Of a DNA stretch of 64,000 nt, positions 1 through 64,000 are shown piece after piece. The notes under the pieces were generated by a model that worked only from the letters and a program-made list of their open reading frames with translations, ran no database searches and was not told the origin of the DNA. Source of the stretch: Pseudorhodoferax soli (lineage in GTDB: Bacteria > Pseudomonadota > Gammaproteobacteria > Burkholderiales > Burkholderiaceae_C). Positions within the stretch are counted from its first letter, which is position 1. Every line of letters begins with the position of its first letter. The position numbers were made by a program, and so were the translations under genes. The stretch spans positions 1,240,001-1,304,000 of the forward strand of contig NZ_QPJK01000001.1 of assembly GCF_003337555.1 (NCBI RefSeq). Reading direction: 5' to 3'.

Positions 1-1
1 G

Positions 2-496
2 CTGCCGGAAGTCTGCGACAGCATTTTGGCCAATCGCCCTTTCGTGATCGGCGAGGTGCTGGCACAACGCATCGATCCGTTGGCAGGGTTTGCGGCCACG
101 GCGCGCACCTGGACCAGCGGCCACGTGCAAGCCTTGGCAGAGGCGTCGCTGGACGGCATCGGCCTGCCGCCTGAGACGCTGTATGTCCGAGGTTGCTCCG
201 GTTTCACCGGGTTCCGTACCGGTGCAGACATGCGCGGCTGCCTTCTCGACTTTTCCGAAAGAATGCGCAGCAAGCTGGGTGACCGCTGGCGTGACTGGGG
301 CACGGAGCAAGTCACCTCCAACTTCGTGGTGGCGAACCAAGCGGATGCGCGCGTGCTGCCGTTTCCGAAATACGCTTCGGCCCATCAGACAGATGCCGAT
401 TCCGTGTTCTTCCACTTCATCGGCTCAGTGCGCTTTCGCAACCGCCGCTACGAGCGTGAGACCGCCGCATTCCTGCGCAGCGTAGCGATAGGCTGA
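2..496 (+). CDS. C-terminal part of an uncharacterised polysaccharide-locus protein, glycosyltransferase-like
   Basis: The frame is open from the first bases of the window, so the gene begins outside it; a TTG at 26 is internal rather than a real start. About 164 residues are visible, ending at a TGA. The segment has the look of proteins found in surface polysaccharide loci, with motifs such as LYVRGCSGFTGF, WGTEQVTSNFVVAN and VLPFPKY, which remind me of GT-A type sugar transferases with unknown acceptors. That resemblance is from memory and weak. The stop is followed by about 110 bases before the next gene on the same strand, so the two may be cotranscribed. What can be said firmly is that it is a real coding sequence (consistent codon use, start of a gene run); the function is not established. 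Confidence 0.6.
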   Translation: MPEVCDSILANRPFVIGEVLAQRIDPLAGFAATARTWTSGHVQALAEASLDGIGLPPETLYVRGCSGFTGFRTGADMRGCLLDFSERMRSKLGDRWRDWGTEQVTSNFVVANQADARVLPFPKYASAHQTDADSVFFHFIGSVRFRNRRYERETAAFLRSVAIG

Positions 497-604
497 AACT
501 AGCGGGGGTGAACCGCGGCAGCGTGCCGCACACCAAGCATCGTGTTTCCCAGCTGGAGCGCTCCCAGCGGTCCGCGGGCGCTCTGCCCTTTCTGGAGGTG
601 TGAA

Positions 605-3187
605 ATGGTGATCGATTCCCTGGTTCTGGCACTGGTTTGCTGCGCGGCCGTCGGCATTGGCCTCCTGCTGGCTATTGCAAGGTCGCGCCGTCCGCCCCCC
701 TCAAGGCCGGCGGGCGGCCGGCGCGGTTTGATGCTGTGGCTGCTCGTGCCAGGCTGGCTCGGCCGCGCCGTAGCCGCCTCCGACTCGACGAAGGCCGCGA
801 CGCCAATCGGCAAGCGTCTGTGCGTGGTGCGGGTCCACAACAAGCATACCGACCGACGGCAGGGCGCGCACTTCGTGACACCCATGTTCGGACAGGCCTT
901 CAGACAGGGCGACATGCCCGCAGGCGAGCGCCCACATTTCACACTGGCTGATGGTACGGAGTGCCCGGCCACGCTTTGGGGTATCACCAGTTGGCCCGAC
1001 GGCTCTATGAAGTTTTGCGCAGTCATGGTGCGGATTCCCCACTCCATACCGGCGGGCAGCGTGCTGGAGATTGACGTCCGCGCTGGCGGCTCTGTCGCTA
1101 AGCCGAGCCCCCGCACGCTGGAGGACTTCGCGCCGGCCGACCTGTCGGTCGTGCTGGACGGCATCACCGCACTGGACGGAACATGGCGTGCATCACTGAA
1201 CGACGGAGCGCGCGCGCGCCGGGACGTGGTTCCGATTGCCAATGGACCGGCAGGCGCTATCTGGCGGGTCGGCTCGGAGTTTCGCAACCAAGCCGGTAGC
1301 CCCCACGGCCAACTTTACTGTTGGCACTACGTGGCTGCGCTGAATGGAGCGGAGAACGAATTGTTGGGACTACGCTACCTGGGCCGCGTCGCCCAGCCTT
1401 GGACCGACGTTGCACAACCCAAGGCGCAGCATCGTGAGTTCAGCGCTGAGCTACGCACCGGCACGCGGGTATTACGCCGCTTGCGCGGGCATGTTGCGGT
1501 AGAAATGCCGGGCGATGCAATCCGACTGCCGCACTACGCCTCATTCTTTACGGCCGGACCTGACGCACGTTGGGATACGTTACACGCTAACGGCAATCCG
1601 GAGACGGAACAACGGCTTCGCACTTCGCTCGATGCCGCCTACTACATTGCGAGCGGACTGGTGCCGCCATACGATCTCTCAGCCGAAATTGCCGAGGGGG
1701 AGGTCACCGACTACGTGCCAATGGGGCGGGGTACTGTCACCCGTGCTATGGGAACTACAGGCGAACGCGCCGACATTGGACTATTGCCCGAGTGGAATGT
1801 GCGCCACCTCATTACCCAATCGGATGCTCACGAACGTATCGCCCGCGTAAACGGCTTGACAGTGGCCGGTCTGCGCCTGACCTTCCGCAAACGCGAAACG
1901 TTGCAACCCGTGCCCTGTGTTGACATCCGGACCAGGTACGAAGGCCTGGGACGAATCGAGCCCAGTTGGCGCGGCTACATCTACATGAGCGGCATGACTG
2001 TTCCGTCGCCCAATGAATCCCTGTGGCGCGAAGACACCGCTCACCGCCCAGGTTGCACCTATTGGCCATATCTGTTCACCGGCGAACCGCAGTACCTTGA
2101 TTTGTTGACGGAGCACGCATTCGCACACATCTTGGAACTCAACCAAGGCAATGAGACTGTGTGGGGGACGACCTTTCCTCGCCCCGAGGTACTTGAAGGC
2201 AAATGGGGCGGAGAGCGTGGCATACGCGTTGGCGTGAATGGAACTCTGCACAAGGGGAGCGGCGTGCTGCTTTACGGCATTGGGGGCACGCGCATGGCTG
2301 CTTGGCGGTCGCGAGACGTAGCGCAGGCGGCAGCGCTGGCTCCAGACAGCCCGCCTGATGGTGCGGCAGTACGTTTGTATCTGCGCGACGTCATGGATTC
2401 CTCCTATGCAGCATTCCGGGACTACATGTCCAAAGTTCCTGCAAGCTATCGCGACTCCGGGCTCTTCATTCAAGGGAAAGGCAACGGGGCTCCGTGGCAG
2501 ATTGCCTACATGTCCTGGTCTGTCTGCCACCAAGCAGACATTCTCCCCACAGCGAACTCAAAGCATGTTCGCGAGCATCTGAGCCGCTTTTGGTCTTCCT
2601 TTTCCAAGATCGCCGATATGGCTTGCTTGGCGGCTTACGTATGCACATACAAAGACGCTGACGACATGCTGATACAGAGTTCTTCCCAGCTACTCGGCAG
2701 CCTTAGATGTCAGCTCACGTTCGATGCAAAGACATCCCGCGTATCGATTTCAGAAGGCAAACAAAAAACCAATGGCGACTGGAGAGCTCAAAATGGCGAC
2801 GTGTTCGGCTTTACAGAAAAGAGGAGCCCGGAAATCGCCCCTCTTCTGAACGGCCGATCGGAAGGGCGTTTCTATGCCGTCAATTGCCAACAACAAACCT
2901 TTCAACTCGCAACCACGCCATCGGGAAAACCTCTTGCATTTCCCAAGGACCTAACGGTAACCGACTTCTTTGCTCGACTTCGAAGCTTCGCCCCAAACCT
3001 TGCGTTTGATGCACCGAATAGCCCATCAGGCTATTCAGCCAATCTACGAGGCGCAGTTGCATATCACAAGGCATGTGGAGACGACGTTGAAATCGCCTAC
3101 CAAAGCCTTCACAAGATCGTTCGCGAGCAGCACGTGAAATTCTTCAATCGCCCCAAATATCTGACAAAAGATTCTCGAATCTCGTGA
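605..3187 (+). CDS. Large unrecognised secreted or membrane-anchored protein, possibly polysaccharide-active
   Basis: 860 residues from ATG 605, which has a good ribosome site (TGGAGGTG at about 593-600); the frame is open further upstream but without such a site. The N-terminus has a hydrophobic segment (residues about 5-25), a basic stretch, then a second hydrophobic stretch (GLMLWLLVPGWLGRAVAAS), so the protein is probably exported or anchored with the bulk outside the cytoplasm. The N-terminal third (FRQGDMPAGERPHFTLADGT, WGITSWPDGSMKFCAVMV) resembles the beta-rich N-terminal domain of exo-rhamnogalacturonan-lyase-like proteins, suggesting contact with a polysaccharide. I do not recognise catalytic residues. 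Base composition drops towards A+T within the last third of the gene, continuing into the low-G+C genes downstream. It ends five bases from the convergent acetyltransferase gene. Role in modifying or degrading the local polysaccharide is inference only. Confidence 0.65.
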   Translation: MVIDSLVLALVCCAAVGIGLLLAIARSRRPPPSRPAGGRRGLMLWLLVPGWLGRAVAASDSTKAATPIGKRLCVVRVHNKHTDRRQGAHFVTPMFGQAFRQGDMPAGERPHFTLADGTECPATLWGITSWPDGSMKFCAVMVRIPHSIPAGSVLEIDVRAGGSVAKPSPRTLEDFAPADLSVVLDGITALDGTWRASLNDGARARRDVVPIANGPAGAIWRVGSEFRNQAGSPHGQLYCWHYVAALNGAENELLGLRYLGRVAQPWTDVAQPKAQHREFSAELRTGTRVLRRLRGHVAVEMPGDAIRLPHYASFFTAGPDARWDTLHANGNPETEQRLRTSLDAAYYIASGLVPPYDLSAEIAEGEVTDYVPMGRGTVTRAMGTTGERADIGLLPEWNVRHLITQSDAHERIARVNGLTVAGLRLTFRKRETLQPVPCVDIRTRYEGLGRIEPSWRGYIYMSGMTVPSPNESLWREDTAHRPGCTYWPYLFTGEPQYLDLLTEHAFAHILELNQGNETVWGTTFPRPEVLEGKWGGERGIRVGVNGTLHKGSGVLLYGIGGTRMAAWRSRDVAQAAALAPDSPPDGAAVRLYLRDVMDSSYAAFRDYMSKVPASYRDSGLFIQGKGNGAPWQIAYMSWSVCHQADILPTANSKHVREHLSRFWSSFSKIADMACLAAYVCTYKDADDMLIQSSSQLLGSLRCQLTFDAKTSRVSISEGKQKTNGDWRAQNGDVFGFTEKRSPEIAPLLNGRSEGRFYAVNCQQQTFQLATTPSGKPLAFPKDLTVTDFFARLRSFAPNLAFDAPNSPSGYSANLRGAVAYHKACGDDVEIAYQSLHKIVREQHVKFFNRPKYLTKDSRIS

Positions 3188-3192
3188 GCTTT

Positions 3193-5124
3193 TCAAAAAC
3201 CCGGCAAATCAAACCGCACTACTTCCGTCGCTATCACTCGCGCCCCGGCAACGGATGGATGGTCATCGTCGAAATAAAAAGCTTGTCCGTCATCTGCGGC
3301 AACGCACCTCAGAGCGTCGCAAAATAGCGCAGTCGGATCAACTATTTTGACAGCCGCAGGTATATCAGAGAGATGCTCCCGAACATAGCGGGTTCGCAAA
3401 TCCCACCATTCACGAGAGATACCTGAAACAACAGCCAACGGCTCCCTCGACCGCATAATCATTTCATCGATTCTCTTGGGAAGTTCAGGCGCCTGTAACA
3501 CCAGCACCACATTCTTCCCGTGGTCCAGGAACACCTGAAGAGCCGCGACATACGACTTCCACCGGAGTGCGCGCTCCGACTCACCCACGGCATCAGGAAT
3601 CGCAGGATAGATGCCCTCGTGATCCCCAAATAGTGCGGCGTGAATCCGATAACTCACAACCACATTCGTTATCTCCTGCTGAGATGCAATGTAGTCAACA
3701 GCCTGTTTTGTCCAGACGCTGCAGTGCACCAATTCGCCAGTCAGTGAACGTCCGAGCGCAGGGACGCAGCCGCTAAATGAGAAATGGGCAATCGCCAAGT
3801 CCTTCGCTCTCAACGCGTCCGCCAGTGCATACGCTAGCTCAACAGCGTGGCTGTCTCCAAAAACCGCCGTCTGAGCCAAGCCCCCGTGGTACTTGCATGC
3901 ATCTCCCACCGGGCCGAAGTCCGCGCCCTCCGCATGGCATTTCTTACGCATCGGGCTTGACGCCGCCGTTGCCAATACTTTCCGGTGCTCATCAGTGAGC
4001 TTGAGACGCTCAAACCCTCCCGACAAATGCCCGGCAAAACCGAAAACGAAAAACAGGACGAACCCCGCCCCAGCAAACTTGAAGATGCCAGAACTCTGTA
4101 CAAAGCTTTTGCTTCGGAACGGCACTTCAACAAATCGCCAGGTTGCCCAAGCCAGCAAAATCGTCGCAAAGCACAGAAAAAGCATCACAGTGACATGTGG
4201 TTCTCCAGTACCGGCATAGCGGGTGAGCGAAAAAATCGGCACATGCCAAAGATACGCACTGTAGCTAACGAGCCCTACCCAGACAACTGGCTTAGCACAC
4301 AACACTGAACCAACCAGCGTGTGGCGGTCGGCAAATAAAATAATCAGAAGAGTCCCGCACACGGGCACTAGCGCCCACCCCCCCGGAAACGGCGTGGTTC
4401 GTCGAAATAGCGTAACCGCCCCAAGTAGTAATAACATTCCGACCATCGTCAGCACCTCCCGGCCCCAACGAGACGAGAAGGCTTCGCGCCATTTATGCGC
4501 AGTCAGTGCGGCAAGCGCCCCGCCCAAAAGCTCCCATGCGCGAAACGGCAATAAGAAAAAAGCCCCCATCGGATCACGAAGAAGCCAGTACTGCGCCAAC
4601 AAAAGGCTCCCCAATGCCGCTGCTGCAAGACAATAAACAAGAGACCGACGGCTTACCGACCAGAAGAACGCCAGAATCAACGGAAAAAAAATATAAAACT
4701 GCTCCTCCACTCCCAAGCTCCACGTATGGAGCAATGCGTTGTACTCCGCCGCCCTCGAAAAATAGTCACTCTTAAGCCAGAAAAGCACATTGGACACCGA
4801 AAAGACGATTGCCACCAATCCTTGGGAAAAGTCTTTTAGATCTCGCGGAGAAAGTAGCCACCAAGCGAGCGGCGCCGATGCCGCAAGGACAAGAAAAAGG
4901 GCTGGCAATATACGGCGTGCACGTCGCTCATAGAAGGCGATCAGATTGAAGCGCCCTTCCGCCAGCTCCGTCATGATTATGCTCGTGATGAGGTAGCCGC
5001 TAATGACAAAGAAAATGTCGACACCCACGAACCCGCCGGCCATAAAATCGAAGCCCGCGTGAAACAGTATGACTGGCAAAACGGCGACAGCGCGCAAACC
5101 GTCTATTTCAGGACGGTAGTTCAA
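3193..5124 (-). CDS. O-acetyltransferase: acyltransferase-3 membrane domain plus SGNH domain
   Basis: 643 residues. The N-terminal two thirds is an integral-membrane acyltransferase-3 (OafA/YrhL-like) domain: it opens with YRPEIDGLRAVAVLPVILFH, including the expected histidine (residue 22) in the first helix, followed by the RRARRILPAL loop and about ten hydrophobic helices to residue 365. The C-terminal part is a periplasmic SGNH-type esterase/transferase domain with the nucleophile motif GDSH at 423-426 and the Asp/His motif DDDHPS near 619-624. Such fusions O-acetylate lipopolysaccharide or exopolysaccharide sugars. The start is TTG at 5124, overlapping by four bases the stop of the upstream glycosyltransferase, so the two are translationally coupled. 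G+C is visibly lower than in the exosortase genes, suggesting separate acquisition. Family assignment is secure; the acceptor sugar is unknown. Confidence 0.92.
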   Translation of the reverse strand: MNYRPEIDGLRAVAVLPVILFHAGFDFMAGGFVGVDIFFVISGYLITSIIMTELAEGRFNLIAFYERRARRILPALFLVLAASAPLAWWLLSPRDLKDFSQGLVAIVFSVSNVLFWLKSDYFSRAAEYNALLHTWSLGVEEQFYIFFPLILAFFWSVSRRSLVYCLAAAALGSLLLAQYWLLRDPMGAFFLLPFRAWELLGGALAALTAHKWREAFSSRWGREVLTMVGMLLLLGAVTLFRRTTPFPGGWALVPVCGTLLIILFADRHTLVGSVLCAKPVVWVGLVSYSAYLWHVPIFSLTRYAGTGEPHVTVMLFLCFATILLAWATWRFVEVPFRSKSFVQSSGIFKFAGAGFVLFFVFGFAGHLSGGFERLKLTDEHRKVLATAASSPMRKKCHAEGADFGPVGDACKYHGGLAQTAVFGDSHAVELAYALADALRAKDLAIAHFSFSGCVPALGRSLTGELVHCSVWTKQAVDYIASQQEITNVVVSYRIHAALFGDHEGIYPAIPDAVGESERALRWKSYVAALQVFLDHGKNVVLVLQAPELPKRIDEMIMRSREPLAVVSGISREWWDLRTRYVREHLSDIPAAVKIVDPTALFCDALRCVAADDGQAFYFDDDHPSVAGARVIATEVVRFDLPGF

Positions 5125-6278
5125 AGGAAAGACCTCCCCCGCATATAGCGACTCTGCCGCAGCCTGTCTTCAATCACCTTTGCAATATCTTCCGCCTGCC
5201 GAGAAATCGAGAACCTCTCATTGGCTCGCTGTCTGCCCGCGTCTCCATGCCGCCTTGCCATTTCGGGATTTCGCAAATATGCTGCGATGGCCAAGCGAAA
5301 ACCTTCTTCATCCTCGATGCCGACAAGCGCCCCGGTTTCTCCATCACAGATTGTCTCGCTCGGTCCAGCCGCGCGACAAGCAACTACCGGAAGTGCGCAT
5401 GCCATCGCCTCGACAACCGCCAACCCAAAGCTCTCGCGTTCAGCAGCGTGCACCATGAGGAACGCGGACTGGTAATACTCAAGAAGGTCAGACTTCCGAC
5501 CGGCGAAGACAAACCTCTCTTTGAGTTGCAAATCGTTTGCTAGCCCAACCCACGTAGCCAGCATAGGGCCATCACCGACATAAACAAACGAAACGTCGGC
5601 GAACTCAGGCTGCAAGAAAACAGCCGCTGCGGCACGAATGACCCACTCGATACGCTTCTCCGCGCGTGCCTGCCCAACACAAATGATCTGGCGGCCCGGA
5701 GCTTTGCTGATATTTTGCAGAGATGGCTTGTAATAGTTGCAATCAACACCGTTGGGTACGACAGCTAGGTGGCTTGACGGAATCTTCGCATGTCGTCGCA
5801 GCCATTCCCCCTGAGACTCCGCATTTGCGATATGGAGGTCATGTATTCCGCGCTTTGCGACAGTACGCACCAGAAATTTTACGCCCTGCACCAGAAGCGA
5901 ATCCGTCTTGGAGCGATCAAAACTGTCGTTCTCCGTATTGACTGTCATGACCCCAACGGCCCGGAGAAACGCCATATCGAGCGTACTTGGCAACGCACTC
6001 ATATAAACGATAGCAACGACGCCCCTTTCCTTGATGAAGCGCGCTAGCTTCTGTTTGTGCAGATCTCCCGAGCCATAGCAGTCAAGCTCAACAGGTGTCA
6101 TGTTCCTAAAGACATGTGCAGAGCGACCCGTAAGCACCGGAAATGCGATAAAACAGTTGAACTGCTTAAGATGGGATGCGACAAGGTCACGCGTCAGCGC
6201 TATTGTTTTCCAAACAAACCCTTGATCGTCAGGGTATCGCATACAAAACAATATTGCTGGGCTTGATGAATCAGCCAT
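5121..6278 (-). CDS. Glycosyltransferase, GT4 type
   Basis: 385 residues from ATG 6278. A longer frame begins at 6392, but that would run about 100 bases into the flippase gene, whereas ATG 6278 has AAGGA-like bases upstream and starts 17 bases after the flippase stop. The C-terminal half is a GT-B/Glycos_transf_1 domain: an IICVGQARAEKRIEWVIRA stretch, then GDGPMLATW and the donor-binding motif ESFGLAVVEAMACALPVVAC with the two conserved glutamates. It likely adds one sugar to a lipid-linked repeat unit on the cytoplasmic side. It sits between flippase and O-acetyltransferase in a compact leftward set of low G+C, which suggests a cassette supplying one variable sugar and its acetylation. Donor and linkage cannot be read from the sequence. 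Confidence 0.88.
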   Translation of the reverse strand: MADSSSPAILFCMRYPDDQGFVWKTIALTRDLVASHLKQFNCFIAFPVLTGRSAHVFRNMTPVELDCYGSGDLHKQKLARFIKERGVVAIVYMSALPSTLDMAFLRAVGVMTVNTENDSFDRSKTDSLLVQGVKFLVRTVAKRGIHDLHIANAESQGEWLRRHAKIPSSHLAVVPNGVDCNYYKPSLQNISKAPGRQIICVGQARAEKRIEWVIRAAAAVFLQPEFADVSFVYVGDGPMLATWVGLANDLQLKERFVFAGRKSDLLEYYQSAFLMVHAAERESFGLAVVEAMACALPVVACRAAGPSETICDGETGALVGIEDEEGFRLAIAAYLRNPEMARRHGDAGRQRANERFSISRQAEDIAKVIEDRLRQSRYMRGRSFL

Positions 6279-6295
6279 TCCGTTAAGCGTCCTTA

Positions 6296-7741
6296 TTATT
6301 TCCACGGCACGATCCGCTTGAGGATCAGTCCAATCTCGCCAGCCAGCGGATGCGAAAGAATTTTCAAACAGACCAACCAAACAATCAGACACAGTGGCCC
6401 AGCCATCAATATTCTTAACAATGGTTGAGTTACCGCCATCCGATCAGCCACGTACAACATCAATATGCAAGACACCCCGCAGACCACTGCAGCCACAGCA
6501 CTAGGCATCAATGTGCGTACGTAGTCTACAAGCCCGCAACCAAAATATCGCTTCTGCATAAGAACCCACACGGGCAAAGTGACAACGCTCGCCCACATAA
6601 GCACCCACGCAAACGATACAAGATCACCCGTGTAGAAAACCAAGGCCAACCCAATACGTGCCGCAGCGGTTATAAGCAAAGGAACCGCGGACAAGTAGGG
6701 ACGACCGATCGCATTGAACGCGGCAGAATTGTAGTGAAATATGAGACCAATTGCTGCGGCAATAGACAAAGGCGCAATTGCAGGAACCGCATCAATCCAC
6801 GCGGACCCATACAAAGTCGTCACAATTTCCGAACCCAAAATAGCTGTTGCCGTAAGAATGGGCCAACCGATTCCTGTAATTAAAGATGCGGAACGATTTA
6901 GCATTGGAGCCAACGGTTGCTTCTCGTGATACGCTTTAGCCAGATACGCTTGAGATCCGAAGTTTATTGCGGAGCCAGCAACATACAGGAATATGTTCAC
7001 CGTGGAGTTTGCCCGACTGACCAATCCCACTTGCTGAGCGCCGCCCAGCTTTCCGAGCAACAGATCAGGTAAGGCCAAATTGAAATTCTTAATCAAATTT
7101 GCCAGCAAGGCGCCGCCGCCGAATTTTGCGACTTCGCGCGAGTTTTTTAGGCTAGGCCTCCAAGGCAGATCGCGCGGACGCATCGGCAGATACGCCAGTC
7201 CTGTTGCCAAAATATTGGCCAGATTCGCCCACGCCAAGCTCATTGTCCCAAAGCCGGAGTATGCAAGTCCGAGACATGTCGTGGCATAGGCCAATGTTCC
7301 ACAGCCCGTAGCCCATGCAATCTTGGTAGCATCGTAGTTTCGAACCAGCAACGCGAGCACGATCGAACTGAAAGGAATAAAAAGAAAACTTAGTGCAAGG
7401 ACCTGCATGACTGGTTGAACAGTTGGATAGCCGTAGTAGTCTGCTACGTATCCACTCGAACAGAAAATCAGTGCCGCGATGAACCATGTTGTGGTGTATG
7501 CCACCCCCATTGCAGATCTGATTTTTTCACGCGTCAGGTCCTTTTCTCGCTGCAAATATGCGCTGACTCCGAACTCTCGAAATACATGGGCGATGTTGAC
7601 GAGTACGATCGTGATTGAGTAAACGCCTACTTCCTCAGGCGTCAGTAATCGCGCGAGAACGATGGAAACGGCGAACTGGACCACGGTCGCACCAGACGAC
7701 GAGGCAAAGTTAATCAACAGCGCTTTGCGGAAGCTACCCAT
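6296..7741 (-). CDS. Polysaccharide (oligosaccharide) flippase, Wzx-like
   Basis: 481 residues, ATG at 7741. The protein is almost wholly hydrophobic with about twelve to fourteen predicted helices. The N-terminus carries the family signature region (SGATVVQFAVSIVLARLLTP, EEVGVYSI, then FREFGVSAYLQREKDLT) typical of the MATE-like polysaccharide_synt family. These proteins translocate undecaprenyl-linked repeat units across the inner membrane. It is the first gene of a three-gene leftward set with the GT and O-acetyltransferase. Base composition is close to even, unlike the G+C-rich genes to its right. It is the only flippase in the window, so it is the best candidate flippase for the exosortase-type exopolysaccharide, although its different composition leaves open that it serves another glycan. 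Confidence 0.9.
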   Translation of the reverse strand: MGSFRKALLINFASSSGATVVQFAVSIVLARLLTPEEVGVYSITIVLVNIAHVFREFGVSAYLQREKDLTREKIRSAMGVAYTTTWFIAALIFCSSGYVADYYGYPTVQPVMQVLALSFLFIPFSSIVLALLVRNYDATKIAWATGCGTLAYATTCLGLAYSGFGTMSLAWANLANILATGLAYLPMRPRDLPWRPSLKNSREVAKFGGGALLANLIKNFNLALPDLLLGKLGGAQQVGLVSRANSTVNIFLYVAGSAINFGSQAYLAKAYHEKQPLAPMLNRSASLITGIGWPILTATAILGSEIVTTLYGSAWIDAVPAIAPLSIAAAIGLIFHYNSAAFNAIGRPYLSAVPLLITAAARIGLALVFYTGDLVSFAWVLMWASVVTLPVWVLMQKRYFGCGLVDYVRTLMPSAVAAVVCGVSCILMLYVADRMAVTQPLLRILMAGPLCLIVWLVCLKILSHPLAGEIGLILKRIVPWK

Positions 7742-7814
7742 AAATTTGATGAGGATGATCGGAGCACGATTGATATCGGCTCGACATTATCGAGGCCGCG
7801 TTGCCGAAGCGGAT

Positions 7815-9071
7815 CTAGACCAGCACTTCGGCGGAAGGTGGATGGCTCAGAAATTGCTGGGGACTCGCCGTAATCCCATATGCTCCGGACTGGAAGACGA
7901 CGACCAGCTCGCCTACAGACACGTCAGCAAGAGGCGCTTGCTCCGCCAATTTATCAAGGGGCGTGCATAAAGGGCCGGTCACAGTGGTCAGACCATTTGG
8001 GGCCGCGGTCATCTGACACCCGAGCCCCACTGGATAATTTCTTCGCACAACTTGGCCAAAGTTGCCGCTAGCCGCCAGATGGTGGTGCATACCGCCGTCA
8101 GTGACAACGAACCTTTCACCTCGCGAGGTCTTGCTGTCAATGACACGACAGACATAAATACCCGCTTCCCCCACCAGAAAACGTCCAAGCTCCAAGACCA
8201 GTGCTGCCTCAGGCAACTCTCGCGCCGCTCGCTCTACCAGCGCGGCCAAGTTGTCGCCAATCGGTGCCAGATCCAATCGCCTCTCGCCTGGAAAATAAGG
8301 TATTCCGAATCCCCCCCCCAGGTTCACCGTCAGGATGGGCGTCGGTGCCTCGGCGGCCAAGCGCACGGCCAGCGCGTACGACAGCCGTTGCGCCTCACAG
8401 ATCGCTTCGGCCCTGAGGTTCTGCGAGCCCGCGAACAGATGGAAGCCTTCGAACCGCAGGCCTGCCGCAGCGATGTCGCGCATCAGCGCGGGAACGGCCT
8501 CGGCGTCGACGCCGAAGGGCTTCGGGCCGCCCCCCATCTTCATGCCGGAGCCCTTGAGCTCGAAGTCGGGATTCACGCGCACTGCCACCCGCGCGGGAAG
8601 ACCGAGTTCTTCCGAGGCCGCAGCCAATGGCCGGAGTTCGCGTGCCGATTCCAGGTTCACCAAGATGCCAGCCGCCACGGCCTGCCGAAGTTCCGCGTCG
8701 CGCTTGCCGGGTCCCGCAAAGCTGATCTCCTGGGGGTTAGCGCCCGCATCAAGCGCCACCTGCAACTCGCCTGCAGAGGCAACGTCGATCCCATCGACAA
8801 GGGTCGCCATGAAGCAGACCAGCGCCGGCATGGGGTTGGCCTTCATCGCGTAGTGCAACTTCACCGCCGCAGGCAGGGCCGACCGCAGCTCGGCCACGCG
8901 AGAGCGAAGGAGCCCGCGGTCGTATGCATAGAACGGCGTCTGCCCCACCCTGGCGGCCAAGCGCGTGAGTGGCATGCCACCCACGACCAGTTCGCCTGAG
9001 CGGACTGCAAACTGCGACATCTCCGCATGCTGGAGCAGCGGCCGCACCGGCGCATGGCGTTCAGCGGTCAT
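7815..9071 (-). CDS. PLP-dependent decarboxylase, exosortase A system-associated
   Basis: 418 residues from ATG 9071, overlapping the end of the acyl-CoA ligase gene by 11 bases. A longer frame starts at 9254 but lies wholly inside the ligase gene. It is a fold-type III PLP enzyme of the diaminopimelate/ornithine decarboxylase family: the Schiff-base lysine is K77 in YAMKANPMPAL, the phosphate-binding glycine run is in LTVNLGGGFGIPYF, with LELGRFLVGEAG and DGGMHHH further on. It resembles the exosortase-linked subgroup I know as TIGR03099. The substrate of that subgroup is not known to me; by family it would decarboxylate a D- or L-amino acid or a conjugate. The pairing with an AMP-forming ligase, an ACP and two hydrolases suggests a small-molecule side pathway. 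Confidence 0.9.
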   Translation of the reverse strand: MTAERHAPVRPLLQHAEMSQFAVRSGELVVGGMPLTRLAARVGQTPFYAYDRGLLRSRVAELRSALPAAVKLHYAMKANPMPALVCFMATLVDGIDVASAGELQVALDAGANPQEISFAGPGKRDAELRQAVAAGILVNLESARELRPLAAASEELGLPARVAVRVNPDFELKGSGMKMGGGPKPFGVDAEAVPALMRDIAAAGLRFEGFHLFAGSQNLRAEAICEAQRLSYALAVRLAAEAPTPILTVNLGGGFGIPYFPGERRLDLAPIGDNLAALVERAARELPEAALVLELGRFLVGEAGIYVCRVIDSKTSRGERFVVTDGGMHHHLAASGNFGQVVRRNYPVGLGCQMTAAPNGLTTVTGPLCTPLDKLAEQAPLADVSVGELVVVFQSGAYGITASPQQFLSHPPSAEVLV

Positions 9072-10653
9072 GGTGCTGCTCCGACGAGGCCGCAAGCAGC
9101 TTGCGGTCGATCTTCCCATTGGGATTCCGCGGCAATGGCCCCTCCCTGACGTTGAGGTGCGCAGGCACCATGTAGGCTGGCATGCGCGCGCGGCAGATGG
9201 CCAATAGCTTCTCCGCGTCGAGCACGCCGTCGGAGGCGGGCGTGACAACGACATGGACCACCTGTCCCAGCGCAGGGTGCGCGATGCCGAACGCAGCGCA
9301 TTCGCCCACGAGCCCGGTCTCGTACAGCAGTTCCTCGACTTCCGTCGGACTGATGCGGTAACCCGACGACTTGATCATCTCGTCGCGCCGACCGATGAAG
9401 TACAAGAAGCCTTCACTGTCCATGCGCACGGTGTCGCCGGAGAACACAGCGGTTTCGGGCAGCGGCAGGCCCGATGCCATGGCAGGCAGCATCCGGAAAC
9501 GCTCGGCCGTTCGCTCCGGATCGTTCCAGTAACCCATGCTGACGAGTGCGCCGCGGTGCACCAGTTCGCCGGGTTCGTCCGGAGCGCAGCGTGTCCCGTC
9601 CTCTCGCAGCACCAGGACCTCCGCATTCGGGATGGCCTTGCCGATGGAATCGGGCCGCCGGTCCACCTCGTGCGGTGGCAGATAGGTCGATCGAAAAGCC
9701 TCCGTCAATCCATACATCAGAAATGGGCGGGCTTGCGGTACCCGCCTGCGCAGCGCGGCGAGGGTCTCGCGTGGCAGATGGCCGCCGGTGTTGGCGAAGT
9801 AGCGCAAGTGCTGACCGATGGCCGGCGGCCACTCGAGCGACGCCAACTGGATGTACAGCGGAGGAACCGCCGTGAGGCCGGTCACGCGCTCTCGCTCCAT
9901 GCTGCGCAGCACATCGCGGGGCAGCAGGTAGTTGAGCAACACCACGCAGGCACCGCTATGGAAGCCCGTCGTCAGTTGGCTGAAGCCTGCGTCGAAGGAC
10001 AGCGGCAGCGCAGCCAGCAGGGTATCGCCGGGATGGTTCTCGAGATAGGACGACACGCTGGTCGCACCGGCCACGAGATTGCGGTGCGACAGCACCACAC
10101 CCTTGGGCAAGCCGGTGCTGCCGGATGTGTACAGGATGGCGGCCATGTCGGTGTCGATCACACGGTGCGCTCGCCCCGCCGGAGCCCCCGCAAGGGCACG
10201 CCAGGTGTGCAGCGCCACACCCTCGTGGCGCAGATCCGGTATGGCATCTGAGGGGTCCGTCAATACCACGTGCTTCAATGTTCCACAGCCATGCAGCAAC
10301 GGGGCGATCAGCGCCAGGCGCTGGCATGACGTCACAAGCACCTTCGCGCCACTGTCGGCCAGGACATGCACAACCTGCCTCGGCTTGAGCACAGGGTTCA
10401 GCGGGACAAACACCCCGCCCGCTGCGGCGGCCCCAAAGCACGTGACGACCATTTCGGGCGACTTCTCGAGCCAGACAGCGACGCGGTCGGCGCGGTCGAC
10501 GCCCAGCCCCAGCAGTCCGTCCCGGTGGGCCGTCACGGCTGCCTGCAAGGCCTCATAGGCGATGGCGCAGCCATCGCTGCGCAGCGCATCGGCATGGGGC
10601 CAGCGCTCGGCGGACTGCGCCAACAGGTCCGGCAGCAGCGTGGGGGTGGGCAT
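9061..10653 (-). CDS. Acyl-CoA ligase (AMP-forming), exosortase A system-associated
   Basis: 530 residues from ATG 10653 (an ATG at 10677 is possible but leaves less room for a promoter facing the divergent ACP gene). The adenylate-forming signature AAILYTSGSTGLPKGVVLS lies near residue 180; later motifs include FLMYGLTEAF, the A8-like GRRDEMIKSSGYRISPTEVE, and the catalytic lysine motif NGKIDRK close to the C-terminus. It resembles the exosortase-associated ligase family (TIGR03098 in my memory). It would activate a carboxylate, presumably for transfer to CoA or to the carrier protein encoded just across the divergent promoter. The coupled downstream gene is the PLP decarboxylase. The substrate is unknown; no fatty-acid preference can be read from the sequence. 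Confidence 0.9.
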   Translation of the reverse strand: MPTPTLLPDLLAQSAERWPHADALRSDGCAIAYEALQAAVTAHRDGLLGLGVDRADRVAVWLEKSPEMVVTCFGAAAAGGVFVPLNPVLKPRQVVHVLADSGAKVLVTSCQRLALIAPLLHGCGTLKHVVLTDPSDAIPDLRHEGVALHTWRALAGAPAGRAHRVIDTDMAAILYTSGSTGLPKGVVLSHRNLVAGATSVSSYLENHPGDTLLAALPLSFDAGFSQLTTGFHSGACVVLLNYLLPRDVLRSMERERVTGLTAVPPLYIQLASLEWPPAIGQHLRYFANTGGHLPRETLAALRRRVPQARPFLMYGLTEAFRSTYLPPHEVDRRPDSIGKAIPNAEVLVLREDGTRCAPDEPGELVHRGALVSMGYWNDPERTAERFRMLPAMASGLPLPETAVFSGDTVRMDSEGFLYFIGRRDEMIKSSGYRISPTEVEELLYETGLVGECAAFGIAHPALGQVVHVVVTPASDGVLDAEKLLAICRARMPAYMVPAHLNVREGPLPRNPNGKIDRKLLAASSEQHHDR

Positions 10654-10712
10654 CGAAAAAGTATCGCATGCCCCCACCTAGAATGGCCCTCCCTCTTCTT
10701 CCCGCTGTCACG

Positions 10713-10970
10713 ATGTCTGTATTGCCCGACGTGCTGCATGTGCTGGACGAAGCCCTGGGCCTTGCAGGCCGCAGCGCGGACTTCGATGCCACTACGCCTT
10801 TGCTCGGCGCCCTGCCCGAACTCGACTCGATGGCGGTCGTGTCGCTGATTGCCGCACTGGAGCAGCATTTCGGCGTGATGCTGCCCGACGACGAACTCGA
10901 CGGCAGCGTGTTTGCGTCGGTCGGCTCGCTGGCTGCGTTCGTCGACGACGTGCTGCAGCGCGACGCATGA
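10713..10970 (+). CDS. Acyl carrier protein, exosortase A locus
   Basis: 85 residues from ATG 10713; a frame open from 10668 would add 15 residues that run into the promoter of the divergent ligase. The phosphopantetheine attachment site is Ser39 in PELDSMAVVSL, followed by the acidic helix LIAALEQHFGVMLPDDEL expected of an ACP, and a C-terminal VGSLAAFVDDVL. It would carry an acyl or aminoacyl group as a thioester, most simply one activated by the adjacent AMP-forming ligase. Its stop overlaps the start of the hydrolase gene by four bases (ATGA), so translation is coupled. No phosphopantetheinyl transferase is nearby; the cell's general one would be needed. Confidence 0.87.
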   Translation: MSVLPDVLHVLDEALGLAGRSADFDATTPLLGALPELDSMAVVSLIAALEQHFGVMLPDDELDGSVFASVGSLAAFVDDVLQRDA

Positions 10971-11830
10971 CGCTGCGCGGTCCCGAGGCCTTCTTTCTGC
11001 CGGGCCTCCACGGCCCACGCTATTGCCTCTTCCACCCTGCGCACGGCGTGCCTCGCGGGCTTGTCCTGCATGTGCATCCCTTCGCAGAGGAGCTGAACAA
11101 GACGCGGCGCATGGCGGCGCTGCAGGCGCGCGCCATTGCAGGCGCTGGGTTTGCAGTGCTGCAGATCGACTTGCTGGGCTGTGGCGACAGTGCGGGCGAC
11201 TTCTGCGATGCCCGCTGGGACACGTGGATCCAGGACCTGCTGCAAGCCTGTGGCTGGCTCACCGACGCCGACCCGAGGCATGCTGCGCTCCCCTTGTGGC
11301 TTTGGGGCGTGCGCGCTGGCAGCTTGCTTGCTGCAGATGCCGTCCGTGCGCTGGACCGCCCCTGCCATCTGCTGCTGTGGCAACCGGCCTTTGCCGACGG
11401 CGCAGCGCAGTTGCAGCAATTCCTGCGGTTGCGGCTGGCAGCCGACATGCTGGCGGCGCCGGACGCTGCGGGCCGAAGCAACGGCGCAATGGAGGCATTG
11501 CGTCAGCAGTTGGCGCAGGGAAAGACACTGCAGATTGCAGGCTACGCGCTCCACCCGGCACTGGCTGCAGGCCTCAAGGCAAGCCGGCTCTTCCCGCCCC
11601 CGCTGCGTGAGAACGATCGCCGGCTGGTCTGGCTGGAGACGACGACAGCGACCCCGCCATCGCTGAGCCCTTTGGGCACCAGGACGCTCGAACTCTGGAG
11701 GCAAGCCGGCTGGCAAACGTATGGCGAGGCGGTGCATGGTCCTGCGTTCTGGCAGTCCGCAGAGATGGAGGAAGCGCCCTTGTTGTTGAGCGCGACGACC
11801 ACTGCGTTGTCGGCAGTGCCCATCCCATGA
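10967..11830 (+). CDS. Alpha/beta hydrolase-fold protein, exosortase A hydrolase 2 type
   Basis: 287 residues, ATG 10967 overlapping the ACP stop. The beginning (FFLPG, then YCLFHP, RGLVLHVHPFAEELNKTRRM, VLQIDLLGCGDSAGDF) is characteristic of the hydrolase 2 family of exosortase A loci (TIGR03101 in my memory). At the position where hydrolases carry the G-x-S-x-G nucleophile elbow this protein has G114-V-R116-A-G118, so the usual serine is absent. It may be non-catalytic or use another residue. With the ACP in front and hydrolase 1 behind, all linked by four-base overlaps, it probably acts on, or binds, the product carried by the ACP; that is inference. Confidence 0.88.
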   Translation: MTLRGPEAFFLPGLHGPRYCLFHPAHGVPRGLVLHVHPFAEELNKTRRMAALQARAIAGAGFAVLQIDLLGCGDSAGDFCDARWDTWIQDLLQACGWLTDADPRHAALPLWLWGVRAGSLLAADAVRALDRPCHLLLWQPAFADGAAQLQQFLRLRLAADMLAAPDAAGRSNGAMEALRQQLAQGKTLQIAGYALHPALAAGLKASRLFPPPLRENDRRLVWLETTTATPPSLSPLGTRTLELWRQAGWQTYGEAVHGPAFWQSAEMEEAPLLLSATTTALSAVPIP

Positions 11831-12681
11831 TCCCCGCGCTCCCGTTTCGGGAATCGGCCCTGTCGTTCAGCTGTGCTGGCGAGACGCTGCAAGGCGTCCT
11901 TGCCACGCCCGCCGATGCGCCTGTCCACGGTCTGGGGGTGCTCATCGTGGTCGGGGGGCCGCAGGTGCGCGCCGGCAGCCACCGGCAATTCGTGGCGCTG
12001 GGGCGTCGGCTGGCAACGCAGGGCCATGCCACGCTGCGCTTCGACGTACGTGGCATGGGCGACAGCACGGGCATGCCACGCAGCTTTGAGGACCTGCACG
12101 ACGACATCGGCGCGGGCATCGAGGCCCTGCTGGCGACGCCTGGCGTCGATCGTGTTGTCCTATGGGGCCTTTGCGACGGCGCGTCGGCCTGCCTGCTGTA
12201 TGTCGATGCGGCACCCGACGCCCGCGTCGCAGGGTTGGCGCTGTTGAACCCCTGGGTCCGTTCGGAGCAGAGCTTGGCGCAAACGCGCGTCAAGCACTAC
12301 TACCGTCAGCGCCTGTTCCAGCGCGGCTTCTGGAGCAAGCTGCTGCGCGGGGGGGTCGGCCTGCGGGCCATGCGGGATCTCATGCGCAACCTGAGCCGCC
12401 AGCGCCGACAGCCACAGGCGACGCAGCGCAGTTTCCAACAGCGCATGGCCTGTGGGTGGCAAGGCTTTGGCGGCGGCATGCTGGTCCTTCTGAGCGACAC
12501 CGACTGGACTGCCCGCGAATTCGAAGAGCAATACCGCAACGATGAGGCATGGGCCAAGGCGCGCGGGCGACACGGCGCGGTCTGGCGCCACATCACCGAC
12601 GCTGACCACACCTTGTCGCAGGCACCGGCCCGCATGGCGGCCGAGGAAGCGACGCTCGCGTGGCTGCGCCACCTGGTCTGA
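11827..12681 (+). CDS. Alpha/beta hydrolase, exosortase A hydrolase 1 type
   Basis: 284 residues, ATG 11827 overlapping the previous stop by four bases. Motifs: LIVVGGPQVRAGSHRQFV near residues 39-56, then LRFDVRGMGDSTG, and the nucleophile elbow WGLCDGASACLLY with cysteine 116 in place of serine, as in dienelactone-hydrolase-like enzymes. A histidine in ITDADHTLSQ near the C-terminus suits the catalytic histidine. This is the pattern I associate with the hydrolase 1 family (TIGR03100) of exosortase A loci. It could cleave a thioester or ester, perhaps releasing a group from the ACP encoded two genes upstream. It ends ten bases from the convergent GNAT gene. Confidence 0.89.
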   Translation: MIPALPFRESALSFSCAGETLQGVLATPADAPVHGLGVLIVVGGPQVRAGSHRQFVALGRRLATQGHATLRFDVRGMGDSTGMPRSFEDLHDDIGAGIEALLATPGVDRVVLWGLCDGASACLLYVDAAPDARVAGLALLNPWVRSEQSLAQTRVKHYYRQRLFQRGFWSKLLRGGVGLRAMRDLMRNLSRQRRQPQATQRSFQQRMACGWQGFGGGMLVLLSDTDWTAREFEEQYRNDEAWAKARGRHGAVWRHITDADHTLSQAPARMAAEEATLAWLRHLV

Positions 12682-12691
12682 TGGGTACCCG

Positions 12692-13741
12692 CTAACGCCG
12701 CGGCGGGAACCGCAAACGACGCAATGCCTTGCCACCGAAATGGCGCGCCGCTGCCAGCAATCCGGGCAGGCGCGTTGGATGGAAGGCGATCAGACCGATG
12801 CGCTCGCGCCGATGGCTCATCCAGTCCTTCTTGTATGCGTCGTCGCCGGTCAAATAATCCACTTCGCGCACGCCGTCCACGTCCATGACATGTGCCATCA
12901 ACGCTGCCGTCAACACTGACCCTGGCGAGAAGCGCTCGAATCCTCCGACGTAGGCCAGCTTGTAGATGTTGGCCTTTCCACCATGGACCAGCCAGGCCTG
13001 GGCGGCGACAGGCTCACCCTGCACACGCAGCACACCCAGGCGCAGCCAGCCCTGTGCTGCCGCCATCCGAATCAATCCTGGCATGAACGTGGGGCGCGGC
13101 TCCGGGGCCTTCCAACTGCGCTGGTAGACGCTCTCGAAGGCCGCGATCTCGCCCTCCAGCCCCGGGCCAGCATCGGCCTGTATGCGGAGCACATGGCCCG
13201 CCCGCTGAAGCCGTCGACGGCCACGCTCGATGCTGTGGCGCAGCGGGGACGGCCGCTCTCGCAGATAGTCGGAGAAACAGGCATGCGCCACCGGCAGGTA
13301 CCAGTTCCCAAAGCAGAAGTAGCGATCCACCCGGTAACCCGCAGCGCACAGGGCTTCCGCCATGAATGCCACCCAAGGCGCTTCGGCATCGAGCGGCTGA
13401 AGATCGATGACGGCACCAGAGGAATGACGGCGCAGTGCCTGGCCCAGCGATAGCCAAGCCGCAGAAGCAGTGACCTCGCCGACTGGCCCGAACAAGCTGC
13501 TGTAGTAGTTGCTCAGGCCGCGAACCCCGCCTTTCGACACGGACAGCGCCAGCGCGAAGGGGGGTCCCTGCGAGCCGGACGCCATTCCGACAAGCCAGCA
13601 GCGAGGCTCCGCCTCGAAACCGTGCTGCGCCAGATGCTGTAGCCACTCGACAGTCTGGAAAACCTCTGCAGTCGAGGCTTGCTCAGTGGCAAAAGGCAGC
13701 AGGAATTCGCGCATCTGGGCGAAATCGGCCAGGATCTCCAT
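12692..13741 (-). CDS. GNAT-fold acetyltransferase-like protein (BioF2/FemAB-like)
   Basis: 349 residues from ATG 13741. The frame extends to a TTG at 13819, three bases after the pyruvyl transferase stop, but the added 26 residues look non-conserved and no ribosome site precedes the TTG; the start is uncertain. The C-terminal half contains the pattern of the Acetyltransf_6 family: SIERGRRRLQRAG, then GVLRVQGEPVAAQAWLVHGG, NIYKLAYVGGFERFSPGSVL and VREVDYLTGDDAYKKDWM. These proteins transfer acyl or aminoacyl groups, and in polysaccharide loci are thought to N-acylate amino sugars. It lies downstream of and on the same strand as the pyruvyl transferase, probably an operon. It is distinct from the FemAB protein at 29306-30343. 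Confidence 0.8.
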   Translation of the reverse strand: MEILADFAQMREFLLPFATEQASTAEVFQTVEWLQHLAQHGFEAEPRCWLVGMASGSQGPPFALALSVSKGGVRGLSNYYSSLFGPVGEVTASAAWLSLGQALRRHSSGAVIDLQPLDAEAPWVAFMAEALCAAGYRVDRYFCFGNWYLPVAHACFSDYLRERPSPLRHSIERGRRRLQRAGHVLRIQADAGPGLEGEIAAFESVYQRSWKAPEPRPTFMPGLIRMAAAQGWLRLGVLRVQGEPVAAQAWLVHGGKANIYKLAYVGGFERFSPGSVLTAALMAHVMDVDGVREVDYLTGDDAYKKDWMSHRRERIGLIAFHPTRLPGLLAAARHFGGKALRRLRFPPRR

Positions 13742-13822
13742 CCGCGGCCCATCTGTCGGCGGCCCGGTCCGCGCAGGTTCGGCCGAAGGCCGTATCACCG
13801 CCGTCCGCACCGACAGCAACTG

Positions 13823-14734
13823 TCAGGCGACATATCTGCTCGCCGCAAACTCATCCATCGTCGCAAGAATGCGCCGTCTGGCTTCGTGATGGGCGTGGTC
13901 CGGACTCAGTACGACCGCAGCCCTGTCGCGACAATCCGCCAAACGCTCGAGCAAAGGGCCCATTGAACTGTTCGCATTGTTGTCGGGCAGCGGCGGTGTC
14001 CAGTTCGACGCGTTCATGCCCATCCGAATGAGTTTCTTCTTCAAGTCACTCTTGAAAACCTCATTGCGACTTCGAAACTGCTCGACGTCCCAGACTTCCG
14101 GCAATATTTCTGGTTGGTAATTCAAAGCCAGAGATTCCGCCCAATCCTGCCACTTGAAATCCAGAATGTGAGAATATGCCTTGACGGGAACCCAAGGTAT
14201 CCGCAGCGCATCGGCAACGATGGCGCCATGCATAGCCTCCGCAATGACAAACTTGCTGCGGCACATCTTGAACATGGTCTCATGGATATCATCTGCCGGA
14301 TCGAGATAAACCAACCCGAGCTTTTTGCATATCCCACGCCAGTCGGCTCGCCAAATGCTGTCATGGTGAGGCATGTAGCAAATGGACGATGCCTGCTGAG
14401 GCCGCCGGTCAAGCAAATCGGCAACCAAAATCGCCGGATCTGTGATGGCCTTGTCGATGGGCAGATTCATTCGGGCCGCCGTTCTGGGGCCGCGCACGAA
14501 CACGAAATTCCAACTATCGTTAAGGGGCGCAGCACCGTGGTATCCAGCCCCCGAGCCGCACACCCAAATCCTGCCGTTGCGGGGTGCTCGGTCATTGATC
14601 AGCGTTCCGATGCCAAGCAAATGGTCCGGTGCTTGATCAGCGAATATCTCGGGATACAAGGAGTACCAGATCCAGGGATTTAGATCGTCTCCAAAATTAC
14701 CTCGCCCATCCCGATAGTAAAACAGCTTCAGCAA
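13823..14734 (-). CDS. Polysaccharide pyruvyl transferase family protein
   Basis: 303 residues. It starts MLKLFYYRDGRGNFGDDLNP, the N-terminal signature of pyruvyl transferases such as ExoV, and has the later motifs GIGTLIND, VRGPRTAARM, FVIAEAMHGAIVADALRIPW. The family moves pyruvate from phosphoenolpyruvate onto a sugar to make a ketal, giving exopolysaccharides extra negative charge. Base composition is lower in G+C than in the neighbouring hydrolases, although less so than in the 3-8 kb segment. The gene is divergent from the deacetylase-glycosyltransferase fusion and upstream of the GNAT gene. The acceptor sugar is unknown. Confidence 0.85.
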   Translation of the reverse strand: MLKLFYYRDGRGNFGDDLNPWIWYSLYPEIFADQAPDHLLGIGTLINDRAPRNGRIWVCGSGAGYHGAAPLNDSWNFVFVRGPRTAARMNLPIDKAITDPAILVADLLDRRPQQASSICYMPHHDSIWRADWRGICKKLGLVYLDPADDIHETMFKMCRSKFVIAEAMHGAIVADALRIPWVPVKAYSHILDFKWQDWAESLALNYQPEILPEVWDVEQFRSRNEVFKSDLKKKLIRMGMNASNWTPPLPDNNANSSMGPLLERLADCRDRAAVVLSPDHAHHEARRRILATMDEFAASRYVA

Positions 14735-14817
14735 TTATTCCTCGCAAATGGTCATAACGAACATCGACATGCAGCCTCAGCTGCGCATGCTATCCTCGCC
14801 CGCGCAAAGGGAAGAAA

Positions 14818-17025
14818 ATGCATTTCGGTGACTTGGCGCTCAAGATTCTTGCACAGGAAAAACTGTCGGTCCTGCTGTTTCACGCGGTACCGAGCACGAC
14901 CACGGAGCTGGTCAATGACCTGACGCTTGCGTCTTTCGAACGGGTGATCGACTACGTCAGCGAGCACTTTACCGTGGTGCCGTTGGACGAGGCCGCCGCG
15001 GCCTTGAAGACGGGGCGCCTGCCTCGCAGAGCCGCCTGCATCACGTTCGACGACGGCTATGACAGTTGGCTGAGCGGTGCCGTGCCGCTGCTGCGCCAGC
15101 GCAACCTCCACGCGACGTTCTTCATCACGACTGGCCAATTCGACAATGAGCGCATGTGGCATGAGCGCGTCGCCCACGCCTTGGCCAACCACGCAGGGCC
15201 CGTGCTCGATCTGCCTGGCTTCGGCCTGCCGCAGGTGCCACTGGGACAACTTCAGGAAAGGCGTCGTGCATTGAGCATGGTTGAGCAGTTGCTCAAATAC
15301 CAGCCGCTCCATGTGCGCGACAAGCTTCTGCATGCGCTGGAGGCCTCCGCCGGAACACGGCAGGACCAGCTTTGCCGCATGACCGTCGAGCAGTTGCGTG
15401 ATCTGCATGCCCAGGGCTTTGGCGTGGGTGCCCACACGGTGCGACACCCCATTCTTTCCCTTTGCGACGACGACGACGCGATGCACGAGATCGGCGGGGC
15501 GCGCGAAGTGCTAGAGCATCTCCTGCGCGCGCCGGTCAAGGCGTTCGCCTATCCCAACGGCCGTCCCGGCGTGGATTTCCGGTCCGAACATGTGCGCATG
15601 GTTCAGGCAGCCGGTTATACCCACGCGGTGACCACCGAAGGCGGTGCGGCCAACCGGCAAACTTCCGTGTTCGAGATTCCCAGGTTCACACCCTGGGGCC
15701 CTTCGGACGTGCAGATGGGCGTCCAGATGGCGCGCAATCTGATGGCGAAGTCTCGCCGCGTGATGGTGGCGTCGAGCGGCACACCCGCTCCGGACAAAAA
15801 AGCGACGGACGGCCGCGACCAGCGGCCGCTGGTTGCCTTCGTGGAAAACGGGGCGGGATTCGGCGGCGCCGTGGTTGCACTCCAGACGCTGCTGAGCAAC
15901 TCCCATGCAACCGGGTACCGCTACCACGTCGTGACCAACATGCCGGTCGGCGATTTCACGCAGACAGCCGAGGAATCGGTGGTGATCCCGGACCGTGCGG
16001 TCGATTACCGTGCCATGGCACGCCGGGTCCGCGCTCGTCTGGGCGCAGGCTTGCTTGCCAGAGGCGTGTTGTTCGCGCTCGGACGGGCCGACGACCTCAC
16101 CAACCGACTTCCGTACTTCCTGCGGCTGGTGGCGCACCTGCTGAAGGTGCGACCTGCGATCGTTCACGGCAACAACGATCCCAGTGCCAATCGAGAGGCC
16201 ATGATGGCCGCACGGCTGCTTGGCATTCCCTACATCCAGCATGTGCGCGGATCGGTGAGCGACAGCCTCGCATTGCCGATGATGCGCAACGGGCCGGCCA
16301 CCTTCATTCCGGTGTCGAGGTGGCTGACTGGAGAGTTGCTGCGCAGCGGAGTTCCAGCCGAACGGATACGGCAGATCTACGATGGGATCGATCTCGCGGC
16401 GCAAGCATCGGAGACAACGCCGGATCTGCGCACCGAACTCGACCTTCCCGAAGACACCATCCTCATTGCAATGGTGGGCATGCTGGTGGCGTGGAAGGGA
16501 CAGGACCTGTTCCTCGACGCTCTGGCTGCCCTCCAGCCCTCCGCCAAGGCCCGGGTCATCGCACTGGTCGTGGGAGACACGCCGGAGCGCGGCGACGCCA
16601 GCTATGCACGCGGGCTGCACGCGCGAGCAGAAGAGTTGGGACTGAGCGATCGGGTCCGGTTTCTGGGGCGTCGCAACGACTTGCAGTCCCTGTTGCCGCA
16701 GATCAACATCTCTGTCTCGGCGTCAACCTCGCCCGAACCGCTTGGCCTGGTGATGCTGGAAGCACTCGCGCACGGCTGCCTGTTCGTCGGACCGGCGTTC
16801 GGTGCCGCCTGCGAAGTGACCGAAGACGGGACGACCGGTTTTCTGTTCAAGCCCGGGTCGGCCGCTTCTCTTGCAGCCAAACTGGAACTGGCCATCGAAC
16901 GGGCAGCCTCACCGCGTGCGGGGGCGCAGCAAGATGGACGTGATCTGATCGATCGCCAGTTCTCGGGGGCACGCTGCGCGCGAAGCACCTCATGGGTCCA
17001 CCAGCATCTTCTCGACGCCCGGTGA
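14818..17025 (+). CDS. Fused polysaccharide deacetylase and GT4 glycosyltransferase
   Basis: 735 residues from ATG 14818, with AAGGGA six bases upstream. Residues about 15-300 form a NodB-type deacetylase: SVLLFHAVP, the metal and base aspartates in ITFDDGYDSW, ATFFITTGQF, the histidine pair in GAHTVRHP, and FAYPNGRPG. A short polar linker near residues 318-335 leads to a glycosyltransferase of GT-B fold: VAFVENGAGFGGAVVAL, PVSRWLTGELLRSGV, IRQIYDGIDL, LIAMVGMLVAWKGQDLFLDA and the donor motif SPEPLGLVMLEALAHG. One open frame covers both halves with no internal stop. No signal peptide is visible, so both activities are presumably cytoplasmic: adding a sugar and removing an N-acetyl group from a lipid-linked intermediate. 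It is divergent from the pyruvyl transferase gene. Confidence 0.88.
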   Translation: MHFGDLALKILAQEKLSVLLFHAVPSTTTELVNDLTLASFERVIDYVSEHFTVVPLDEAAAALKTGRLPRRAACITFDDGYDSWLSGAVPLLRQRNLHATFFITTGQFDNERMWHERVAHALANHAGPVLDLPGFGLPQVPLGQLQERRRALSMVEQLLKYQPLHVRDKLLHALEASAGTRQDQLCRMTVEQLRDLHAQGFGVGAHTVRHPILSLCDDDDAMHEIGGAREVLEHLLRAPVKAFAYPNGRPGVDFRSEHVRMVQAAGYTHAVTTEGGAANRQTSVFEIPRFTPWGPSDVQMGVQMARNLMAKSRRVMVASSGTPAPDKKATDGRDQRPLVAFVENGAGFGGAVVALQTLLSNSHATGYRYHVVTNMPVGDFTQTAEESVVIPDRAVDYRAMARRVRARLGAGLLARGVLFALGRADDLTNRLPYFLRLVAHLLKVRPAIVHGNNDPSANREAMMAARLLGIPYIQHVRGSVSDSLALPMMRNGPATFIPVSRWLTGELLRSGVPAERIRQIYDGIDLAAQASETTPDLRTELDLPEDTILIAMVGMLVAWKGQDLFLDALAALQPSAKARVIALVVGDTPERGDASYARGLHARAEELGLSDRVRFLGRRNDLQSLLPQINISVSASTSPEPLGLVMLEALAHGCLFVGPAFGAACEVTEDGTTGFLFKPGSAASLAAKLELAIERAASPRAGAQQDGRDLIDRQFSGARCARSTSWVHQHLLDAR

Positions 17026-17043
17026 GTGGCGCCCTCGATGGCG

Positions 17044-18411
17044 CTACGGCGCCTGAAGGCGCTTGCCTGCCTCAGGTGTCCCTGGTCTAGCGCCCCCCTG
17101 CTGGAGCAGATGCCCTGGCACCGGACGCAATTGCCCGAGCACGTACTGGCGCAGCGCCTCGAGCAGGCAAACAACAACGTAGTACGTCTCAAAATAGGCC
17201 AAGCTCACTCCAGCGCCGCCTATGGTGAACGCAAAGCAGGACAGGGCCAGGGCGTCGGACATGTCCCGGGCCCACAGAAGATCTCTCCTGTGGGCTGTGA
17301 TCCGCCGAATCTGCAAGGCCGTGACAAAGGCATTGCCCATGATGGCCAGAAACAGCAACAGCCCCACGAATCCGTGATCTCCCAGTATCTCGAAATAGAT
17401 GCTATGCGCAGCGCGCGCGTGCGTCGACGGCATGGCTGATCCAAGCAGTCCCCCCAGCAAGCCATCGGACGGGCGCACGCCGAACCACAGTTCGGCAGAC
17501 TGCATGGCATGGAAGCCCGTGCCAAAAACTGGATTCTGCAATGCAAGCGCTGTCGCGACGTTCCAGGCTTCGACACGCCCCATGAATGACGCATCCTGGT
17601 CCGCGCTACCGATGGTCTCGATGCGCTGGAACCACGACTCTGGACTGAGTACGAGCACCAGGGCCACGCCCAGCATCACAAACAAGGCGGCCATGCCTTT
17701 ACGCCGCGAGGTCAGCATCAGCATGAATGCCAGCATTGCCATGGCCAGAAAAGCCCCGCGAGACCTCGAGCCAATGACCGCAAGCACGGTGGCCAGCAGA
17801 ACCCCGAGGAATCCCAGCCGTACCAACCGGACTTTCGAGTACTGGTACAGATAAAGCAGAATGGGCAAGGCCATCACGAGGGCAACACCAAAATGGTTGT
17901 TGTCGCTCATCTTGGTACCCGGCAAGCCGATGATTTTGTGACCGCCCGCGGTGACCAGTGTTTTCAGGCCCTCCGCCAAGCCGTGGAAACCCAGCCCCAG
18001 CGCGATGGCAATGAGCATCGCGTGCAAGCGCAGACGCGAGTTCACAAAGAAGAACATCACAAGGCAATATGTGATCGACTTCAGCAGATCTGTGTAAATC
18101 GAGAAATTGTTGCGGGCGCTGGCGTCCGCCAACACGGCGCTGACCGTGACATGGGCGACGAACAACAGGATCAGCGCGGAAGTCCTGTTGAGCCGAAACG
18201 GGCTCTTGTCGACGCTCTTGCCCACCACGAGCAACAGCAGAGTGACCAGCGCAAAAAACAGGTTGTATCGGAGCGACCCCATGAAACCCCACATGTAGTA
18301 GGGAACGGCAATCACAGAGGTCCAGCCCCAAACGAGGTAAGCCGCGAAGGCATTGGACAACGCGATGGGGACGATGACCATCATCATCCCCAACATCATG
18401 AGGTCACGCAT
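17044..18411 (-). CDS. O-antigen-ligase-like polymerase/ligase, exosortase A-associated
   Basis: 455 residues, ATG 18411. The protein is polytopic with about ten to twelve hydrophobic segments and a large periplasmic loop (about residues 270-380), containing VIGSRSRGAFLAMAML and, near the loop end, THARAAHSIYFEILGDHGF with the histidine typical of Wzy/WaaL proteins. The N-terminus (VPIALSNAFAAYLVWGW, YYMWGFM) matches what I know of the exosortase A O-ligase family (TIGR03097). In this locus it is the only Wzy/WaaL-type protein, so it may polymerise the repeat unit or attach glycan to protein. It is the last gene of the long leftward operon, its start overlapping a newly noted 59-residue gene by eight bases. 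Confidence 0.9.
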   Translation of the reverse strand: MRDLMMLGMMMVIVPIALSNAFAAYLVWGWTSVIAVPYYMWGFMGSLRYNLFFALVTLLLLVVGKSVDKSPFRLNRTSALILLFVAHVTVSAVLADASARNNFSIYTDLLKSITYCLVMFFFVNSRLRLHAMLIAIALGLGFHGLAEGLKTLVTAGGHKIIGLPGTKMSDNNHFGVALVMALPILLYLYQYSKVRLVRLGFLGVLLATVLAVIGSRSRGAFLAMAMLAFMLMLTSRRKGMAALFVMLGVALVLVLSPESWFQRIETIGSADQDASFMGRVEAWNVATALALQNPVFGTGFHAMQSAELWFGVRPSDGLLGGLLGSAMPSTHARAAHSIYFEILGDHGFVGLLLFLAIMGNAFVTALQIRRITAHRRDLLWARDMSDALALSCFAFTIGGAGVSLAYFETYYVVVCLLEALRQYVLGQLRPVPGHLLQQGGARPGTPEAGKRLQAP

Positions 18412-18583
18412 CGCTGGCGCCCCCGCGCGCTCGCAGACCGCGCTGAACGTCGTCCGTCTTGGCGTTCAAGTAGGACAGCACACCCAGATCACGCGCTTCT
18501 GCGGGCCTTCGGTCCGCGCGGCGAATGGCCAATATCAGGAGCACCAGGAAGGTCACATCCAGGGTGAACAGCGCGGCTTCCAT
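18404..18583 (-). CDS. Small 59-residue single-helix membrane protein, unannotated type
   Basis: ATG at 18583 is preceded by GGAGAG seven bases upstream, and the frame runs 59 codons to a TGA that overlaps the start of the O-ligase gene by eight bases. It begins 18 bases after the wecC stop, filling the only sizeable gap in this part of the operon. Residues about 5-20 (LFTLDVTFLVLLILAI) form one hydrophobic helix, followed by a basic RRADRR and a hydrophilic C-terminal tail; the topology would be N-out/C-in by the positive-inside rule. I do not recognise a family. Position, ribosome site and coupling to the ligase suggest a small partner or regulator of the ligase. No domain supports a more precise role. 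Confidence 0.68.
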   Translation of the reverse strand: MEAALFTLDVTFLVLLILAIRRADRRPAEARDLGVLSYLNAKTDDVQRGLRARGGASDA

Positions 18584-18601
18584 GTGGGTACTCTCCGTCC
18601 C

Positions 18602-19822
18602 TCAGCGCCAGATCCCGCGTGTATCGATCACGATCTTGTCCTTGATCGCCTCCCTGTCGATGGCCTTGAACTCCTCGTGATCGACCAGCAGCAGCAGGAT
18701 GTCAGCGTTCTTCATCACGTGCTTGAGGTCGTGCAGCGGAATGTCGATCTTGTCGGCCGCGACATTCGGGTCGCACGCCAGCACCTGGCCCACGTTCTCT
18801 GCGATCAGGTCGCGCACGATGTCCAGCGAGGGCGACTCGCGCAGGTCGTCGATGTTGGCCTTGAAGGTCAATCCCAGGCAGCCGATCACGGGCGACTTGA
18901 AACGCTCGGCCTTGGCCTTCACGCGTTCGATGACCCACTGCGGCTTGGCGTCGTTGACCTCGCGCGCGGTCTTGATCAGGCGCGACTGCACAGGCGCGCT
19001 GGACACGATGAACCAGGGGTCGACTGCGATGCAATGGCCGCCTACACCGGGGCCCGGCTGCAGGATGTTCACGCGCGGGTGGCGATTGGCCAGCGCGATG
19101 GTCTCCCAGACGTTCACGCCCAGGTGATCGCACACCAGCGAGAGTTCATTGGCGAAAGCGATGTTCACGTCACGGAACGAGTTCTCGACGAGCTTGGACA
19201 ACTCGGCCGTGCGGCTGTCGGTTTCTAGAATGGCACCGTTGCAGAACGTCTTGTAGAGCTCGCGGGCCTTGGCCACGGCCGCCTTGCTGGTGCCACCGAT
19301 GATGCGGTCGTTGTCGACCAGCTCGCGCAGGATGTGGCCCGGCAGCACGCGCTCGGGGCAGTGCGCGGCGTGCACCTTGCCCTGCAGTTCGGGACGCGCC
19401 TCGACAATGGTCTTCTCGATGAACTCGGTCGTGCCCACCGGCGAGGTGGACTCGAGGATCACGAGGTTGCCTTCGCGCAGGAAGGGCGTGATGGCCTTGG
19501 TCGCGGCTTCCACGTACGAGAGGTCCGGCGCCTTGGGATTGCCGCCTTCCTCCTTGAACGGCGTGGGGACGGCGATGATGAAGGTGTCGCCCTCTTCCGG
19601 CGTCAGCGAGGCCTTGAGGTTGCCGCTGTTGACGGCCGAACGCACCAGCACGTCCAGGTCGGGTTCGATGATGTGGATGCGGCCGGAGTTGATGGTATCT
19701 ACGGCGCCCTTGTTGACGTCCACGCCCAGTACGCTGTGGCCCTTGGTGGCCAGCATGGAGGCGGTGGGCAGGCCGATGTAACCCAGGCCCATGACGATGA
19801 TCTTTTGCAGTACGTGGGCCAT
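18602..19822 (-). CDS. wecC: UDP-N-acetyl-D-mannosamine dehydrogenase
   Basis: 406 residues. NAD-binding motif IIVMGLGYIGLPTASMLATKG near the N-terminus, then PTPFKEEGGNPKAPDLSYV, the ESTSPVGTTE loop, and the catalytic-cysteine motif GVGGHCIAVDPWF, followed by the C-terminal UDP-binding domain with LGLTFKANIDDLRESPS. It oxidises UDP-ManNAc at C6 twice to give UDP-ManNAcA. The start overlaps the wecB stop by one base (TGATG), and the pair makes UDP-ManNAcA from UDP-GlcNAc. Their presence implies a mannosaminuronic acid or a derivative in the exopolysaccharide. The family includes close relatives acting on UDP-GlcNAc (WbpA/Tuv-like), so substrate is strongly suggested by the wecB neighbour but not proven. 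Confidence 0.92.
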   Translation of the reverse strand: MAHVLQKIIVMGLGYIGLPTASMLATKGHSVLGVDVNKGAVDTINSGRIHIIEPDLDVLVRSAVNSGNLKASLTPEEGDTFIIAVPTPFKEEGGNPKAPDLSYVEAATKAITPFLREGNLVILESTSPVGTTEFIEKTIVEARPELQGKVHAAHCPERVLPGHILRELVDNDRIIGGTSKAAVAKARELYKTFCNGAILETDSRTAELSKLVENSFRDVNIAFANELSLVCDHLGVNVWETIALANRHPRVNILQPGPGVGGHCIAVDPWFIVSSAPVQSRLIKTAREVNDAKPQWVIERVKAKAERFKSPVIGCLGLTFKANIDDLRESPSLDIVRDLIAENVGQVLACDPNVAADKIDIPLHDLKHVMKNADILLLLVDHEEFKAIDREAIKDKIVIDTRGIWR

Positions 19823-20961
19823 CAGCGGCTCTCTTTCCAGGACAGGACAGCTTCAAGGATGCGGCCGACGGCCTGGCCGTCGCCGTAGGGATTGTGGGCC
19901 CGCGACATGCGTGTGTAGGCCTCGGCATCGTTCAAAAGGTGCAGGGTCTCGCGCACGATGGCCTCGCGCGAGGTGCCCACCAGTCGCACAGTTCCGGCCT
20001 GCACGGCTTCCGGTCGCTCGGTGATGTCGCGCATGACGAGGACCGGCTTGCCCAGCGAAGGCGCTTCCTCCTGCACCCCACCGGAGTCGGTGATGATGAG
20101 GTAGGCACGGTCCATCAGGTGCACGAAGGGCAGGTAGTCGACCGGCTCGATCAGGTGCACGTTGGACAGGCCACGCGTGGCCAGGATCTCCTGGACCGGC
20201 TTGCGCACATTGGGGTTCATGTGCACCGGGTAGAGGACTTCCACGTCTGGTTGGCCGGCCGCGATGTCGGCCAGCGCGTGGCAGATGTTCTCGAAGCCTT
20301 CGCCAAAGTTCTCGCGGCGGTGGCCGGTCACCAGGATCAGCCGGCGCGAGGGGTCGAGGAAGCTGAAGCGTTCATGCATCTGCTGCTTGAGAGGCGCGTC
20401 GGTGCGCAGCTTGTCCACCACGGTCAGCAATGCGTCCACGACCGTGTTGCCTGTCACGACGATGTTCGCGGGCGCCACGCCCTCGCGCAGCAGGTTGTCG
20501 CGCGACATGGCGGTCGGGGCGAAGTGCAGGTCGGCCACCGCCCCCGTCACCTTGCGGTTGACCTCCTCCGGGAAGGGCGCGTACTTGTTGCCTGTGCGCA
20601 AGCCCGCCTCCACATGGCCGACCGCAGCACGGGCGTAGTAGGCGGCCAGGCTCGTCGCCAGCGTGGTGGTGGTGTCCCCGTGCACGAGCACGAGGTCGGG
20701 CTTCTCGGCCGCCAGCACGCTCTTCAGACCGGCCAGGATGTTGCCTGTCACGTCGTATAGGTCCTGGTTGGGCTTCATGACGTTCAGGTCGTGCTGCGGC
20801 ACGATTTCGAACAGCCGCAGCACCTGATCGAGCATCTCTCGGTGCTGGGCGGTCACGCAGACGACGGTCTCCAGCCGGTCGGCAGCAGCTTGGAAGCCCT
20901 TGACCACGGGTGCCATCTTGATGGCCTCCGGGCGGGTTCCGAACACGATCAAGACCTTCAT
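19822..20961 (-). CDS. wecB: UDP-N-acetylglucosamine 2-epimerase (non-hydrolysing)
   Basis: 379 residues, starting [20 protein letters not shown], the classic N-terminus of the family. Further motifs are [62 protein letters not shown] and the [19 protein letters not shown] stretch of the UDP-binding site. It converts UDP-GlcNAc to UDP-ManNAc, the substrate of the adjacent dehydrogenase. Its start overlaps the preceding glycosyltransferase stop by four bases, and its stop overlaps the wecC start by one, so all three are coupled. Length and motifs are standard for the family. Confidence 0.95.
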
Positions 20962-22175
20962 CGACCACCCTTCCGTGTGAGCCGCTCGAACGGCTCTCTG
21001 TAGTTGGCAACGCTGTTGCGCCAGTTGCGCACCTGTTCGACATGGCGGCGCCCCTCCGCCCTGAACGCGGGCCAGCGCTCGCGCTGTTGCAGCAGGCCCA
21101 ACACGGCCGCCGCCAGCGCCTGCGCATCATCGGCCTTGAACAGCATGCCGGTGCGGCCATGCTCCACCAACTCCTTGTGCCCGCCGACGTCGGAGGCGAC
21201 GAACAGTCGCCCCTGCGCCATGGCCTCTAGCGGCTTGAGCGGCGTCACGAGTTCGGTCAAGCGCATGGAATGCCGCGGATACGCCAGCACATCGATGAGG
21301 TCGTAGTAGCGGCTGACGTCCTTGTGCGGAACCCGCCCCGTGAACAGGATGCGGTCTGCCAGACCCAGCTGCGCGGCCTGGGCGCGCAAATTATCGTCTT
21401 GCGGTCCGCCTCCCACGAGCAGCATGCGCAGCGCGGGCTCCTTGTCGAGCAGCCGCGGCATGGCAGCGACCAGCAGGTCCAGCCCCTCGTAGGCATAGAA
21501 CGATCCGATGAAGCCGACCACCGGCGCCCCCGGCACAAGGCCCAGGCGTTGCTGCAGCGCCGCGTCCGGCGGGCTGGAGAGCTGGAACGACTCCACGTCC
21601 ACGGCATTGGGTACCACGCCGACCTTGGCGCTGGGAATGCCACGCGCCACGATGTCGGCGCGCAGCCCTTCGCAAATCGTGAAAACATGGTCGGCCTGGC
21701 GCACGGCGCGGGTTTCCAGCGCACGCGTGAGCCGGTAGCGCAGGCTGCCCTCGCGCGTGGTGCCGTGGTCGACGGAAGCATCTTCCCAGAAGGCGCGGAT
21801 CTCGTAGGTGACCGGTATGCCGCGCCGCCGCCCCACCCTGAGCGCCGGCAGCACGTTGAGCACGGGCGAATGGGCATGGATCAGGTCGGGCCGGACTTCC
21901 TGGGCCACCTCGTCGATGCGCGTCTCGAGTTGGTGCATCAGCGCCCATTCGCGGGCCACCGGGAAGCGGTCCAGGACCGAAGGCTGCGGCGGCGTGCGAA
22001 AGAACGAAAAGCCCTCGGACTCCTCCACGGCGTGCACATCACCCTCCTGCTTGGGCGACGTCAGGTGGAAAGTGTCCCAGCCCAGCGCGCGTTGCTCGCG
22101 CAGCAGCGCTGCCGAGCGGAAGGTGTAGCCGCTGTGCAGCGGCAGTGAGTGGTCGAAGATGTGCAGGATGCGCAT
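20958..22175 (-). CDS. Glycosyltransferase, exosortase A-associated (GT4)
   Basis: 405 residues. The N-terminus [20 protein letters not shown] and following [20 protein letters not shown] is the mark of a glycosyltransferase subgroup I know from exosortase A loci (TIGR04063). The C-terminal Glycos_transf_1 domain shows [39 protein letters not shown] and the donor region [20 protein letters not shown]. It would transfer one sugar to the lipid-linked intermediate in the cytoplasm. It lies nine bases after the next upstream GT gene and overlaps wecB downstream, so it could be the enzyme that uses the ManNAcA donor made by the wecB-wecC products; that link is inference from position only. Confidence 0.9.
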
Positions 22176-22184
22176 GGAGAAAAC

Positions 22185-23330
22185 TCAGGCAGCAGCGCCC
22201 GAGAACAAGGTGTCGTAACGCTGCACCATGGCCAACAGGCCGTAGCACGCCCGCGCCTGGTTGCGCGCCGCCTGCCCGTGGCGCTGCGCCCGTTCGGCAT
22301 CGTCGGCATAGGCGGCCAGGGCCTCGGCCATGGCCGCATCGTCCTCGGAGGGCACCAGGGTGCCGGTTTGACCATCCGCCACGACATCGGGGTTGCCACC
22401 GACTGCGGTGGCGACGATGGGCAGGCCACACGCCATGGCTTCCTGAAGCGTGCACGACGTGCCTTCGATGAGCGAAGGCAGCACGAAGCAATCCAGCATG
22501 CGCAGGACGTCGGGCACGTCGCTGCGGGCGCCGGCCAGCCAAGCCAGTTCACTCAGGCCGGCACGGGACAGGATCGCATTGATCTCGGCAGCCAGCGGCC
22601 CGTCACCGACAAACACCAGGCGGGCACGGTCGGCAAGGTCCGGACGCGCCTGCAGCAATGCCACGAAAGCACGGGCCAGGGCCGGCTGATTCTTGACGGT
22701 TTGGAGCCGGCCGACAGTGCCGATCAGCCAATGCCTCCCAGGTTCGAACGGACAGCCTGCTACAGCCGGCGCCGGGGCCCCCGCCGGCGCGAAACGCTCC
22801 GTGTCCACGCCGTTGGCGATCAGTGAGCGGCGCCTTTCCGGCACGCCAATGGCGAGCGCCAAGTAATCGTCCAGGTCCCGCGACACGCTGACGTAGTGGG
22901 ACACGAACGGGCGGTAACCACGCCGCAGCCGCTGGTAGCGAACGCTCCGGCCGTTGGGGTCGTATGCGTCCCAGCCATGCTCGGCATGCACACGCAAGGG
23001 CACGCGCGCCAGCCAGCCCAGCGGCACGATCTCCAGCGCCGCCAGATTGCATGTGTGCAGCACCTGCGGCCGCAGTTGGCGCAGCAGCGAGTGGATGCGC
23101 CGGTAGAGCGGGATCGCATGACCGACCGGCTTATCCAGCGCGATGAACTCCACGTCCGGCCGCTCCACGCGCTGGCGGAAGTCATCGATGGTGGTCAGCG
23201 ACACCACGGTATGGCGGTAGCGCTCTGCGGGCAGGCGGTTGATCAACTGCACGATCACGTTCTCCAGCCCCCCGATACCGAAGCGGTAGACGAAATGCAC
23301 GATGTGCAGCGGTGCGCGTTCAGCCGGCAT
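22185..23330 (-). CDS. Glycosyltransferase, exosortase A-associated (EpsH1 system type)
   Basis: 381 residues from ATG 23330; the frame is open to 23489 but the extra part lies inside the preceding glycosyltransferase gene, with which it overlaps by 11 bases. It begins APLHIVHFVYRFGIGGLEN, the signature of the PEP-CTERM-linked sugar transferase subgroup (TIGR03088 in my memory). The middle has LHTCNLAALEIVPLGWL and VHAEHGWDAYDPNG; the C-terminal domain has IGTVGRLQTVKNQPALARAF and the motif LIEGTSCTLQEAMACGLPIV. Predicted cytoplasmic, acting on the undecaprenyl-linked repeat unit. The donor sugar is not evident. Confidence 0.9.
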   Translation of the reverse strand: MPAERAPLHIVHFVYRFGIGGLENVIVQLINRLPAERYRHTVVSLTTIDDFRQRVERPDVEFIALDKPVGHAIPLYRRIHSLLRQLRPQVLHTCNLAALEIVPLGWLARVPLRVHAEHGWDAYDPNGRSVRYQRLRRGYRPFVSHYVSVSRDLDDYLALAIGVPERRRSLIANGVDTERFAPAGAPAPAVAGCPFEPGRHWLIGTVGRLQTVKNQPALARAFVALLQARPDLADRARLVFVGDGPLAAEINAILSRAGLSELAWLAGARSDVPDVLRMLDCFVLPSLIEGTSCTLQEAMACGLPIVATAVGGNPDVVADGQTGTLVPSEDDAAMAEALAAYADDAERAQRHGQAARNQARACYGLLAMVQRYDTLFSGAAA

Positions 23331-24561
23331 GGGCCTCCACCCTTTGCGCGGCCAGAATTTGCCGAAACAACTGCAGTTGTCCCTGGGTGGTCGCGTCCCA
23401 GGAGAAGGTCTCCGCATGGCGGCGCGTGTCGGCACGGTCCGGCAGCTGGGTGAACAGGCGGTTCCAGGCTGCGACCAGGCCAGCGCCACTGCGCTCGGGC
23501 ATCAACACGCCAGCGGCTGGTTGGCTGACGACCTCGGGCGTGCCCCAGATGTCGGTGGCAATCACGGGCGTGCCGCAGGCCATGGCCTCCAGCAGCACGT
23601 TGGCCCAGCCTTCGCGGCTGGAGCACAGGGCCAAGGCGTCCGCGGCGCTGTACCACCACTTGAGTTCGGTCTGCGGCACCACACCGGCAAAGTGCACGCG
23701 CTCACGCACGCCCAGGCGCTCGGCCTGCCGCAGCAGCGCCGCCCGGTCCGGGCCCTCGCCGGCCAGCACCAGACGCACATCGGCCGGCAGCGCCGGCAGG
23801 GCGTCGATGGCCAGGTACTGCCCCTTGCGTTCGATCAGGTGGCCGACGCACAGCAGCATGCGCCCCTCGGCCGGCAGTTGCAGGCGCGCGCGCGCGGCGG
23901 CGCGCGGCTCGGGTACGAAACGCTGCAGGTCCACGCCGTTGCGCAGGGTGTGCAACTTGCGTGCATCACCGCCGAGTTCCTGCAGACGGTCCATCAAGGC
24001 CTGGCAAACGCCGATAGACGCGCTGGCTGCCCGCTCCGTCGACTGGATCAGGCGGCGCGGCACGGCGTAGTCAGGGATGAGGTTCAGGTCGGTTCCGCGG
24101 GCCGTGACGACGAAGGGCTTGCCCAGCCAGCGCGCCAGCAGGCTGGCCGCGACGCCGTCGGGGTAGTAGTAGTGCGCGTCGATCAGGTCGAAGCCGAAGC
24201 CTTCGCGCTGCAGGCGGCGGATGGTCTTCAACGCGCCCAGCGCCATGGCGAACGGCGCAGTGCTCATGCCGACCTTGGGAAGCAGCACATAGCGCGGGTG
24301 GTGTACTTCCAGCCCGTTGCGCTGCTCAATGCGTGGCGTCGCCGCGAACTTCGCGTACTCGCCGAAGCGCTGGCCCTGCAACGGAAACCAGGGAACGGGC
24401 GCGACCACACGGGCCTCTACCGCACCGGTCTTGAGCAGTTCGCGCAGGCGCGTCTCGACGAAGATTCCATGGATCGGGCGTGCCGTGCTGGGAAATAGGC
24501 TGGAAAACAGCAGGATGCGCAGCGGCGCCTGCTCGGCGACCGCGGACGGGGGAGTGCTCAA
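23320..24561 (-). CDS. Glycosyltransferase, GT4 type
   Basis: 413 residues. No ATG fits; the most natural start is TTG 24561, which overlaps the amidotransferase stop by four bases (TTGA). The frame continues upstream only through the amidotransferase gene. The N-terminal domain reads LRILLFSSLFPSTARPIHG, IFVETRLREL and FDLIDAHYYYPDGVAASLLA; the C-terminal domain reads LLCVGHLIERKGQYLAIDAL, then LVLAGEGPDRAALLRQA and EGWANVLLEAMACGTPVIAT. This is a standard retaining GT-B glycosyltransferase of the kind found in exosortase A loci. Coupling on both sides places it firmly in the operon. Sugar specificity unknown. Confidence 0.88.
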   Translation of the reverse strand: MSTPPSAVAEQAPLRILLFSSLFPSTARPIHGIFVETRLRELLKTGAVEARVVAPVPWFPLQGQRFGEYAKFAATPRIEQRNGLEVHHPRYVLLPKVGMSTAPFAMALGALKTIRRLQREGFGFDLIDAHYYYPDGVAASLLARWLGKPFVVTARGTDLNLIPDYAVPRRLIQSTERAASASIGVCQALMDRLQELGGDARKLHTLRNGVDLQRFVPEPRAAARARLQLPAEGRMLLCVGHLIERKGQYLAIDALPALPADVRLVLAGEGPDRAALLRQAERLGVRERVHFAGVVPQTELKWWYSAADALALCSSREGWANVLLEAMACGTPVIATDIWGTPEVVSQPAAGVLMPERSGAGLVAAWNRLFTQLPDRADTRRHAETFSWDATTQGQLQLFRQILAAQRVEAHAG

Positions 24562-26495
24562 GCTGCCACCCCGATCGCAGCGGCCTGCTCGGCCATAGGA
24601 GGCCGCTCTTGTTGCCGCAGAAAGGCCTCGAACATCAGCAGCGTCCACAGCGGTGCCGAGAAGTCGCGCTGGCCGCTCTGGTGCTGGCGCACCATGCTGC
24701 GCAGCTGGTCGGGGTCGAAATAGCCCGCGTCCGCCATGCGCGGACCCAGCAGCGCCTCGCGCGTGCGCTCGGCCAATGGGCCGCGCAGCCAGCTCGCCAG
24801 CGGCACCGAGAAGCCCATCTTGGGCCGGTAGAGCACATCGGCCGGCAGGCGCGGCTCGAACGCCTTCTTGAGCAGGTACTTGCCTTCCTGCCCCTGGATC
24901 TTCAGCGCGCTGGGCAGCGTCGCCAGCCACTCGATCAGCTGGTGGTCCATGAGCGGCTCGCGCACCTCCAGCGAATGTGCCATGCCGGCGCGGTCGACCT
25001 TGGTGTTGATGTCACCGACCAGCCAGGTCTTGTAGTCCAGGTACTGGACCAGGGCCAGCGGGTCGTCGGTGCCGGCACGTTCGGCGTGCGTGCGGAACAT
25101 GTCCAGCGCGCTGTAACCGCCCAGCTGGCGCTTGAAGCCGGCCGAGTACAGGCGCTCGCGCTCGTCCGCACGCAGCACCGACACGCTGTGCAGGTAGGCC
25201 TGGGCCGAATCGAAGGCCAGCGCCTGGAAGGTGGTCTTGGCACGCAGCACGCGCGGGGCCCAGTCGGCCTTGGGATAGATCTTCCCCAACGCGCCGAACA
25301 CGGGCCGGCGCAGGCCCAGCGGCAGTGCGCGCCGGGCCTTTTCTTCGGCCAGGTGCAGGCGGTAACGCCGGTAGCCACCGAAGCTTTCGTCACCGCCATC
25401 GCCGGACAGCGCCACCGTGACGTGCTTGCGCGCCATCTGGCACACCCGGTAGGTTGGCACGGCAGAACTGTCTGCGAAAGGCTCGTCGTAAAGCCAGGCC
25501 AACGTGTCGATCAGGTCGAAGTCGTCGCTGCCGACGATGTCCAGGCTGTGGTCCGTCCGGTAGCGGTCGGCCACCATCTGGGCGAACTGCGATTCGTTGA
25601 AGCGCGGATCGTCGAACCCGATGGCGCAGGTCTTGATTCGGCTGCCGTCCACCTGGGCCATGGACGCCACCACGGCGCTGGAATCCACGCCGCCGGACAG
25701 GAAGGCGCCCAGGGGCACGTCCGACACCAGGCGCAGCCGAACCGACTCGTCGATGCGCTGCAGCAGCTCGGCCTGTGCGTCCTGCAGGCTGATCGGGTTG
25801 TCCAGCGTGAAGCGCACGTCCCAGTAGGCCTGCGGCGCGGGAATGCGCTCCATGCCGCGGCGCAGCAGCAGCTTGTGGCCGGGCGGCAGCTTGAACGCCC
25901 CCTCGTAGATGCAGCGCGGATCGGCCACGTAGCCCACCGCAAAGTACTCTTCGACGGCGAGCGGATCGATTTTGCGGGCGAACGCTGGATGGGCGGTGAT
26001 CACCTTCAGTTCGGAGCCGAACACGAAGCTGCCGTCGGGCAGCAGCGCGTAGTGCATGGGCTTGACGCCCATGCGGTCGCGCGCGAGGAATAGCACCTGC
26101 TGGTTGCGGTCCCACAGTCCGAAAGCGAACATGCCGCGCAGCCGGTGCAGGCAGTCCTCGCCCCAGGCCTCCCAAGCGTGCACGATGACCTCGGTGTCGC
26201 TGCGTGTCTTGAAGACATGGCCCAGCGCCTTGAGCTCGGTGGTCAGCTCGCGGTAGTTGTAGATCTCGCCATTGAAGACGATGACGACCGAACCGTCTTC
26301 GTTGAACTGCGGCTGGATGCCGGTCGCCAGATCGATCACCGAGAGCCGGCGGTGGCCCATGGCCAGCCCCGGCTCCAAATGCAGGTCAGCCTCGTCCGGG
26401 CCCCGGTGGGCCTGGATGTCGTTGATGGCCGACATCAATGCGGGGGAAAACGCACGTTTGCCGCGCAGGTCGAACAGGCCCGAGATTCCGCACAT
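24558..26495 (-). CDS. Asparagine-synthetase-like amidotransferase, exosortase A-associated
   Basis: 645 residues from ATG 26495; the frame is open much further upstream but inside the exosortase gene. It starts MCGISGLFDL, giving after methionine removal the N-terminal nucleophile Cys of a class II glutamine amidotransferase; HRGPDEADLH, VFNGEIYNY and SDTEVIVHAWEAWG follow. The synthetase domain has the ATP-binding loop FLSGGVDSSAVVASMA and LSGDGGDESFGGY. It resembles the XrtA amidotransferase (TIGR03108 in my memory) rather than true AsnB. The likely job is amidation of a carboxyl group on a sugar acid, and the wecC product supplies a uronic acid nearby; that pairing is inference. It begins 16 bases after the exosortase stop. 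Confidence 0.92.
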   Translation of the reverse strand: MCGISGLFDLRGKRAFSPALMSAINDIQAHRGPDEADLHLEPGLAMGHRRLSVIDLATGIQPQFNEDGSVVIVFNGEIYNYRELTTELKALGHVFKTRSDTEVIVHAWEAWGEDCLHRLRGMFAFGLWDRNQQVLFLARDRMGVKPMHYALLPDGSFVFGSELKVITAHPAFARKIDPLAVEEYFAVGYVADPRCIYEGAFKLPPGHKLLLRRGMERIPAPQAYWDVRFTLDNPISLQDAQAELLQRIDESVRLRLVSDVPLGAFLSGGVDSSAVVASMAQVDGSRIKTCAIGFDDPRFNESQFAQMVADRYRTDHSLDIVGSDDFDLIDTLAWLYDEPFADSSAVPTYRVCQMARKHVTVALSGDGGDESFGGYRRYRLHLAEEKARRALPLGLRRPVFGALGKIYPKADWAPRVLRAKTTFQALAFDSAQAYLHSVSVLRADERERLYSAGFKRQLGGYSALDMFRTHAERAGTDDPLALVQYLDYKTWLVGDINTKVDRAGMAHSLEVREPLMDHQLIEWLATLPSALKIQGQEGKYLLKKAFEPRLPADVLYRPKMGFSVPLASWLRGPLAERTREALLGPRMADAGYFDPDQLRSMVRQHQSGQRDFSAPLWTLLMFEAFLRQQERPPMAEQAAAIGVAA

Positions 26496-26511
26496 GCTGC
26501 TGCTCCTTGCC

Positions 26512-28074
26512 TCAGCGCTGCCGCGTCTGCTGCAGGCTGGCTTCGATGGCCTGCCCGTTGGCCTGGACGAATGCCGCCAGGGTTTGCTGCGCCCGGGCGG
26601 CAGACTCCCCGATCGGCGTGTACACCACGACCACGGCGGAATCGTCGCCGCGCCCGAGCAGCCGCGAGAGTGCGCCATGGACCTTGGCCAACACATCGCT
26701 GGTGACCAGGCGGCCGTTGACCCAATAGACCTGCCAGGCCAGCAGGCGCACCGCGCCCGCGCTGCCGACGAGCGAGGCCCGCAGCTCGGCCTGCCGCACC
26801 GGCACGGCGCCACCGGGCCAGGGCGCACTGGCGGTGCCAGCGCCGACCTCCGCCCAGTCCTTGTCCGAGTAGGTGACCAGTTGGTTCGAGGACGACACCA
26901 GCTTGCGCTCGGCATTCTGGCTGCGGTAGTAGCCGATGTACAAGCCGACCGGCTGGTCGCCCTTCACAGCCCCCTGGAACAGCTCGGCCGAAGGATTCTG
27001 GAAGGCGGGCTTCCAGTCGGGCGACGGCCGCTCGGCCATCTGCCAACCGTCTTGCAGGCTGCCCTGCAGGGCCAACTGCGGCGGCGTTTGGTTCTGCGCG
27101 TGCGCCAGCCCCCAGACGACACCGTGGGGCGCCAAGACCACCAGCGCCAATGCCAGCAGCACGGCCGGACGGAAACGGCCGGACGCGCCGCCGGTGGCTG
27201 TCAGCGGCAGCGTCATGTCGGGCGACGGTTCGGACCAGCGTGCGCCGATCGCGAACATCAGCATGATGACGATGCCGAAGAACATCCAGCCGTAGATCAG
27301 GTGATCGACGCCCGTGGCGATGGTGTTGCCCGAGTAGTGGCCAAGCATCACGATGATGTAGGCGCGCAGCCAGTTCGCCACGATGGGCACCAGGATGGAC
27401 ACCAGCACGAACAGCGCACGCCGGCGCGCCGAGCGGTAGTTCAGGTAGGCGAACAGCGCGCCGACGGTGACCGACGCGATCAGGTAGCGGATGCCGCTGC
27501 AGGCCTCGACCACGGACCAGTGGCCCGAGGGGATGACGAACTGCTGGCCTTCGCGGTACACCGGGATGCCGCTCACGCGCAGAGCCAGCACGGTGAAATC
27601 GGCCGTCCACTCCATCAGCCGCGGCATCATGAAGTCGCCGATGGGCACGGCGAAGAACATGAAGCCCAGGGGGAACAGCAAGGCCAGGGCCACTTGCCAA
27701 CCCAGCACCGCGGGCACGGCCAGCACCACGAGCATGGTCAGTGCCAGCTGTGTCGCAGCATTGACGGCCACCAGGTCGCCCAGCAACCACAGCAATGCCG
27801 CGCCCAGCATCAACACGACGGCCATGGGACTGGGCTCGGGCACGAGGCCGGCCAGTCGGTGCCGTTGCCGCCACACCAGCCACAGCACGATCGGGGGCAC
27901 GAGCAGGCCGTGGGCATAGGTGTCCGATCGCAGCCAGATGGCGACCATGGCAGTGGCCGTCTCGCGGTACAGCAGCAACAAGGCCACCAGCGTCAAGACC
28001 AGCAGCGCCAGGGGCCGGCGCCAATGCGCAGGCAGACCCGGCGCGGAAGAAGAAGGGGCCATGCTGGCGCTCAT
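26512..28074 (-). CDS. xrtA: Exosortase A with C-terminal EpsI domain
   Basis: 520 residues from ATG 28074, which overlaps the previous stop by four bases. The first about 290 residues are polytopic with some eight helices and carry the exosortase catalytic triad: Cys192 in VVEACSGIRYL, Arg237 in VANWLRAYI and His258 in GVDHLIYGW. Residues from about 300 form an EpsI-like domain with one anchor helix and a periplasmic part (KPAFQNPSAELFQGAV, VGLYIGYYRSQN). XrtA cleaves the C-terminal PEP-CTERM sorting signal of exported proteins during release or attachment at the surface. The fused architecture is common in betaproteobacteria as far as I know. No protein ending in a PEP-CTERM tail was seen in the window, so substrates are encoded elsewhere. 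Confidence 0.96.
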   Translation of the reverse strand: MSASMAPSSSAPGLPAHWRRPLALLVLTLVALLLLYRETATAMVAIWLRSDTYAHGLLVPPIVLWLVWRQRHRLAGLVPEPSPMAVVLMLGAALLWLLGDLVAVNAATQLALTMLVVLAVPAVLGWQVALALLFPLGFMFFAVPIGDFMMPRLMEWTADFTVLALRVSGIPVYREGQQFVIPSGHWSVVEACSGIRYLIASVTVGALFAYLNYRSARRRALFVLVSILVPIVANWLRAYIIVMLGHYSGNTIATGVDHLIYGWMFFGIVIMLMFAIGARWSEPSPDMTLPLTATGGASGRFRPAVLLALALVVLAPHGVVWGLAHAQNQTPPQLALQGSLQDGWQMAERPSPDWKPAFQNPSAELFQGAVKGDQPVGLYIGYYRSQNAERKLVSSSNQLVTYSDKDWAEVGAGTASAPWPGGAVPVRQAELRASLVGSAGAVRLLAWQVYWVNGRLVTSDVLAKVHGALSRLLGRGDDSAVVVVYTPIGESAARAQQTLAAFVQANGQAIEASLQQTRQR

Positions 28075-29297
28075 GTCGGTATCAGTGCCGGTGCGGCCGT
28101 CGGGGCCGATGCGATGGGAAGGTGCCGGTCGATGCCGGAAAGGTGCGCGTCCCAGCTGAAGCTGGCCAACACTTTGGCGCGTGCCGCCACGCCTGCCGAA
28201 GCGGCCTGCTGCGCGTCGGCCAACAGGGTCTCGACCTGCGCAACGAAGGCGTCGGCGTCGGCGACCGGGAACATCTCGACGCCATCGCGCGCGCCGATGG
28301 CCTGGGCGCACTCAGCGCTCGCCACCACGGCCTTGGCCATCGCCATGGCCTCGAGGATCTTGTTCTGGATGCCGCGCGCCACGCGCAGCGGCGCCACCAC
28401 CAGCGCTGCGTGCTGCAGGTAGGGGCGCACGTCGTCCACGGTGCCGGTCACGGTCACGGCCTCGGAGGCCAGCGCGGTCACCGCCGGCGCGGGATTGCGG
28501 CCGACGATGTAGAAGCGCAGGCGCGGCCAGCGCTGGCGCAGTGCGGGCAGCATGTCGGCGCAGAACCAGTTGACCGCGTCGATGTTGGGCCAGTAGTCCA
28601 TGGCACCGGTGAACACCAGCGGCAGTTCATCGACCGCATAGGGCGAGGCGCGCTGCGGGTCGGGGGAGAAAAACTGCGCGTCCACACCGTTGCACAGCGG
28701 CTCGACGTTCTCGCCGCTGCCCTGCGCCTGGCTGCGGAACAGCTCGGTCTCCTGCGGGGTGACGAAGAAGGAGCGCCGCGCGCGCTGCGCCACGGCACGC
28801 TCGAATGCCAGCAGGCGTTCGCCCTCGCGCCTGTACAGCCAGGACAGCGGCCAGGGGCGTGCCGCGGCGTACTGGGTCCACTTGGCTGAATCCAGGTCGA
28901 CGAAATCCACCAGCATCGGCAGATCGGCCGGAGCGTACTGCGCCATCGCGGAGGAGAACACCACGGTGGCGTCGACAGTCTCGGTCGCCAGCGTTTCGCG
29001 CACCCAGCGCGCCAGGGCCGCATCGCGGTAGTAGGCCAGCGTGAGCGCCTCGCCGCGCAGCAGCCCGGACAGGCTGCGGAGCTTGGCCCGCCTGGGCCGC
29101 AGCGGCACCACATGCAGCTCGGGACAGATCGCGCGCAGCGCGGGCAGGTGGACTTCGTCCTGCGGATCGTCGATGAAGGTGCCCAGCAGCACACGGTGCG
29201 TGCGCTGCAGATGCCGCAGCAAATGGTACGAACGCACCTTGTCGCCCTTGTTGGGCGGGTAGGGCATGCGGTGCACCAGGTACAGCAGCGTGGCCAT
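28071..29297 (-). CDS. Glycosyltransferase, exosortase A-associated (EpsH system, GT4)
   Basis: 408 residues from ATG 29297; the open frame extends to 30413 but only across the FemAB gene. The N-terminus MATLLYLVHRMPYPPNKGDK and VRSYHLLRHL is typical of the PEP-CTERM sugar transferase subgroup I know as TIGR03087. Later motifs: VDFVDLDSAKWTQYAA, LCNGVDAQFFSPDP, VFTGAMDYWPNIDAVNWF, and VARGIQNKILEAMAMAKAVV. It starts eight bases after the FemAB stop and overlaps xrtA by four bases. The conserved neighbourhood with XrtA, the FemAB protein and the deacetylase supports a role in building the exosortase-linked exopolysaccharide. Confidence 0.92.
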   Translation of the reverse strand: MATLLYLVHRMPYPPNKGDKVRSYHLLRHLQRTHRVLLGTFIDDPQDEVHLPALRAICPELHVVPLRPRRAKLRSLSGLLRGEALTLAYYRDAALARWVRETLATETVDATVVFSSAMAQYAPADLPMLVDFVDLDSAKWTQYAAARPWPLSWLYRREGERLLAFERAVAQRARRSFFVTPQETELFRSQAQGSGENVEPLCNGVDAQFFSPDPQRASPYAVDELPLVFTGAMDYWPNIDAVNWFCADMLPALRQRWPRLRFYIVGRNPAPAVTALASEAVTVTGTVDDVRPYLQHAALVVAPLRVARGIQNKILEAMAMAKAVVASAECAQAIGARDGVEMFPVADADAFVAQVETLLADAQQAASAGVAARAKVLASFSWDAHLSGIDRHLPIASAPTAAPALIPT

Positions 29298-29305
29298 CGG
29301 GGGTC

Positions 29306-30343
29306 TCAGCCCAGGTTGCGCACGATGTGCGGGCCGACGAAGTTGACCAGCGCGCGCGGCAGGCGGCGCCAGGTGCGGATCACGAACTGGTATTTGGCGT
29401 TGGACGGGTTGTTTTGCGGCACCGCATCGCGCTTGTAGAGCTGGTATTCGTAGTGCAGCGGCAGCGGTTCGAAGCCCCAGTTTTTCTTGAACGCAAAGGA
29501 GCCCGTGCCTTGCTTGCTGCGGCCGTAGTCGAACACGCGCGCACCGCGTGCCGCGGCATGGCGCATCAGCTCCCAGTACTTGAAGTCGTTGCCAGCCAGG
29601 TCGCGCGCGGCCTCGTCGTCGCCGGCGTAATAAGGCAGCACCTCGTCGCGGAAGTAGAAGCTCAGCACGCTGCTCAGTGGCCGGCCTTCGGGCGAGGTGA
29701 CGGTCAGCACCTCGCAGTCCTTGCCAAAGGTCGTCAGCAGCGCCTGGAAGTAGCGCTTGGACATGGCCGGCGTGCCATGGCGGTGCACGTTGTCGGCGTA
29801 GAGCGCAAAGAAGCGGTCCACAGTGGGATCGATGCTGCTCTGCAGGCCGTTCTTGATGCCCTTGCGCACCATGGCGCGCTGCTTGCGGGGGATGGCCAGC
29901 ATGTTGGCCTCGTCGTCGGCGACGATGCTCTTGCGGAATGTGACGTACAGGTCCTGCAGCGGCCAGTCGGCATGCCGGCGCTGCACGTTGCGCATCTCCA
30001 GATGGTCGACATCGAGCCGGCGCGCCAGGCCCTGCGCCTCTTGCTCCAGCAACTGCGCGGCGGCAGGATCGCTGGTCGCCACGCCGCCGTAGACGCCAAA
30101 AGGCAGACTGACCAACGCGTTGCCAAACAGGCGGCTTTTGACGTGGCCGAGCGGTAGCACGCCCAGGATCGCGCCGCCGTCTTCGGCGTACAGGAAATGG
30201 CTGTCGTGCCGAAAGACCTCGCGCAGCAGCGTCTGCCAGCCGGCACGGTGGAAAAAGCTGGCTTCGGGGCACTGGTGCACGAAGGCATCCCAGCGGCGAG
30301 ACGCCTCGGCATCGCCGGGCTGCAATCGTTTGATGGTCAGCAT
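29306..30343 (-). CDS. FemAB family protein, XrtA/PEP-CTERM-associated
   Basis: 345 residues from ATG 30343, eight bases after the deacetylase stop. The sequence has the double-GNAT layout of FemAB-like proteins: an N-terminal part with FVHQCPEASFFHRAGWQTLL and GVLPLGHVKSRLFGNALVS, then KQRAMVRKGIKNGLQS, and a C-terminal part with SVLSFYFRDEVLPYYAGDD, FDYGRSKQGTGSFAFKKNWG. It resembles the exosortase-linked family TIGR03019. Classical FemAB proteins transfer aminoacyl groups from tRNA to peptidoglycan precursors; here a transfer of an amino acid or acyl group to the glycan is plausible but unproven. It is distinct from the single GNAT protein at 12692-13741. Confidence 0.92.
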   Translation of the reverse strand: MLTIKRLQPGDAEASRRWDAFVHQCPEASFFHRAGWQTLLREVFRHDSHFLYAEDGGAILGVLPLGHVKSRLFGNALVSLPFGVYGGVATSDPAAAQLLEQEAQGLARRLDVDHLEMRNVQRRHADWPLQDLYVTFRKSIVADDEANMLAIPRKQRAMVRKGIKNGLQSSIDPTVDRFFALYADNVHRHGTPAMSKRYFQALLTTFGKDCEVLTVTSPEGRPLSSVLSFYFRDEVLPYYAGDDEAARDLAGNDFKYWELMRHAAARGARVFDYGRSKQGTGSFAFKKNWGFEPLPLHYEYQLYKRDAVPQNNPSNAKYQFVIRTWRRLPRALVNFVGPHIVRNLG

Positions 30344-30351
30344 GGGAACGG

Positions 30352-31209
30352 TCAGGCTGGCGTGGCCGCAGGACGCAGGAATATCTCGTCCATGCGGCCC
30401 CACTTGAAGTCACCCATCAGCCGGTCCAGCCGCGCTTCCATGCGGTCGATGTTCACATAGTGGCGAAAGCGCGCTTTGGCATCGATGCCGGCCACGCGCG
30501 GCTGCTCCGGGTCGATCTCCCAAGGGTGGAAGTAAAAGATCGCGGCCTCGCGGTCCTGCGCGTTCACGCGGCGCAACATCCAGCGCGACAGCCCGTAGGG
30601 CAGCAGGCGGAAATAGCCGCCGCCGCTGGATGGCAGGTTGCGTTGCAGCATGCGCAGCGTGGTGACCGGGATCTCCAGCAGGCCATCACGCACGGGATGG
30701 GCAAAGCGCGGAGCGTCGGGCATGCCGTAGTGGTCGTGCTGGATCGGGTAGATGCTGGAGCTGTACTGGTACCCGGCGGCCTGCAAGCAATCGAAGGCCC
30801 ACAGGTTGCGCGTACCGATCGAGAAGCTCGGCGCACGGTAGCCCTGCACCGCCACACCGCCCAGGTCTTCCAGGATCTGCTTGGCGCGCTGGATGTCGGC
30901 CAGGAAGTCCGGCTCGCTCTGGTCGCTGGCGCGCTCATGGCCGTAACCGTGGCTTGCCAACTCATGGCCTTCGGCGACGATGCGGCGCACCAGCTGTGGA
31001 TAGCGCTCCGCGATCCAGCCCAGCGTGAAGAAGGTCGCCTTGGCGCCATGGCCGGACAGCATGTCCAGGATGCGGTTGACGTTGCGCTCGACGCGGCACT
31101 CGCGCGTCTCCCACTCGTCGCGGCGGATGTAGGGAGCGAACGCGGAGACCTGGAAATAGTCCTCCACGTCGATGGTCAGTGCATTGGTGATCGATGTTGC
31201 GGCGGTCAT
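30352..31209 (-). CDS. Polysaccharide deacetylase, XrtA system
   Basis: 285 residues. The NodB-type domain begins with ALTIDVEDYFQVSAF, where the two acidic residues of the first motif are D and ED, followed by KATFFTLGWIAERYPQLV, the histidine pair HGYGHE, GYRAPSFSI, and a late histidine in IFYFHPWEIDPEQPR. That is the profile of the XrtA-linked deacetylase family (TIGR03006). It likely de-N-acetylates the exopolysaccharide or its precursor. No signal peptide is visible. Start at 31209 overlaps the ATPase stop by four bases. A second deacetylase domain in the window is fused to a glycosyltransferase at 14818-17025. Confidence 0.93.
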   Translation of the reverse strand: MTAATSITNALTIDVEDYFQVSAFAPYIRRDEWETRECRVERNVNRILDMLSGHGAKATFFTLGWIAERYPQLVRRIVAEGHELASHGYGHERASDQSEPDFLADIQRAKQILEDLGGVAVQGYRAPSFSIGTRNLWAFDCLQAAGYQYSSSIYPIQHDHYGMPDAPRFAHPVRDGLLEIPVTTLRMLQRNLPSSGGGYFRLLPYGLSRWMLRRVNAQDREAAIFYFHPWEIDPEQPRVAGIDAKARFRHYVNIDRMEARLDRLMGDFKWGRMDEIFLRPAATPA

Positions 31210-32288
31210 GGTGTCTTGTCCTCTGCCCCGCGGCGCGCAGCAACGACGAGTTTTTTCAGCATCGCAAGCACCTCCAGGTTGATCCGCTCCAGGCGGAGCA
31301 AGCTGCGTTCCAGGCGCTGCAGGCGATCGCCCTGCTGCTCCTTGTCCAGGCCGGAAATATGCGCCTCCATGCCGTCCAGGGCCTCCGGATCGAACTGCAG
31401 GCCACCAACGATCTCATCGCCGGCCGGGGCGGTCGACCAACTCCGCTGCGCTGGTGCGACGCCCAACTGGGTCAGCCCCGACTCCTCGCGAATCTCTTGC
31501 GCAACAGAAGTCACATCTTCGGCGGTCAATGTGTCTTTTTCGTTCAGGAAGCCCAGCAGGAGCAGCCGGTCACAGATCGCATTGATGCGCCGGGGAATGC
31601 CGCCGCTGGCGCCGAAGATTTCGACGAAGGCCTCTGGCTCGAACTGCGGCCGCCCCGTGCCGCCGGCGCATTTGAGCCGGTGCTCGACGTAGCCCTGCGT
31701 CTCTTCCTGGTCGAGCGGGCCGATGTGGCAAGCAGCAATCACGCGCTGGCGCAGCTGCTGCATCTGCGGATGCTGCAGGATGTCGCGGAACTCCGGCTGG
31801 CCGACCAGGAAACTCTGTAGCAGCGCCTGGTTGCCGAACTGGAAGTTGGACAGCATGCGCAACTCCTCCACCGCGGACTGCGTCAGGTTCTGCGCCTCGT
31901 CCACGATCAGCAGGCAGCGCTTGCCCTGCACGGTCTGGCCCACCAGGAAGGCCTCCAGAGCCATCAGCAGGTCGGCCTTGCTCGCATCCTTGGTGCGCAC
32001 GCCGAACGCCGCGGCCACCATGCGCAAGGTGTCTTCGGCCTCCAGCTGGGTGCTGACCACGTTGCCGGCGACGACCTTGCTCGGGTCGAGGCTGTCCAGC
32101 AGGCCACGCACGATGGTGGTCTTGCCGGCACCGATCTCGCCGGTGATGACGATGAAGCCCTCGTTGCGCAGCACGCCGTAGTCCAGGTAGGCCTTGGCCC
32201 GCCGGTGCTGCTTGCTGGCGAAGTAGAAGGTGGGGTCGGGGTTGAGCTGGAACGGTTTGCCGCTCAAGCCGTAATAGGCTTCATACAT
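31206..32288 (-). CDS. AAA/ExeA-like ATPase, XrtA system-associated
   Basis: 360 residues starting MYEAYYGLSGKPFQLNPDP, the signature of ExeA/GspA-like ATPases. Walker A is GEIGAGKTTIVRGL at about residues 50-63, Walker B is CLLIVDEAQNLT, followed by sensor regions near LSNFQFGNQALLQSFLVGQP and GGIPRRINAICDRLL. The last about 80 residues are polar with leucine-rich heptads (LQRLERSLLRLERINLEVL) that could form a coiled coil. It matches the exosortase ATPase family TIGR03015. Probable role: energising or gating assembly of the export complex at the inner membrane. It starts three bases after the outer-membrane protein stop. Confidence 0.93.
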   Translation of the reverse strand: MYEAYYGLSGKPFQLNPDPTFYFASKQHRRAKAYLDYGVLRNEGFIVITGEIGAGKTTIVRGLLDSLDPSKVVAGNVVSTQLEAEDTLRMVAAAFGVRTKDASKADLLMALEAFLVGQTVQGKRCLLIVDEAQNLTQSAVEELRMLSNFQFGNQALLQSFLVGQPEFRDILQHPQMQQLRQRVIAACHIGPLDQEETQGYVEHRLKCAGGTGRPQFEPEAFVEIFGASGGIPRRINAICDRLLLLGFLNEKDTLTAEDVTSVAQEIREESGLTQLGVAPAQRSWSTAPAGDEIVGGLQFDPEALDGMEAHISGLDKEQQGDRLQRLERSLLRLERINLEVLAMLKKLVVAARRGAEDKTP

Positions 32289-32291
32289 CAG

Positions 32292-33944
32292 TCAGAACTG
32301 CAAGCTGAGCCCGCCACGCAGCGCGGTTTCGGAGTAGGAGGAGAGGCTGCCGCTAGAGAGCGTGCGGCGCAGCCCCAGCGTTCCGGTGGTGTGCGGCCCG
32401 AGCTTGGTCGAAAGGCTGAAGTTGAGCGAGCGCAGATCGCTGCTCTGCGCGCCGCTCTGCTGACCGGCAGCCCGGCTCATCGATCCGAGGACGCTGAGCG
32501 AGGATTGCGGGCTCAGGCGGCGCGAATAGACGATGCTCAAGCCATGCTGGCGCACGTAGTTCGAGTTGCCCAAGTCTTCACCGGTGTCCGCTGTCACCTG
32601 TTGGAGGCGGCTGGTTTCGGACTGCGACACCGAGAAACTCAAGGTGTCGCGCAAGCCGATCAATGTGAAGGAAGCATCCTGACGCCGCGTCAGCGTCACG
32701 GAAGAACTCAGGAAGCCCAGGTCCACGCTGGTGTTGCCATCCAGACCATTGGCCAGCAAGAAGGAATTGACAAGCTGCGCACGGCGCGCAGGATCGGGCT
32801 CGATCGAGGTGAACTGGAAGAAATACAGGTCGTACAGCGTGCCGACACTGAAGGAGCCGGCCTGGCTCGGTGTCGAACTCGCATCGCGTGAATCGGAGAA
32901 GCGCCAGGCCGAGCGCGGCGTGCGGTGCTCGAAGTTGACGTTGTAGGCGCGGCCAAAGAAGCGCTTCTCCAGCAACGCCGAAAAGCGCGTGCGCTCTGAC
33001 AATGCCCATTGGACCTGCCCGCCGAATGTGGCATGGCTTTCCTTCTCTTGCGAAGCGTAGTTGTTCGATTCCCAACCCGGGATCACCGACACCGAAAGCT
33101 GCGGCGAGAACGGATGGGTCAGGAACGCGCGCACCCGGTCGGATTCATACGAGCGGCCCGAGGCATAGTCCTGCTGCTGGTGGCTGGCATCGAGCGACCA
33201 GCCGATCACGCGTTGCTGGTTGGTGCTCGCCAGGCGCAAGGACAGGTCGTCGAGGTCGTAGTCGGCGTTCACCAGGTTTGACTTGGTCCGCGACGCAGTG
33301 CGCCCGTAGCGCATCTCATACTGCGACCAGTCGCCGAACCGGCCCCGCACGTAAGGCGACACGCGGTACAGCGCCGCTTCCGTCCGGTTCTGGTTGTCGG
33401 TGACATCGCTGCCCGAGCGTGTACCGAAGGCCGAAACCGTCTGCTGCGAGATGTTGCCCGTGAAATCGACGAAGGCGAAGTTGTCCGCTACCTCGAGGCT
33501 ACCGAGCGCCCGCAGCGCATTCTGGTTGCGGTCCAGCGAGCGCTCCCGCGCGTGCAACAGCCGGGTGAGCGAGTAGTCGACATTGGCTTTCAAGCGATCA
33601 CCCTCGGCCGTGAAACGCAGGCCGGGGCTCACCGAGGTCACAAAGTCAGCGACCTTTTCCACGCCCCCACGCGCGTGCACGTTGTCGGTCCAGGTGCTCT
33701 CCACCGCAACACGGGGAACCAGGGACATCTGCCTGCGATCGTTTTGGCCAGTGCCTTCGGCCGCTGGAGTCTCCCGCGCCGACAAAGGCTCCGGTGCTGC
33801 CGATGAAAGTCCATTGGAGGCGGTCTGGCCGTGCGCGACCGAAGCGGCACCAAACAGCCCCGCCACGACCAAGGCCTTCACCAGCCCAGTTTCCCGTGCG
33901 AAAGACGGACAAAAAAACTGCATCAGGGGAGGGCCTTGCAGCAT
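32292..33944 (-). CDS. Outer-membrane beta-barrel-like protein, PEP-CTERM system-associated
   Basis: 550 residues from ATG 33944, which has GAGG eight bases upstream; ATG 33923 is less well placed. After a short basic start, residues about 22-40 (ALVVAGLFGAASVAHGQ) form a signal peptide with a likely cleavage after AHG or HGQ. The mature part is rich in alternating hydrophobic/polar strands with aromatic residues and ends RGGLSLQF, a C-terminal aromatic as expected for an outer-membrane barrel. Pieces such as RVAVESTWTDNVHARGG match the family I know as TIGR03016 in exosortase A loci. Likely part of the exopolysaccharide export path, perhaps replacing a larger outer-membrane porin function alongside the small export lipoprotein. 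Function beyond that is not known to me. Confidence 0.88.
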   Translation of the reverse strand: MLQGPPLMQFFCPSFARETGLVKALVVAGLFGAASVAHGQTASNGLSSAAPEPLSARETPAAEGTGQNDRRQMSLVPRVAVESTWTDNVHARGGVEKVADFVTSVSPGLRFTAEGDRLKANVDYSLTRLLHARERSLDRNQNALRALGSLEVADNFAFVDFTGNISQQTVSAFGTRSGSDVTDNQNRTEAALYRVSPYVRGRFGDWSQYEMRYGRTASRTKSNLVNADYDLDDLSLRLASTNQQRVIGWSLDASHQQQDYASGRSYESDRVRAFLTHPFSPQLSVSVIPGWESNNYASQEKESHATFGGQVQWALSERTRFSALLEKRFFGRAYNVNFEHRTPRSAWRFSDSRDASSTPSQAGSFSVGTLYDLYFFQFTSIEPDPARRAQLVNSFLLANGLDGNTSVDLGFLSSSVTLTRRQDASFTLIGLRDTLSFSVSQSETSRLQQVTADTGEDLGNSNYVRQHGLSIVYSRRLSPQSSLSVLGSMSRAAGQQSGAQSSDLRSLNFSLSTKLGPHTTGTLGLRRTLSSGSLSSYSETALRGGLSLQF

Positions 33945-33956
33945 AGACGACTAACC

Positions 33957-34856
33957 TCAGCTGCCATAGCCATAGCCGTAGCCCTGGCCGTAACCGCCGT
34001 AGCCGTAGCCCTCGCCAGCACCCGCCTTGGCTTGATTCAACACCATCATCTTGACCGGGCAGGACTCGATGGTCGCCAAGGCATGCTGCACGTCGTTGCG
34101 CAAGGTCTTCTCTGCATGGACCACCACCACGATCTGCCCCATGTGTGTGGCCAGCACGCGTGACTCCGTCGTCAATAGCAGCGGCGGCGAGTCGAAGATG
34201 ACGATGCGGTCCGAGTAACGCCGCGCGATGTCGGCGATCAGCGTGTTCATGGCATCGCTGGCCAACAACTCGGTGGCGCGCGGATGCGGCGTGCCACTGG
34301 GCAGCAGGGTCAGCTTGTCGATGTTGGTCCGCAGAAGCACCTGGGACAGGTCAGCCTTGTCGTCGACCAGCAGGTCGAGCAGGCCGCGGCTGGCGGGCAA
34401 CCCCAGCATGCGCAGGATCGACGGACGTGCCACGTCCGCGTCCACCAGCATCACCGTGTTGTTCAACTCGGTTGCAATGCTCAGTGCCAGATTCAGCGCG
34501 TTGAAGCTCTTGCCTTCCCCCGCCACTGCGCTCGTGACCATGATCAAGTTGCCGTTCACGATCGGCGTTGCGCCTTTGCCCATCGCGTTGGCAATGAGCG
34601 GCCGCTTGATCACGCGGTACTGGTCAGCGATCTGGGACCGCGGCGCATTGGGGCTCACGAAGCCGGCGGCCGTCAGCGCATCCAGATCCAGATCGACCTG
34701 GCGTGAAACCACGGAGGGACGAGCGGGCGGAGGGGCAGGCGCCACGGGTTCGGGCACCACAGGGGCAACAGCGGCGGCGACGATGTCTGGCACAGCCACG
34801 CCCGCCTGCCGCAACTGCTCCAGGCGCCGCGATGCTTGTTCGATCAGACTACTCAT
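33957..34856 (-). CDS. Tyrosine autokinase (BY-kinase), XrtA system-associated
   Basis: 299 residues. A polar, proline-rich N-terminal region precedes the kinase domain, which begins SQIADQYRVIKRPLIANAMG. Walker A' is VTSAVAGEGKSFNALNLALS, the A-type motif is TVMLVDADVARPS, and Walker B is RIVIFDSPPLL. The tail is a cluster of tyrosines alternating with glycine (YGYGGYGQGYGYGYGS), the autophosphorylation cluster used by BY-kinases. There is no membrane segment, so like Gram-positive CapB it must pair with a separate membrane activator, and the chain-length protein encoded directly upstream is the natural partner. It resembles TIGR03018. It would control chain length and export through phosphorylation cycles. 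Confidence 0.93.
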   Translation of the reverse strand: MSSLIEQASRRLEQLRQAGVAVPDIVAAAVAPVVPEPVAPAPPPARPSVVSRQVDLDLDALTAAGFVSPNAPRSQIADQYRVIKRPLIANAMGKGATPIVNGNLIMVTSAVAGEGKSFNALNLALSIATELNNTVMLVDADVARPSILRMLGLPASRGLLDLLVDDKADLSQVLLRTNIDKLTLLPSGTPHPRATELLASDAMNTLIADIARRYSDRIVIFDSPPLLLTTESRVLATHMGQIVVVVHAEKTLRNDVQHALATIESCPVKMMVLNQAKAGAGEGYGYGGYGQGYGYGYGS

Positions 34857-34863
34857 GCCATCC

Positions 34864-36429
34864 TCAAGCGGCCCTGCTGGCCATGAAGGCCATCAGGCCG
34901 ATGCCCAGGGCGAAACAGACAACCAAGCTGCCCGAAGCCGCCGCAAACTTCCACAGGTTCCTGCGTTCACCGCGTTTGGCTTCGTCGCTGATGACCAGGG
35001 TCACAACCCCAAGGAGCGGCAAGGCGACCGCATTGCGCAGCGCATGTGCGTTATGGAACACGGGACGCAGCTGGCTCAGGCCCAGGGCCGTTGCCACACC
35101 AACTGCCAAGGAGGCGACCAGCGCCCCGACCAGCAACAAGGAACGGTTGGGTGCGACCGGGCGCTGCGACACGCGCGGTGGATCGATCAAGCGGAAATCC
35201 GCCACGCCGGCCACGGAATCCAGATTTCCCGTCATGGAGGCGGACTCGCGCCGTGACACCAGATCTTCGTAGTTCTTCTTGTTGACCGCGTAATCGCGGT
35301 TCAGCTGTGCGTACTCCGCCTCGATCTGTGGCGCCGTCTTCGCCTGTTCCTGCGCCCTCGCGTAGCGTGCACCGAACTCGGCCACCCGCGCACTCAGCGA
35401 CGCGACCCGCACCTCTGCCGTGGCAAGCAAGCGCCCGAGCTCTTGAACCGCCAGGCTGCTGCTCGCTCCGGTGATCGGGCCGGACACCGCGGCCTTGCGC
35501 AGCGCCTCGACTTCCTTGCTTTTCTGCTCTTCGATCTCTTTGATCGAGCGACGCGTGGCCGCGACGTCAGGATGTTGCTCCGTGTAGCGCTGCAACAGGT
35601 TGTCGAGATTGCGCTTCTGCTCGGTCAGCCGGGTATCGATTTCCGGCGTCGGGAAGAGACGTTCGGCATCCCCGCTCTTCGCCGCTTTAGACAGTTGGGC
35701 GCGCTCCGCGTCCAGTTGGCGCTTGGCGGAATCGCGTGCGCGTTCGGCTTCCAGCAATTCAAGCTTGGCGCTGTTGTATTGGGAGCCCAACTCACCGATG
35801 CGGGAGGCGACATCCGGGCCCGCAGTGGACTGCAACTCGATATTGCGCAGCCGGAAGTCCTTCAGGCGCGTTTCGGCCTCTTCCAGCCGCGTCTCATACA
35901 TGCGGATCTGCTCGGAGATGAACTTCTGTGCAGCGGCCGTGTCCTTGCGGGAATCGCCCAGACTGGACTCGACGAAGATCGACACCAGCGACTGGACGAC
36001 CTTCTGCGCGCGCGGCGGCACGGAGTCCCGATAGGTGATGGTGTACAGGTTGTCGCGTCCCGCGCCCTTGATCTCCAAGGTACCCATCAAGGTATCGATC
36101 AGGCGCTCTCGCGCAGCCGGCGATTCGACGTTGAGGTCCAGGTCGGCCATGCGCACCAACTTCTCGACGTTGGGTCGGTTGATCAACGTGCGGCTCAACA
36201 TGACGACCTGCTGGTTCACATTGGGCTGCACAGCCAAACCCGACATGAGCGGTTTCAGAATCGACTGGGTATCGACGAATATCCGCGCCGAGGCCTCATA
36301 TTTATCGGGAATTCGCAGCACGACAGCAGAACCGACAATGGCAACAATCCACGCCGCCAGCAACCCCCACCACCGATGCTTCCACGCGCCCTTGGCGAAC
36401 GTGGAAATCTGGTTGACTAATTCGTCCAT
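34864..36429 (-). CDS. Polysaccharide chain-length determinant, XrtA system (Wzz/PCP-2-like)
   Basis: 521 residues. The first helix lies near residues 18-38 (WWGLLAAWIVAIVGSAVVLR), followed by a Wzz-type periplasmic domain (YEASARIFVDTQSILKPLM) and long alpha-helical, coiled-coil-rich segments from about 170 to 400 (for example TRLEEAETRLKDFRLRNIEL). A second helix near 430-450 (RSLLLVGALVASLAVGVATA) and a third hydrophobic stretch at the C-terminus close it. This matches the exosortase chain-length family TIGR03007. It sets polymer length and activates the separate tyrosine autokinase encoded seven bases downstream. ATG 36429 is three bases after the export lipoprotein stop. Confidence 0.94.
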   Translation of the reverse strand: MDELVNQISTFAKGAWKHRWWGLLAAWIVAIVGSAVVLRIPDKYEASARIFVDTQSILKPLMSGLAVQPNVNQQVVMLSRTLINRPNVEKLVRMADLDLNVESPAARERLIDTLMGTLEIKGAGRDNLYTITYRDSVPPRAQKVVQSLVSIFVESSLGDSRKDTAAAQKFISEQIRMYETRLEEAETRLKDFRLRNIELQSTAGPDVASRIGELGSQYNSAKLELLEAERARDSAKRQLDAERAQLSKAAKSGDAERLFPTPEIDTRLTEQKRNLDNLLQRYTEQHPDVAATRRSIKEIEEQKSKEVEALRKAAVSGPITGASSSLAVQELGRLLATAEVRVASLSARVAEFGARYARAQEQAKTAPQIEAEYAQLNRDYAVNKKNYEDLVSRRESASMTGNLDSVAGVADFRLIDPPRVSQRPVAPNRSLLLVGALVASLAVGVATALGLSQLRPVFHNAHALRNAVALPLLGVVTLVISDEAKRGERRNLWKFAAASGSLVVCFALGIGLMAFMASRAA

Positions 36430-36432
36430 CGA

Positions 36433-37062
36433 TCAAAACCAGCTTTGCGGGATCACCAAAATATCGCCGGGCTTCATCTCGACGTTGTTCGAAATATCTC
36501 CGCGCTTGACCAGATCACGCAAACGCACGGAATACTGCTTTCCACCTTCCGCAGTGCGCAGAATCGAAGCGGCGTTGCCGTCAGCAAAATCCGTCAGCCC
36601 TCCCACGGCGATCATGACGTCCAGGAGCGTCATCTTCTGCTTGTACGGCAGGAACTGAGGCCGGGCCGCCTCGCCAACCACGCGAATCTGCTCGCTGTAA
36701 GGGCCCACAAATGTAGTAACGATCACCGTGACAACCGGATCGCGCACGAATTTCCCCAGCAATTGCTCGATTTCGCGTGCAATCTCGGTGGAGTTCTTGC
36801 CCTGGGCAATCAGCTCATCGACCAACGGCGTGGAAATCTTGCCATCTGGTCGCACCGGAACGGTCATCGACAATTCGGGATTACGCCAGACGATGATATT
36901 GAGCGAATCGCCCGGTCCGATAATGTAGTTATAGTCGCCCGATGCCGCCAGCGCTGGCGCGGCCGGGTATTTGCTCGAAGCACATCCCACGAGAAAGATA
37001 ACCGTGAGGAAAAGTCCAAGCTTGCTGATCAAGCCTCGAATCGCAGCGTGATGAATTTTCAA
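36433..37062 (-). CDS. Exopolysaccharide export lipoprotein, Wza-like, XrtA system
   Basis: 209 residues. The signal peptide ends in the lipobox LVGC (LFLTVIFLVGCASS), so the mature protein starts at the lipidated cysteine near residue 27 and lies in the outer membrane. The Poly_export domain reads YNYIIGPGDSLNIIVWRNPE, then VPVRPDGKISTPLVDELIAQ, and a SLBB-like repeat contains VRVVGEAARPQFLPY-type sequence and LLDVMIAVGGLTDFADGN. It is short for a Wza homologue and fits the XrtA export family TIGR03027. It is the first gene of the tight run that continues leftwards to 17044, preceded by a 212-base gap that probably holds the promoter. Confidence 0.93.
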   Translation of the reverse strand: MKIHHAAIRGLISKLGLFLTVIFLVGCASSKYPAAPALAASGDYNYIIGPGDSLNIIVWRNPELSMTVPVRPDGKISTPLVDELIAQGKNSTEIAREIEQLLGKFVRDPVVTVIVTTFVGPYSEQIRVVGEAARPQFLPYKQKMTLLDVMIAVGGLTDFADGNAASILRTAEGGKQYSVRLRDLVKRGDISNNVEMKPGDILVIPQSWF

Positions 37063-37132
37063 GGCAAATCCCCTACAGTATTCGGCAACAGTTCTTCGAG
37101 CGGGGCACTATAGCGCACTTCCCCCGCACGAT

Positions 37133-37148
37133 TGCGACGTTCCGGCCA
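37133..37148 (-). promoter_or_regulatory. Candidate sigma-54-type promoter in the 212-bp gap before the exopolysaccharide operon
   Basis: The gap 37063-37274 holds no gene that I can see. On the minus strand, 37148 to 37133 reads TGGCCGGAACGTCGCA, which keeps the invariant GG and GC pairs ten bases apart of sigma-54 promoters (TGGCAC-N5-TTGCA pattern), with three mismatches to the extended consensus. Transcription would start about 60 bases before the export lipoprotein gene. A weaker GG-N10-GC match lies at 37223-37236, and a TATAGT at 37107-37112 could be a sigma-70 -10 box without a good -35. EpsH-type loci in other bacteria use a PrsK/PrsR system that depends on sigma-54, which makes the match more likely, but no such regulator is in the window. 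Confidence 0.35.
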
Positions 37149-37274
37149 GCGGCCCAAGGGCTGTGACCAGCGGCGAAGCCTTCGATTCTCTACGCGCTGC
37201 GCGTGTGATTCGCGCGACAAATGCACATAAGTGCCCGGTATGTTGCGCGGTTGCACGGTGCGCCGCGCACCGGT

Positions 37275-38282
37275 TCACACGCGGTAGTAGCTTCGGTACC
37301 AGGCAACGAAGCGAGCGATGCCCTGCTCCAGCGGCGTCGCTGGCACCGTCCCCACCCAGTCGCCCAGGGCCTGCACATCGGCATAGGTGGCTAGAACATC
37401 GCCATCTTGCAATGGCAGCAGGCGCTTCTCCGCCGTCCGCCCCAGCGCCTGCTCGATGGAGCTGATGAAATCCAGCAAGGGCACGGGATTGCGGTTGCCA
37501 ATGTTGAACACGCGGTAGGGCGCTGCGCTGGTGGCTGGATTCGGGTGGGCGGCATCGAACGCGGCGTCCGGGCTAGCAGGCCGGTCGAGTACCCGGACCA
37601 CGCCGTCCGCCACGTCGTCCACATAGGTGAAGTCGCGCTGCATTTGCCCGAAGTTGTAAACCTCGATGGGCCGCTGCTCCAGGATGGCCTTGGTGAACAG
37701 GAAGAGCGCCATGTCGGGGCGCCCCCACGGCCCGTACACGGTGAAGAAGCGCAAACCCGTCGTCGGCAGCCCATAGAGATGGCTGTAGGTGTGGGCCATC
37801 AACTCGTTGGCTTTCTTGGTGGCGGCATACAGGCTGACCGGATGGTCCACCGTATCGGCTTCGGCGAACGGCATCTTCGTGTTGCCGCCATAGACGCTGG
37901 AGCTGGATGCATAGACCAGATGGCGCACCTTATGGTGGCGGCAGCCCTCCAGCACGTTCACGAAGCCGACCAGGTTGCTGTCTACATACGCATGCGGATT
38001 GCGCAGCGAATAGCGCACGCCGGCCTGCGCCGCGAGATGGACCACGCCATCGAACGCATGCTGCGCAAACAACAACGCCATGCCGTCGCGGTCGGCCACA
38101 TCCAAACGCACGAAGCTGAAACCGGGTTGCCCCTCCAGCAACCCGAGGCGGCCTTCCTTGAGCGACACGTCGTAGTAGTCGTTCAGGTTGTCCAGGCCCA
38201 CGACCTCGTCACCGCGCGCCAGCAGACGCTGTGCCACATGCATGCCAATGAAGCCTGCCGCTCCCGTCACCAGAACCTTCAC
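37275..38282 (-). CDS. NAD-dependent UDP-sugar 4-epimerase (UDP-glucuronate 4-epimerase-like)
   Basis: 335 residues. The start is GTG 38282, overlapping the acyltransferase stop by four bases (GTGA); the frame is open to 38336 but only inside that gene. It begins [20 protein letters not shown], the Rossmann motif, with [16 protein letters not shown] and [20 protein letters not shown], the [11 protein letters not shown] serine site and the SYK-type triad with Y and K in YAATKKANE. The DNLNDYYD and [10 protein letters not shown] features are those of UDP-glucuronate 4-epimerases (CapI/LpsL type), giving UDP-galacturonate. A UDP-GlcNAc or UDP-Glc 4-epimerase activity cannot be excluded. It is separated from the export lipoprotein gene by the 212-base gap. 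Confidence 0.88.
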
Positions 38283-39025
38283 GCCTTGCTTCCTTGCGCA
38301 TAGGCACTGTCCAGTTGTGCCTCGATCGCCTTCCACAGCGGCCGGATCATCAGGCGCAGCCCCGCTTCCACGGTCGCCGCACGGATCAAGGAAGGCACAC
38401 GCGTCCCACGGTGCTCCACCGGCGACCCGATCGGCACGATTTCCACGCCCAGCTTGGCGAAGTGCTCCGCCAGTCGCGGCTCCGTCAATGTGAAGAGATA
38501 TTCAATGTTGTGGCGGCGGGCGATGAGCACCGACGCCATGTACAGACCGACCGGGATGTATGGGAAGCGGGGCTGCTGCGCATCGCCGAAGTCGCTCACG
38601 TCCAGCGCCACCTCTTTGTGGTCTTCGCCACGACGGCGCCGAAAATCCGACAGCACGGCCAGCCGGGACACCTCGGCGATCCGGTCGCGTGGCAGGCGCG
38701 ACGGATCGATCTGGTCCCGGAACAGGGAATCGCGGCACGATTTCTCGAAAGGCAGCAGGGAGTCCGGCGCCGCCGGGTCGGTCAGGATCACGCGTGCGGA
38801 ACCCACCAGCCGCGGCGCGGTCTCTGCCGTTCGCATCAGGCAATGCAAGGAACGCACGTCGTAGGCGTCCGTCTCGCGCTGGTCCGGCCGCACCGGCTCG
38901 AAACCCAGTTCGCGCGCATAGACGTCATGGCGAATGAAAAAGACGTCGTTCTGCTCTTTTTCCGTCAGCGCCGGTGCGACGGAAAAGAAGCGGTTGAAGT
39001 TTTCGGCAAGGTTGAGTCTGGACAT
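38279..39025 (-). CDS. PEP-CTERM/exosortase-associated acyltransferase, autoinducer-synthase-like
   Basis: 248 residues from ATG 39025, with GGAG nine bases upstream; the frame extends to 39166 through the divergent promoter region and is not used. The sequence [20 protein letters not shown] and [12 protein letters not shown] opens it, then [30 protein letters not shown] and [20 protein letters not shown]. The R-x-DVY-arrangement and the EVSRLAV motif recall acyl-homoserine-lactone synthases (LuxI/GNAT fold), as in the exosortase-associated family TIGR03694. It may transfer an acyl group from an acyl-ACP or acyl-CoA, possibly to a small molecule or glycan. It is the first gene of the leftward set, divergent from pilB across 194 bases in which I see no further gene. 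Confidence 0.88.
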
Positions 39026-39219
39026 CGGAGGCTCCGGGTGCTGGCGTCGGCAGATGCCGAGCATAGCGACCACCCGGTACACAAGCGCCGTGACCACCGC
39101 CAAAACTGTGGACTCGCTCGCAAAAATGGTGAGGTTCGCTGACAACAGTGCTCGTTTACAGCACAAATCCTAACGGCGAAGATGCGTCTGAACCCCGGGC
39201 TTTGCTACATTTTGAGGAT

Positions 39220-40953
39220 ATGGCTGCAGTCGACACGGCAAAGAACCCTCCCGGTGTGGCCCTGCCCGGACTTGGCAGGGCCTTGATCGCCGCAGGGAAA
39301 TTGGGCCAGAAGGCGGCCGAAGACCTGTATCGCAAGTCGCAAAGCGGCCGCACCAGCTTCATCGCCGAGTTGACCGGCTCAGGTGCCGTGTCGCCGTTCG
39401 ACCTGGCCCACACCATGTCGTCGGCCTTCGGTGCTCCCGTGCTCGACCTGGATGCGCTGGATCCGCAGCGCCTGCCCAAGGATCTGCTGGACGCGAAGAT
39501 CTGCCACGCATACCGCGTGGTGCCGCTGTCCAAGCGCGGCAACCGCCTGGCCGTGGCGACGGCCGACCCCTCCGACCAGGAAGCGGCCGAGAAGATCAAG
39601 TTCGCCACCCAACTGGTGGTGGACTGGGTCATCGCCGAGTACGACAAGCTCTCGCGCATGCTGGAGTCCGGCGTCGGCCGCGTCGACACGACGATGCAGA
39701 ACCTGGTCGGCGGGGACTTCGAGTTCGACGAAGCGAGCGTGGCCGCGGCAACCGAGACCACCGACACAGCGGCGCAGTCCGAGGTGGAGGACGCCCCGGT
39801 CGTCAAGTTCCTGCACAAGATGCTGCTCGATGCCTTTGGCATGCGCGCGTCCGACCTGCACTTCGAGCCGTACGAACACAATTACCGCGTGCGTTTTCGC
39901 ATCGACGGCGAGTTGCGGGAGATCGCCGCGCCGCCGGTGGCCATCAAGGACAAGCTGGCCTCGCGCATCAAGGTCATCTCGCGGCTGGACATCTCGGAGA
40001 AGCGCGTGCCGCAGGACGGCCGCATGAAGCTCAAGATCGGCCCGGACCGTGTGATCGACTTCCGCGTCAGCACGCTGCCCACGCTGTTCGGCGAGAAGAT
40101 CGTGATCCGGATCCTGGACCCGAGTAGCGCCAAGCTGGGCATCGATGCCCTGGGCTACGACCCCGTGGAGAAGGCGCGGCTGATGCACGCCATCGGTCGT
40201 CCCTACGGGATGATCCTGGTCACCGGTCCGACCGGTTCGGGCAAGACCGTCTCGCTGTACACCTGCCTGAACCTGCTCAACAAGCCTGGCGTCAACATCG
40301 CCACGGCCGAAGACCCCTCGGAAATCAACCTGCCGGGCGTCAACCAGGTCAACGTCAATGAAAAGGCGGGCCTGACCTTCGCCGCTGCGCTGAAATCTTT
40401 CCTGCGGCAGGACCCGGACATCATCATGGTCGGTGAAATCCGCGATCTGGAAACCGCCGACATCGCCATCAAGGCTGCGCAAACCGGTCACCTGGTCCTG
40501 TCCACGTTGCACACCAACGACGCGCCCACCACGCTCACGCGGATGCGCAACATGGGCATTGCGCCGTTCAACATCGCCTCCAGCGTGATTTTGATCACGG
40601 CGCAGCGGCTGGCGCGCCGGCTGTGCAACAACTGCAAGCAGCCCCTCGACATCCCGCGCGAGACGCTGCTGCAGTCGGGCTACGCCGAAAGCGACCTGGA
40701 CGGCAGCTGGACGCCCTACCACCCGGTGGGCTGCAACCAGTGCAACAACGGCTACAAAGGCCGCGTCGGCATCTACCAGGTCATGCCCATCAGCGAGGAA
40801 ATCCAGCAGATCATCCTGGCCGACGGCAGCGCGCTGGACATCGACCGGCAAGCCAAGCGCGAGGGCGTGCGCTCCTTGCGGCAATCGGGGCTGCAGAAAG
40901 TCCGGCAGGGCATCACCTCGCTCGAGGAAGTGCTCGCCGTGAGCAACGAATAA
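39220..40953 (+). CDS. pilB: Type IV pilus assembly ATPase PilB
   Basis: 577 residues from ATG 39220, with GAGG close upstream; the frame is open from 39148 but ATG 39220 gives the usual MAAVDTA-type N-terminus. An N-terminal MshEN domain (about 20-170) is followed by the secretion ATPase core: Walker A GPTGSGKTVSLYTCL, Asp box EDPSEINLPGVNQ, Walker B IIMVGEIRDLETA, and the His box LHTNDAPTTL. A C-terminal zinc-binding pair (CNNCKQP and CNQCNNGYKGR) is intact. PilB powers pilin polymerisation at the inner membrane. It heads the rightward operon pilB-pilC-pilD-coaE-zapD-yacG, a layout conserved in many proteobacteria. Confidence 0.97.
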   Translation: MAAVDTAKNPPGVALPGLGRALIAAGKLGQKAAEDLYRKSQSGRTSFIAELTGSGAVSPFDLAHTMSSAFGAPVLDLDALDPQRLPKDLLDAKICHAYRVVPLSKRGNRLAVATADPSDQEAAEKIKFATQLVVDWVIAEYDKLSRMLESGVGRVDTTMQNLVGGDFEFDEASVAAATETTDTAAQSEVEDAPVVKFLHKMLLDAFGMRASDLHFEPYEHNYRVRFRIDGELREIAAPPVAIKDKLASRIKVISRLDISEKRVPQDGRMKLKIGPDRVIDFRVSTLPTLFGEKIVIRILDPSSAKLGIDALGYDPVEKARLMHAIGRPYGMILVTGPTGSGKTVSLYTCLNLLNKPGVNIATAEDPSEINLPGVNQVNVNEKAGLTFAAALKSFLRQDPDIIMVGEIRDLETADIAIKAAQTGHLVLSTLHTNDAPTTLTRMRNMGIAPFNIASSVILITAQRLARRLCNNCKQPLDIPRETLLQSGYAESDLDGSWTPYHPVGCNQCNNGYKGRVGIYQVMPISEEIQQIILADGSALDIDRQAKREGVRSLRQSGLQKVRQGITSLEEVLAVSNE

Positions 40954-40977
40954 GCACGCCCACCGCCGAGAGGATCT

Positions 40978-42195
40978 ATGGCCACCGCAGTTTCCAGGGA
41001 CGTCAAGGAGTTCGTCTTCGAGTGGGAAGGCAAGGACCGCAATGGCAAGCAGGTGCGCGGCGAGACCCGCGCGGCCGGCGAGAACCAGGTCCAGGCCTCG
41101 CTGCGCCGCCAGGGCGTCTTTCCCACCAAGATCAAGAAGCGCCGCATGCGCGGCGGCAAGTCCATCAAGCCAAAGGACATCGCGATCTTCACGCGCCAGC
41201 TGGCCACCATGATGAAGGCCGGCGTGCCTCTGTTGCAGGCCTTCGACATCGTCGGCCGCGGCAACGCCAACGCCAGCGTGACCAGGCTGCTCAACGACGT
41301 GCGCCTGGACGTGGAGACCGGCAGCTCGCTGAGCGCGGCCTTCCGCAAGTTCCCGTTGTACTTCGACAGCCTGTACTGCAACCTCGTCGAAGCCGGCGAA
41401 GCCGCCGGCATCCTGGAGGCGCTGCTGGACCGGCTTGCCACCTACATGGAGAAGACCGAGGCGATCAAGTCCAAGATCAAGTCGGCGCTGATGTACCCGA
41501 TCTCGGTGGTCGTGGTGGCCTTCATCGTGGTCTCCGTCATCATGATCTTCGTGATCCCGGCGTTCAAGGAAGTGTTTTCCTCCTTCGGTGCCGACCTGCC
41601 GGCGCCCACGCTGCTCGTGATCGCGATCAGCGAGTTCTTCGTCTCGTACTGGTGGCTGATCTTCGGCGGGATCGGCGGCGGCCTGTATTTCTTCATGCAG
41701 GCCTGGAGGCGCAACGAGCGCGTGCAGCAGGTGATGGACCGCCTGCTGCTCAAGGCCCCCGTGTTCGGCGTGCTGATCGAGAAGTCCTGCATCGCGCGCT
41801 GGACGCGCACGCTGGCCACCATGTTCGCGGCCGGCGTGCCGCTGGTGGAAGCGCTGGATTCCGTCGGCGGCGCATCCGGCAACTCGGTCTATGCCTTGGC
41901 CACCGAGAAGATCCAACAGGAAGTCTCCGTCGGCACCAGCCTGACCGCGGCCATGACCAACGCCAAGGTCTTCCCCAGCATGGTGCTGCAGATGTGCGCC
42001 ATCGGTGAGGAATCGGGTTCCATCGACCACATGCTCGGCAAGGCCGCCGACTTCTACGAGGAAGAGGTGGACGACATGGTGGCCGGCCTGTCCAGCCTCA
42101 TGGAGCCCATCATCATCGTGTTCCTGGGCGGCTTGATCGGCGGCATCGTGATCGCGATGTACCTGCCGATCTTCAAGCTCGGCCAAGTCGTCTGA
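40978..42195 (+). CDS. pilC: Type IV pilus inner-membrane platform protein PilC
   Basis: 405 residues, starting 24 bases after pilB with AGAGGAT before the ATG. Two copies of the T2SSF domain: the first after IAIFTRQLATMMKAGVPLLQ and the second after ARWTRTLATMFAAGVPLVEA, each with the conserved TRQLAT/TRTLAT motif, glycine-rich helix GEAAGILE or GEESGSID, and hydrophobic segments at about 175-200, 215-240 and 380-400. PilC couples the ATPases to pilin in the inner membrane. The stop codon overlaps the pilD start by one base (TGATG). Standard length and structure. Confidence 0.97.
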   Translation: MATAVSRDVKEFVFEWEGKDRNGKQVRGETRAAGENQVQASLRRQGVFPTKIKKRRMRGGKSIKPKDIAIFTRQLATMMKAGVPLLQAFDIVGRGNANASVTRLLNDVRLDVETGSSLSAAFRKFPLYFDSLYCNLVEAGEAAGILEALLDRLATYMEKTEAIKSKIKSALMYPISVVVVAFIVVSVIMIFVIPAFKEVFSSFGADLPAPTLLVIAISEFFVSYWWLIFGGIGGGLYFFMQAWRRNERVQQVMDRLLLKAPVFGVLIEKSCIARWTRTLATMFAAGVPLVEALDSVGGASGNSVYALATEKIQQEVSVGTSLTAAMTNAKVFPSMVLQMCAIGEESGSIDHMLGKAADFYEEEVDDMVAGLSSLMEPIIIVFLGGLIGGIVIAMYLPIFKLGQVV

Positions 42196-43157
42196 TGCCC
42201 AGTACCGCCTGGCTGGACGCCGCACTCGGCGGCGTCCTGGGATTGCTCATCGGGAGTTTCCTGAACGTGGTGGTCTACCGCATTCCGGCCATGATGTACC
42301 GGGGTTGGCTGCGCGAGTCTTCCGACAACCTGATGGCCGCCGACCCGCAGATGGGCGTGGCCACCTCGCTGTGGGACCTGGTCTTCGGCGGCAGGGCAAC
42401 GCCACCCCCTCATCTGTACGCCAGCGCAGAGGCAACCGGCAAGGCACTCGACGCATTGGCGCCGCTGGACCTCATGCGCCCGCGCTCGCGCTGCCGCGCC
42501 TGCGGCCACTCTGTCCGCTGGTACGGGAACCTTCCCGTGCTGAGCTGGCTGGCTCTGCGCGGCGCCTGCTCGGCGTGCGGCGTGCGCATCGGCTGGCGCT
42601 ACCCGCTGGTCGAACTGGCGACCGGCGCCCTCTTCGCGCTGTGCGCCTGGCGCTGGGGCCTGGGCCCGGTGGCGGCGGCCTGGGCCCTGTTCGCCGCCCT
42701 GCTGCTGTGCCAGTTCCTGATCGACCTGGACACGCAGCTGCTGCCCGACCAGTTGAACTACCTGTTGCTGTGGGCGGGCCTGCTGGCCAGTGCGCTGGGC
42801 TGGACCGTGCCGCTGGCGGCCTCTGTCTGGGGAGCCGCATCCGGCTACCTCGTGTTGTGGGGCTTCTTCCACGCCTACCGCTTGCTCACCGGCAAGGAAG
42901 GCATGGGCTACGGGGATTTCAAGCTGCTCGCGGCCCTGGGCGCCTGGCTCGGCGCCGACCATCTGCTGGCCATCCTGCTGCTGTCGTCCATCGTCGGCGC
43001 GCTGCTCGGCGGCGTCCTGCTGCTACGTGGCCGGCTCGCGCACAAAGACGTGCCCATCGCGTTCGGCCCCTTCCTGGCCGGCGCCGGCCTGCTGTGCCTG
43101 GTGCTGGGGCCGGACCGGGTCCGGCACCTCGCGCCGTTCGCCTTTCCCTGGGGCTGA
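42195..43157 (+). CDS. pilD: Prepilin peptidase/N-methyltransferase PilD
   Basis: 320 residues, starting in the pilC stop (TGATG). Polytopic with about eight helices. The cytoplasmic loop contains two zinc-binding CxxC pairs (CRACG and CSACG). The peptidase aspartates are in LIDLDTQLLPDQ and in the GMGYGDFKLLAALGAWLG motif of the aspartate protease family. It removes the leader of type IV prepilins and N-methylates the new terminus. An insertion after VVVYRIPAMMYRGW (about residues 45-85, PQMGVATSLWDL) lengthens the first loop compared with short PilD proteins. It ends one base before the coaE start codon. Confidence 0.96.
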   Translation: MPSTAWLDAALGGVLGLLIGSFLNVVVYRIPAMMYRGWLRESSDNLMAADPQMGVATSLWDLVFGGRATPPPHLYASAEATGKALDALAPLDLMRPRSRCRACGHSVRWYGNLPVLSWLALRGACSACGVRIGWRYPLVELATGALFALCAWRWGLGPVAAAWALFAALLLCQFLIDLDTQLLPDQLNYLLLWAGLLASALGWTVPLAASVWGAASGYLVLWGFFHAYRLLTGKEGMGYGDFKLLAALGAWLGADHLLAILLLSSIVGALLGGVLLLRGRLAHKDVPIAFGPFLAGAGLLCLVLGPDRVRHLAPFAFPWG

Positions 43158-43158
43158 C

Positions 43159-43758
43159 ATGAAGACCCTCGGATTGACAGGCGGGATCGGCAGCGGCAAG
43201 AGCACGGTCTCGGGCATGCTGGTCGAACTTGGCGCGGCCTTGATCGATGCCGACGCCAACGCACGCAGCGTCACGGCGCCGGGCGGTGCCGCCATCGCCC
43301 CCCTCCGCGCGCAGTTCGGCGACGCACTGATCGCGGCCGACGGCGCGCTCGACCGTGCCCGCATGCGCGAGCTCGCGTTCCGCCACCCTGCTGCCAAGCG
43401 CCGACTCGAAGCCATCGTCCACCCGCTCGTGGGCGAATTGGGCCGCCAGCAACTGGAGGCGGCGCGCGCCGCTGGCCATGGCTGCGTCGTCTACGACATC
43501 CCACTGCTGGTCGAATCGGGCCGCTGGCGCGCGCTGCTCGATGCCGTGCTCGTGGTCGATTGCCGGCCCGAGACGCAGGTCGCGCGCGTGATGGCCCGCA
43601 GCGGCCTCACCGAGGAGGCCGTGCGCGCCATCATGGCGGCGCAGGCTTCGCGCGCGCAGCGGCTTGCCGCGGCCGACACAGTGATTTACAACGACGGCAT
43701 TTCCTTGGACGCGCTACGGAATGCCGTCCATCGGTTCGCCCATGCCTTCGGGCTATGA
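43159..43758 (+). CDS. coaE: Dephospho-CoA kinase
   Basis: 199 residues from ATG 43159; the frame is open upstream through pilD but this ATG begins the conserved KTLGLTGGIGSGKSTV P-loop. Further motifs: LIDADANARSVTAPGG, HPLVGELGRQQL and YDIPLLVESGRW, and VVDCRPETQVARVMAR. It adds the 3'-phosphate to dephospho-CoA, the last step of CoA synthesis. It is one base after pilD and 25 bases before the zapD start, part of the same conserved operon. Confidence 0.97.
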   Translation: MKTLGLTGGIGSGKSTVSGMLVELGAALIDADANARSVTAPGGAAIAPLRAQFGDALIAADGALDRARMRELAFRHPAAKRRLEAIVHPLVGELGRQQLEAARAAGHGCVVYDIPLLVESGRWRALLDAVLVVDCRPETQVARVMARSGLTEEAVRAIMAAQASRAQRLAAADTVIYNDGISLDALRNAVHRFAHAFGL

Positions 43759-43783
43759 TCGGCCGCGAACGGAAGTCCAGAGC

Positions 43784-44539
43784 GTGATCCTTTACGAGTA
43801 CCCCTTCAACGAACGCGTCCGCACGTACCTGCGCCTGGAGCACTTGTTTCGCCGCCTGGTCGAACTGATGCCGCGCGAGCATGCGGTCGACCACCACTTC
43901 GCACTCGTCACGCTGTTCGAGATCATGGACGTGGCGGCCCGCGCCGACCTCAAGTCCGACGTCCTCAAGGACCTGGAGCGCCACAAGAGCCAGCTCGCCG
44001 GCTACCGCGAGAACCCAGCCATCGACCAGCGCGTGCTCGAAGACGTGATCGGGCAGCTGGAGCAGTGCTTCACGGCGCTGCACGAGCAGCCTGGCAAGGC
44101 CGGCCAACCGTTGACCGAGAACGACTGGCTCATGAGCCTGCGCAGCCGTGTGAGCATTCCGGGCGGCACCTGCGGCTTCGACCTGCCGGCCTACTACGCC
44201 TGGCAGCACGAGCCTGCGGACGTGCGCCGCCAGGCCATCGCCGGGTGGAGCACCACGCTGGCGCCGCTGGCCGAATCCATCCAGCACCTGCTCAAGATGC
44301 TGCGCGACTCCGGCGCACCGCAGAAGGTGATGGCGCTGGCGGGCCAGTTCCAGCAGAACCTGCCGCAAGGCCGGACCTACAACCTCATGCGCCTGCGCAT
44401 CGACCCAACGCTCGGCCTGGTGCCCGAGATCAGCGGCAACCGGCTCATGGTCTCGGTGCGGCTCATGCGCCTGGGCGAGGATGCCAAGCTGCACCAGGCC
44501 AGCGACGATGCCGCTTTCGAAGTGGCACTCTGCGCCTGA
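43784..44539 (+). CDS. zapD: Cell division protein ZapD
   Basis: 251 residues. The start chosen is GTG 43784, because homologues begin with the ILYEYPFNERVRTYLRLEHL sequence right after the start; an upstream frame from 43721 overlaps coaE. Conserved pieces include ADLKSDVLKDLERHK, SRVSIPGGTCGFDLPAYYAW and LPQGRTYNLMRLRID. ZapD (DUF1342) bundles FtsZ filaments at midcell. It lies between coaE and yacG, an order shared with Escherichia coli, which supports the call. Confidence 0.95.
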   Translation: MILYEYPFNERVRTYLRLEHLFRRLVELMPREHAVDHHFALVTLFEIMDVAARADLKSDVLKDLERHKSQLAGYRENPAIDQRVLEDVIGQLEQCFTALHEQPGKAGQPLTENDWLMSLRSRVSIPGGTCGFDLPAYYAWQHEPADVRRQAIAGWSTTLAPLAESIQHLLKMLRDSGAPQKVMALAGQFQQNLPQGRTYNLMRLRIDPTLGLVPEISGNRLMVSVRLMRLGEDAKLHQASDDAAFEVALCA

Positions 44540-44540
44540 C

Positions 44541-44744
44541 ATGGCCAGCGATCCCTCGGCACGCTGGGTGACGTGCCCGACCTGCAAGGGGAAGAGCCTG
44601 TACGGGCCCGGCAATGCGTTCCGCCCGTTCTGCAGCGAGCGCTGCAAGAACCTGGACTTCGGCGCCTGGGCCAGCGAGAGCTTCGCCGTGCCAGACCCCA
44701 CGCCGCCGGACGACCAGCCCTTCGGCGATCCCCGGCTTCAGTAG
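44541..44744 (+). CDS. yacG: DNA gyrase inhibitor YacG, zinc protein
   Basis: 67 residues from ATG 44541, one base after the zapD stop. The zinc site has four cysteines: CPTCKG and FCSERCKNLDFGAW. Small size and the CPxC plus CSxRC pattern are the family hallmarks, together with the acidic, proline-rich C-terminal tail (PDPTPPDDQP) that contacts GyrB in the E. coli protein. The gene ends four bases from the convergent Nudix gene. Confidence 0.95.
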   Translation: MASDPSARWVTCPTCKGKSLYGPGNAFRPFCSERCKNLDFGAWASESFAVPDPTPPDDQPFGDPRLQ

Positions 44745-44748
44745 CGCC

Positions 44749-45219
44749 TCAGGCGCAGGTGGCGCCCGGGAAGCCGCGCTCCGCGGCCAGCCAATCGAGC
44801 ACCGGCAGAGCGCCAGGCAGCACGGGCGACTGTGCCACCGGCAATGTGGCCCAGGCGAAGCGCTGGCCTTCGCGCATCTCCAGCTGGCCGGTCCATGCAC
44901 GGACCTTGCAGAAGCTGAGCCGCACCAGTGCGTGCGGGTAGTCCACGAGCTCCACGCGCCAGGGCTCTGCGGCGGCGATCACGATGCCGATCTCCTCGTG
45001 CAGTTCGCGGCGCAGCGCCTGCTCCACGGTCTCGCCCGCTTCGAGCTTGCCGCCCGGGAATTCCCAGTAGCCGGCGTAGACCTTGCCCTCGGGGCGCGAG
45101 GTCAGCAGGAAGTCGCCGTTGGTGGCGAGCAGCACGCCGACGGCCACGTCGATGGCCTTGCGGTCGGGCCCCCCTTCGCGCGGCCGGTCTCCGTCGGCCA
45201 CCAGCGTCGCGCCGCTCAT
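44749..45219 (-). CDS. mutT: Nudix hydrolase, MutT-like (8-oxo-dGTP diphosphatase)
   Basis: 156 residues from ATG 45219, overlapping the ATPase stop by four bases; the longer open frame lies inside that gene. The Nudix box GGKLEAGETVEQALRRELHE plus EIGI is complete, preceded by RPEGKVYAGYWEFPGG, a MutT-type lead-in. The neighbourhood (yacG on one side, secA a little further) is the MutT position in E. coli, so a role in cleansing 8-oxo-dGTP is likely. The Nudix substrate cannot be proven from motifs alone. Confidence 0.9.
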   Translation of the reverse strand: MSGATLVADGDRPREGGPDRKAIDVAVGVLLATNGDFLLTSRPEGKVYAGYWEFPGGKLEAGETVEQALRRELHEEIGIVIAAAEPWRVELVDYPHALVRLSFCKVRAWTGQLEMREGQRFAWATLPVAQSPVLPGALPVLDWLAAERGFPGATCA

Positions 45220-46091
45220 TGCGCGGCGTGCCGGCCCGCGTAGTCGCGCGCGAACTGGTAGGCCACGCGGCCGCTGCGCGATGCACGCTCGAGCGCCCAG
45301 ACCAGAGCCTCCGGCCGAGCCGCCTCGATGGCCGCATCCGGCACGCCGAAGGAACGCAGCCACTGGGCCACGATGACGAGGTACTCGTCCTGGGTGAACG
45401 GGTAGAAGCTGACCCACAGCCCGAAACGTTCGGACAGGGAAATCTTCTCCTCCACCACCTCGCCCGGGTGCAGTTCGCCGTCGTCCGTGTGCTTGTACGT
45501 GAGGTTTTCCTTCATGTACTCGGGCAGCAGGTGGCGGCGGTTGCTGGTCGAATAGATCAGCACGTTGGGCGTGGACGCCGCCACCGAACCGTCCAGGATG
45601 GACTTCAGCGCCTTGTAGCCGGGCTCGCCGTCCTCGAAGCTGAGGTCGTCGCAGAAGATGATGAACTTCTCGGGCCGCTGGGCCACCACCTCGACGATGT
45701 CGGGCAGATCCACCAGATCGGCCTTGTCGACCTCGATCAGGCGCAGGCCGCGTGGTGCGTACTCGTTGAGGCAGGCGCGGATCAGCGAGGACTTGCCCGT
45801 GCCGCGCGCGCCCGTCAACAGCACGTTGTTGGCCGGTTTGCCTTCGACGAATTGCAGCGTGTTGCGCTGGATCTTCTCCTTCTGGCCGTCGATCTCCTGC
45901 AAGTCGGCCAGGCGCATCACGCCCACGTGGCGCACCGGCTCCAGCAGCGCGTGGCCGGAGCTGCGCTTGCGGTAGCGGTAGGCGATGGAGGCCGACCAGT
46001 CCGGTTCGGAGAGCGGCGCCGGCAGCACACGCTCGATGCGCGCCATGAGCTGCTCGGCCCGCGCGAGCATGCGTTCGAAGTGCTCGTTCAT
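45216..46091 (-). CDS. AAA ATP-binding protein, DUF815 family
   Basis: 291 residues. Walker A is NVLLTGARGTGKSSLIRACL near residues 88-107, Walker B is KFIIFCDDLSFE, then TSNRRHLLPE as a sensor and RFGLWVSFYPFTQDEYL. These are the family features of DUF815 ATPases, whose job is unknown. It starts four bases after the argJ stop and overlaps mutT, so argJ, this gene and mutT look like one leftward operon. It contains no membrane segment. A chaperone-like or regulatory role is a guess only. Confidence 0.9.
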   Translation of the reverse strand: MNEHFERMLARAEQLMARIERVLPAPLSEPDWSASIAYRYRKRSSGHALLEPVRHVGVMRLADLQEIDGQKEKIQRNTLQFVEGKPANNVLLTGARGTGKSSLIRACLNEYAPRGLRLIEVDKADLVDLPDIVEVVAQRPEKFIIFCDDLSFEDGEPGYKALKSILDGSVAASTPNVLIYSTSNRRHLLPEYMKENLTYKHTDDGELHPGEVVEEKISLSERFGLWVSFYPFTQDEYLVIVAQWLRSFGVPDAAIEAARPEALVWALERASRSGRVAYQFARDYAGRHAAQ

Positions 46092-46095
46092 CGGA

Positions 46096-47325
46096 TCAGG
46101 AACGGTAGTCGGCGTTGATGCTCACGTAGTCGTGGCTGAGGTCGCAAGTCCAGACCGTGTCGACGGCGTCGCCGCGGCCCAGGCCCACGCGGATCGTGAT
46201 CTCGCTTTGCTTCATGACGCGCTGGCCGTCTTCCTCGCGGTACTCGGGCCGGCGGCCGCCGCGCGTGACCACGTGCACGTCGTCCAGATGCAGTTCGATC
46301 AGCGTCTGGTCAAGGTCATGGATGCCGGCATAGCCCACGGCCGCCAGGATGCGGCCCAGATTCGGGTCGCTCGCGAAAAAGGCCGTCTTGACCAGCGGCG
46401 AATGGGCAATGGCGTAGGCCGCCAGCCGGCATTCCTCGGCTGATCTGCCGCCTTCGACGCGGATGGTGATGAACTTGGTCGCACCCTCGCCGTCGCGCAC
46501 GATGGCCTGGGCCAGCTTCTGCGCCACCTCCAGCAGGCCCGCCTTGAGTGCACGGCCGTCGGCCGTGTCCCAGGATTCGACGACCGGATGCGCCGCCTTC
46601 TGCGTCGCGATCACGACAAACGAGTCGTTGGTGGAGGTGTCGCCGTCGATGGTCACGCGGTTGAACGACGCATCGGCGAGGTCACGGGCCAGCTGCTGCA
46701 TGAGCGCCGGCGCGATCTTCGCGTCGGTCGCCAGGTAGCCCAGCATGGTCGCCATGTTCGGCCGGATCATGCCTGCGCCCTTGCTGATGCCCGTGATGGC
46801 CACCGGCACGCCGGACAGGGTGACCTGCGTGCTGAACGCCTTGGGCACCGTGTCCGTGGTCATGATGCCTTCGGCCGCGCGCGCCCAATGGTCGGCCTTG
46901 GCGTCGGCCAGCGCGGCCGGCAGGCCCGCGATGATGCGGTCGCTGGGCAGTGGCTCCATGATCACGCCGGTCGAGAACGGCAGGATCTGCTCGGGGGCGA
47001 TGTCCAGGTGCTGGGCCAGCGCCACGCAGGTGGCCTGCGCACGCGCCAGGCCGTCGTCGCCGGTGCCGGCGTTGGCGTTGCCCGTGTTCACCAGGATCGC
47101 GCGGATGCCATGGCCGGCTTGCAGGTGCTTGCGGCAGATCTGCACGGGTGCGGCACAGAAGCGGTTCTGCGTGAACACGCCGGCCACGGCCGCGCCGTCG
47201 TCGAGCAGCACGACCGTCAGGTCCTTGCGGTTGGCCTTGCGCACGCCGGCTTCGGCGACACCGATGCGCACGCCGGCGACGGCGTGCAGGTCAGCGGGAT
47301 TCGGAGGGGAAAGATGAACGGGCAT
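46096..47325 (-). CDS. argJ: Bifunctional ornithine acetyltransferase/N-acetylglutamate synthase
   Basis: 409 residues. N-terminal [20 protein letters not shown] and [19 protein letters not shown]; the autocleavage motif is present in [17 protein letters not shown], where cleavage before the threonine of ATML makes alpha and beta chains and exposes the nucleophile. Later parts include [14 protein letters not shown] and [17 protein letters not shown]. ArgJ transfers acetyl between N-acetylornithine and glutamate in the cyclic arginine pathway. It begins 21 bases after secA ends. Length and motifs are typical. Confidence 0.96.
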
Positions 47326-47346
47326 GGGATTCCTTCTGTCGGCGTC

Positions 47347-50109
<2,763 letters not shown>

Positions 50110-50291
50110 GAATACGAGATCGCCCGCCTCCGCCCGGCATGGCGCGGTGGCATGGCGACCGAAATCCCTTGGTGTCGGTGGAATCCGGAAATGGCGGCAA
50201 GTGCGCAAATGGCCAAGGCCCGGCGCGTGCCAAACCGGCGATTTTATGCCGGGCGCCCTGCGGCGCTGGTGCGCCCGATAATCCCCAGCCC

Positions 50292-50597
50292 ATGCATGCC
50301 CCCCGCCGCTCGTTCACCCTGCAACAGGCCTTTGCCGATTCCCAGCCGCTGGCGCGGCTGTCGGCCCTGGTGCGCGAGTCGGCCGAGCGCCTGGCCGCGG
50401 TGCAGCAGCTGATCCCCCCCACCATGCGGACCGCCATCCGGCCCGGCCCGATCGACGAGAACGGCTGGTGCCTGCTGGTGGACAACAGTGCCGTGGCCGC
50501 CAAGCTGCGGCACCTGGCGCCGCTGCTGCAGCAGGCGCTGGGCAACCGCGGCCTGGCGGTGACGGCCATCCGCGTCAAGATCCAGAAGCGGCTCTAG
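50292..50597 (+). CDS. DUF721 protein, DciA-like
   Basis: 101 residues from ATG 50292 (another ATG does not follow in frame nearby). Sequence [20 protein letters not shown], then [20 protein letters not shown] and [15 protein letters not shown] with a basic C-terminus VKIQKRL. This is the DUF721 fold found in DciA, the helicase loader of many bacteria that lack DnaC. In betaproteobacteria such genes often lie beside secA, as here. Helicase loading is known for related proteins but not shown for this short version. Confidence 0.85.
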
Positions 50598-50688
50598 GAG
50601 CCAGCGCCGCGGGGCTGGGTTTGCCCCCGTTCGCGACGTTGCCATCGGGCCACGGGGTAGCATCCCTTTCCCCTTTTTCGGTCCCAGC

Positions 50689-50718
50689 CACACGGCACAT
50701 CTCCACACGGCACATCTG
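50689..50718. repeat. Two-copy 15-base tandem repeat just before serA
   Basis: The units at 50689-50703 and 50704-50718 read CACACGGCACATCTC and CACACGGCACATCTG, identical at 14 of 15 positions, and end six bases before the serA ATG. No Shine-Dalgarno sequence lies between the repeat and the start. The repeat may be a binding site or a duplication that has disturbed the ribosome site. The rest of the 126-base region before serA shows nothing else that I recognise. Confidence 0.8.
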
Positions 50719-50723
50719 CATCC

Positions 50724-51956
50724 ATGACCCTTCCGACGACCTCCCTGGACAAGGCCAAGATCAAGTTCCTGTTGCTCGAGGGCATCCACCCCTCTGCCGT
50801 GGAGGTGCTGCGCGCCGCCGGCTACAGCCAGATCGAGTCCCTGCCCTCGGCTTTGCCCGACGAAGAGCTCAAGCGCAAGATCGCCGACGTGCACTTCATC
50901 GGCATCCGCTCGCGCACGCAGCTCACCGCCGAGGTGTTCGCGCACGCGCACAAGCTGGTGGCCGCAGGGTGCTTTTGCATCGGCACCAACCAGGTCGACC
51001 TGGCTGCCGCACGCGAACGCGGCATCGCGGTGTTCAACGCGCCTTACTCCAACACGCGCTCGGTGGCCGAACTCGTGATCGCCGAGGCCATCCTGCTGCT
51101 GCGCGGCATCCCGGCCAAGAACGCTGCCGCGCACCGCGGTGGCTGGCTGAAAACGGCCGAAAACGCCTACGAGATCCGCGGCAAGACGCTGGGCGTGGTG
51201 GGTTACGGTGCCATCGGCACGCAGCTGTCGGTGCTGGCCGAGGCCCTGGGCATGCATGTGCAGTTCCATGACATCGTCTCCAAGCTGCCGCTGGGCAATG
51301 CGCGCCAGGTGGGCCTGGCCGAGCTGCTGGCCACCAGCGACATCGTCACGCTGCACGTGCCCGAGACCCCCTCCACGCAGTGGATGGTGGGCGCCGAGCA
51401 GATCGCGGCCATGAAGCCGGGCGCCATCCTGATCAACGCCTCGCGCGGCACCGTGGTCGAGATCGACCCGCTGGCCGAAGCGGTCAAGGCCGGCAGGCTG
51501 CTGGGTGCGGCCATCGACGTGTTCCCCGTGGAGCCACGCGGCAACAAGGACGAATTCCAGTCGCCGCTGCGGGGCCTGGACAACGTCATCCTGACGCCAC
51601 ACATCGGCGGCTCGACCATGGAGGCCCAGGCCAACATCGGCCTGGAAGTGGCCGAGAAGCTGGTGCGCTACAGCGATACGGGTGCGACCACCTCGTCGGT
51701 GAATTTTCCCGAGGTCTCGCTGCCCTCACACCCGGGCAAGCACCGCCTGCTGCACGTGCACCACAACGTGCCGGGCGTGCTGTCGGAGATCAACCGCATC
51801 TTCTCGGACAACCAGATCAACATCTCGGCCCAGTACCTGCAGACCAACGAGAAGATCGGCTACGTGGTGATCGACCTGGACGCCGGCTCCTCCGAACGCG
51901 CGCTCGAGAAGCTGGCCCAGGTGGCGGGCACCATCCGCACCCGCGTGCTCTTCTGA
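50724..51956 (+). CDS. serA: D-3-phosphoglycerate dehydrogenase with ACT domain
   Basis: 410 residues. The substrate domain holds LEGIHPSAVEVLRAAGY and FIGIRSRTQLTAEVF; the NAD domain has GVVGYGAIGTQLSVLAEALG, INASRGTVVEIDPLAEA and HIGGSTMEAQANIGLEVAEK, the last carrying the catalytic histidine. Residues about 335-410 form an ACT domain (RLLHVHHNVPGVLSEINRIF) for feedback control by serine. It converts 3-phosphoglycerate to phosphohydroxypyruvate, first step of serine synthesis. The size and the ACT domain match the short E. coli-type enzyme. It ends four bases before the convergent DUF1275 gene. Confidence 0.95.
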   Translation: MTLPTTSLDKAKIKFLLLEGIHPSAVEVLRAAGYSQIESLPSALPDEELKRKIADVHFIGIRSRTQLTAEVFAHAHKLVAAGCFCIGTNQVDLAAARERGIAVFNAPYSNTRSVAELVIAEAILLLRGIPAKNAAAHRGGWLKTAENAYEIRGKTLGVVGYGAIGTQLSVLAEALGMHVQFHDIVSKLPLGNARQVGLAELLATSDIVTLHVPETPSTQWMVGAEQIAAMKPGAILINASRGTVVEIDPLAEAVKAGRLLGAAIDVFPVEPRGNKDEFQSPLRGLDNVILTPHIGGSTMEAQANIGLEVAEKLVRYSDTGATTSSVNFPEVSLPSHPGKHRLLHVHHNVPGVLSEINRIFSDNQINISAQYLQTNEKIGYVVIDLDAGSSERALEKLAQVAGTIRTRVLF

Positions 51957-51960
51957 GCCC

Positions 51961-52725
51961 TTAGAGCCTGCGCGGCCGCGCCAGCAGCGGCCGCAGCTTG
52001 TGCAGGTCGCGCCACAGCGGTGGCAGCGAGATGGCCAGCAGCAAGGCGGCCAGCGGCACCACACAGACGAAGCCCAGGTGCGTGAAGCCCAGCGCGCCGG
52101 CAATGCCGCCTAGCACGAAGGCCGTTAGCAGCCCGCCCGTGAGCCGCAGCTTGGCGCGGTCGTGGCGCACCGGGCCCTGCTGGGAGGCCGCCCGGTTGAA
52201 GTACAGCAGCTTGCCCAGTTCCATGCCCAGGTCGGTCACGTTGCCCGTCATGTGCGTGGTCCGCACGCGGCCACCCGAGGTCTTGGAACTCACGGCGTTC
52301 TGCAGGCCCATGATGAAGGACAGCAGGAGCACGGTGAGCGGCACCGTGAACGGCGTCTGCCAGCCCAGCGTGATCGCCCCCATAAGACCGAACGGGAACA
52401 TCAGCAGCGCCTCGCACAGCAGCGGTAGCGCGTAGATGCTGTCCAGCCGGCGCTGGCGCCCCCAGTTGACCAGCATGGCCGTGGCTGCGGCCCCGGCGAC
52501 GAAGGCCAGCAGCGCACCCAGCGCCGTGAGCACCAGCCGGCCCTGGCCCAACGCCAGCCCGTCCGCCAGCTGCGATGTGAAGCCCGTCATGTGCGAGGTG
52601 TACTGGTGCAGCACCAGGAAGCCGCCGGCATTGATGGCGCCGGCATTGAAGGCCAGGAGCATGCCCAGGGCCAGGTTGGTCGATGGCGCGCGGTGCCGGC
52701 TGGTCAGGACGAGGAAACGGCGCAT
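51961..52725 (-). CDS. DUF1275 (YoaK-like) membrane protein
   Basis: 254 residues from ATG 52725; the frame is open to 52920 but across the region of the HAD gene. Six hydrophobic helices are visible. Motifs NAGGFLVLHQYTSHMTGFTS and MGLQNAVSSKTSGGRVRTTH, then MTGNVTDLGMELGKLLYFN, mark the DUF1275 family, which has no fixed function. It faces serA tail to tail. The gene begins 40 bases after the HAD gene ends on the same strand, so the two could be cotranscribed. Confidence 0.88.
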   Translation of the reverse strand: MRRFLVLTSRHRAPSTNLALGMLLAFNAGAINAGGFLVLHQYTSHMTGFTSQLADGLALGQGRLVLTALGALLAFVAGAAATAMLVNWGRQRRLDSIYALPLLCEALLMFPFGLMGAITLGWQTPFTVPLTVLLLSFIMGLQNAVSSKTSGGRVRTTHMTGNVTDLGMELGKLLYFNRAASQQGPVRHDRAKLRLTGGLLTAFVLGGIAGALGFTHLGFVCVVPLAALLLAISLPPLWRDLHKLRPLLARPRRL

Positions 52726-52765
52726 GGCGGGCAATGCGATGCAAACCCCGGGCCAGGCTGCCCTT

Positions 52766-53437
52766 TCACTCCCAGAAGGACAGCAGGGCCGGCAGCGCGG
52801 CCATGTCCTCGAACACGTGCACGGCACCGGCGGCGCGCAGGGCCTCGGCCGGGCTGTGGCCAGGGCCACCCGGGCTGTAGCCGAACACCGTGGCACCGGC
52901 CGCGGCACCCGCCGTGACACCGGTGACCGTGTCTTCCACTACCGCGCAATGGCGCGGGTCCACGCCCAGCGCCTCGGCCGCCGCGAGGTACACATCGGGG
53001 AAGGGCTTGGAGCGGGGCATCTCGTGGCCGCTGAAGATGCGGCCCTCGAACAGCGGATACAGGCCCACCTTGCGCAGCTGCATCTCCACCTTGCCGCGGT
53101 CGGCGCCCGAGGCGCAGGCGATGCGGCCGCCCAGGGCTGCATGCAGCGCGGGCACGGCCTCCAGGGCACCGGCGATGGGCACCAGGTCGCGCTCCAGCGC
53201 CTCGTTGCGCCGGGCCCAGAAGGCCTGCAGCCATTCTTGCGTGACGGGCTGGCCGGTGCGCTGCTCGATCAACGCGGCCTCGTCCTTGACGGCCTTGCCG
53301 ATGAAGATGCGCATGCATTCCTGCTGGGTCAGCTGCCAGCCGCGCTCGCCCAGGACCTGGACCAGCACACGGTGGGTGATGGGCTCTGAATCGACGAGCA
53401 CGCCGTCGCAGTCGAAAAGGATGGCTTCGAATCGCAT
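52766..53437 (-). CDS. HAD-superfamily phosphatase, beta-phosphoglucomutase-like
   Basis: 223 residues from ATG 53437; a second ATG at 53446 would give a three-residue extension. Motif I is FDCDGVLVDSEPIT with the nucleophile aspartate and acid/base aspartate, motif II is ACASGADRGKVEM, motif III is the lysine in RSKPFPDVYLAA, and motif IV is VVEDTVTGVTAG. The alpha-helical cap after motif I places it in subfamily IA with sugar-phosphate phosphatases and phosphoglycolate phosphatases. The substrate cannot be read. Confidence 0.9.
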   Translation of the reverse strand: MRFEAILFDCDGVLVDSEPITHRVLVQVLGERGWQLTQQECMRIFIGKAVKDEAALIEQRTGQPVTQEWLQAFWARRNEALERDLVPIAGALEAVPALHAALGGRIACASGADRGKVEMQLRKVGLYPLFEGRIFSGHEMPRSKPFPDVYLAAAEALGVDPRHCAVVEDTVTGVTAGAAAGATVFGYSPGGPGHSPAEALRAAGAVHVFEDMAALPALLSFWE

Positions 53438-53468
53438 GGCCGCCATTGGACCACGCAGGCGCAACCGT

Positions 53469-53867
53469 TCAGCGCAGCCTGCCGTCGAGGTAGTGCCAGC
53501 GGCCGCCTTCGCGCACGAAGCGGCTGCGCTCGTGCAGGCGGTGGGCGCGGCCGGCGGCGTCGCGCTGGCGTGCAACGAACTCGACCTCGGCATGGTCGGC
53601 GTCGACGGGCCGGTGCTCCTTGACCTCGAGGCCCAGCCAGCGCGTGCCGGCGTCGAAGTTCAGCTGCGCGGGCCGGTGGCTGGCATGCCAGGTCGCCAGC
53701 AGGTAGTCGGCGCGCTCACGCACGAAGGCGGTGTAGCGCGAGCGCATGAGCGACTCGGCATCGGGCGCGGGCGTGGCGCCGAAGTCGTCGAGGTAGCGGC
53801 CGCAGCAAGCGGAGTAGTCCAGCGCGCGCTTGCGCACGTCGAGCCGGCCGCAGGGGCAGGCCGTCAC
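53469..53867 (-). CDS. YchJ-like (UPF0225) protein
   Basis: 132 residues from GTG 53867, which overlaps the acyl-CoA dehydrogenase stop by four bases (GTGA). The N-terminus has a cysteine cluster, CPCGRLDVRKRALDYSACCG, then LMRSRYTAFVRERADYLLAT and a beta-rich region (LGLEVKEHRPVDADHAEVEF, RHLHERSRFVREG-like). These are the marks of the YchJ/UPF0225 family. The extra C-terminal SEC-C zinc motif of some homologues is missing, so this is the short form. Function unknown. The only supported start is the GTG, since no ATG lies at the family's beginning. Confidence 0.85.
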   Translation of the reverse strand: MTACPCGRLDVRKRALDYSACCGRYLDDFGATPAPDAESLMRSRYTAFVRERADYLLATWHASHRPAQLNFDAGTRWLGLEVKEHRPVDADHAEVEFVARQRDAAGRAHRLHERSRFVREGGRWHYLDGRLR

Positions 53868-54994
53868 GCCAGCGCGCGCGTGATCAAAATCTTCTGCACG
53901 TCGCTCGTGCCCTCGTAGATCTGGCACACGCGCACATCGCGGTAGATGCGTTCCACCGGGAAGTCGCTCACGATGCCGTAGCCGCCCAGCGTCTGGATCG
54001 CCGCGCTGCAGACGCGCTCGGCCATCTCGCTGGCGAACAGCTTGGCCATGGCGGCCTCCTTGAGGCAGGGCCGGCCGGCATCGCGCAGGCTGGCGGCATG
54101 CCAGATCAGCTGGCGCGCCGCTTCGATCTGCGTGGCGCAGTCGGCCAGCCGGAAGCCCACGGCCTGGTGCTGGAAGATCGGCTGGCCAAAGCTCTCGCGC
54201 TCCTTGGCATAGGCCAGCGCGGCTTCGAACGCGCTGCGCGCCATGCCCACGCTCTGTGCGGCGATGCCGATGCGTCCACCTTCGAGCGCGCCCAGCGCGA
54301 TCTTGTAGCCCTCGCCTTCGGCGCCGATCAGGTGGTCGGCCGGGATGCGGCAGCCCTCGAAGTTGATCTGCGCCGTGTCGCTGCTGTGCTGGCCCAGCTT
54401 GTCCTCCAGCCGCGCGACCTGGTAGCCGGGCGCGTCGGTCGGCACGATGAAGGCGCTCATGCCCTTCTTGCCGGCGCCCTTGTCGGTCACCGCGATGACG
54501 ATGGCCACATGGCCGTTCTTGCCGCTGGTGATGAACTGCTTGACGCCGTCGATCACGTAGCCGTCGCCATCCTTGCGCGCCGTGGTGCGCAGGGCCGAGG
54601 CATCGCTGCCCACATGCGGCTCGGTCAGGCAGAAGGCGCCCAGCATCTGGCCCTGCGCCAGGGGTTCGAGCCAGCGCTTCTTCTGCGCCGCGTTGCCGTA
54701 GCGCATGAGGATGGCGTTGACGGGGCAGTTGGTCACGCTGATGGCGGTGCTGGTGCCGCCGTCGCCAGCGGCAATCTCTTCCAGCACCAGCGCCAGCGTC
54801 AGGTAGTCGAGGCCGGCACCGCCGTGCTCCTCGGGCACGCAGATGCCGTAGGCGCCGAGCGCGGCCAGGCCCTGGTGGGCGGCCTTGGGAAAGAGGTGCT
54901 CGCGGTCCCATTGCGCGGCGTAGGGCCAGAGTTCGGCCTGGGCGAAATCGCGCACGGCGTCGCGGATCGCTTCCTGGTCGGGTGTCAGCAGCAT
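53864..54994 (-). CDS. Acyl-CoA dehydrogenase
   Basis: 376 residues from ATG 54994 (a start at 55036 would add 14 unrelated residues). Acyl-CoA dehydrogenase domains in order: N-terminal helices (LTPDQEAIRDAVRDFAQAEL), middle sheet (LGAFCLTEPHVGSDASALRT, ITSGKNGHVAIV), and C-terminal helices with GQPIFQHQAVGFRLAD and the late segment RVCQIYEGTSDVQKILITR, whose glutamate is the catalytic base. It uses FAD to oxidise an acyl-CoA to the 2-enoyl-CoA. Short/branched-chain substrates are likely by resemblance but not certain. It lies 48 bases downstream of the AraC-amidase gene. Confidence 0.94.
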   Translation of the reverse strand: MLLTPDQEAIRDAVRDFAQAELWPYAAQWDREHLFPKAAHQGLAALGAYGICVPEEHGGAGLDYLTLALVLEEIAAGDGGTSTAISVTNCPVNAILMRYGNAAQKKRWLEPLAQGQMLGAFCLTEPHVGSDASALRTTARKDGDGYVIDGVKQFITSGKNGHVAIVIAVTDKGAGKKGMSAFIVPTDAPGYQVARLEDKLGQHSSDTAQINFEGCRIPADHLIGAEGEGYKIALGALEGGRIGIAAQSVGMARSAFEAALAYAKERESFGQPIFQHQAVGFRLADCATQIEAARQLIWHAASLRDAGRPCLKEAAMAKLFASEMAERVCSAAIQTLGGYGIVSDFPVERIYRDVRVCQIYEGTSDVQKILITRALA

Positions 54995-55042
54995 GCGGTG
55001 TCTCCAAACGGAGGCGGCCTGGTTGGCGCCAAGCATTCGATG

Positions 55043-57424
55043 TTATCTGCCGTGCTCCGGGAACACGGTCTTGCGAATGACAGCGTGCACGCCCCAGTTG
55101 CCGTCCACCACCTGGGTCACGCCGAAGTCCACGGCCACCGAGATCAGCGAGACGGCCTCGTCCTCGTCCAGGCCATGGGCCAGCATCAGGTAGCGGCGCA
55201 CCTTGTGGAAGGCGTCGCGCATCGCGCCTTCGAGCGAGGACTTCTTGTAGATCTCGGCTTGCGCGTCCTGCCCGAGTTCGGCCAGGTGGTTGGGCAGGCT
55301 GAAGCCCTGCAGCACCCACTCGCCGGGCGTCTCCAGGAACGGGTGGTCGAGTTCGCCGAGGAAGCTGCCAGCGATGTCGGCACGCTTGTGCACGACGAGT
55401 TGGAACACGCCGGTCAGCGAGCACTCGATGGCCGTGCCGCACAGTTCGGAGTCGCCCTGCGAGGCATGCGGGTCGCCGGCCGAGAACAGCGCGCCCGGCA
55501 CCGACACCGGCAGGAACAGGCTGGCGCCCTTGCCGGCACGCCAGTTGTCCAGGTTGCCGCCGAAGTAGCCCGGCGGGATCGAGTCGACGTAGCCGCTCTC
55601 GCGCGGCGCCACGGCCAGCAGGCCGAAGTGCGGCCGCACCGGCACGCGCGCCTTGGCCAGCACGCCATAGCGCCGCGTGACCGTGGCCGGGTCCACCGGC
55701 ACGCCGGGGTAGTCGATGGTCGGGTGCAGCACGCCGAAGGGGTCGGTCTGCGGCGTCCAGCGGAAGTTGTAGACGGCCTGGGCCACGGGCTCGGGTGCGT
55801 CGGCGTCGATCTCGTAGATCGTCACGACCTCGCGCGTGCGCGGCTCGGTCAGCTGGTCGCGGTAGTGGAAGCCCCACCAGGCCGCGGCGTTGCTGCCGAA
55901 CACGCGGCCATGGTGGGCAGGCGAACAGCTGCGGCGCGGCTGGATGTCCAGGATGCGCACCTCCAGCACGTCGCCGGGCTCGGCCTCGCGCACATGGACG
56001 GGGCCGGTGCAGATGTGCACGCCGAAGCCTTCGCCGGCCCCGCGGCCGAAGACCGACGCGTCCATGGGGCCGGCGCCGCGCCGGTCCACGGCCTTGTGCG
56101 TGGGTGTCCACAGGAACACGCTCTCGGCACCCGGGTCGCCATCGACCATGCGCTCGCGGTCGTCGCTGGCATGCTGCGTCAGCGTCTCGATGGTCACGAC
56201 GTCGCCAGACTTCACATACATGACCGGCGTCAGCGCGCGGTTCAGGTAGCCCCAGTGCACGGTCTTGTCGGAGACCGGCAGGTAGTAGTGGTCGCCGACC
56301 GGCTGGGCCGTGGCCACGGGCGCGGCGCGCTTCGGGATCAGGGCCAGGGCGGTGGCGTAGCGCGCGTGGTCGCGCAGCAGGGCCTGGAACGGGCTGTGCG
56401 CGGCCGCCCCGGCCGGCGCGCCGGCGGCCTGGAAGCCACTGCCGTGGCGCGGCCGGCCGCGCTGGTCGTGCGGCGCCTGGGACTGCGCCTCGGGCTGCGC
56501 ACGGTAGGCGCGTGGCGACAGGCCGAAGCGCGCCGCGAAGGCGCGGCTGAAGTTGGCCGCATCGCCGAAGCCCCAGCGGAAGCACAGCTCGGCGATGGTG
56601 AAGTGGTCGAGCGCGCGGTTGGCCAGGTCGAGCCGGCAGCGCTCGAGCCGGCGTTCGCGCAGGTATTCGCCGAAGCTGGTGCCGCCGACCTTGAACAGCT
56701 TTTGCAGGTAGCGCGTGGACAGGCCTTCGAGGCGGCCGAGTTCCTCCAGCGAGAGTTCGGCGTCGCCGAGCCGCGCCTCCAGCGTGCGGCAGACCCGGCG
56801 CAGGTGGCCCAGCTGGACCGAGGTCGTGTCTTCCTGCGGTGCGGCGGCGGCGTGCGGCAGGCAGGTCAGCAGCACATCGGCCAGCGTGGCTTCGATCGGC
56901 AGCAGGTCGTGCGGCGCCAGCTGGTCGAGCTGCCCGGCGATGCCCTGCACCACGCCCATGCAGACCGCGCCGACGCCCTGGCCGTCGACGCGGCCCATGT
57001 CCTGCCCGCCCGTGCGCAGCAGCCGCAACAGGAAGCTGGCCGACTCCAGCCGCACCACGAGCGCGCGGAAATCGGTGTCCAGCACGATCTGCGCCGCGCG
57101 GGCCGGGTCCAGCACCAGCAGCGTGCCGGCCTTCAGCGCGTGGCGACCCGCCAGCTCTTGCGTGTGGCCGGCACCGGCCAACAGCGCGAACAGCAGCACC
57201 GGCGTGCCAGCGCCGGCCATGCCGGTGGACAGCTGCTGCGGCGAGCCCGAGAGGCTGGCGAACACCGAGCCCAGCGGCGACGCGCGCGAGGACACGTAGC
57301 CGGCCAGCGCCGGCCGCGCCGGCCGGCTGCGCAGCAGCAGGGGCGCCAGCGCCTCATCCCAGGCGGCCTGGCGCAGCGCCTCGGGAAAGGCGTCGATGGA
57401 GAAGCGGCGCAGGTCGTCGTGCAT
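55043..57424 (-). CDS. AraC-family regulator fused to acetamidase/formamidase
   Basis: 793 residues in one uninterrupted frame from ATG 57424. Residues about 1-200 look like an AraC-type sensor domain; residues about 208-308 are a complete double helix-turn-helix, with LSLEELGRLEGLSTRYLQKL and FTIAELCFRWGFGDAANFSR, then RFGLSPRAYR. A linker rich in Ala, Gly and Gln (about 310-345) leads into a full acetamidase/formamidase domain of some 430 residues: DHYYLPVSDKTVHWGY, RRGAGPMDASVFG, HICTGPV, VPVRPHFG, GGNLDNWRAGKGAS and GDPHASQGDSELCGTAIE, all keeping the residues of the paralogue at 57577. No signal peptide is present, so the enzyme half stays in the cytoplasm, joined to a DNA-binding module. 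Each half is family-typical; their union in one chain is what is unusual. A wrongly fused frame from a sequencing error is possible but no frame break is seen. Confidence 0.88.
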   Translation of the reverse strand: MHDDLRRFSIDAFPEALRQAAWDEALAPLLLRSRPARPALAGYVSSRASPLGSVFASLSGSPQQLSTGMAGAGTPVLLFALLAGAGHTQELAGRHALKAGTLLVLDPARAAQIVLDTDFRALVVRLESASFLLRLLRTGGQDMGRVDGQGVGAVCMGVVQGIAGQLDQLAPHDLLPIEATLADVLLTCLPHAAAAPQEDTTSVQLGHLRRVCRTLEARLGDAELSLEELGRLEGLSTRYLQKLFKVGGTSFGEYLRERRLERCRLDLANRALDHFTIAELCFRWGFGDAANFSRAFAARFGLSPRAYRAQPEAQSQAPHDQRGRPRHGSGFQAAGAPAGAAAHSPFQALLRDHARYATALALIPKRAAPVATAQPVGDHYYLPVSDKTVHWGYLNRALTPVMYVKSGDVVTIETLTQHASDDRERMVDGDPGAESVFLWTPTHKAVDRRGAGPMDASVFGRGAGEGFGVHICTGPVHVREAEPGDVLEVRILDIQPRRSCSPAHHGRVFGSNAAAWWGFHYRDQLTEPRTREVVTIYEIDADAPEPVAQAVYNFRWTPQTDPFGVLHPTIDYPGVPVDPATVTRRYGVLAKARVPVRPHFGLLAVAPRESGYVDSIPPGYFGGNLDNWRAGKGASLFLPVSVPGALFSAGDPHASQGDSELCGTAIECSLTGVFQLVVHKRADIAGSFLGELDHPFLETPGEWVLQGFSLPNHLAELGQDAQAEIYKKSSLEGAMRDAFHKVRRYLMLAHGLDEDEAVSLISVAVDFGVTQVVDGNWGVHAVIRKTVFPEHGR

Positions 57425-57485
57425 GGCGGGCCGAGCATACGGCGCACCTTGCCCGCCGCACGGCCAACCGGGCCACCGACGGCGC

Positions 57486-57514
57486 GGCGACAAGTTTTCG
57501 TGCGCGCTGCGACA
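57486..57514. promoter_or_regulatory. Direct-repeat operator candidate between the amidase genes
   Basis: In the 152-base divergent region the 7-mer GCGACAA occurs at 57486-57492 and 57508-57514, each followed by a base and T (GCGACAAgT and GCGACAAcT), 22 bases apart, or about two helical turns. AraC-type activators bind such direct repeats. It is the natural site for the fused regulator at 55043-57424. Binding is not shown. Confidence 0.4.
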
Positions 57515-57515
57515 A

Positions 57516-57540
57516 CTGTCCGAGCCGGGGCGCGCCGGAC
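57516..57540. promoter_or_regulatory. Inverted repeat in the divergent amidase promoter region
   Basis: TGTCCG at 57516-57521 and CGGACA at 57535-57540 form a perfect inverted repeat with a 13-base spacer, directly beside the direct repeats and 37 bases before the exported amidase ATG. It could be an operator for either gene. With arms of only six bases in G+C-rich DNA, chance is not excluded. Confidence 0.35.
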
Positions 57541-57576
57541 ACTGGTTCGCACCAACCACAAGCACAGGGAGTTCCC

Positions 57577-59022
57577 ATGCAACACATCTGCAACGCCAGC
57601 TGCACCCACAGCAAGACGCCGGCCGAGGAGGCACTCGTCAAGGAGGAGTTCCAGGTCGCGCGCCGCTCGTTCCTGCGCGATGCCATGGTCGCCGGCAGCA
57701 GCGCCGTGTCGGTCGGCGCGCTGACCAGCACGATGGCGCCGAGTGCCTTCGCGCAGAGTGCGCGCGCCGGCAACGGCATGGCCAGCCACTACTACATCCC
57801 GGCGGCGGCCAACACCGTGCTGTGGGGCTACTTCAGCAAGTCGGCCAAGCCGGTGGTGGAGGTGCAGTCGGGCGACTTCCTGACCATCGAGACGCTGACC
57901 CACCACGCCAACGACGATGCCGAGCGCATGGTCAAGGGCGACAAGGGCGCCGAGAGCGTGTTCTTCTGGGACAAGCAGCGCAAGGGCGTGGACCGGCGCG
58001 GCGCAGGCCCGATGGACGCCAAGGTTGGCGCAGGCGGCGGCCAGGGTGTGCACATCTGCACTGGCCCGGTCCGCGTGCAGGGCGCCGAGCCGGGCGACAT
58101 CCTGGAGGTGCGCATCGTCGACGTGGCGCTGCGCCCCAGCGCCAACCCAGCCTTCAAGGGCCGCGCCTTCGGCAGCAATGCGGCGGCGAACTGGGGCTTC
58201 CACTACGGCGACACGCTGACCGAGCCGAAGAAGCGCGAGGTGGTGACGATCTACGAGATGGACGCCACCGGCGAGCGCAACTGGGCACGCGCGGTCTACA
58301 ACTACCGCTGGACGCCGCAGACCGACCCCTTCGGCATCGTGCACGCCACCATCGACTACCCCGGCGTGCCGGTGAACCACGCCACCGTCAGCAAGAACGA
58401 GAAGATCCTGACCAACATCCGCGTGCCGGTGCGCCCGCACTTCGGCACCATGGGCGTGGCGCCGGCCGAGGCCGAGATGGTCACCTCGATCCCGCCCAAC
58501 CACACGGGCGGCAACATCGACAACTGGCGCATCGGCAAGGGCGCCACCGTGTACTACCCGGTGGCGGTGGACGGCGCGATGTTCTCGGTCGGCGACCCGC
58601 ATGCCTCGCAGGGCGACTCGGAACTGTGCGGCACGGCCATCGAGTGCTCGCTGACCGGCACCTTCCAGCTGATCCTGCACAAGAAGGCCGACCTGCCCGG
58701 CACGCCGCTGGCCGAACTGCGCTACCCGCTGCTGGAGACGCAGGACGAATGGCTGCTGCACGGCTTCAGCTACGCCAACTACCTGGCCGAGCTGGGCCCC
58801 AAGGCGCAGGACGACATCTACACCAAGTCGTCGGTGGACAAGGCGCTGCGCGACGCGTACCACAAGATGCGCCACTTCCTGATGACCACCCAAGGACTGG
58901 GCGAGGACGAGGCCATCTCGCTGATGTCGATCGCGGTGGACTTCGGCATCACCCAGGTGGTGGACGGCAACTGGGGCGTGCACGCCGTGGTGAAGAAGAG
59001 CATCTTCCCGGCGCGCGGCTGA
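57577..59022 (+). CDS. Acetamidase/formamidase with Tat signal
   Basis: 481 residues from ATG 57577, with AGGGAG just upstream; the frame is open before it but that stretch opposes the AraC fusion gene. The N-terminus holds a twin-arginine signal: RRSFLRDAMVAGSSAVSVGA, then PSAFAQSA as a likely cleavage site near residue 65. The catalytic part from about 65 on follows the FmdA/AmdA family: HYYIPAAANTVLWGY, RRGAGPMDAKVG, VHICTGPVRV, GGNIDNWRIGKGA and GDPHASQGDSELCGTAIE. It would hydrolyse a small amide such as formamide or acetamide to ammonia and acid in the periplasm. By eye it is closely related along its whole catalytic part to the enzyme half of the divergent AraC fusion. Confidence 0.93.
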   Translation: MQHICNASCTHSKTPAEEALVKEEFQVARRSFLRDAMVAGSSAVSVGALTSTMAPSAFAQSARAGNGMASHYYIPAAANTVLWGYFSKSAKPVVEVQSGDFLTIETLTHHANDDAERMVKGDKGAESVFFWDKQRKGVDRRGAGPMDAKVGAGGGQGVHICTGPVRVQGAEPGDILEVRIVDVALRPSANPAFKGRAFGSNAAANWGFHYGDTLTEPKKREVVTIYEMDATGERNWARAVYNYRWTPQTDPFGIVHATIDYPGVPVNHATVSKNEKILTNIRVPVRPHFGTMGVAPAEAEMVTSIPPNHTGGNIDNWRIGKGATVYYPVAVDGAMFSVGDPHASQGDSELCGTAIECSLTGTFQLILHKKADLPGTPLAELRYPLLETQDEWLLHGFSYANYLAELGPKAQDDIYTKSSVDKALRDAYHKMRHFLMTTQGLGEDEAISLMSIAVDFGITQVVDGNWGVHAVVKKSIFPARG

Positions 59023-59031
59023 GCGGCGGCC

Positions 59032-59661
59032 TCAGGTGGACGGGGCGCGCTCCTCGTCCAGCTGGGTGCGGTAGCGCGCCAGCATCTGCTCTTGCGTCTC
59101 GGTGGGCGCGCCAGCGCCGATCTGGTCGTGGATCATCTGGTTCATGCTGGGCAGCGCGGCGCGCTCGGGCCAGGTCTCCGGCTTCCAGAGCTGCGAGCGC
59201 ATGAAGGCCTTGGCGCAGTGCAGGTAGACCTCCTCGACCTGCAACTCGATGACGAGCTTGGGGCGCTGGCGCTCTTCGGCGAAGCGGTCGATGAACTCGG
59301 CCTCGTCGCGCAGGCGCGCGCGGCCGTTCACGCGCAGCGTCTCGTCGACATGGGGGATCAGGAACAGCAGCGCCAGGCGCGAATCGACGAGCAGGTTCTC
59401 CAGCGTGTCGAGCCGGTTGTTGCCACCCGAGTCGGGCAGCAACAGTGTGCGCGCGCCGGCCGACTTGACGAAGCCGGGGGCGCCACCGCGTGGCGAGGCG
59501 TCGAGCAGGCCGCCATGCACGCCGCCCGTGGCAACCACGCAGAACGGCGACAGCGCGATGAAGCGCTCCGCGTGCACATCGATGTGGTCGAGCTGCTTGC
59601 GCAGCGCGCGCTCGCCGGGGGCGGCGTACAGGCCGCGCAGTTGTTCCAGGTTCTGAATCAT
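59032..59661 (-). CDS. Pyridoxamine-phosphate-oxidase-like flavin-binding split-barrel protein
   Basis: 209 residues from ATG 59661, which lies in the preceding stop (TGATG) with GAAGGG upstream; GTG 59667 is possible. Motifs FIALSPFCVVATGGVHGG, ASPRGGAPGFVK, LLLPDSGGNNRLDTLENLL and VNGRARL match the PPOX-class split-barrel proteins (the MSMEG_1061 or DR2398 subgroup from memory). These bind FMN or F420-like cofactors; the activity is unknown. It is the last gene of the leftward set thiolase-SDR-PPOX, each pair overlapping by one base. Confidence 0.88.
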   Translation of the reverse strand: MIQNLEQLRGLYAAPGERALRKQLDHIDVHAERFIALSPFCVVATGGVHGGLLDASPRGGAPGFVKSAGARTLLLPDSGGNNRLDTLENLLVDSRLALLFLIPHVDETLRVNGRARLRDEAEFIDRFAEERQRPKLVIELQVEEVYLHCAKAFMRSQLWKPETWPERAALPSMNQMIHDQIGAGAPTETQEQMLARYRTQLDEERAPST

Positions 59662-60332
59662 CACCACCCTTCGAAAGGTCTGCCGTCGTAATCCAGGAAT
59701 GCGCCCTTGTGCTGCGGGCCGAGGCTCTCGAACGCCGCGCGCATGCCGGCTACGCTCTGGTCTACCGTCAGCGGGGCGGCGGCGCCACCCATGTCGGTCT
59801 GCACCCAGCCGGGCGACAGCGCGACGAGGATGGCCTGCGGATGGTCGTGCTGGGCCGAGGCAACTGCCATGTTCAGCGCGGCCTTGCTGGCGCGGTAGAT
59901 CCAGGCGTAGCTGGAGTCCACGCCCGCGATGCGGCCCATCTCGCTCGTGATGAAGGCGAAGCGCCCGCGCGGCTGCGCCTCGACCAGTGGCGCCACCTGC
60001 GGAATCGCCTGCATGGCGCCCAGCACATTGGTGTGCATGAGCCGATCGAAGTCCTCGCGCGTGGGCGGCGTGCGCGCATCGGCCGTGGCCCAGGCGCCGG
60101 CCACGTAGAGCGCGATGTCGATCTTCTCGCCATCCAATTGCCAGGCCAGGCCGCTCACGCTGGCCGGATTCGCCACGTCGATGCGCAGCGGCGTGGCGCC
60201 CAGGGCCTTCAGGCGGGCCAGGCCCTCATCGTCGCGCGCCGTGGCGATCACGCGGGCGCCGGCTTCGCGGTACTGGCGCACGAATTCCAGGCCGATGCCG
60301 CGCGAGGCACCGATGACGAGGACCGTGGCCAT
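59661..60332 (-). CDS. Short-chain dehydrogenase/reductase
   Basis: 223 residues from ATG 60332, in the stop of the thiolase gene (TGATG). NADP-binding motif VIGASRGIGLEFVRQYREAG, acidic residue motif LRIDVANP, and the catalytic Ser-Tyr-Lys set in FAFITSEMGRI, YAWIYRASKAALN. The C-terminal segment LVALSPGWVQTDMGG is typical of SDR proteins of this size. Substrate unknown. Coupling to the thiolase suggests a shared pathway or just shared transcription. Confidence 0.92.
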   Translation of the reverse strand: MATVLVIGASRGIGLEFVRQYREAGARVIATARDDEGLARLKALGATPLRIDVANPASVSGLAWQLDGEKIDIALYVAGAWATADARTPPTREDFDRLMHTNVLGAMQAIPQVAPLVEAQPRGRFAFITSEMGRIAGVDSSYAWIYRASKAALNMAVASAQHDHPQAILVALSPGWVQTDMGGAAAPLTVDQSVAGMRAAFESLGPQHKGAFLDYDGRPFEGW

Positions 60333-61525
60333 CAGGCCAGTTCGAGCGCCAGGGCCGTGGCCTCGCCGCCGCCGATGCACAGCGTGGCGATGCCGCGCTT
60401 CTTGCCGCGCGCCTGCAACGCATGGATCAGCGTGACCATGATGCGCGCGCCGCTGGCGCCGATCGGGTGGCCCAGTGCGCAGGCGCCGCCGTTGACGTTG
60501 ACGATGTCGTGCGACAGGCCGAGCTCGGTCATCAGCGCCATCGGCACGACGGCGAAGGCCTCGTTGATCTCCCAGAGGCCGACATCGGCCACGCTCCAGC
60601 CGGTCTTGGCCAGCAGCTTCTGCACGGCACCGACCGGCGCGGTGGCGAACCAGTTGGGTTCCTGCGCGTGCGTGGTGTGGGCCACGATGCGGGCGATGGG
60701 CTTGCTGCCCAGGCGCTTGGCCGTGGATTCACGCGCCAGCACCAACGCGGCGGCGCCGTCGTTGATCGAGGAGCTGGAGGCGGCGGTGATGGTGCCGTCC
60801 TTCTTGAACGCGGGCTTGAGCGTGGGGATCTTGTCGAGCTTGATCTTGCCCGGGCCTTCGTCCACGCTGACCACCGTCTCGCCGGCGCGGGTCTTGACGG
60901 TGACGGGTGCGATCTCGGTTTGGAAAGCGCCAGAGGCCGTGGCCTCCTGGGCGCGGCGCACGCTGGCGACGGCGAACTGGTCTTGCTCCTCGCGCGTGAA
61001 GCCGTACTTGGCAGCACAGTCCTCGCCGAAGGTGCCCATGGAGCGGCCGGCCTCGTAGGCGTCTTCCAGGCCGTCCAGCATCATGTGGTCCATCACCCGG
61101 TCGTGGCCGATGCGGATGCCGCTGCGGCCCTTCAGCAGCAGATGCGGCGCGTTGGTCATGCTCTCCATGCCGCCCGCGACCATCACCTCGTGCGTTCCGG
61201 CCAGCAGCATGTCGTGCGCCATCATCGCGGCCTTCATGCCCGAGCCGCACATCTTGGACAGCGTGACGGCGCCCGCGCCCTTGGGCAGGCCACCCTTGAA
61301 GGCGGCCTGGCGTGCGGGCGCCTGGCCCTGCCCGGCCATGAGGCAGTTGCCGAACAGCACTTCGCCGACGACATCGGGCGAGATGCCGGCGCGCTCGACG
61401 GCGGCCTTGATCGCCACGCCGCCGAGGTCGTGCGCCGCCAGCGACACGAAGTCGCCCTGGAAGCCGCCCATGGGCGTGCGCGCGGCGCCGAGGATGACGA
61501 TGGAATCTTGTTGTGCGTTGCTCAT
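60332..61525 (-). CDS. Acetyl-CoA C-acetyltransferase (thiolase)
   Basis: 397 residues. The nucleophilic cysteine lies in TLSKMCGSGMKAAMMA (about residue 93), the later His in NVNGGACALGHPIGASGARI and the acid-base cysteine in ATLCIGGGEATAL, so the catalytic triad is complete. The protein begins with IVILGAARTPMGGFQGDF. It condenses or cleaves acetoacetyl-CoA or a branched analogue. With a SDR, a PPOX protein, a carbonic anhydrase and a thioesterase on the same strand and a LiuR-like regulator nearby, it probably acts in acyl-CoA breakdown. Confidence 0.95.
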   Translation of the reverse strand: MSNAQQDSIVILGAARTPMGGFQGDFVSLAAHDLGGVAIKAAVERAGISPDVVGEVLFGNCLMAGQGQAPARQAAFKGGLPKGAGAVTLSKMCGSGMKAAMMAHDMLLAGTHEVMVAGGMESMTNAPHLLLKGRSGIRIGHDRVMDHMMLDGLEDAYEAGRSMGTFGEDCAAKYGFTREEQDQFAVASVRRAQEATASGAFQTEIAPVTVKTRAGETVVSVDEGPGKIKLDKIPTLKPAFKKDGTITAASSSSINDGAAALVLARESTAKRLGSKPIARIVAHTTHAQEPNWFATAPVGAVQKLLAKTGWSVADVGLWEINEAFAVVPMALMTELGLSHDIVNVNGGACALGHPIGASGARIMVTLIHALQARGKKRGIATLCIGGGEATALALELA

Positions 61526-61569
61526 GGAGGTCTCCTTCGAAGGTGGATGGGGGTTGGAAAGCGGGCGAT

Positions 61570-62262
61570 TTACTCGTCGTCTTCCTCGGGCTGCAGCGGC
61601 TGGCCGCCGTCATGCCGGGGATAGCGCTTGATGGCGGCGCGGAAGATGTCGAGCACGGTGTCGGGATGGCTGATGCTGACCTTGAGGTCGTTGACCAGGC
61701 CATCCTTCAGGCCATAGCACCAGCCGTGGATGGTCAGCTGCTGGCCGCGCGCCCAGGCGTCCTGCACGACGGTGGACAAGGCCACGTTGCCGACCTGCTC
61801 GATCACGTTGATCTCGCACAGCGTGTCGTGCCGGTCCTGCTCGGTCGGCAGGTGGTCGATGCGCTTGCGGTGGCGCAACCGCAGGTCCGCAATGTGGGCC
61901 AGCCAGTTGTCGGCCAGACCCACGCGCTGGCCCAGCAGCGCGGCGCGCACGCCGGCACATCCGTAGTGGCCCGTGACCATGATGTGCTCCACGCGCAGGT
62001 GGTCCACGGCGAACTGGATGGTCGAGAGCGCGTTGAGGTCCGAATGCACGACCACGTTGGCGACATTGCGGTGCACGAACACCTCGCCGGGGTCCAAACC
62101 GGTGATTTCGTTGGCCGGCACGCGGCTGTCGGCGCAGCCGATCCACATGTAGCGCGGCTTTTGCTGCGCCATGAGGCCGGTGAAGAAGCCGGGACGCTCC
62201 TGCTCGACCCGCGCAGCCCAGGCGCGGTTGTTGGCGAGGAGGTGTTCGAGAGAGGTGCTCAT
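61570..62262 (-). CDS. Beta-class carbonic anhydrase
   Basis: 230 residues from ATG 62262, with AAGGGA upstream on the minus strand. The zinc ligands and dyad are all visible: Cys and Asp-Arg in IGCADSRVPANEITG, His and Cys in VTGHYGCAGVRAAL. GEVFVHRNVANVV and the C-terminal SISHPDTVLDIFRAAIK support the family. It hydrates CO2 in the cytoplasm. It lies 44 bases downstream in transcription order before the thiolase, and 96 bases after the thioesterase gene end, in which nothing else is seen. Biotin-dependent carboxylases in leucine breakdown need bicarbonate, which may explain its presence here; that is inference. Confidence 0.95.
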   Translation of the reverse strand: MSTSLEHLLANNRAWAARVEQERPGFFTGLMAQQKPRYMWIGCADSRVPANEITGLDPGEVFVHRNVANVVVHSDLNALSTIQFAVDHLRVEHIMVTGHYGCAGVRAALLGQRVGLADNWLAHIADLRLRHRKRIDHLPTEQDRHDTLCEINVIEQVGNVALSTVVQDAWARGQQLTIHGWCYGLKDGLVNDLKVSISHPDTVLDIFRAAIKRYPRHDGGQPLQPEEDDE

Positions 62263-62358
62263 CTGGTCGTTCCCTTTGCAAAGCTGTGGAATCTGGAATG
62301 GATCGCTGCGCCGCAGCAAACCCCGCATTTTCCGCGCTCAGCGGACGCGCGCTGCAAC

Positions 62359-62820
62359 TCAGTGCCGAATGCCCTCGCGGCCGACCACCGCCATCAGCGT
62401 GCAGTTCATCGTGGCCACCAGCTTCTCGCACCCGTCGTCCAAGGCCAACGCCCGGCCCTCGACCACGGTGATGGTGCGCCCAGGCTTGAGCACCTGCCCG
62501 AGCATCCGAAAGCGCTGGCCCTTGGCCGGCGCCAGCAGATTGATCTTGAACTCGATCGTCAGTACCGCCGCATCGGCCGCCATCAGCGTGAAACCGGCAT
62601 AGCCGCAGGCCGAATCGAGCGCCGTGGCGACCATGCCGGCGTGCAGGAAGCCGTGTTGTTGCGTGAGCCCGGGAGCCCAGTCCAGCTCGATCGCCACCAG
62701 GCCGGGATCGACCTGTGCCAGTCGCGCTCCCAGCGTCTGCATCGCGCCCTGCCGGCCGAAGCTGTCGTGCACGCGCGCGGACCAGTCGGCCACCTGGGGT
62801 TGGAAGACGGGGGTGCTCAT
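62359..62820 (-). CDS. PaaI-like hotdog thioesterase
   Basis: 153 residues from ATG 62820, with GGAG seven bases upstream. Hotdog motif QQHGFLHAGMVATALDSACG, followed by IEFKINLLAPAKGQRFRMLG and TITVVEGRALALDDG. The family hydrolyses acyl-CoA thioesters, with the aspartate in the ALDSACG segment as a likely catalytic residue. A perfect 24-base palindrome lies 24 bases before the start and is a likely operator. It is the first gene of the leftward group that continues to the carbonic anhydrase and perhaps beyond. Confidence 0.9.
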   Translation of the reverse strand: MSTPVFQPQVADWSARVHDSFGRQGAMQTLGARLAQVDPGLVAIELDWAPGLTQQHGFLHAGMVATALDSACGYAGFTLMAADAAVLTIEFKINLLAPAKGQRFRMLGQVLKPGRTITVVEGRALALDDGCEKLVATMNCTLMAVVGREGIRH

Positions 62821-62843
62821 CACGGCGCTCCAGACAGTTTTCA

Positions 62844-62867
62844 ATTGACGTTTACGTAAACGTCAAT
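62844..62867. promoter_or_regulatory. Perfect 24-base palindromic operator
   Basis: ATTGACGTTTAC at 62844-62855 is followed directly by its exact reverse complement GTAAACGTCAAT at 62856-62867. It lies between the MerR-type gene stop and the thioesterase start, as a promoter operator for the thioesterase gene. A second copy of the core lies at 63380-63399. The form and spacing suit a MerR-family dimer such as LiuR. Confidence 0.75.
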
Positions 62868-62877
62868 CATAGCCAGC

Positions 62878-63312
62878 TCAGCTGGAACGCGCCAGCAGGG
62901 CGCGCGCCTCGCGCTCGTGCGCCTTGACCTCCTCGAGGTTGGCATGCAGCTCAGTCAGCTGCGCCTCCAGCGCCTGGCGGTGCGCGCCCAGCACATCCAG
63001 GAACTTGCGCAGCTGGGGCCCGGTGTCGCGCGGGCTGTCGTACATGTCCAGGATCTCGCGCGCCTCGTTCAGCGACAGGCCCAGGCGCTTGGCGCGCAGC
63101 GTGAGCTTGAGCCGCGTGCGGTCGCGCGCGGCATAGACGCGGACGCGGCCGCCCGGGCCGCTGCGTTGCGGCTGCAGCAGGCCCATGTCCTCGTAAAAGC
63201 GGATGGCGCGGGTGGTCAGGTCGAATTCGCGGGCCAGGTCGCCGATGCTGTAGGTGCCGTCGTCGGCGGCGGTCTCGTCGGATGGCTGGGGGCAGGAGGC
63301 AGCGTTGGTCAT
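62878..63312 (-). CDS. liuR: MerR-family transcriptional regulator, LiuR-like
   Basis: 144 residues from ATG 63312; ATG 63354 would add 14 residues and abut the operator. The DNA-binding domain reads YSIGDLAREFDLTTRAIRFY, EDMGLLQPQRSGPGGRVRVY, with a later helix AKRLGLSLNEAREILDMYDS and a coiled-coil C-terminus (LGAHRQALEAQLTELHANLE). There are no metal-binding cysteines of the MerR/CueR type. It resembles LiuR, the regulator of branched-chain amino acid and acyl-CoA breakdown in proteobacteria. The gene lies between two matching palindromes, which suits control of its own gene, the rightward metallohydrolase gene and the leftward thioesterase gene. Confidence 0.85.
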   Translation of the reverse strand: MTNAASCPQPSDETAADDGTYSIGDLAREFDLTTRAIRFYEDMGLLQPQRSGPGGRVRVYAARDRTRLKLTLRAKRLGLSLNEAREILDMYDSPRDTGPQLRKFLDVLGAHRQALEAQLTELHANLEEVKAHEREARALLARSS

Positions 63313-63379
63313 CGGCAGGCCATACGGAGGTGACAGGTGAAAGGATGGGCGCATTCCTAGAATGACGCCGGATTACAGA

Positions 63380-63399
63380 TGACGTTTACGTCAACGTCA
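63380..63399. promoter_or_regulatory. Second LiuR-type palindrome (near-perfect)
   Basis: TGACGTTTAC at 63380-63389 is followed by GTCAACGTCA at 63390-63399, the inverted copy with one mismatch, and shares the core of the palindrome at 62844-62867. It sits 67 bases upstream of the LiuR-like start and 21 bases before the metallohydrolase start, so it could control both in opposite directions. Confidence 0.7.
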
Positions 63400-63420
63400 A
63401 CCCAACCGGCAAACACCCCA

Positions 63421-64000
63421 TGAATGCACTCGAAAGCCAGCTGAACTACCCATTCGGTGATCAGATGCCGGAACCGGGCAAGACGCTGGAGGTGGCGCCC
63501 GGCATGCGCTGGATCCGCATGGCGCTGCCGTTCGCGCTGGACCACATCAACCTCTGGCTCCTGCAGGACGAGATCGAGGGCCGCGCCGGCTGGACCGTGG
63601 TGGACTGCTGCATCTCGCGCAAGGAGGCCAAGGCGCAATGGGAAGAGGTGTTCGCCACCCAGCTGCAGGGCCTGCCCATCCTGCGCGTGATCGTCACGCA
63701 CATGCATCCGGACCACATCGGCCTGGCCCACTGGCTTTGCACCCGCTGGAATGCGCCGCTGTGGATCAGCGCCACCGACTACCACGTGGCCCGGCTCAAC
63801 ACCCAGGGCACCAGCGGCAACGGCGGCGAAGCGGCCGCTGACTTCTTCCGCAGCCATGGGATGGCGGACCCCGCCGCGCTGGAGCAAGTCCGCGGCCGCA
63901 CGAATTACTACGCCGACATGGTGCCGGACCTGCCGCGCCAGTACATCCGCCTGCTGGACGGCATGCACCTGCGCATCGGCGGGCGCGACTGGCGCTGCAT
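63421..64000 (+). CDS. Metallo-beta-lactamase-fold hydrolase, N-terminal part
   Basis: Starts ATG 63421 and is open to the end of the window (193 codons), so its C-terminus is not seen. It begins MNALESQLNYPFGDQMPEPG and holds ALPFALDHINLWLL, VDCCISRKEAKAQWEE and the zinc motif THMHPDHIGLAHWL (HxHxDH). The family has glyoxalase II-like and other hydrolases. The gene lies directly behind the second palindrome and is likely under the LiuR-like regulator; in many betaproteobacteria such a gene is near isovaleryl-CoA dehydrogenase genes, which may lie beyond the window. Confidence 0.88.

Follow-up and report, generated by a model that had tools for sequence, protein, structure and literature searches.

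The locus analysed here raises the question of why a transcription regulator should end in what appears to be an amidase, and whether this enzyme part senses an amide, hydrolyzes it, or does neither. In the window (the whole stretch of 64,000 nucleotides of Pseudorhodoferax soli contig NZ_QPJK01000001.1 that was analysed), the reverse-strand gene at positions 55043 to 57424 translates into 793 codons and a stop codon with no internal stops, and the frame, Pfam and an AlphaFold model assign to it both an AraC-type regulator and an FmdA_AmdA amidase domain. An open frame of 1208 codons runs antisense to it (54098 to 57724, forward strand); high-G+C coding DNA yields such frames by itself.

The modular layout of the fusion protein was assessed from sequence profiles and from the model, which was built on an alignment of 72 fusions (mean pLDDT 80.4, pTM 0.73) and consists of a beta-rich N-terminal domain, HTH (helix-turn-helix) helices, a linker and the amidase part, with stretches of low confidence in the latter at residues 449-466, 516-529 and 658-663. 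Residues 1-190 (56855 to 57424, reverse strand, as are all parts of the gene) are assigned to an AraC_binding_2 or cupin-like domain; in the window protein the AraC_binding_2 profile reaches 20.3 bits at residues 76-175, below its cut-off of 27, and in all four relatives scanned it lies above the cut-off (28.6-55.6 bits). The AraC double HTH occupies residues 200-309 (56498 to 56827), where the model helices coincide with Pfam hits to HTH_18 (residues 233-309, 69.4 bits versus a cut-off of 33.6) and HTH_AraC (residues 273-308, 39 bits versus 26.6) and with a match to AraC regulators of the 5nla type. The amidase domain spans residues 377-792 (55049 to 56296); its best FmdA_AmdA (PF03069) stretch lies at residues 615-774 (90.6 bits versus 27), and residues 377-790 match residues 71-481 of the solved structure 3b9t_A (484 aa) with an E value of 3.9e-181. 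Foldseek searches with the model retrieved the same structure (E 4e-53, TM 0.90-0.91 on target length), as well as the AraC regulator CuxR (5nla) over its whole length (E 9e-13), with a TM of only 0.53. On the FmdA formamidase equivalog of NCBIfam (NF045496, cut-off 500) the fusion scores 48.5 bits and the product of the adjacent amidase gene (P0002) 74.2 bits, both under the cut-off.

The original prediction considered such fusions uncommon; rarity in the sense of a lone event is not supported. Scanning contigs with the peptide patterns [ED][LI]C[FY]RWGF and LTQHA[SGY]DD yielded 420 stretches with 358 relatives, of which the best 80, ranked by their match to the whole fusion, were kept. The proposed search for the same fusion in other genomes was thereby answered: in all 80 a single open frame contains both the AraC and the amidase parts, although, because of this ranking, the kept set carries no information on the frequency of unfused forms. 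These best 80 of the 358 relatives are distributed, by NCBI class, among Beta- (55), Alpha- (15) and Gammaproteobacteria (4) and Hydrogenophilia (1), with 5 unplaced, and they include 19 named genera; the closest of them in the alignment is Variovorax boronicumulans (74%). In draws of genomes made by kinship rather than by motif, with the window's own genome counted in every draw, the fusion was found in 3 of 199 near relatives and 9 of 399 family genomes (one of them, in genome G389, cut at a contig end), in 2 of 300 genomes of the order, in 1 of 369 of the class and in 8 of 398 of the phylum. The AraC-amidase fusion is a widespread family, neither an artefact nor unique. In G389, what is seemingly one fusion gene extends over two contigs, C53 (L061) and C56 (L050), which break near residue 250, through either an interruption of the gene or a break in the assembly, and entered the analyses as separate pieces.

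A quick tree of 169 amidase domains groups the fused ones in a single clade (SH-aLRT 96) with one unfused fragment, from genome G037, inside it, which indicates a single fusion event. The amidase domain probably derives from the long-form amidase family through one such fusion. The G037 fragment (contig C5; L015 and L044) is of the fused type, begins at residue 490, has no AraC part in frame and looks truncated. Genomes G1407 and G1408 (L137, L142) and G1410 (L099) apparently each have two PF03069 frames as long as a fusion (about 790-880 aa), and a second amidase frame sometimes lies no more than a few kb away; the fusions may have multiplied there.

Next to the fusion gene, and divergent from it, lies a partner gene (57577 to 59022, forward strand) that codes for an amidase of 481 aa, placed in the same family by Pfam and alignment. 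Its product is 63% identical to the amidase part of the fusion over 442 columns and bears, as read by eye, a twin-arginine-like N-terminal motif (RRSFLRD). Among the best 80 of the 358 relatives, 65 fusion loci likewise have a second amidase gene inside the fetched flanks. It is of the long form at 22 loci where it lies upstream on the same strand and at 12 where it is divergent as in the window; at 17 others a short-form gene lies upstream on the same strand, and the remaining genes are downstream (11 convergent, 3 on the same strand). The other 15 loci, some of them on short contigs, have none in the flanks, and all nine genomes with a partnerless fusion that were checked (8 of the 15 loci and G1132) contain other PF03069 genes.

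Transporter genes also recur in these neighbourhoods. By sequence clustering, 35 loci have a gene of an SBP_bac_3 cluster and 39 have one of a fused permease-ATPase cluster; two members of each cluster were checked with Pfam, and the ATPase cluster may include unrelated transporters. In NCBIfam, the binding protein and the ATPase score best with models of amino-acid-type importers, all under cut-off. A Paraburkholderia locus (L101) has the order operator-like site, binding protein, permease-ATPase, amidase and fusion.

The predicted operator is a conserved intergenic block of 31 bp (57487 to 57517, forward strand) with ACAAG half-sites 22 bp apart and a core resembling TTGTGCGC (TCGTGCGC in the window). 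The half-site block is near-constant in 11 divergent intergenic regions, which include close relatives, some with an identical site, and the remainder of these regions varies between genera. A starting matrix of seven sites, all from divergent close relatives, scores the window site, itself one of the seven, at 41.7 and the next best position in the window at 10.2; it gives 30-38 in Ancylobacter-type loci and 36 in Pseudomonas kuykendallii. With leave-one-out scoring and four rounds of growth, 62 of 78 fusion loci of at least 6 kb reach a score of at least 16, compared with 2 of 78 simulated first-order Markov controls (highest 22.0). The loci scored are also those on which the matrix was grown, close copies of an omitted site can persist in it, and scoring of the controls used the full matrix. 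The other 16 of the 78 have no site at this threshold, and none was seen near the fusion of G259 (L049) in the matrix scan. Of 51 loci outside this set, four contain fusion regions (L002, L006, L037 and L038), and they alone score above 14. A later scan gave 23.7 near an unfused amidase of G463 (L051), and scores of 14-15 occur close to the G1364 and G427 standalone regulators described below and near the C53 piece of G389. A pattern search of the window's own 8.16-Mb genome found one perfect copy, one with 2 mismatches and one with 3; a control pattern of the wrong spacing (6 N instead of 5) gave 10 matches, every one with 3 mismatches. No consensus sigma-70 promoter was found; weak promoter consensus is common at activator-dependent promoters. 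Downstream of the fusion, three Oxalobacteraceae loci, L080 (position 7777), L081 (8181) and L082 (8266), carry another operator-like site in front of a further gene; at L080 a chemotaxis receptor gene follows at some distance.

Of the gene classes tested in the 62 loci with a site, the one nearest downstream is the binding-protein gene at 28 loci, an amidase gene at 20 and the fusion gene at 5 (L135, L136, L137, L139 and L142); the other 9 loci have none of these. The proposal of a substrate-sensing switch beside a gene for the same reaction gains from these 53 of 62 loci, as it does from the second amidase near 65 of 80 fusions. We consider it about 60% probable that the fusion is a dedicated local activator of an amide uptake and hydrolysis operon in which an enzyme domain would have been reused as amide sensor. 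The fusion protein would act as a transcription activator of the AraC/XylS type, bound to the predicted operator through its HTHs, with the C-terminal amidase domain as the sensor. An amide or a close analogue in the amidase pocket would reposition the HTHs through the flexible linker, and expression of the partner amidase, joined in many relatives by that of an amino-acid-type ABC importer, would thereby be switched on. The partner enzyme would then clear the inducer and so reset the switch. Against this explanation stand the loci without a site at the threshold and the strong site beside the unfused amidase of G463.

The amidase domain of the fusion was claimed to retain every motif of its paralogue. 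This is correct for GDPHxxQGDxE and TGP, which are retained in the fusions, and incorrect at two other positions: the His of the THHA motif in the paralogue is replaced by Gln417 (codon at 56174 to 56176, reverse strand), and Gly604 by Ala. Position 417 is Gln in 88 of 89 fusions (the exception, L130, has His) versus His in all 79 unfused relatives that have the position. The use of LTQHA as a scan pattern biases the raw count towards Gln; among fusions outside this selection Gln occurs in 28 of 29, made up of partly overlapping subsets (13 of 14 loci found by RWGF only, 9 of 9 fusions from the genome search and 6 of 6 in a further set); the contigs of G1132 and L139, for instance, are equally long. 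In that further set, 12 unfused frames have His at 417, and an additional locus, L188, has no match to the motif. In 13 PF03069 members of other subfamilies the position holds W, G, A or His, and never Gln; His417 therefore marks this branch and is no universal catalytic residue, so that its loss need not imply lost catalysis. Ala replaces Gly604 in 75 of 89 fusions. The unfused long form (at least 95%) and the short form (at least 90%) have 79 conserved positions in common, and five of these (417, 604, 631, 647 and 697) are kept in under half of the fusions. From the Gln417 signature, a mainly binding role is judged likelier than turnover, and the fused domain is probably more a binder of the amide than a hydrolase.

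The fused amidase domain is under strong purifying selection. The family motifs are invariant among the aligned fusions, and in ten close pairs the dN/dS of the domain is 0.03-0.18, lower than that of the AraC part in 8. In 91 pairs from 14 loci, mean identity is 0.60 in the AraC part, 0.79 in the fused amidase domain and 0.88 in the partner, and the partner has a lower dN/dS than the fused domain in 5 of the 8 pairs with a partner. This stronger constraint on the partner was counted against the sensor explanation.

Retained motifs and low dN/dS are also what speaks for the alternative that survives best, a bifunctional trigger enzyme whose fused domain would be both sensor and working enzyme, its own turnover resetting the switch. 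It is further supported by the five Ancylobacter-type loci named above, in which the site precedes the fusion gene and the flanks contain no other amidase. The near-universal replacement of His417 by Gln argues against it, as do the other PF03069 genes of the nine checked genomes with a partnerless fusion, which leave the fusion no longer the sole candidate enzyme there, and we regard this alternative as rather unlikely.

A different division of labor, in which the amidase domain serves as no more than a scaffold for dimers, or as a passenger, and the N-terminal cupin-like domain reads the signal as in other AraC regulators, is suggested by two standalone regulators. In genome G1364 a regulator that belongs to the subfamily of the fusion, and lacks the amidase domain, directly follows a short amidase gene, and G427 has a similar regulator and short amidase about 1 kb apart. 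Both speak against a simple view of the amidase as the sensor: placed beside amidases, they imply that regulation does not always require the amidase domain. The N-terminal domain alone may sense something, and it is included in the AraC part of all 80 kept fusions. In the best trees the two standalone regulators nest within the fused rows, which suggests loss of the amidase domain, and none of 200 bootstrap trees has the fused rows all on one side; a clade of all fused rows is nevertheless compatible with the data (p-AU 0.159), and the two may be either pre-fusion ancestors or later losses. A mere scaffold or passenger is hard to reconcile with an amidase half that is more constrained than the AraC half in both identity and, in most close pairs, dN/dS, and whose family motifs are invariant; we consider this explanation improbable. 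Finally, a frame artefact, in which a sequencing error joined two genes, has a negligible probability and is refuted by the one-frame fusions in all 80 kept relatives and in further genomes, where neither a frameshift at the junction nor a consistent separation of the two genes was seen.

The linker (residues 310-376; 56297 to 56497) is delimited by the model and by the ends of unfused AraC proteins. Residues 312-342 are of low confidence in the model, and a helix follows at 345-361. Within it the motif R-G-x-P (R322-G-R-P325 in the window; 56450 to 56461) was recognized by its invariance: R322, G323 and P325 are invariant in the 72 aligned fusions, and RGxP is present in the linkers of all 89 fusions. 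Eleven unfused AraC relatives stop about 2-20 residues past the HTH and have no RGxP. Interpretation of RGRP as an AT-hook was rejected, as R fills the third position in 44 of 89 fusions and the others have L, W, A, V, F, Q or K there, and the motif is thus not a strict AT-hook. The linker-helix segment FxALLxDHxRYAxALxLxPKR is well conserved in one part of the fusion family and absent from another; a decayed Tat signal (LLRD ahead of the amidase start) was likewise discarded, since FxALLxDHxRYA is kept only in one part of the family. Tentatively, and with somewhat less than even odds, the amidase, recruited a single time, would have become, with Gln417, mainly a binding receptor for the amide that the His417 partner destroys, and RGxP would relay its state to the HTHs.

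The regulator half resembles the one-component regulators of the AraC/XylS type in its HTH_18, in its predicted tandem direct-repeat site and, with a profile score below the cut-off in this protein, in its putative AraC_binding_2-like domain. Its nearest NCBIfam model is FeaR (NF007243; residues 93-310, 90.8 bits, below the cut-off of 199). The eleven unfused AraC relatives end soon past the HTH, whereas the fusion carries an enzyme domain there. This domain is akin to the free-standing long-form acetamidase/formamidase-like protein of Methylobacillus flagellatus (3b9t; 61% identity, with folds that match along almost all of the chain), from which, as from the partners, the fusions differ in Gln417 and mostly in Ala604.

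MocR/GabR regulators often adjoin genes of related pathways. In excerpts from three papers (PMC6917764, PMC5734734, PMC4944035) they are described as transcription factors in which a linker leads to a large C-terminal domain of enzyme fold. The fusion is like them in layout only: a GntR winged HTH and an aminotransferase-like domain make up the regulators of those excerpts, whereas the fusion has an AraC HTH, an FmdA_AmdA fold without PLP and an additional N-terminal AraC-type domain ahead of the HTH. Neither a GntR winged HTH nor an aminotransferase domain is among the four Pfam families that it matches. An AraC-amidase fusion does not appear in the titles and opening parts of abstracts retrieved from the open-licence literature, and the word "amidase" has 0 occurrences in the text of the survey PMC7446807. 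Regulators with enzyme-derived domains are already known, as MocR/GabR exemplify.

If our interpretation is true, the fusion would extend to AraC regulators the idea known from MocR, in which an enzyme fold serves as sensor for the operon of its own reaction, and the free enzyme encoded next door serves as a control. Together, the Gln/His difference at position 417, the linker motif and the predicted operator would allow the conversion of an enzyme into a sensor to be tested directly. The shared predicted operator would moreover mark, in many proteobacteria, a putative amide uptake and hydrolysis operon composed of a binding protein, a fused permease-ATPase, an amidase and their regulator.
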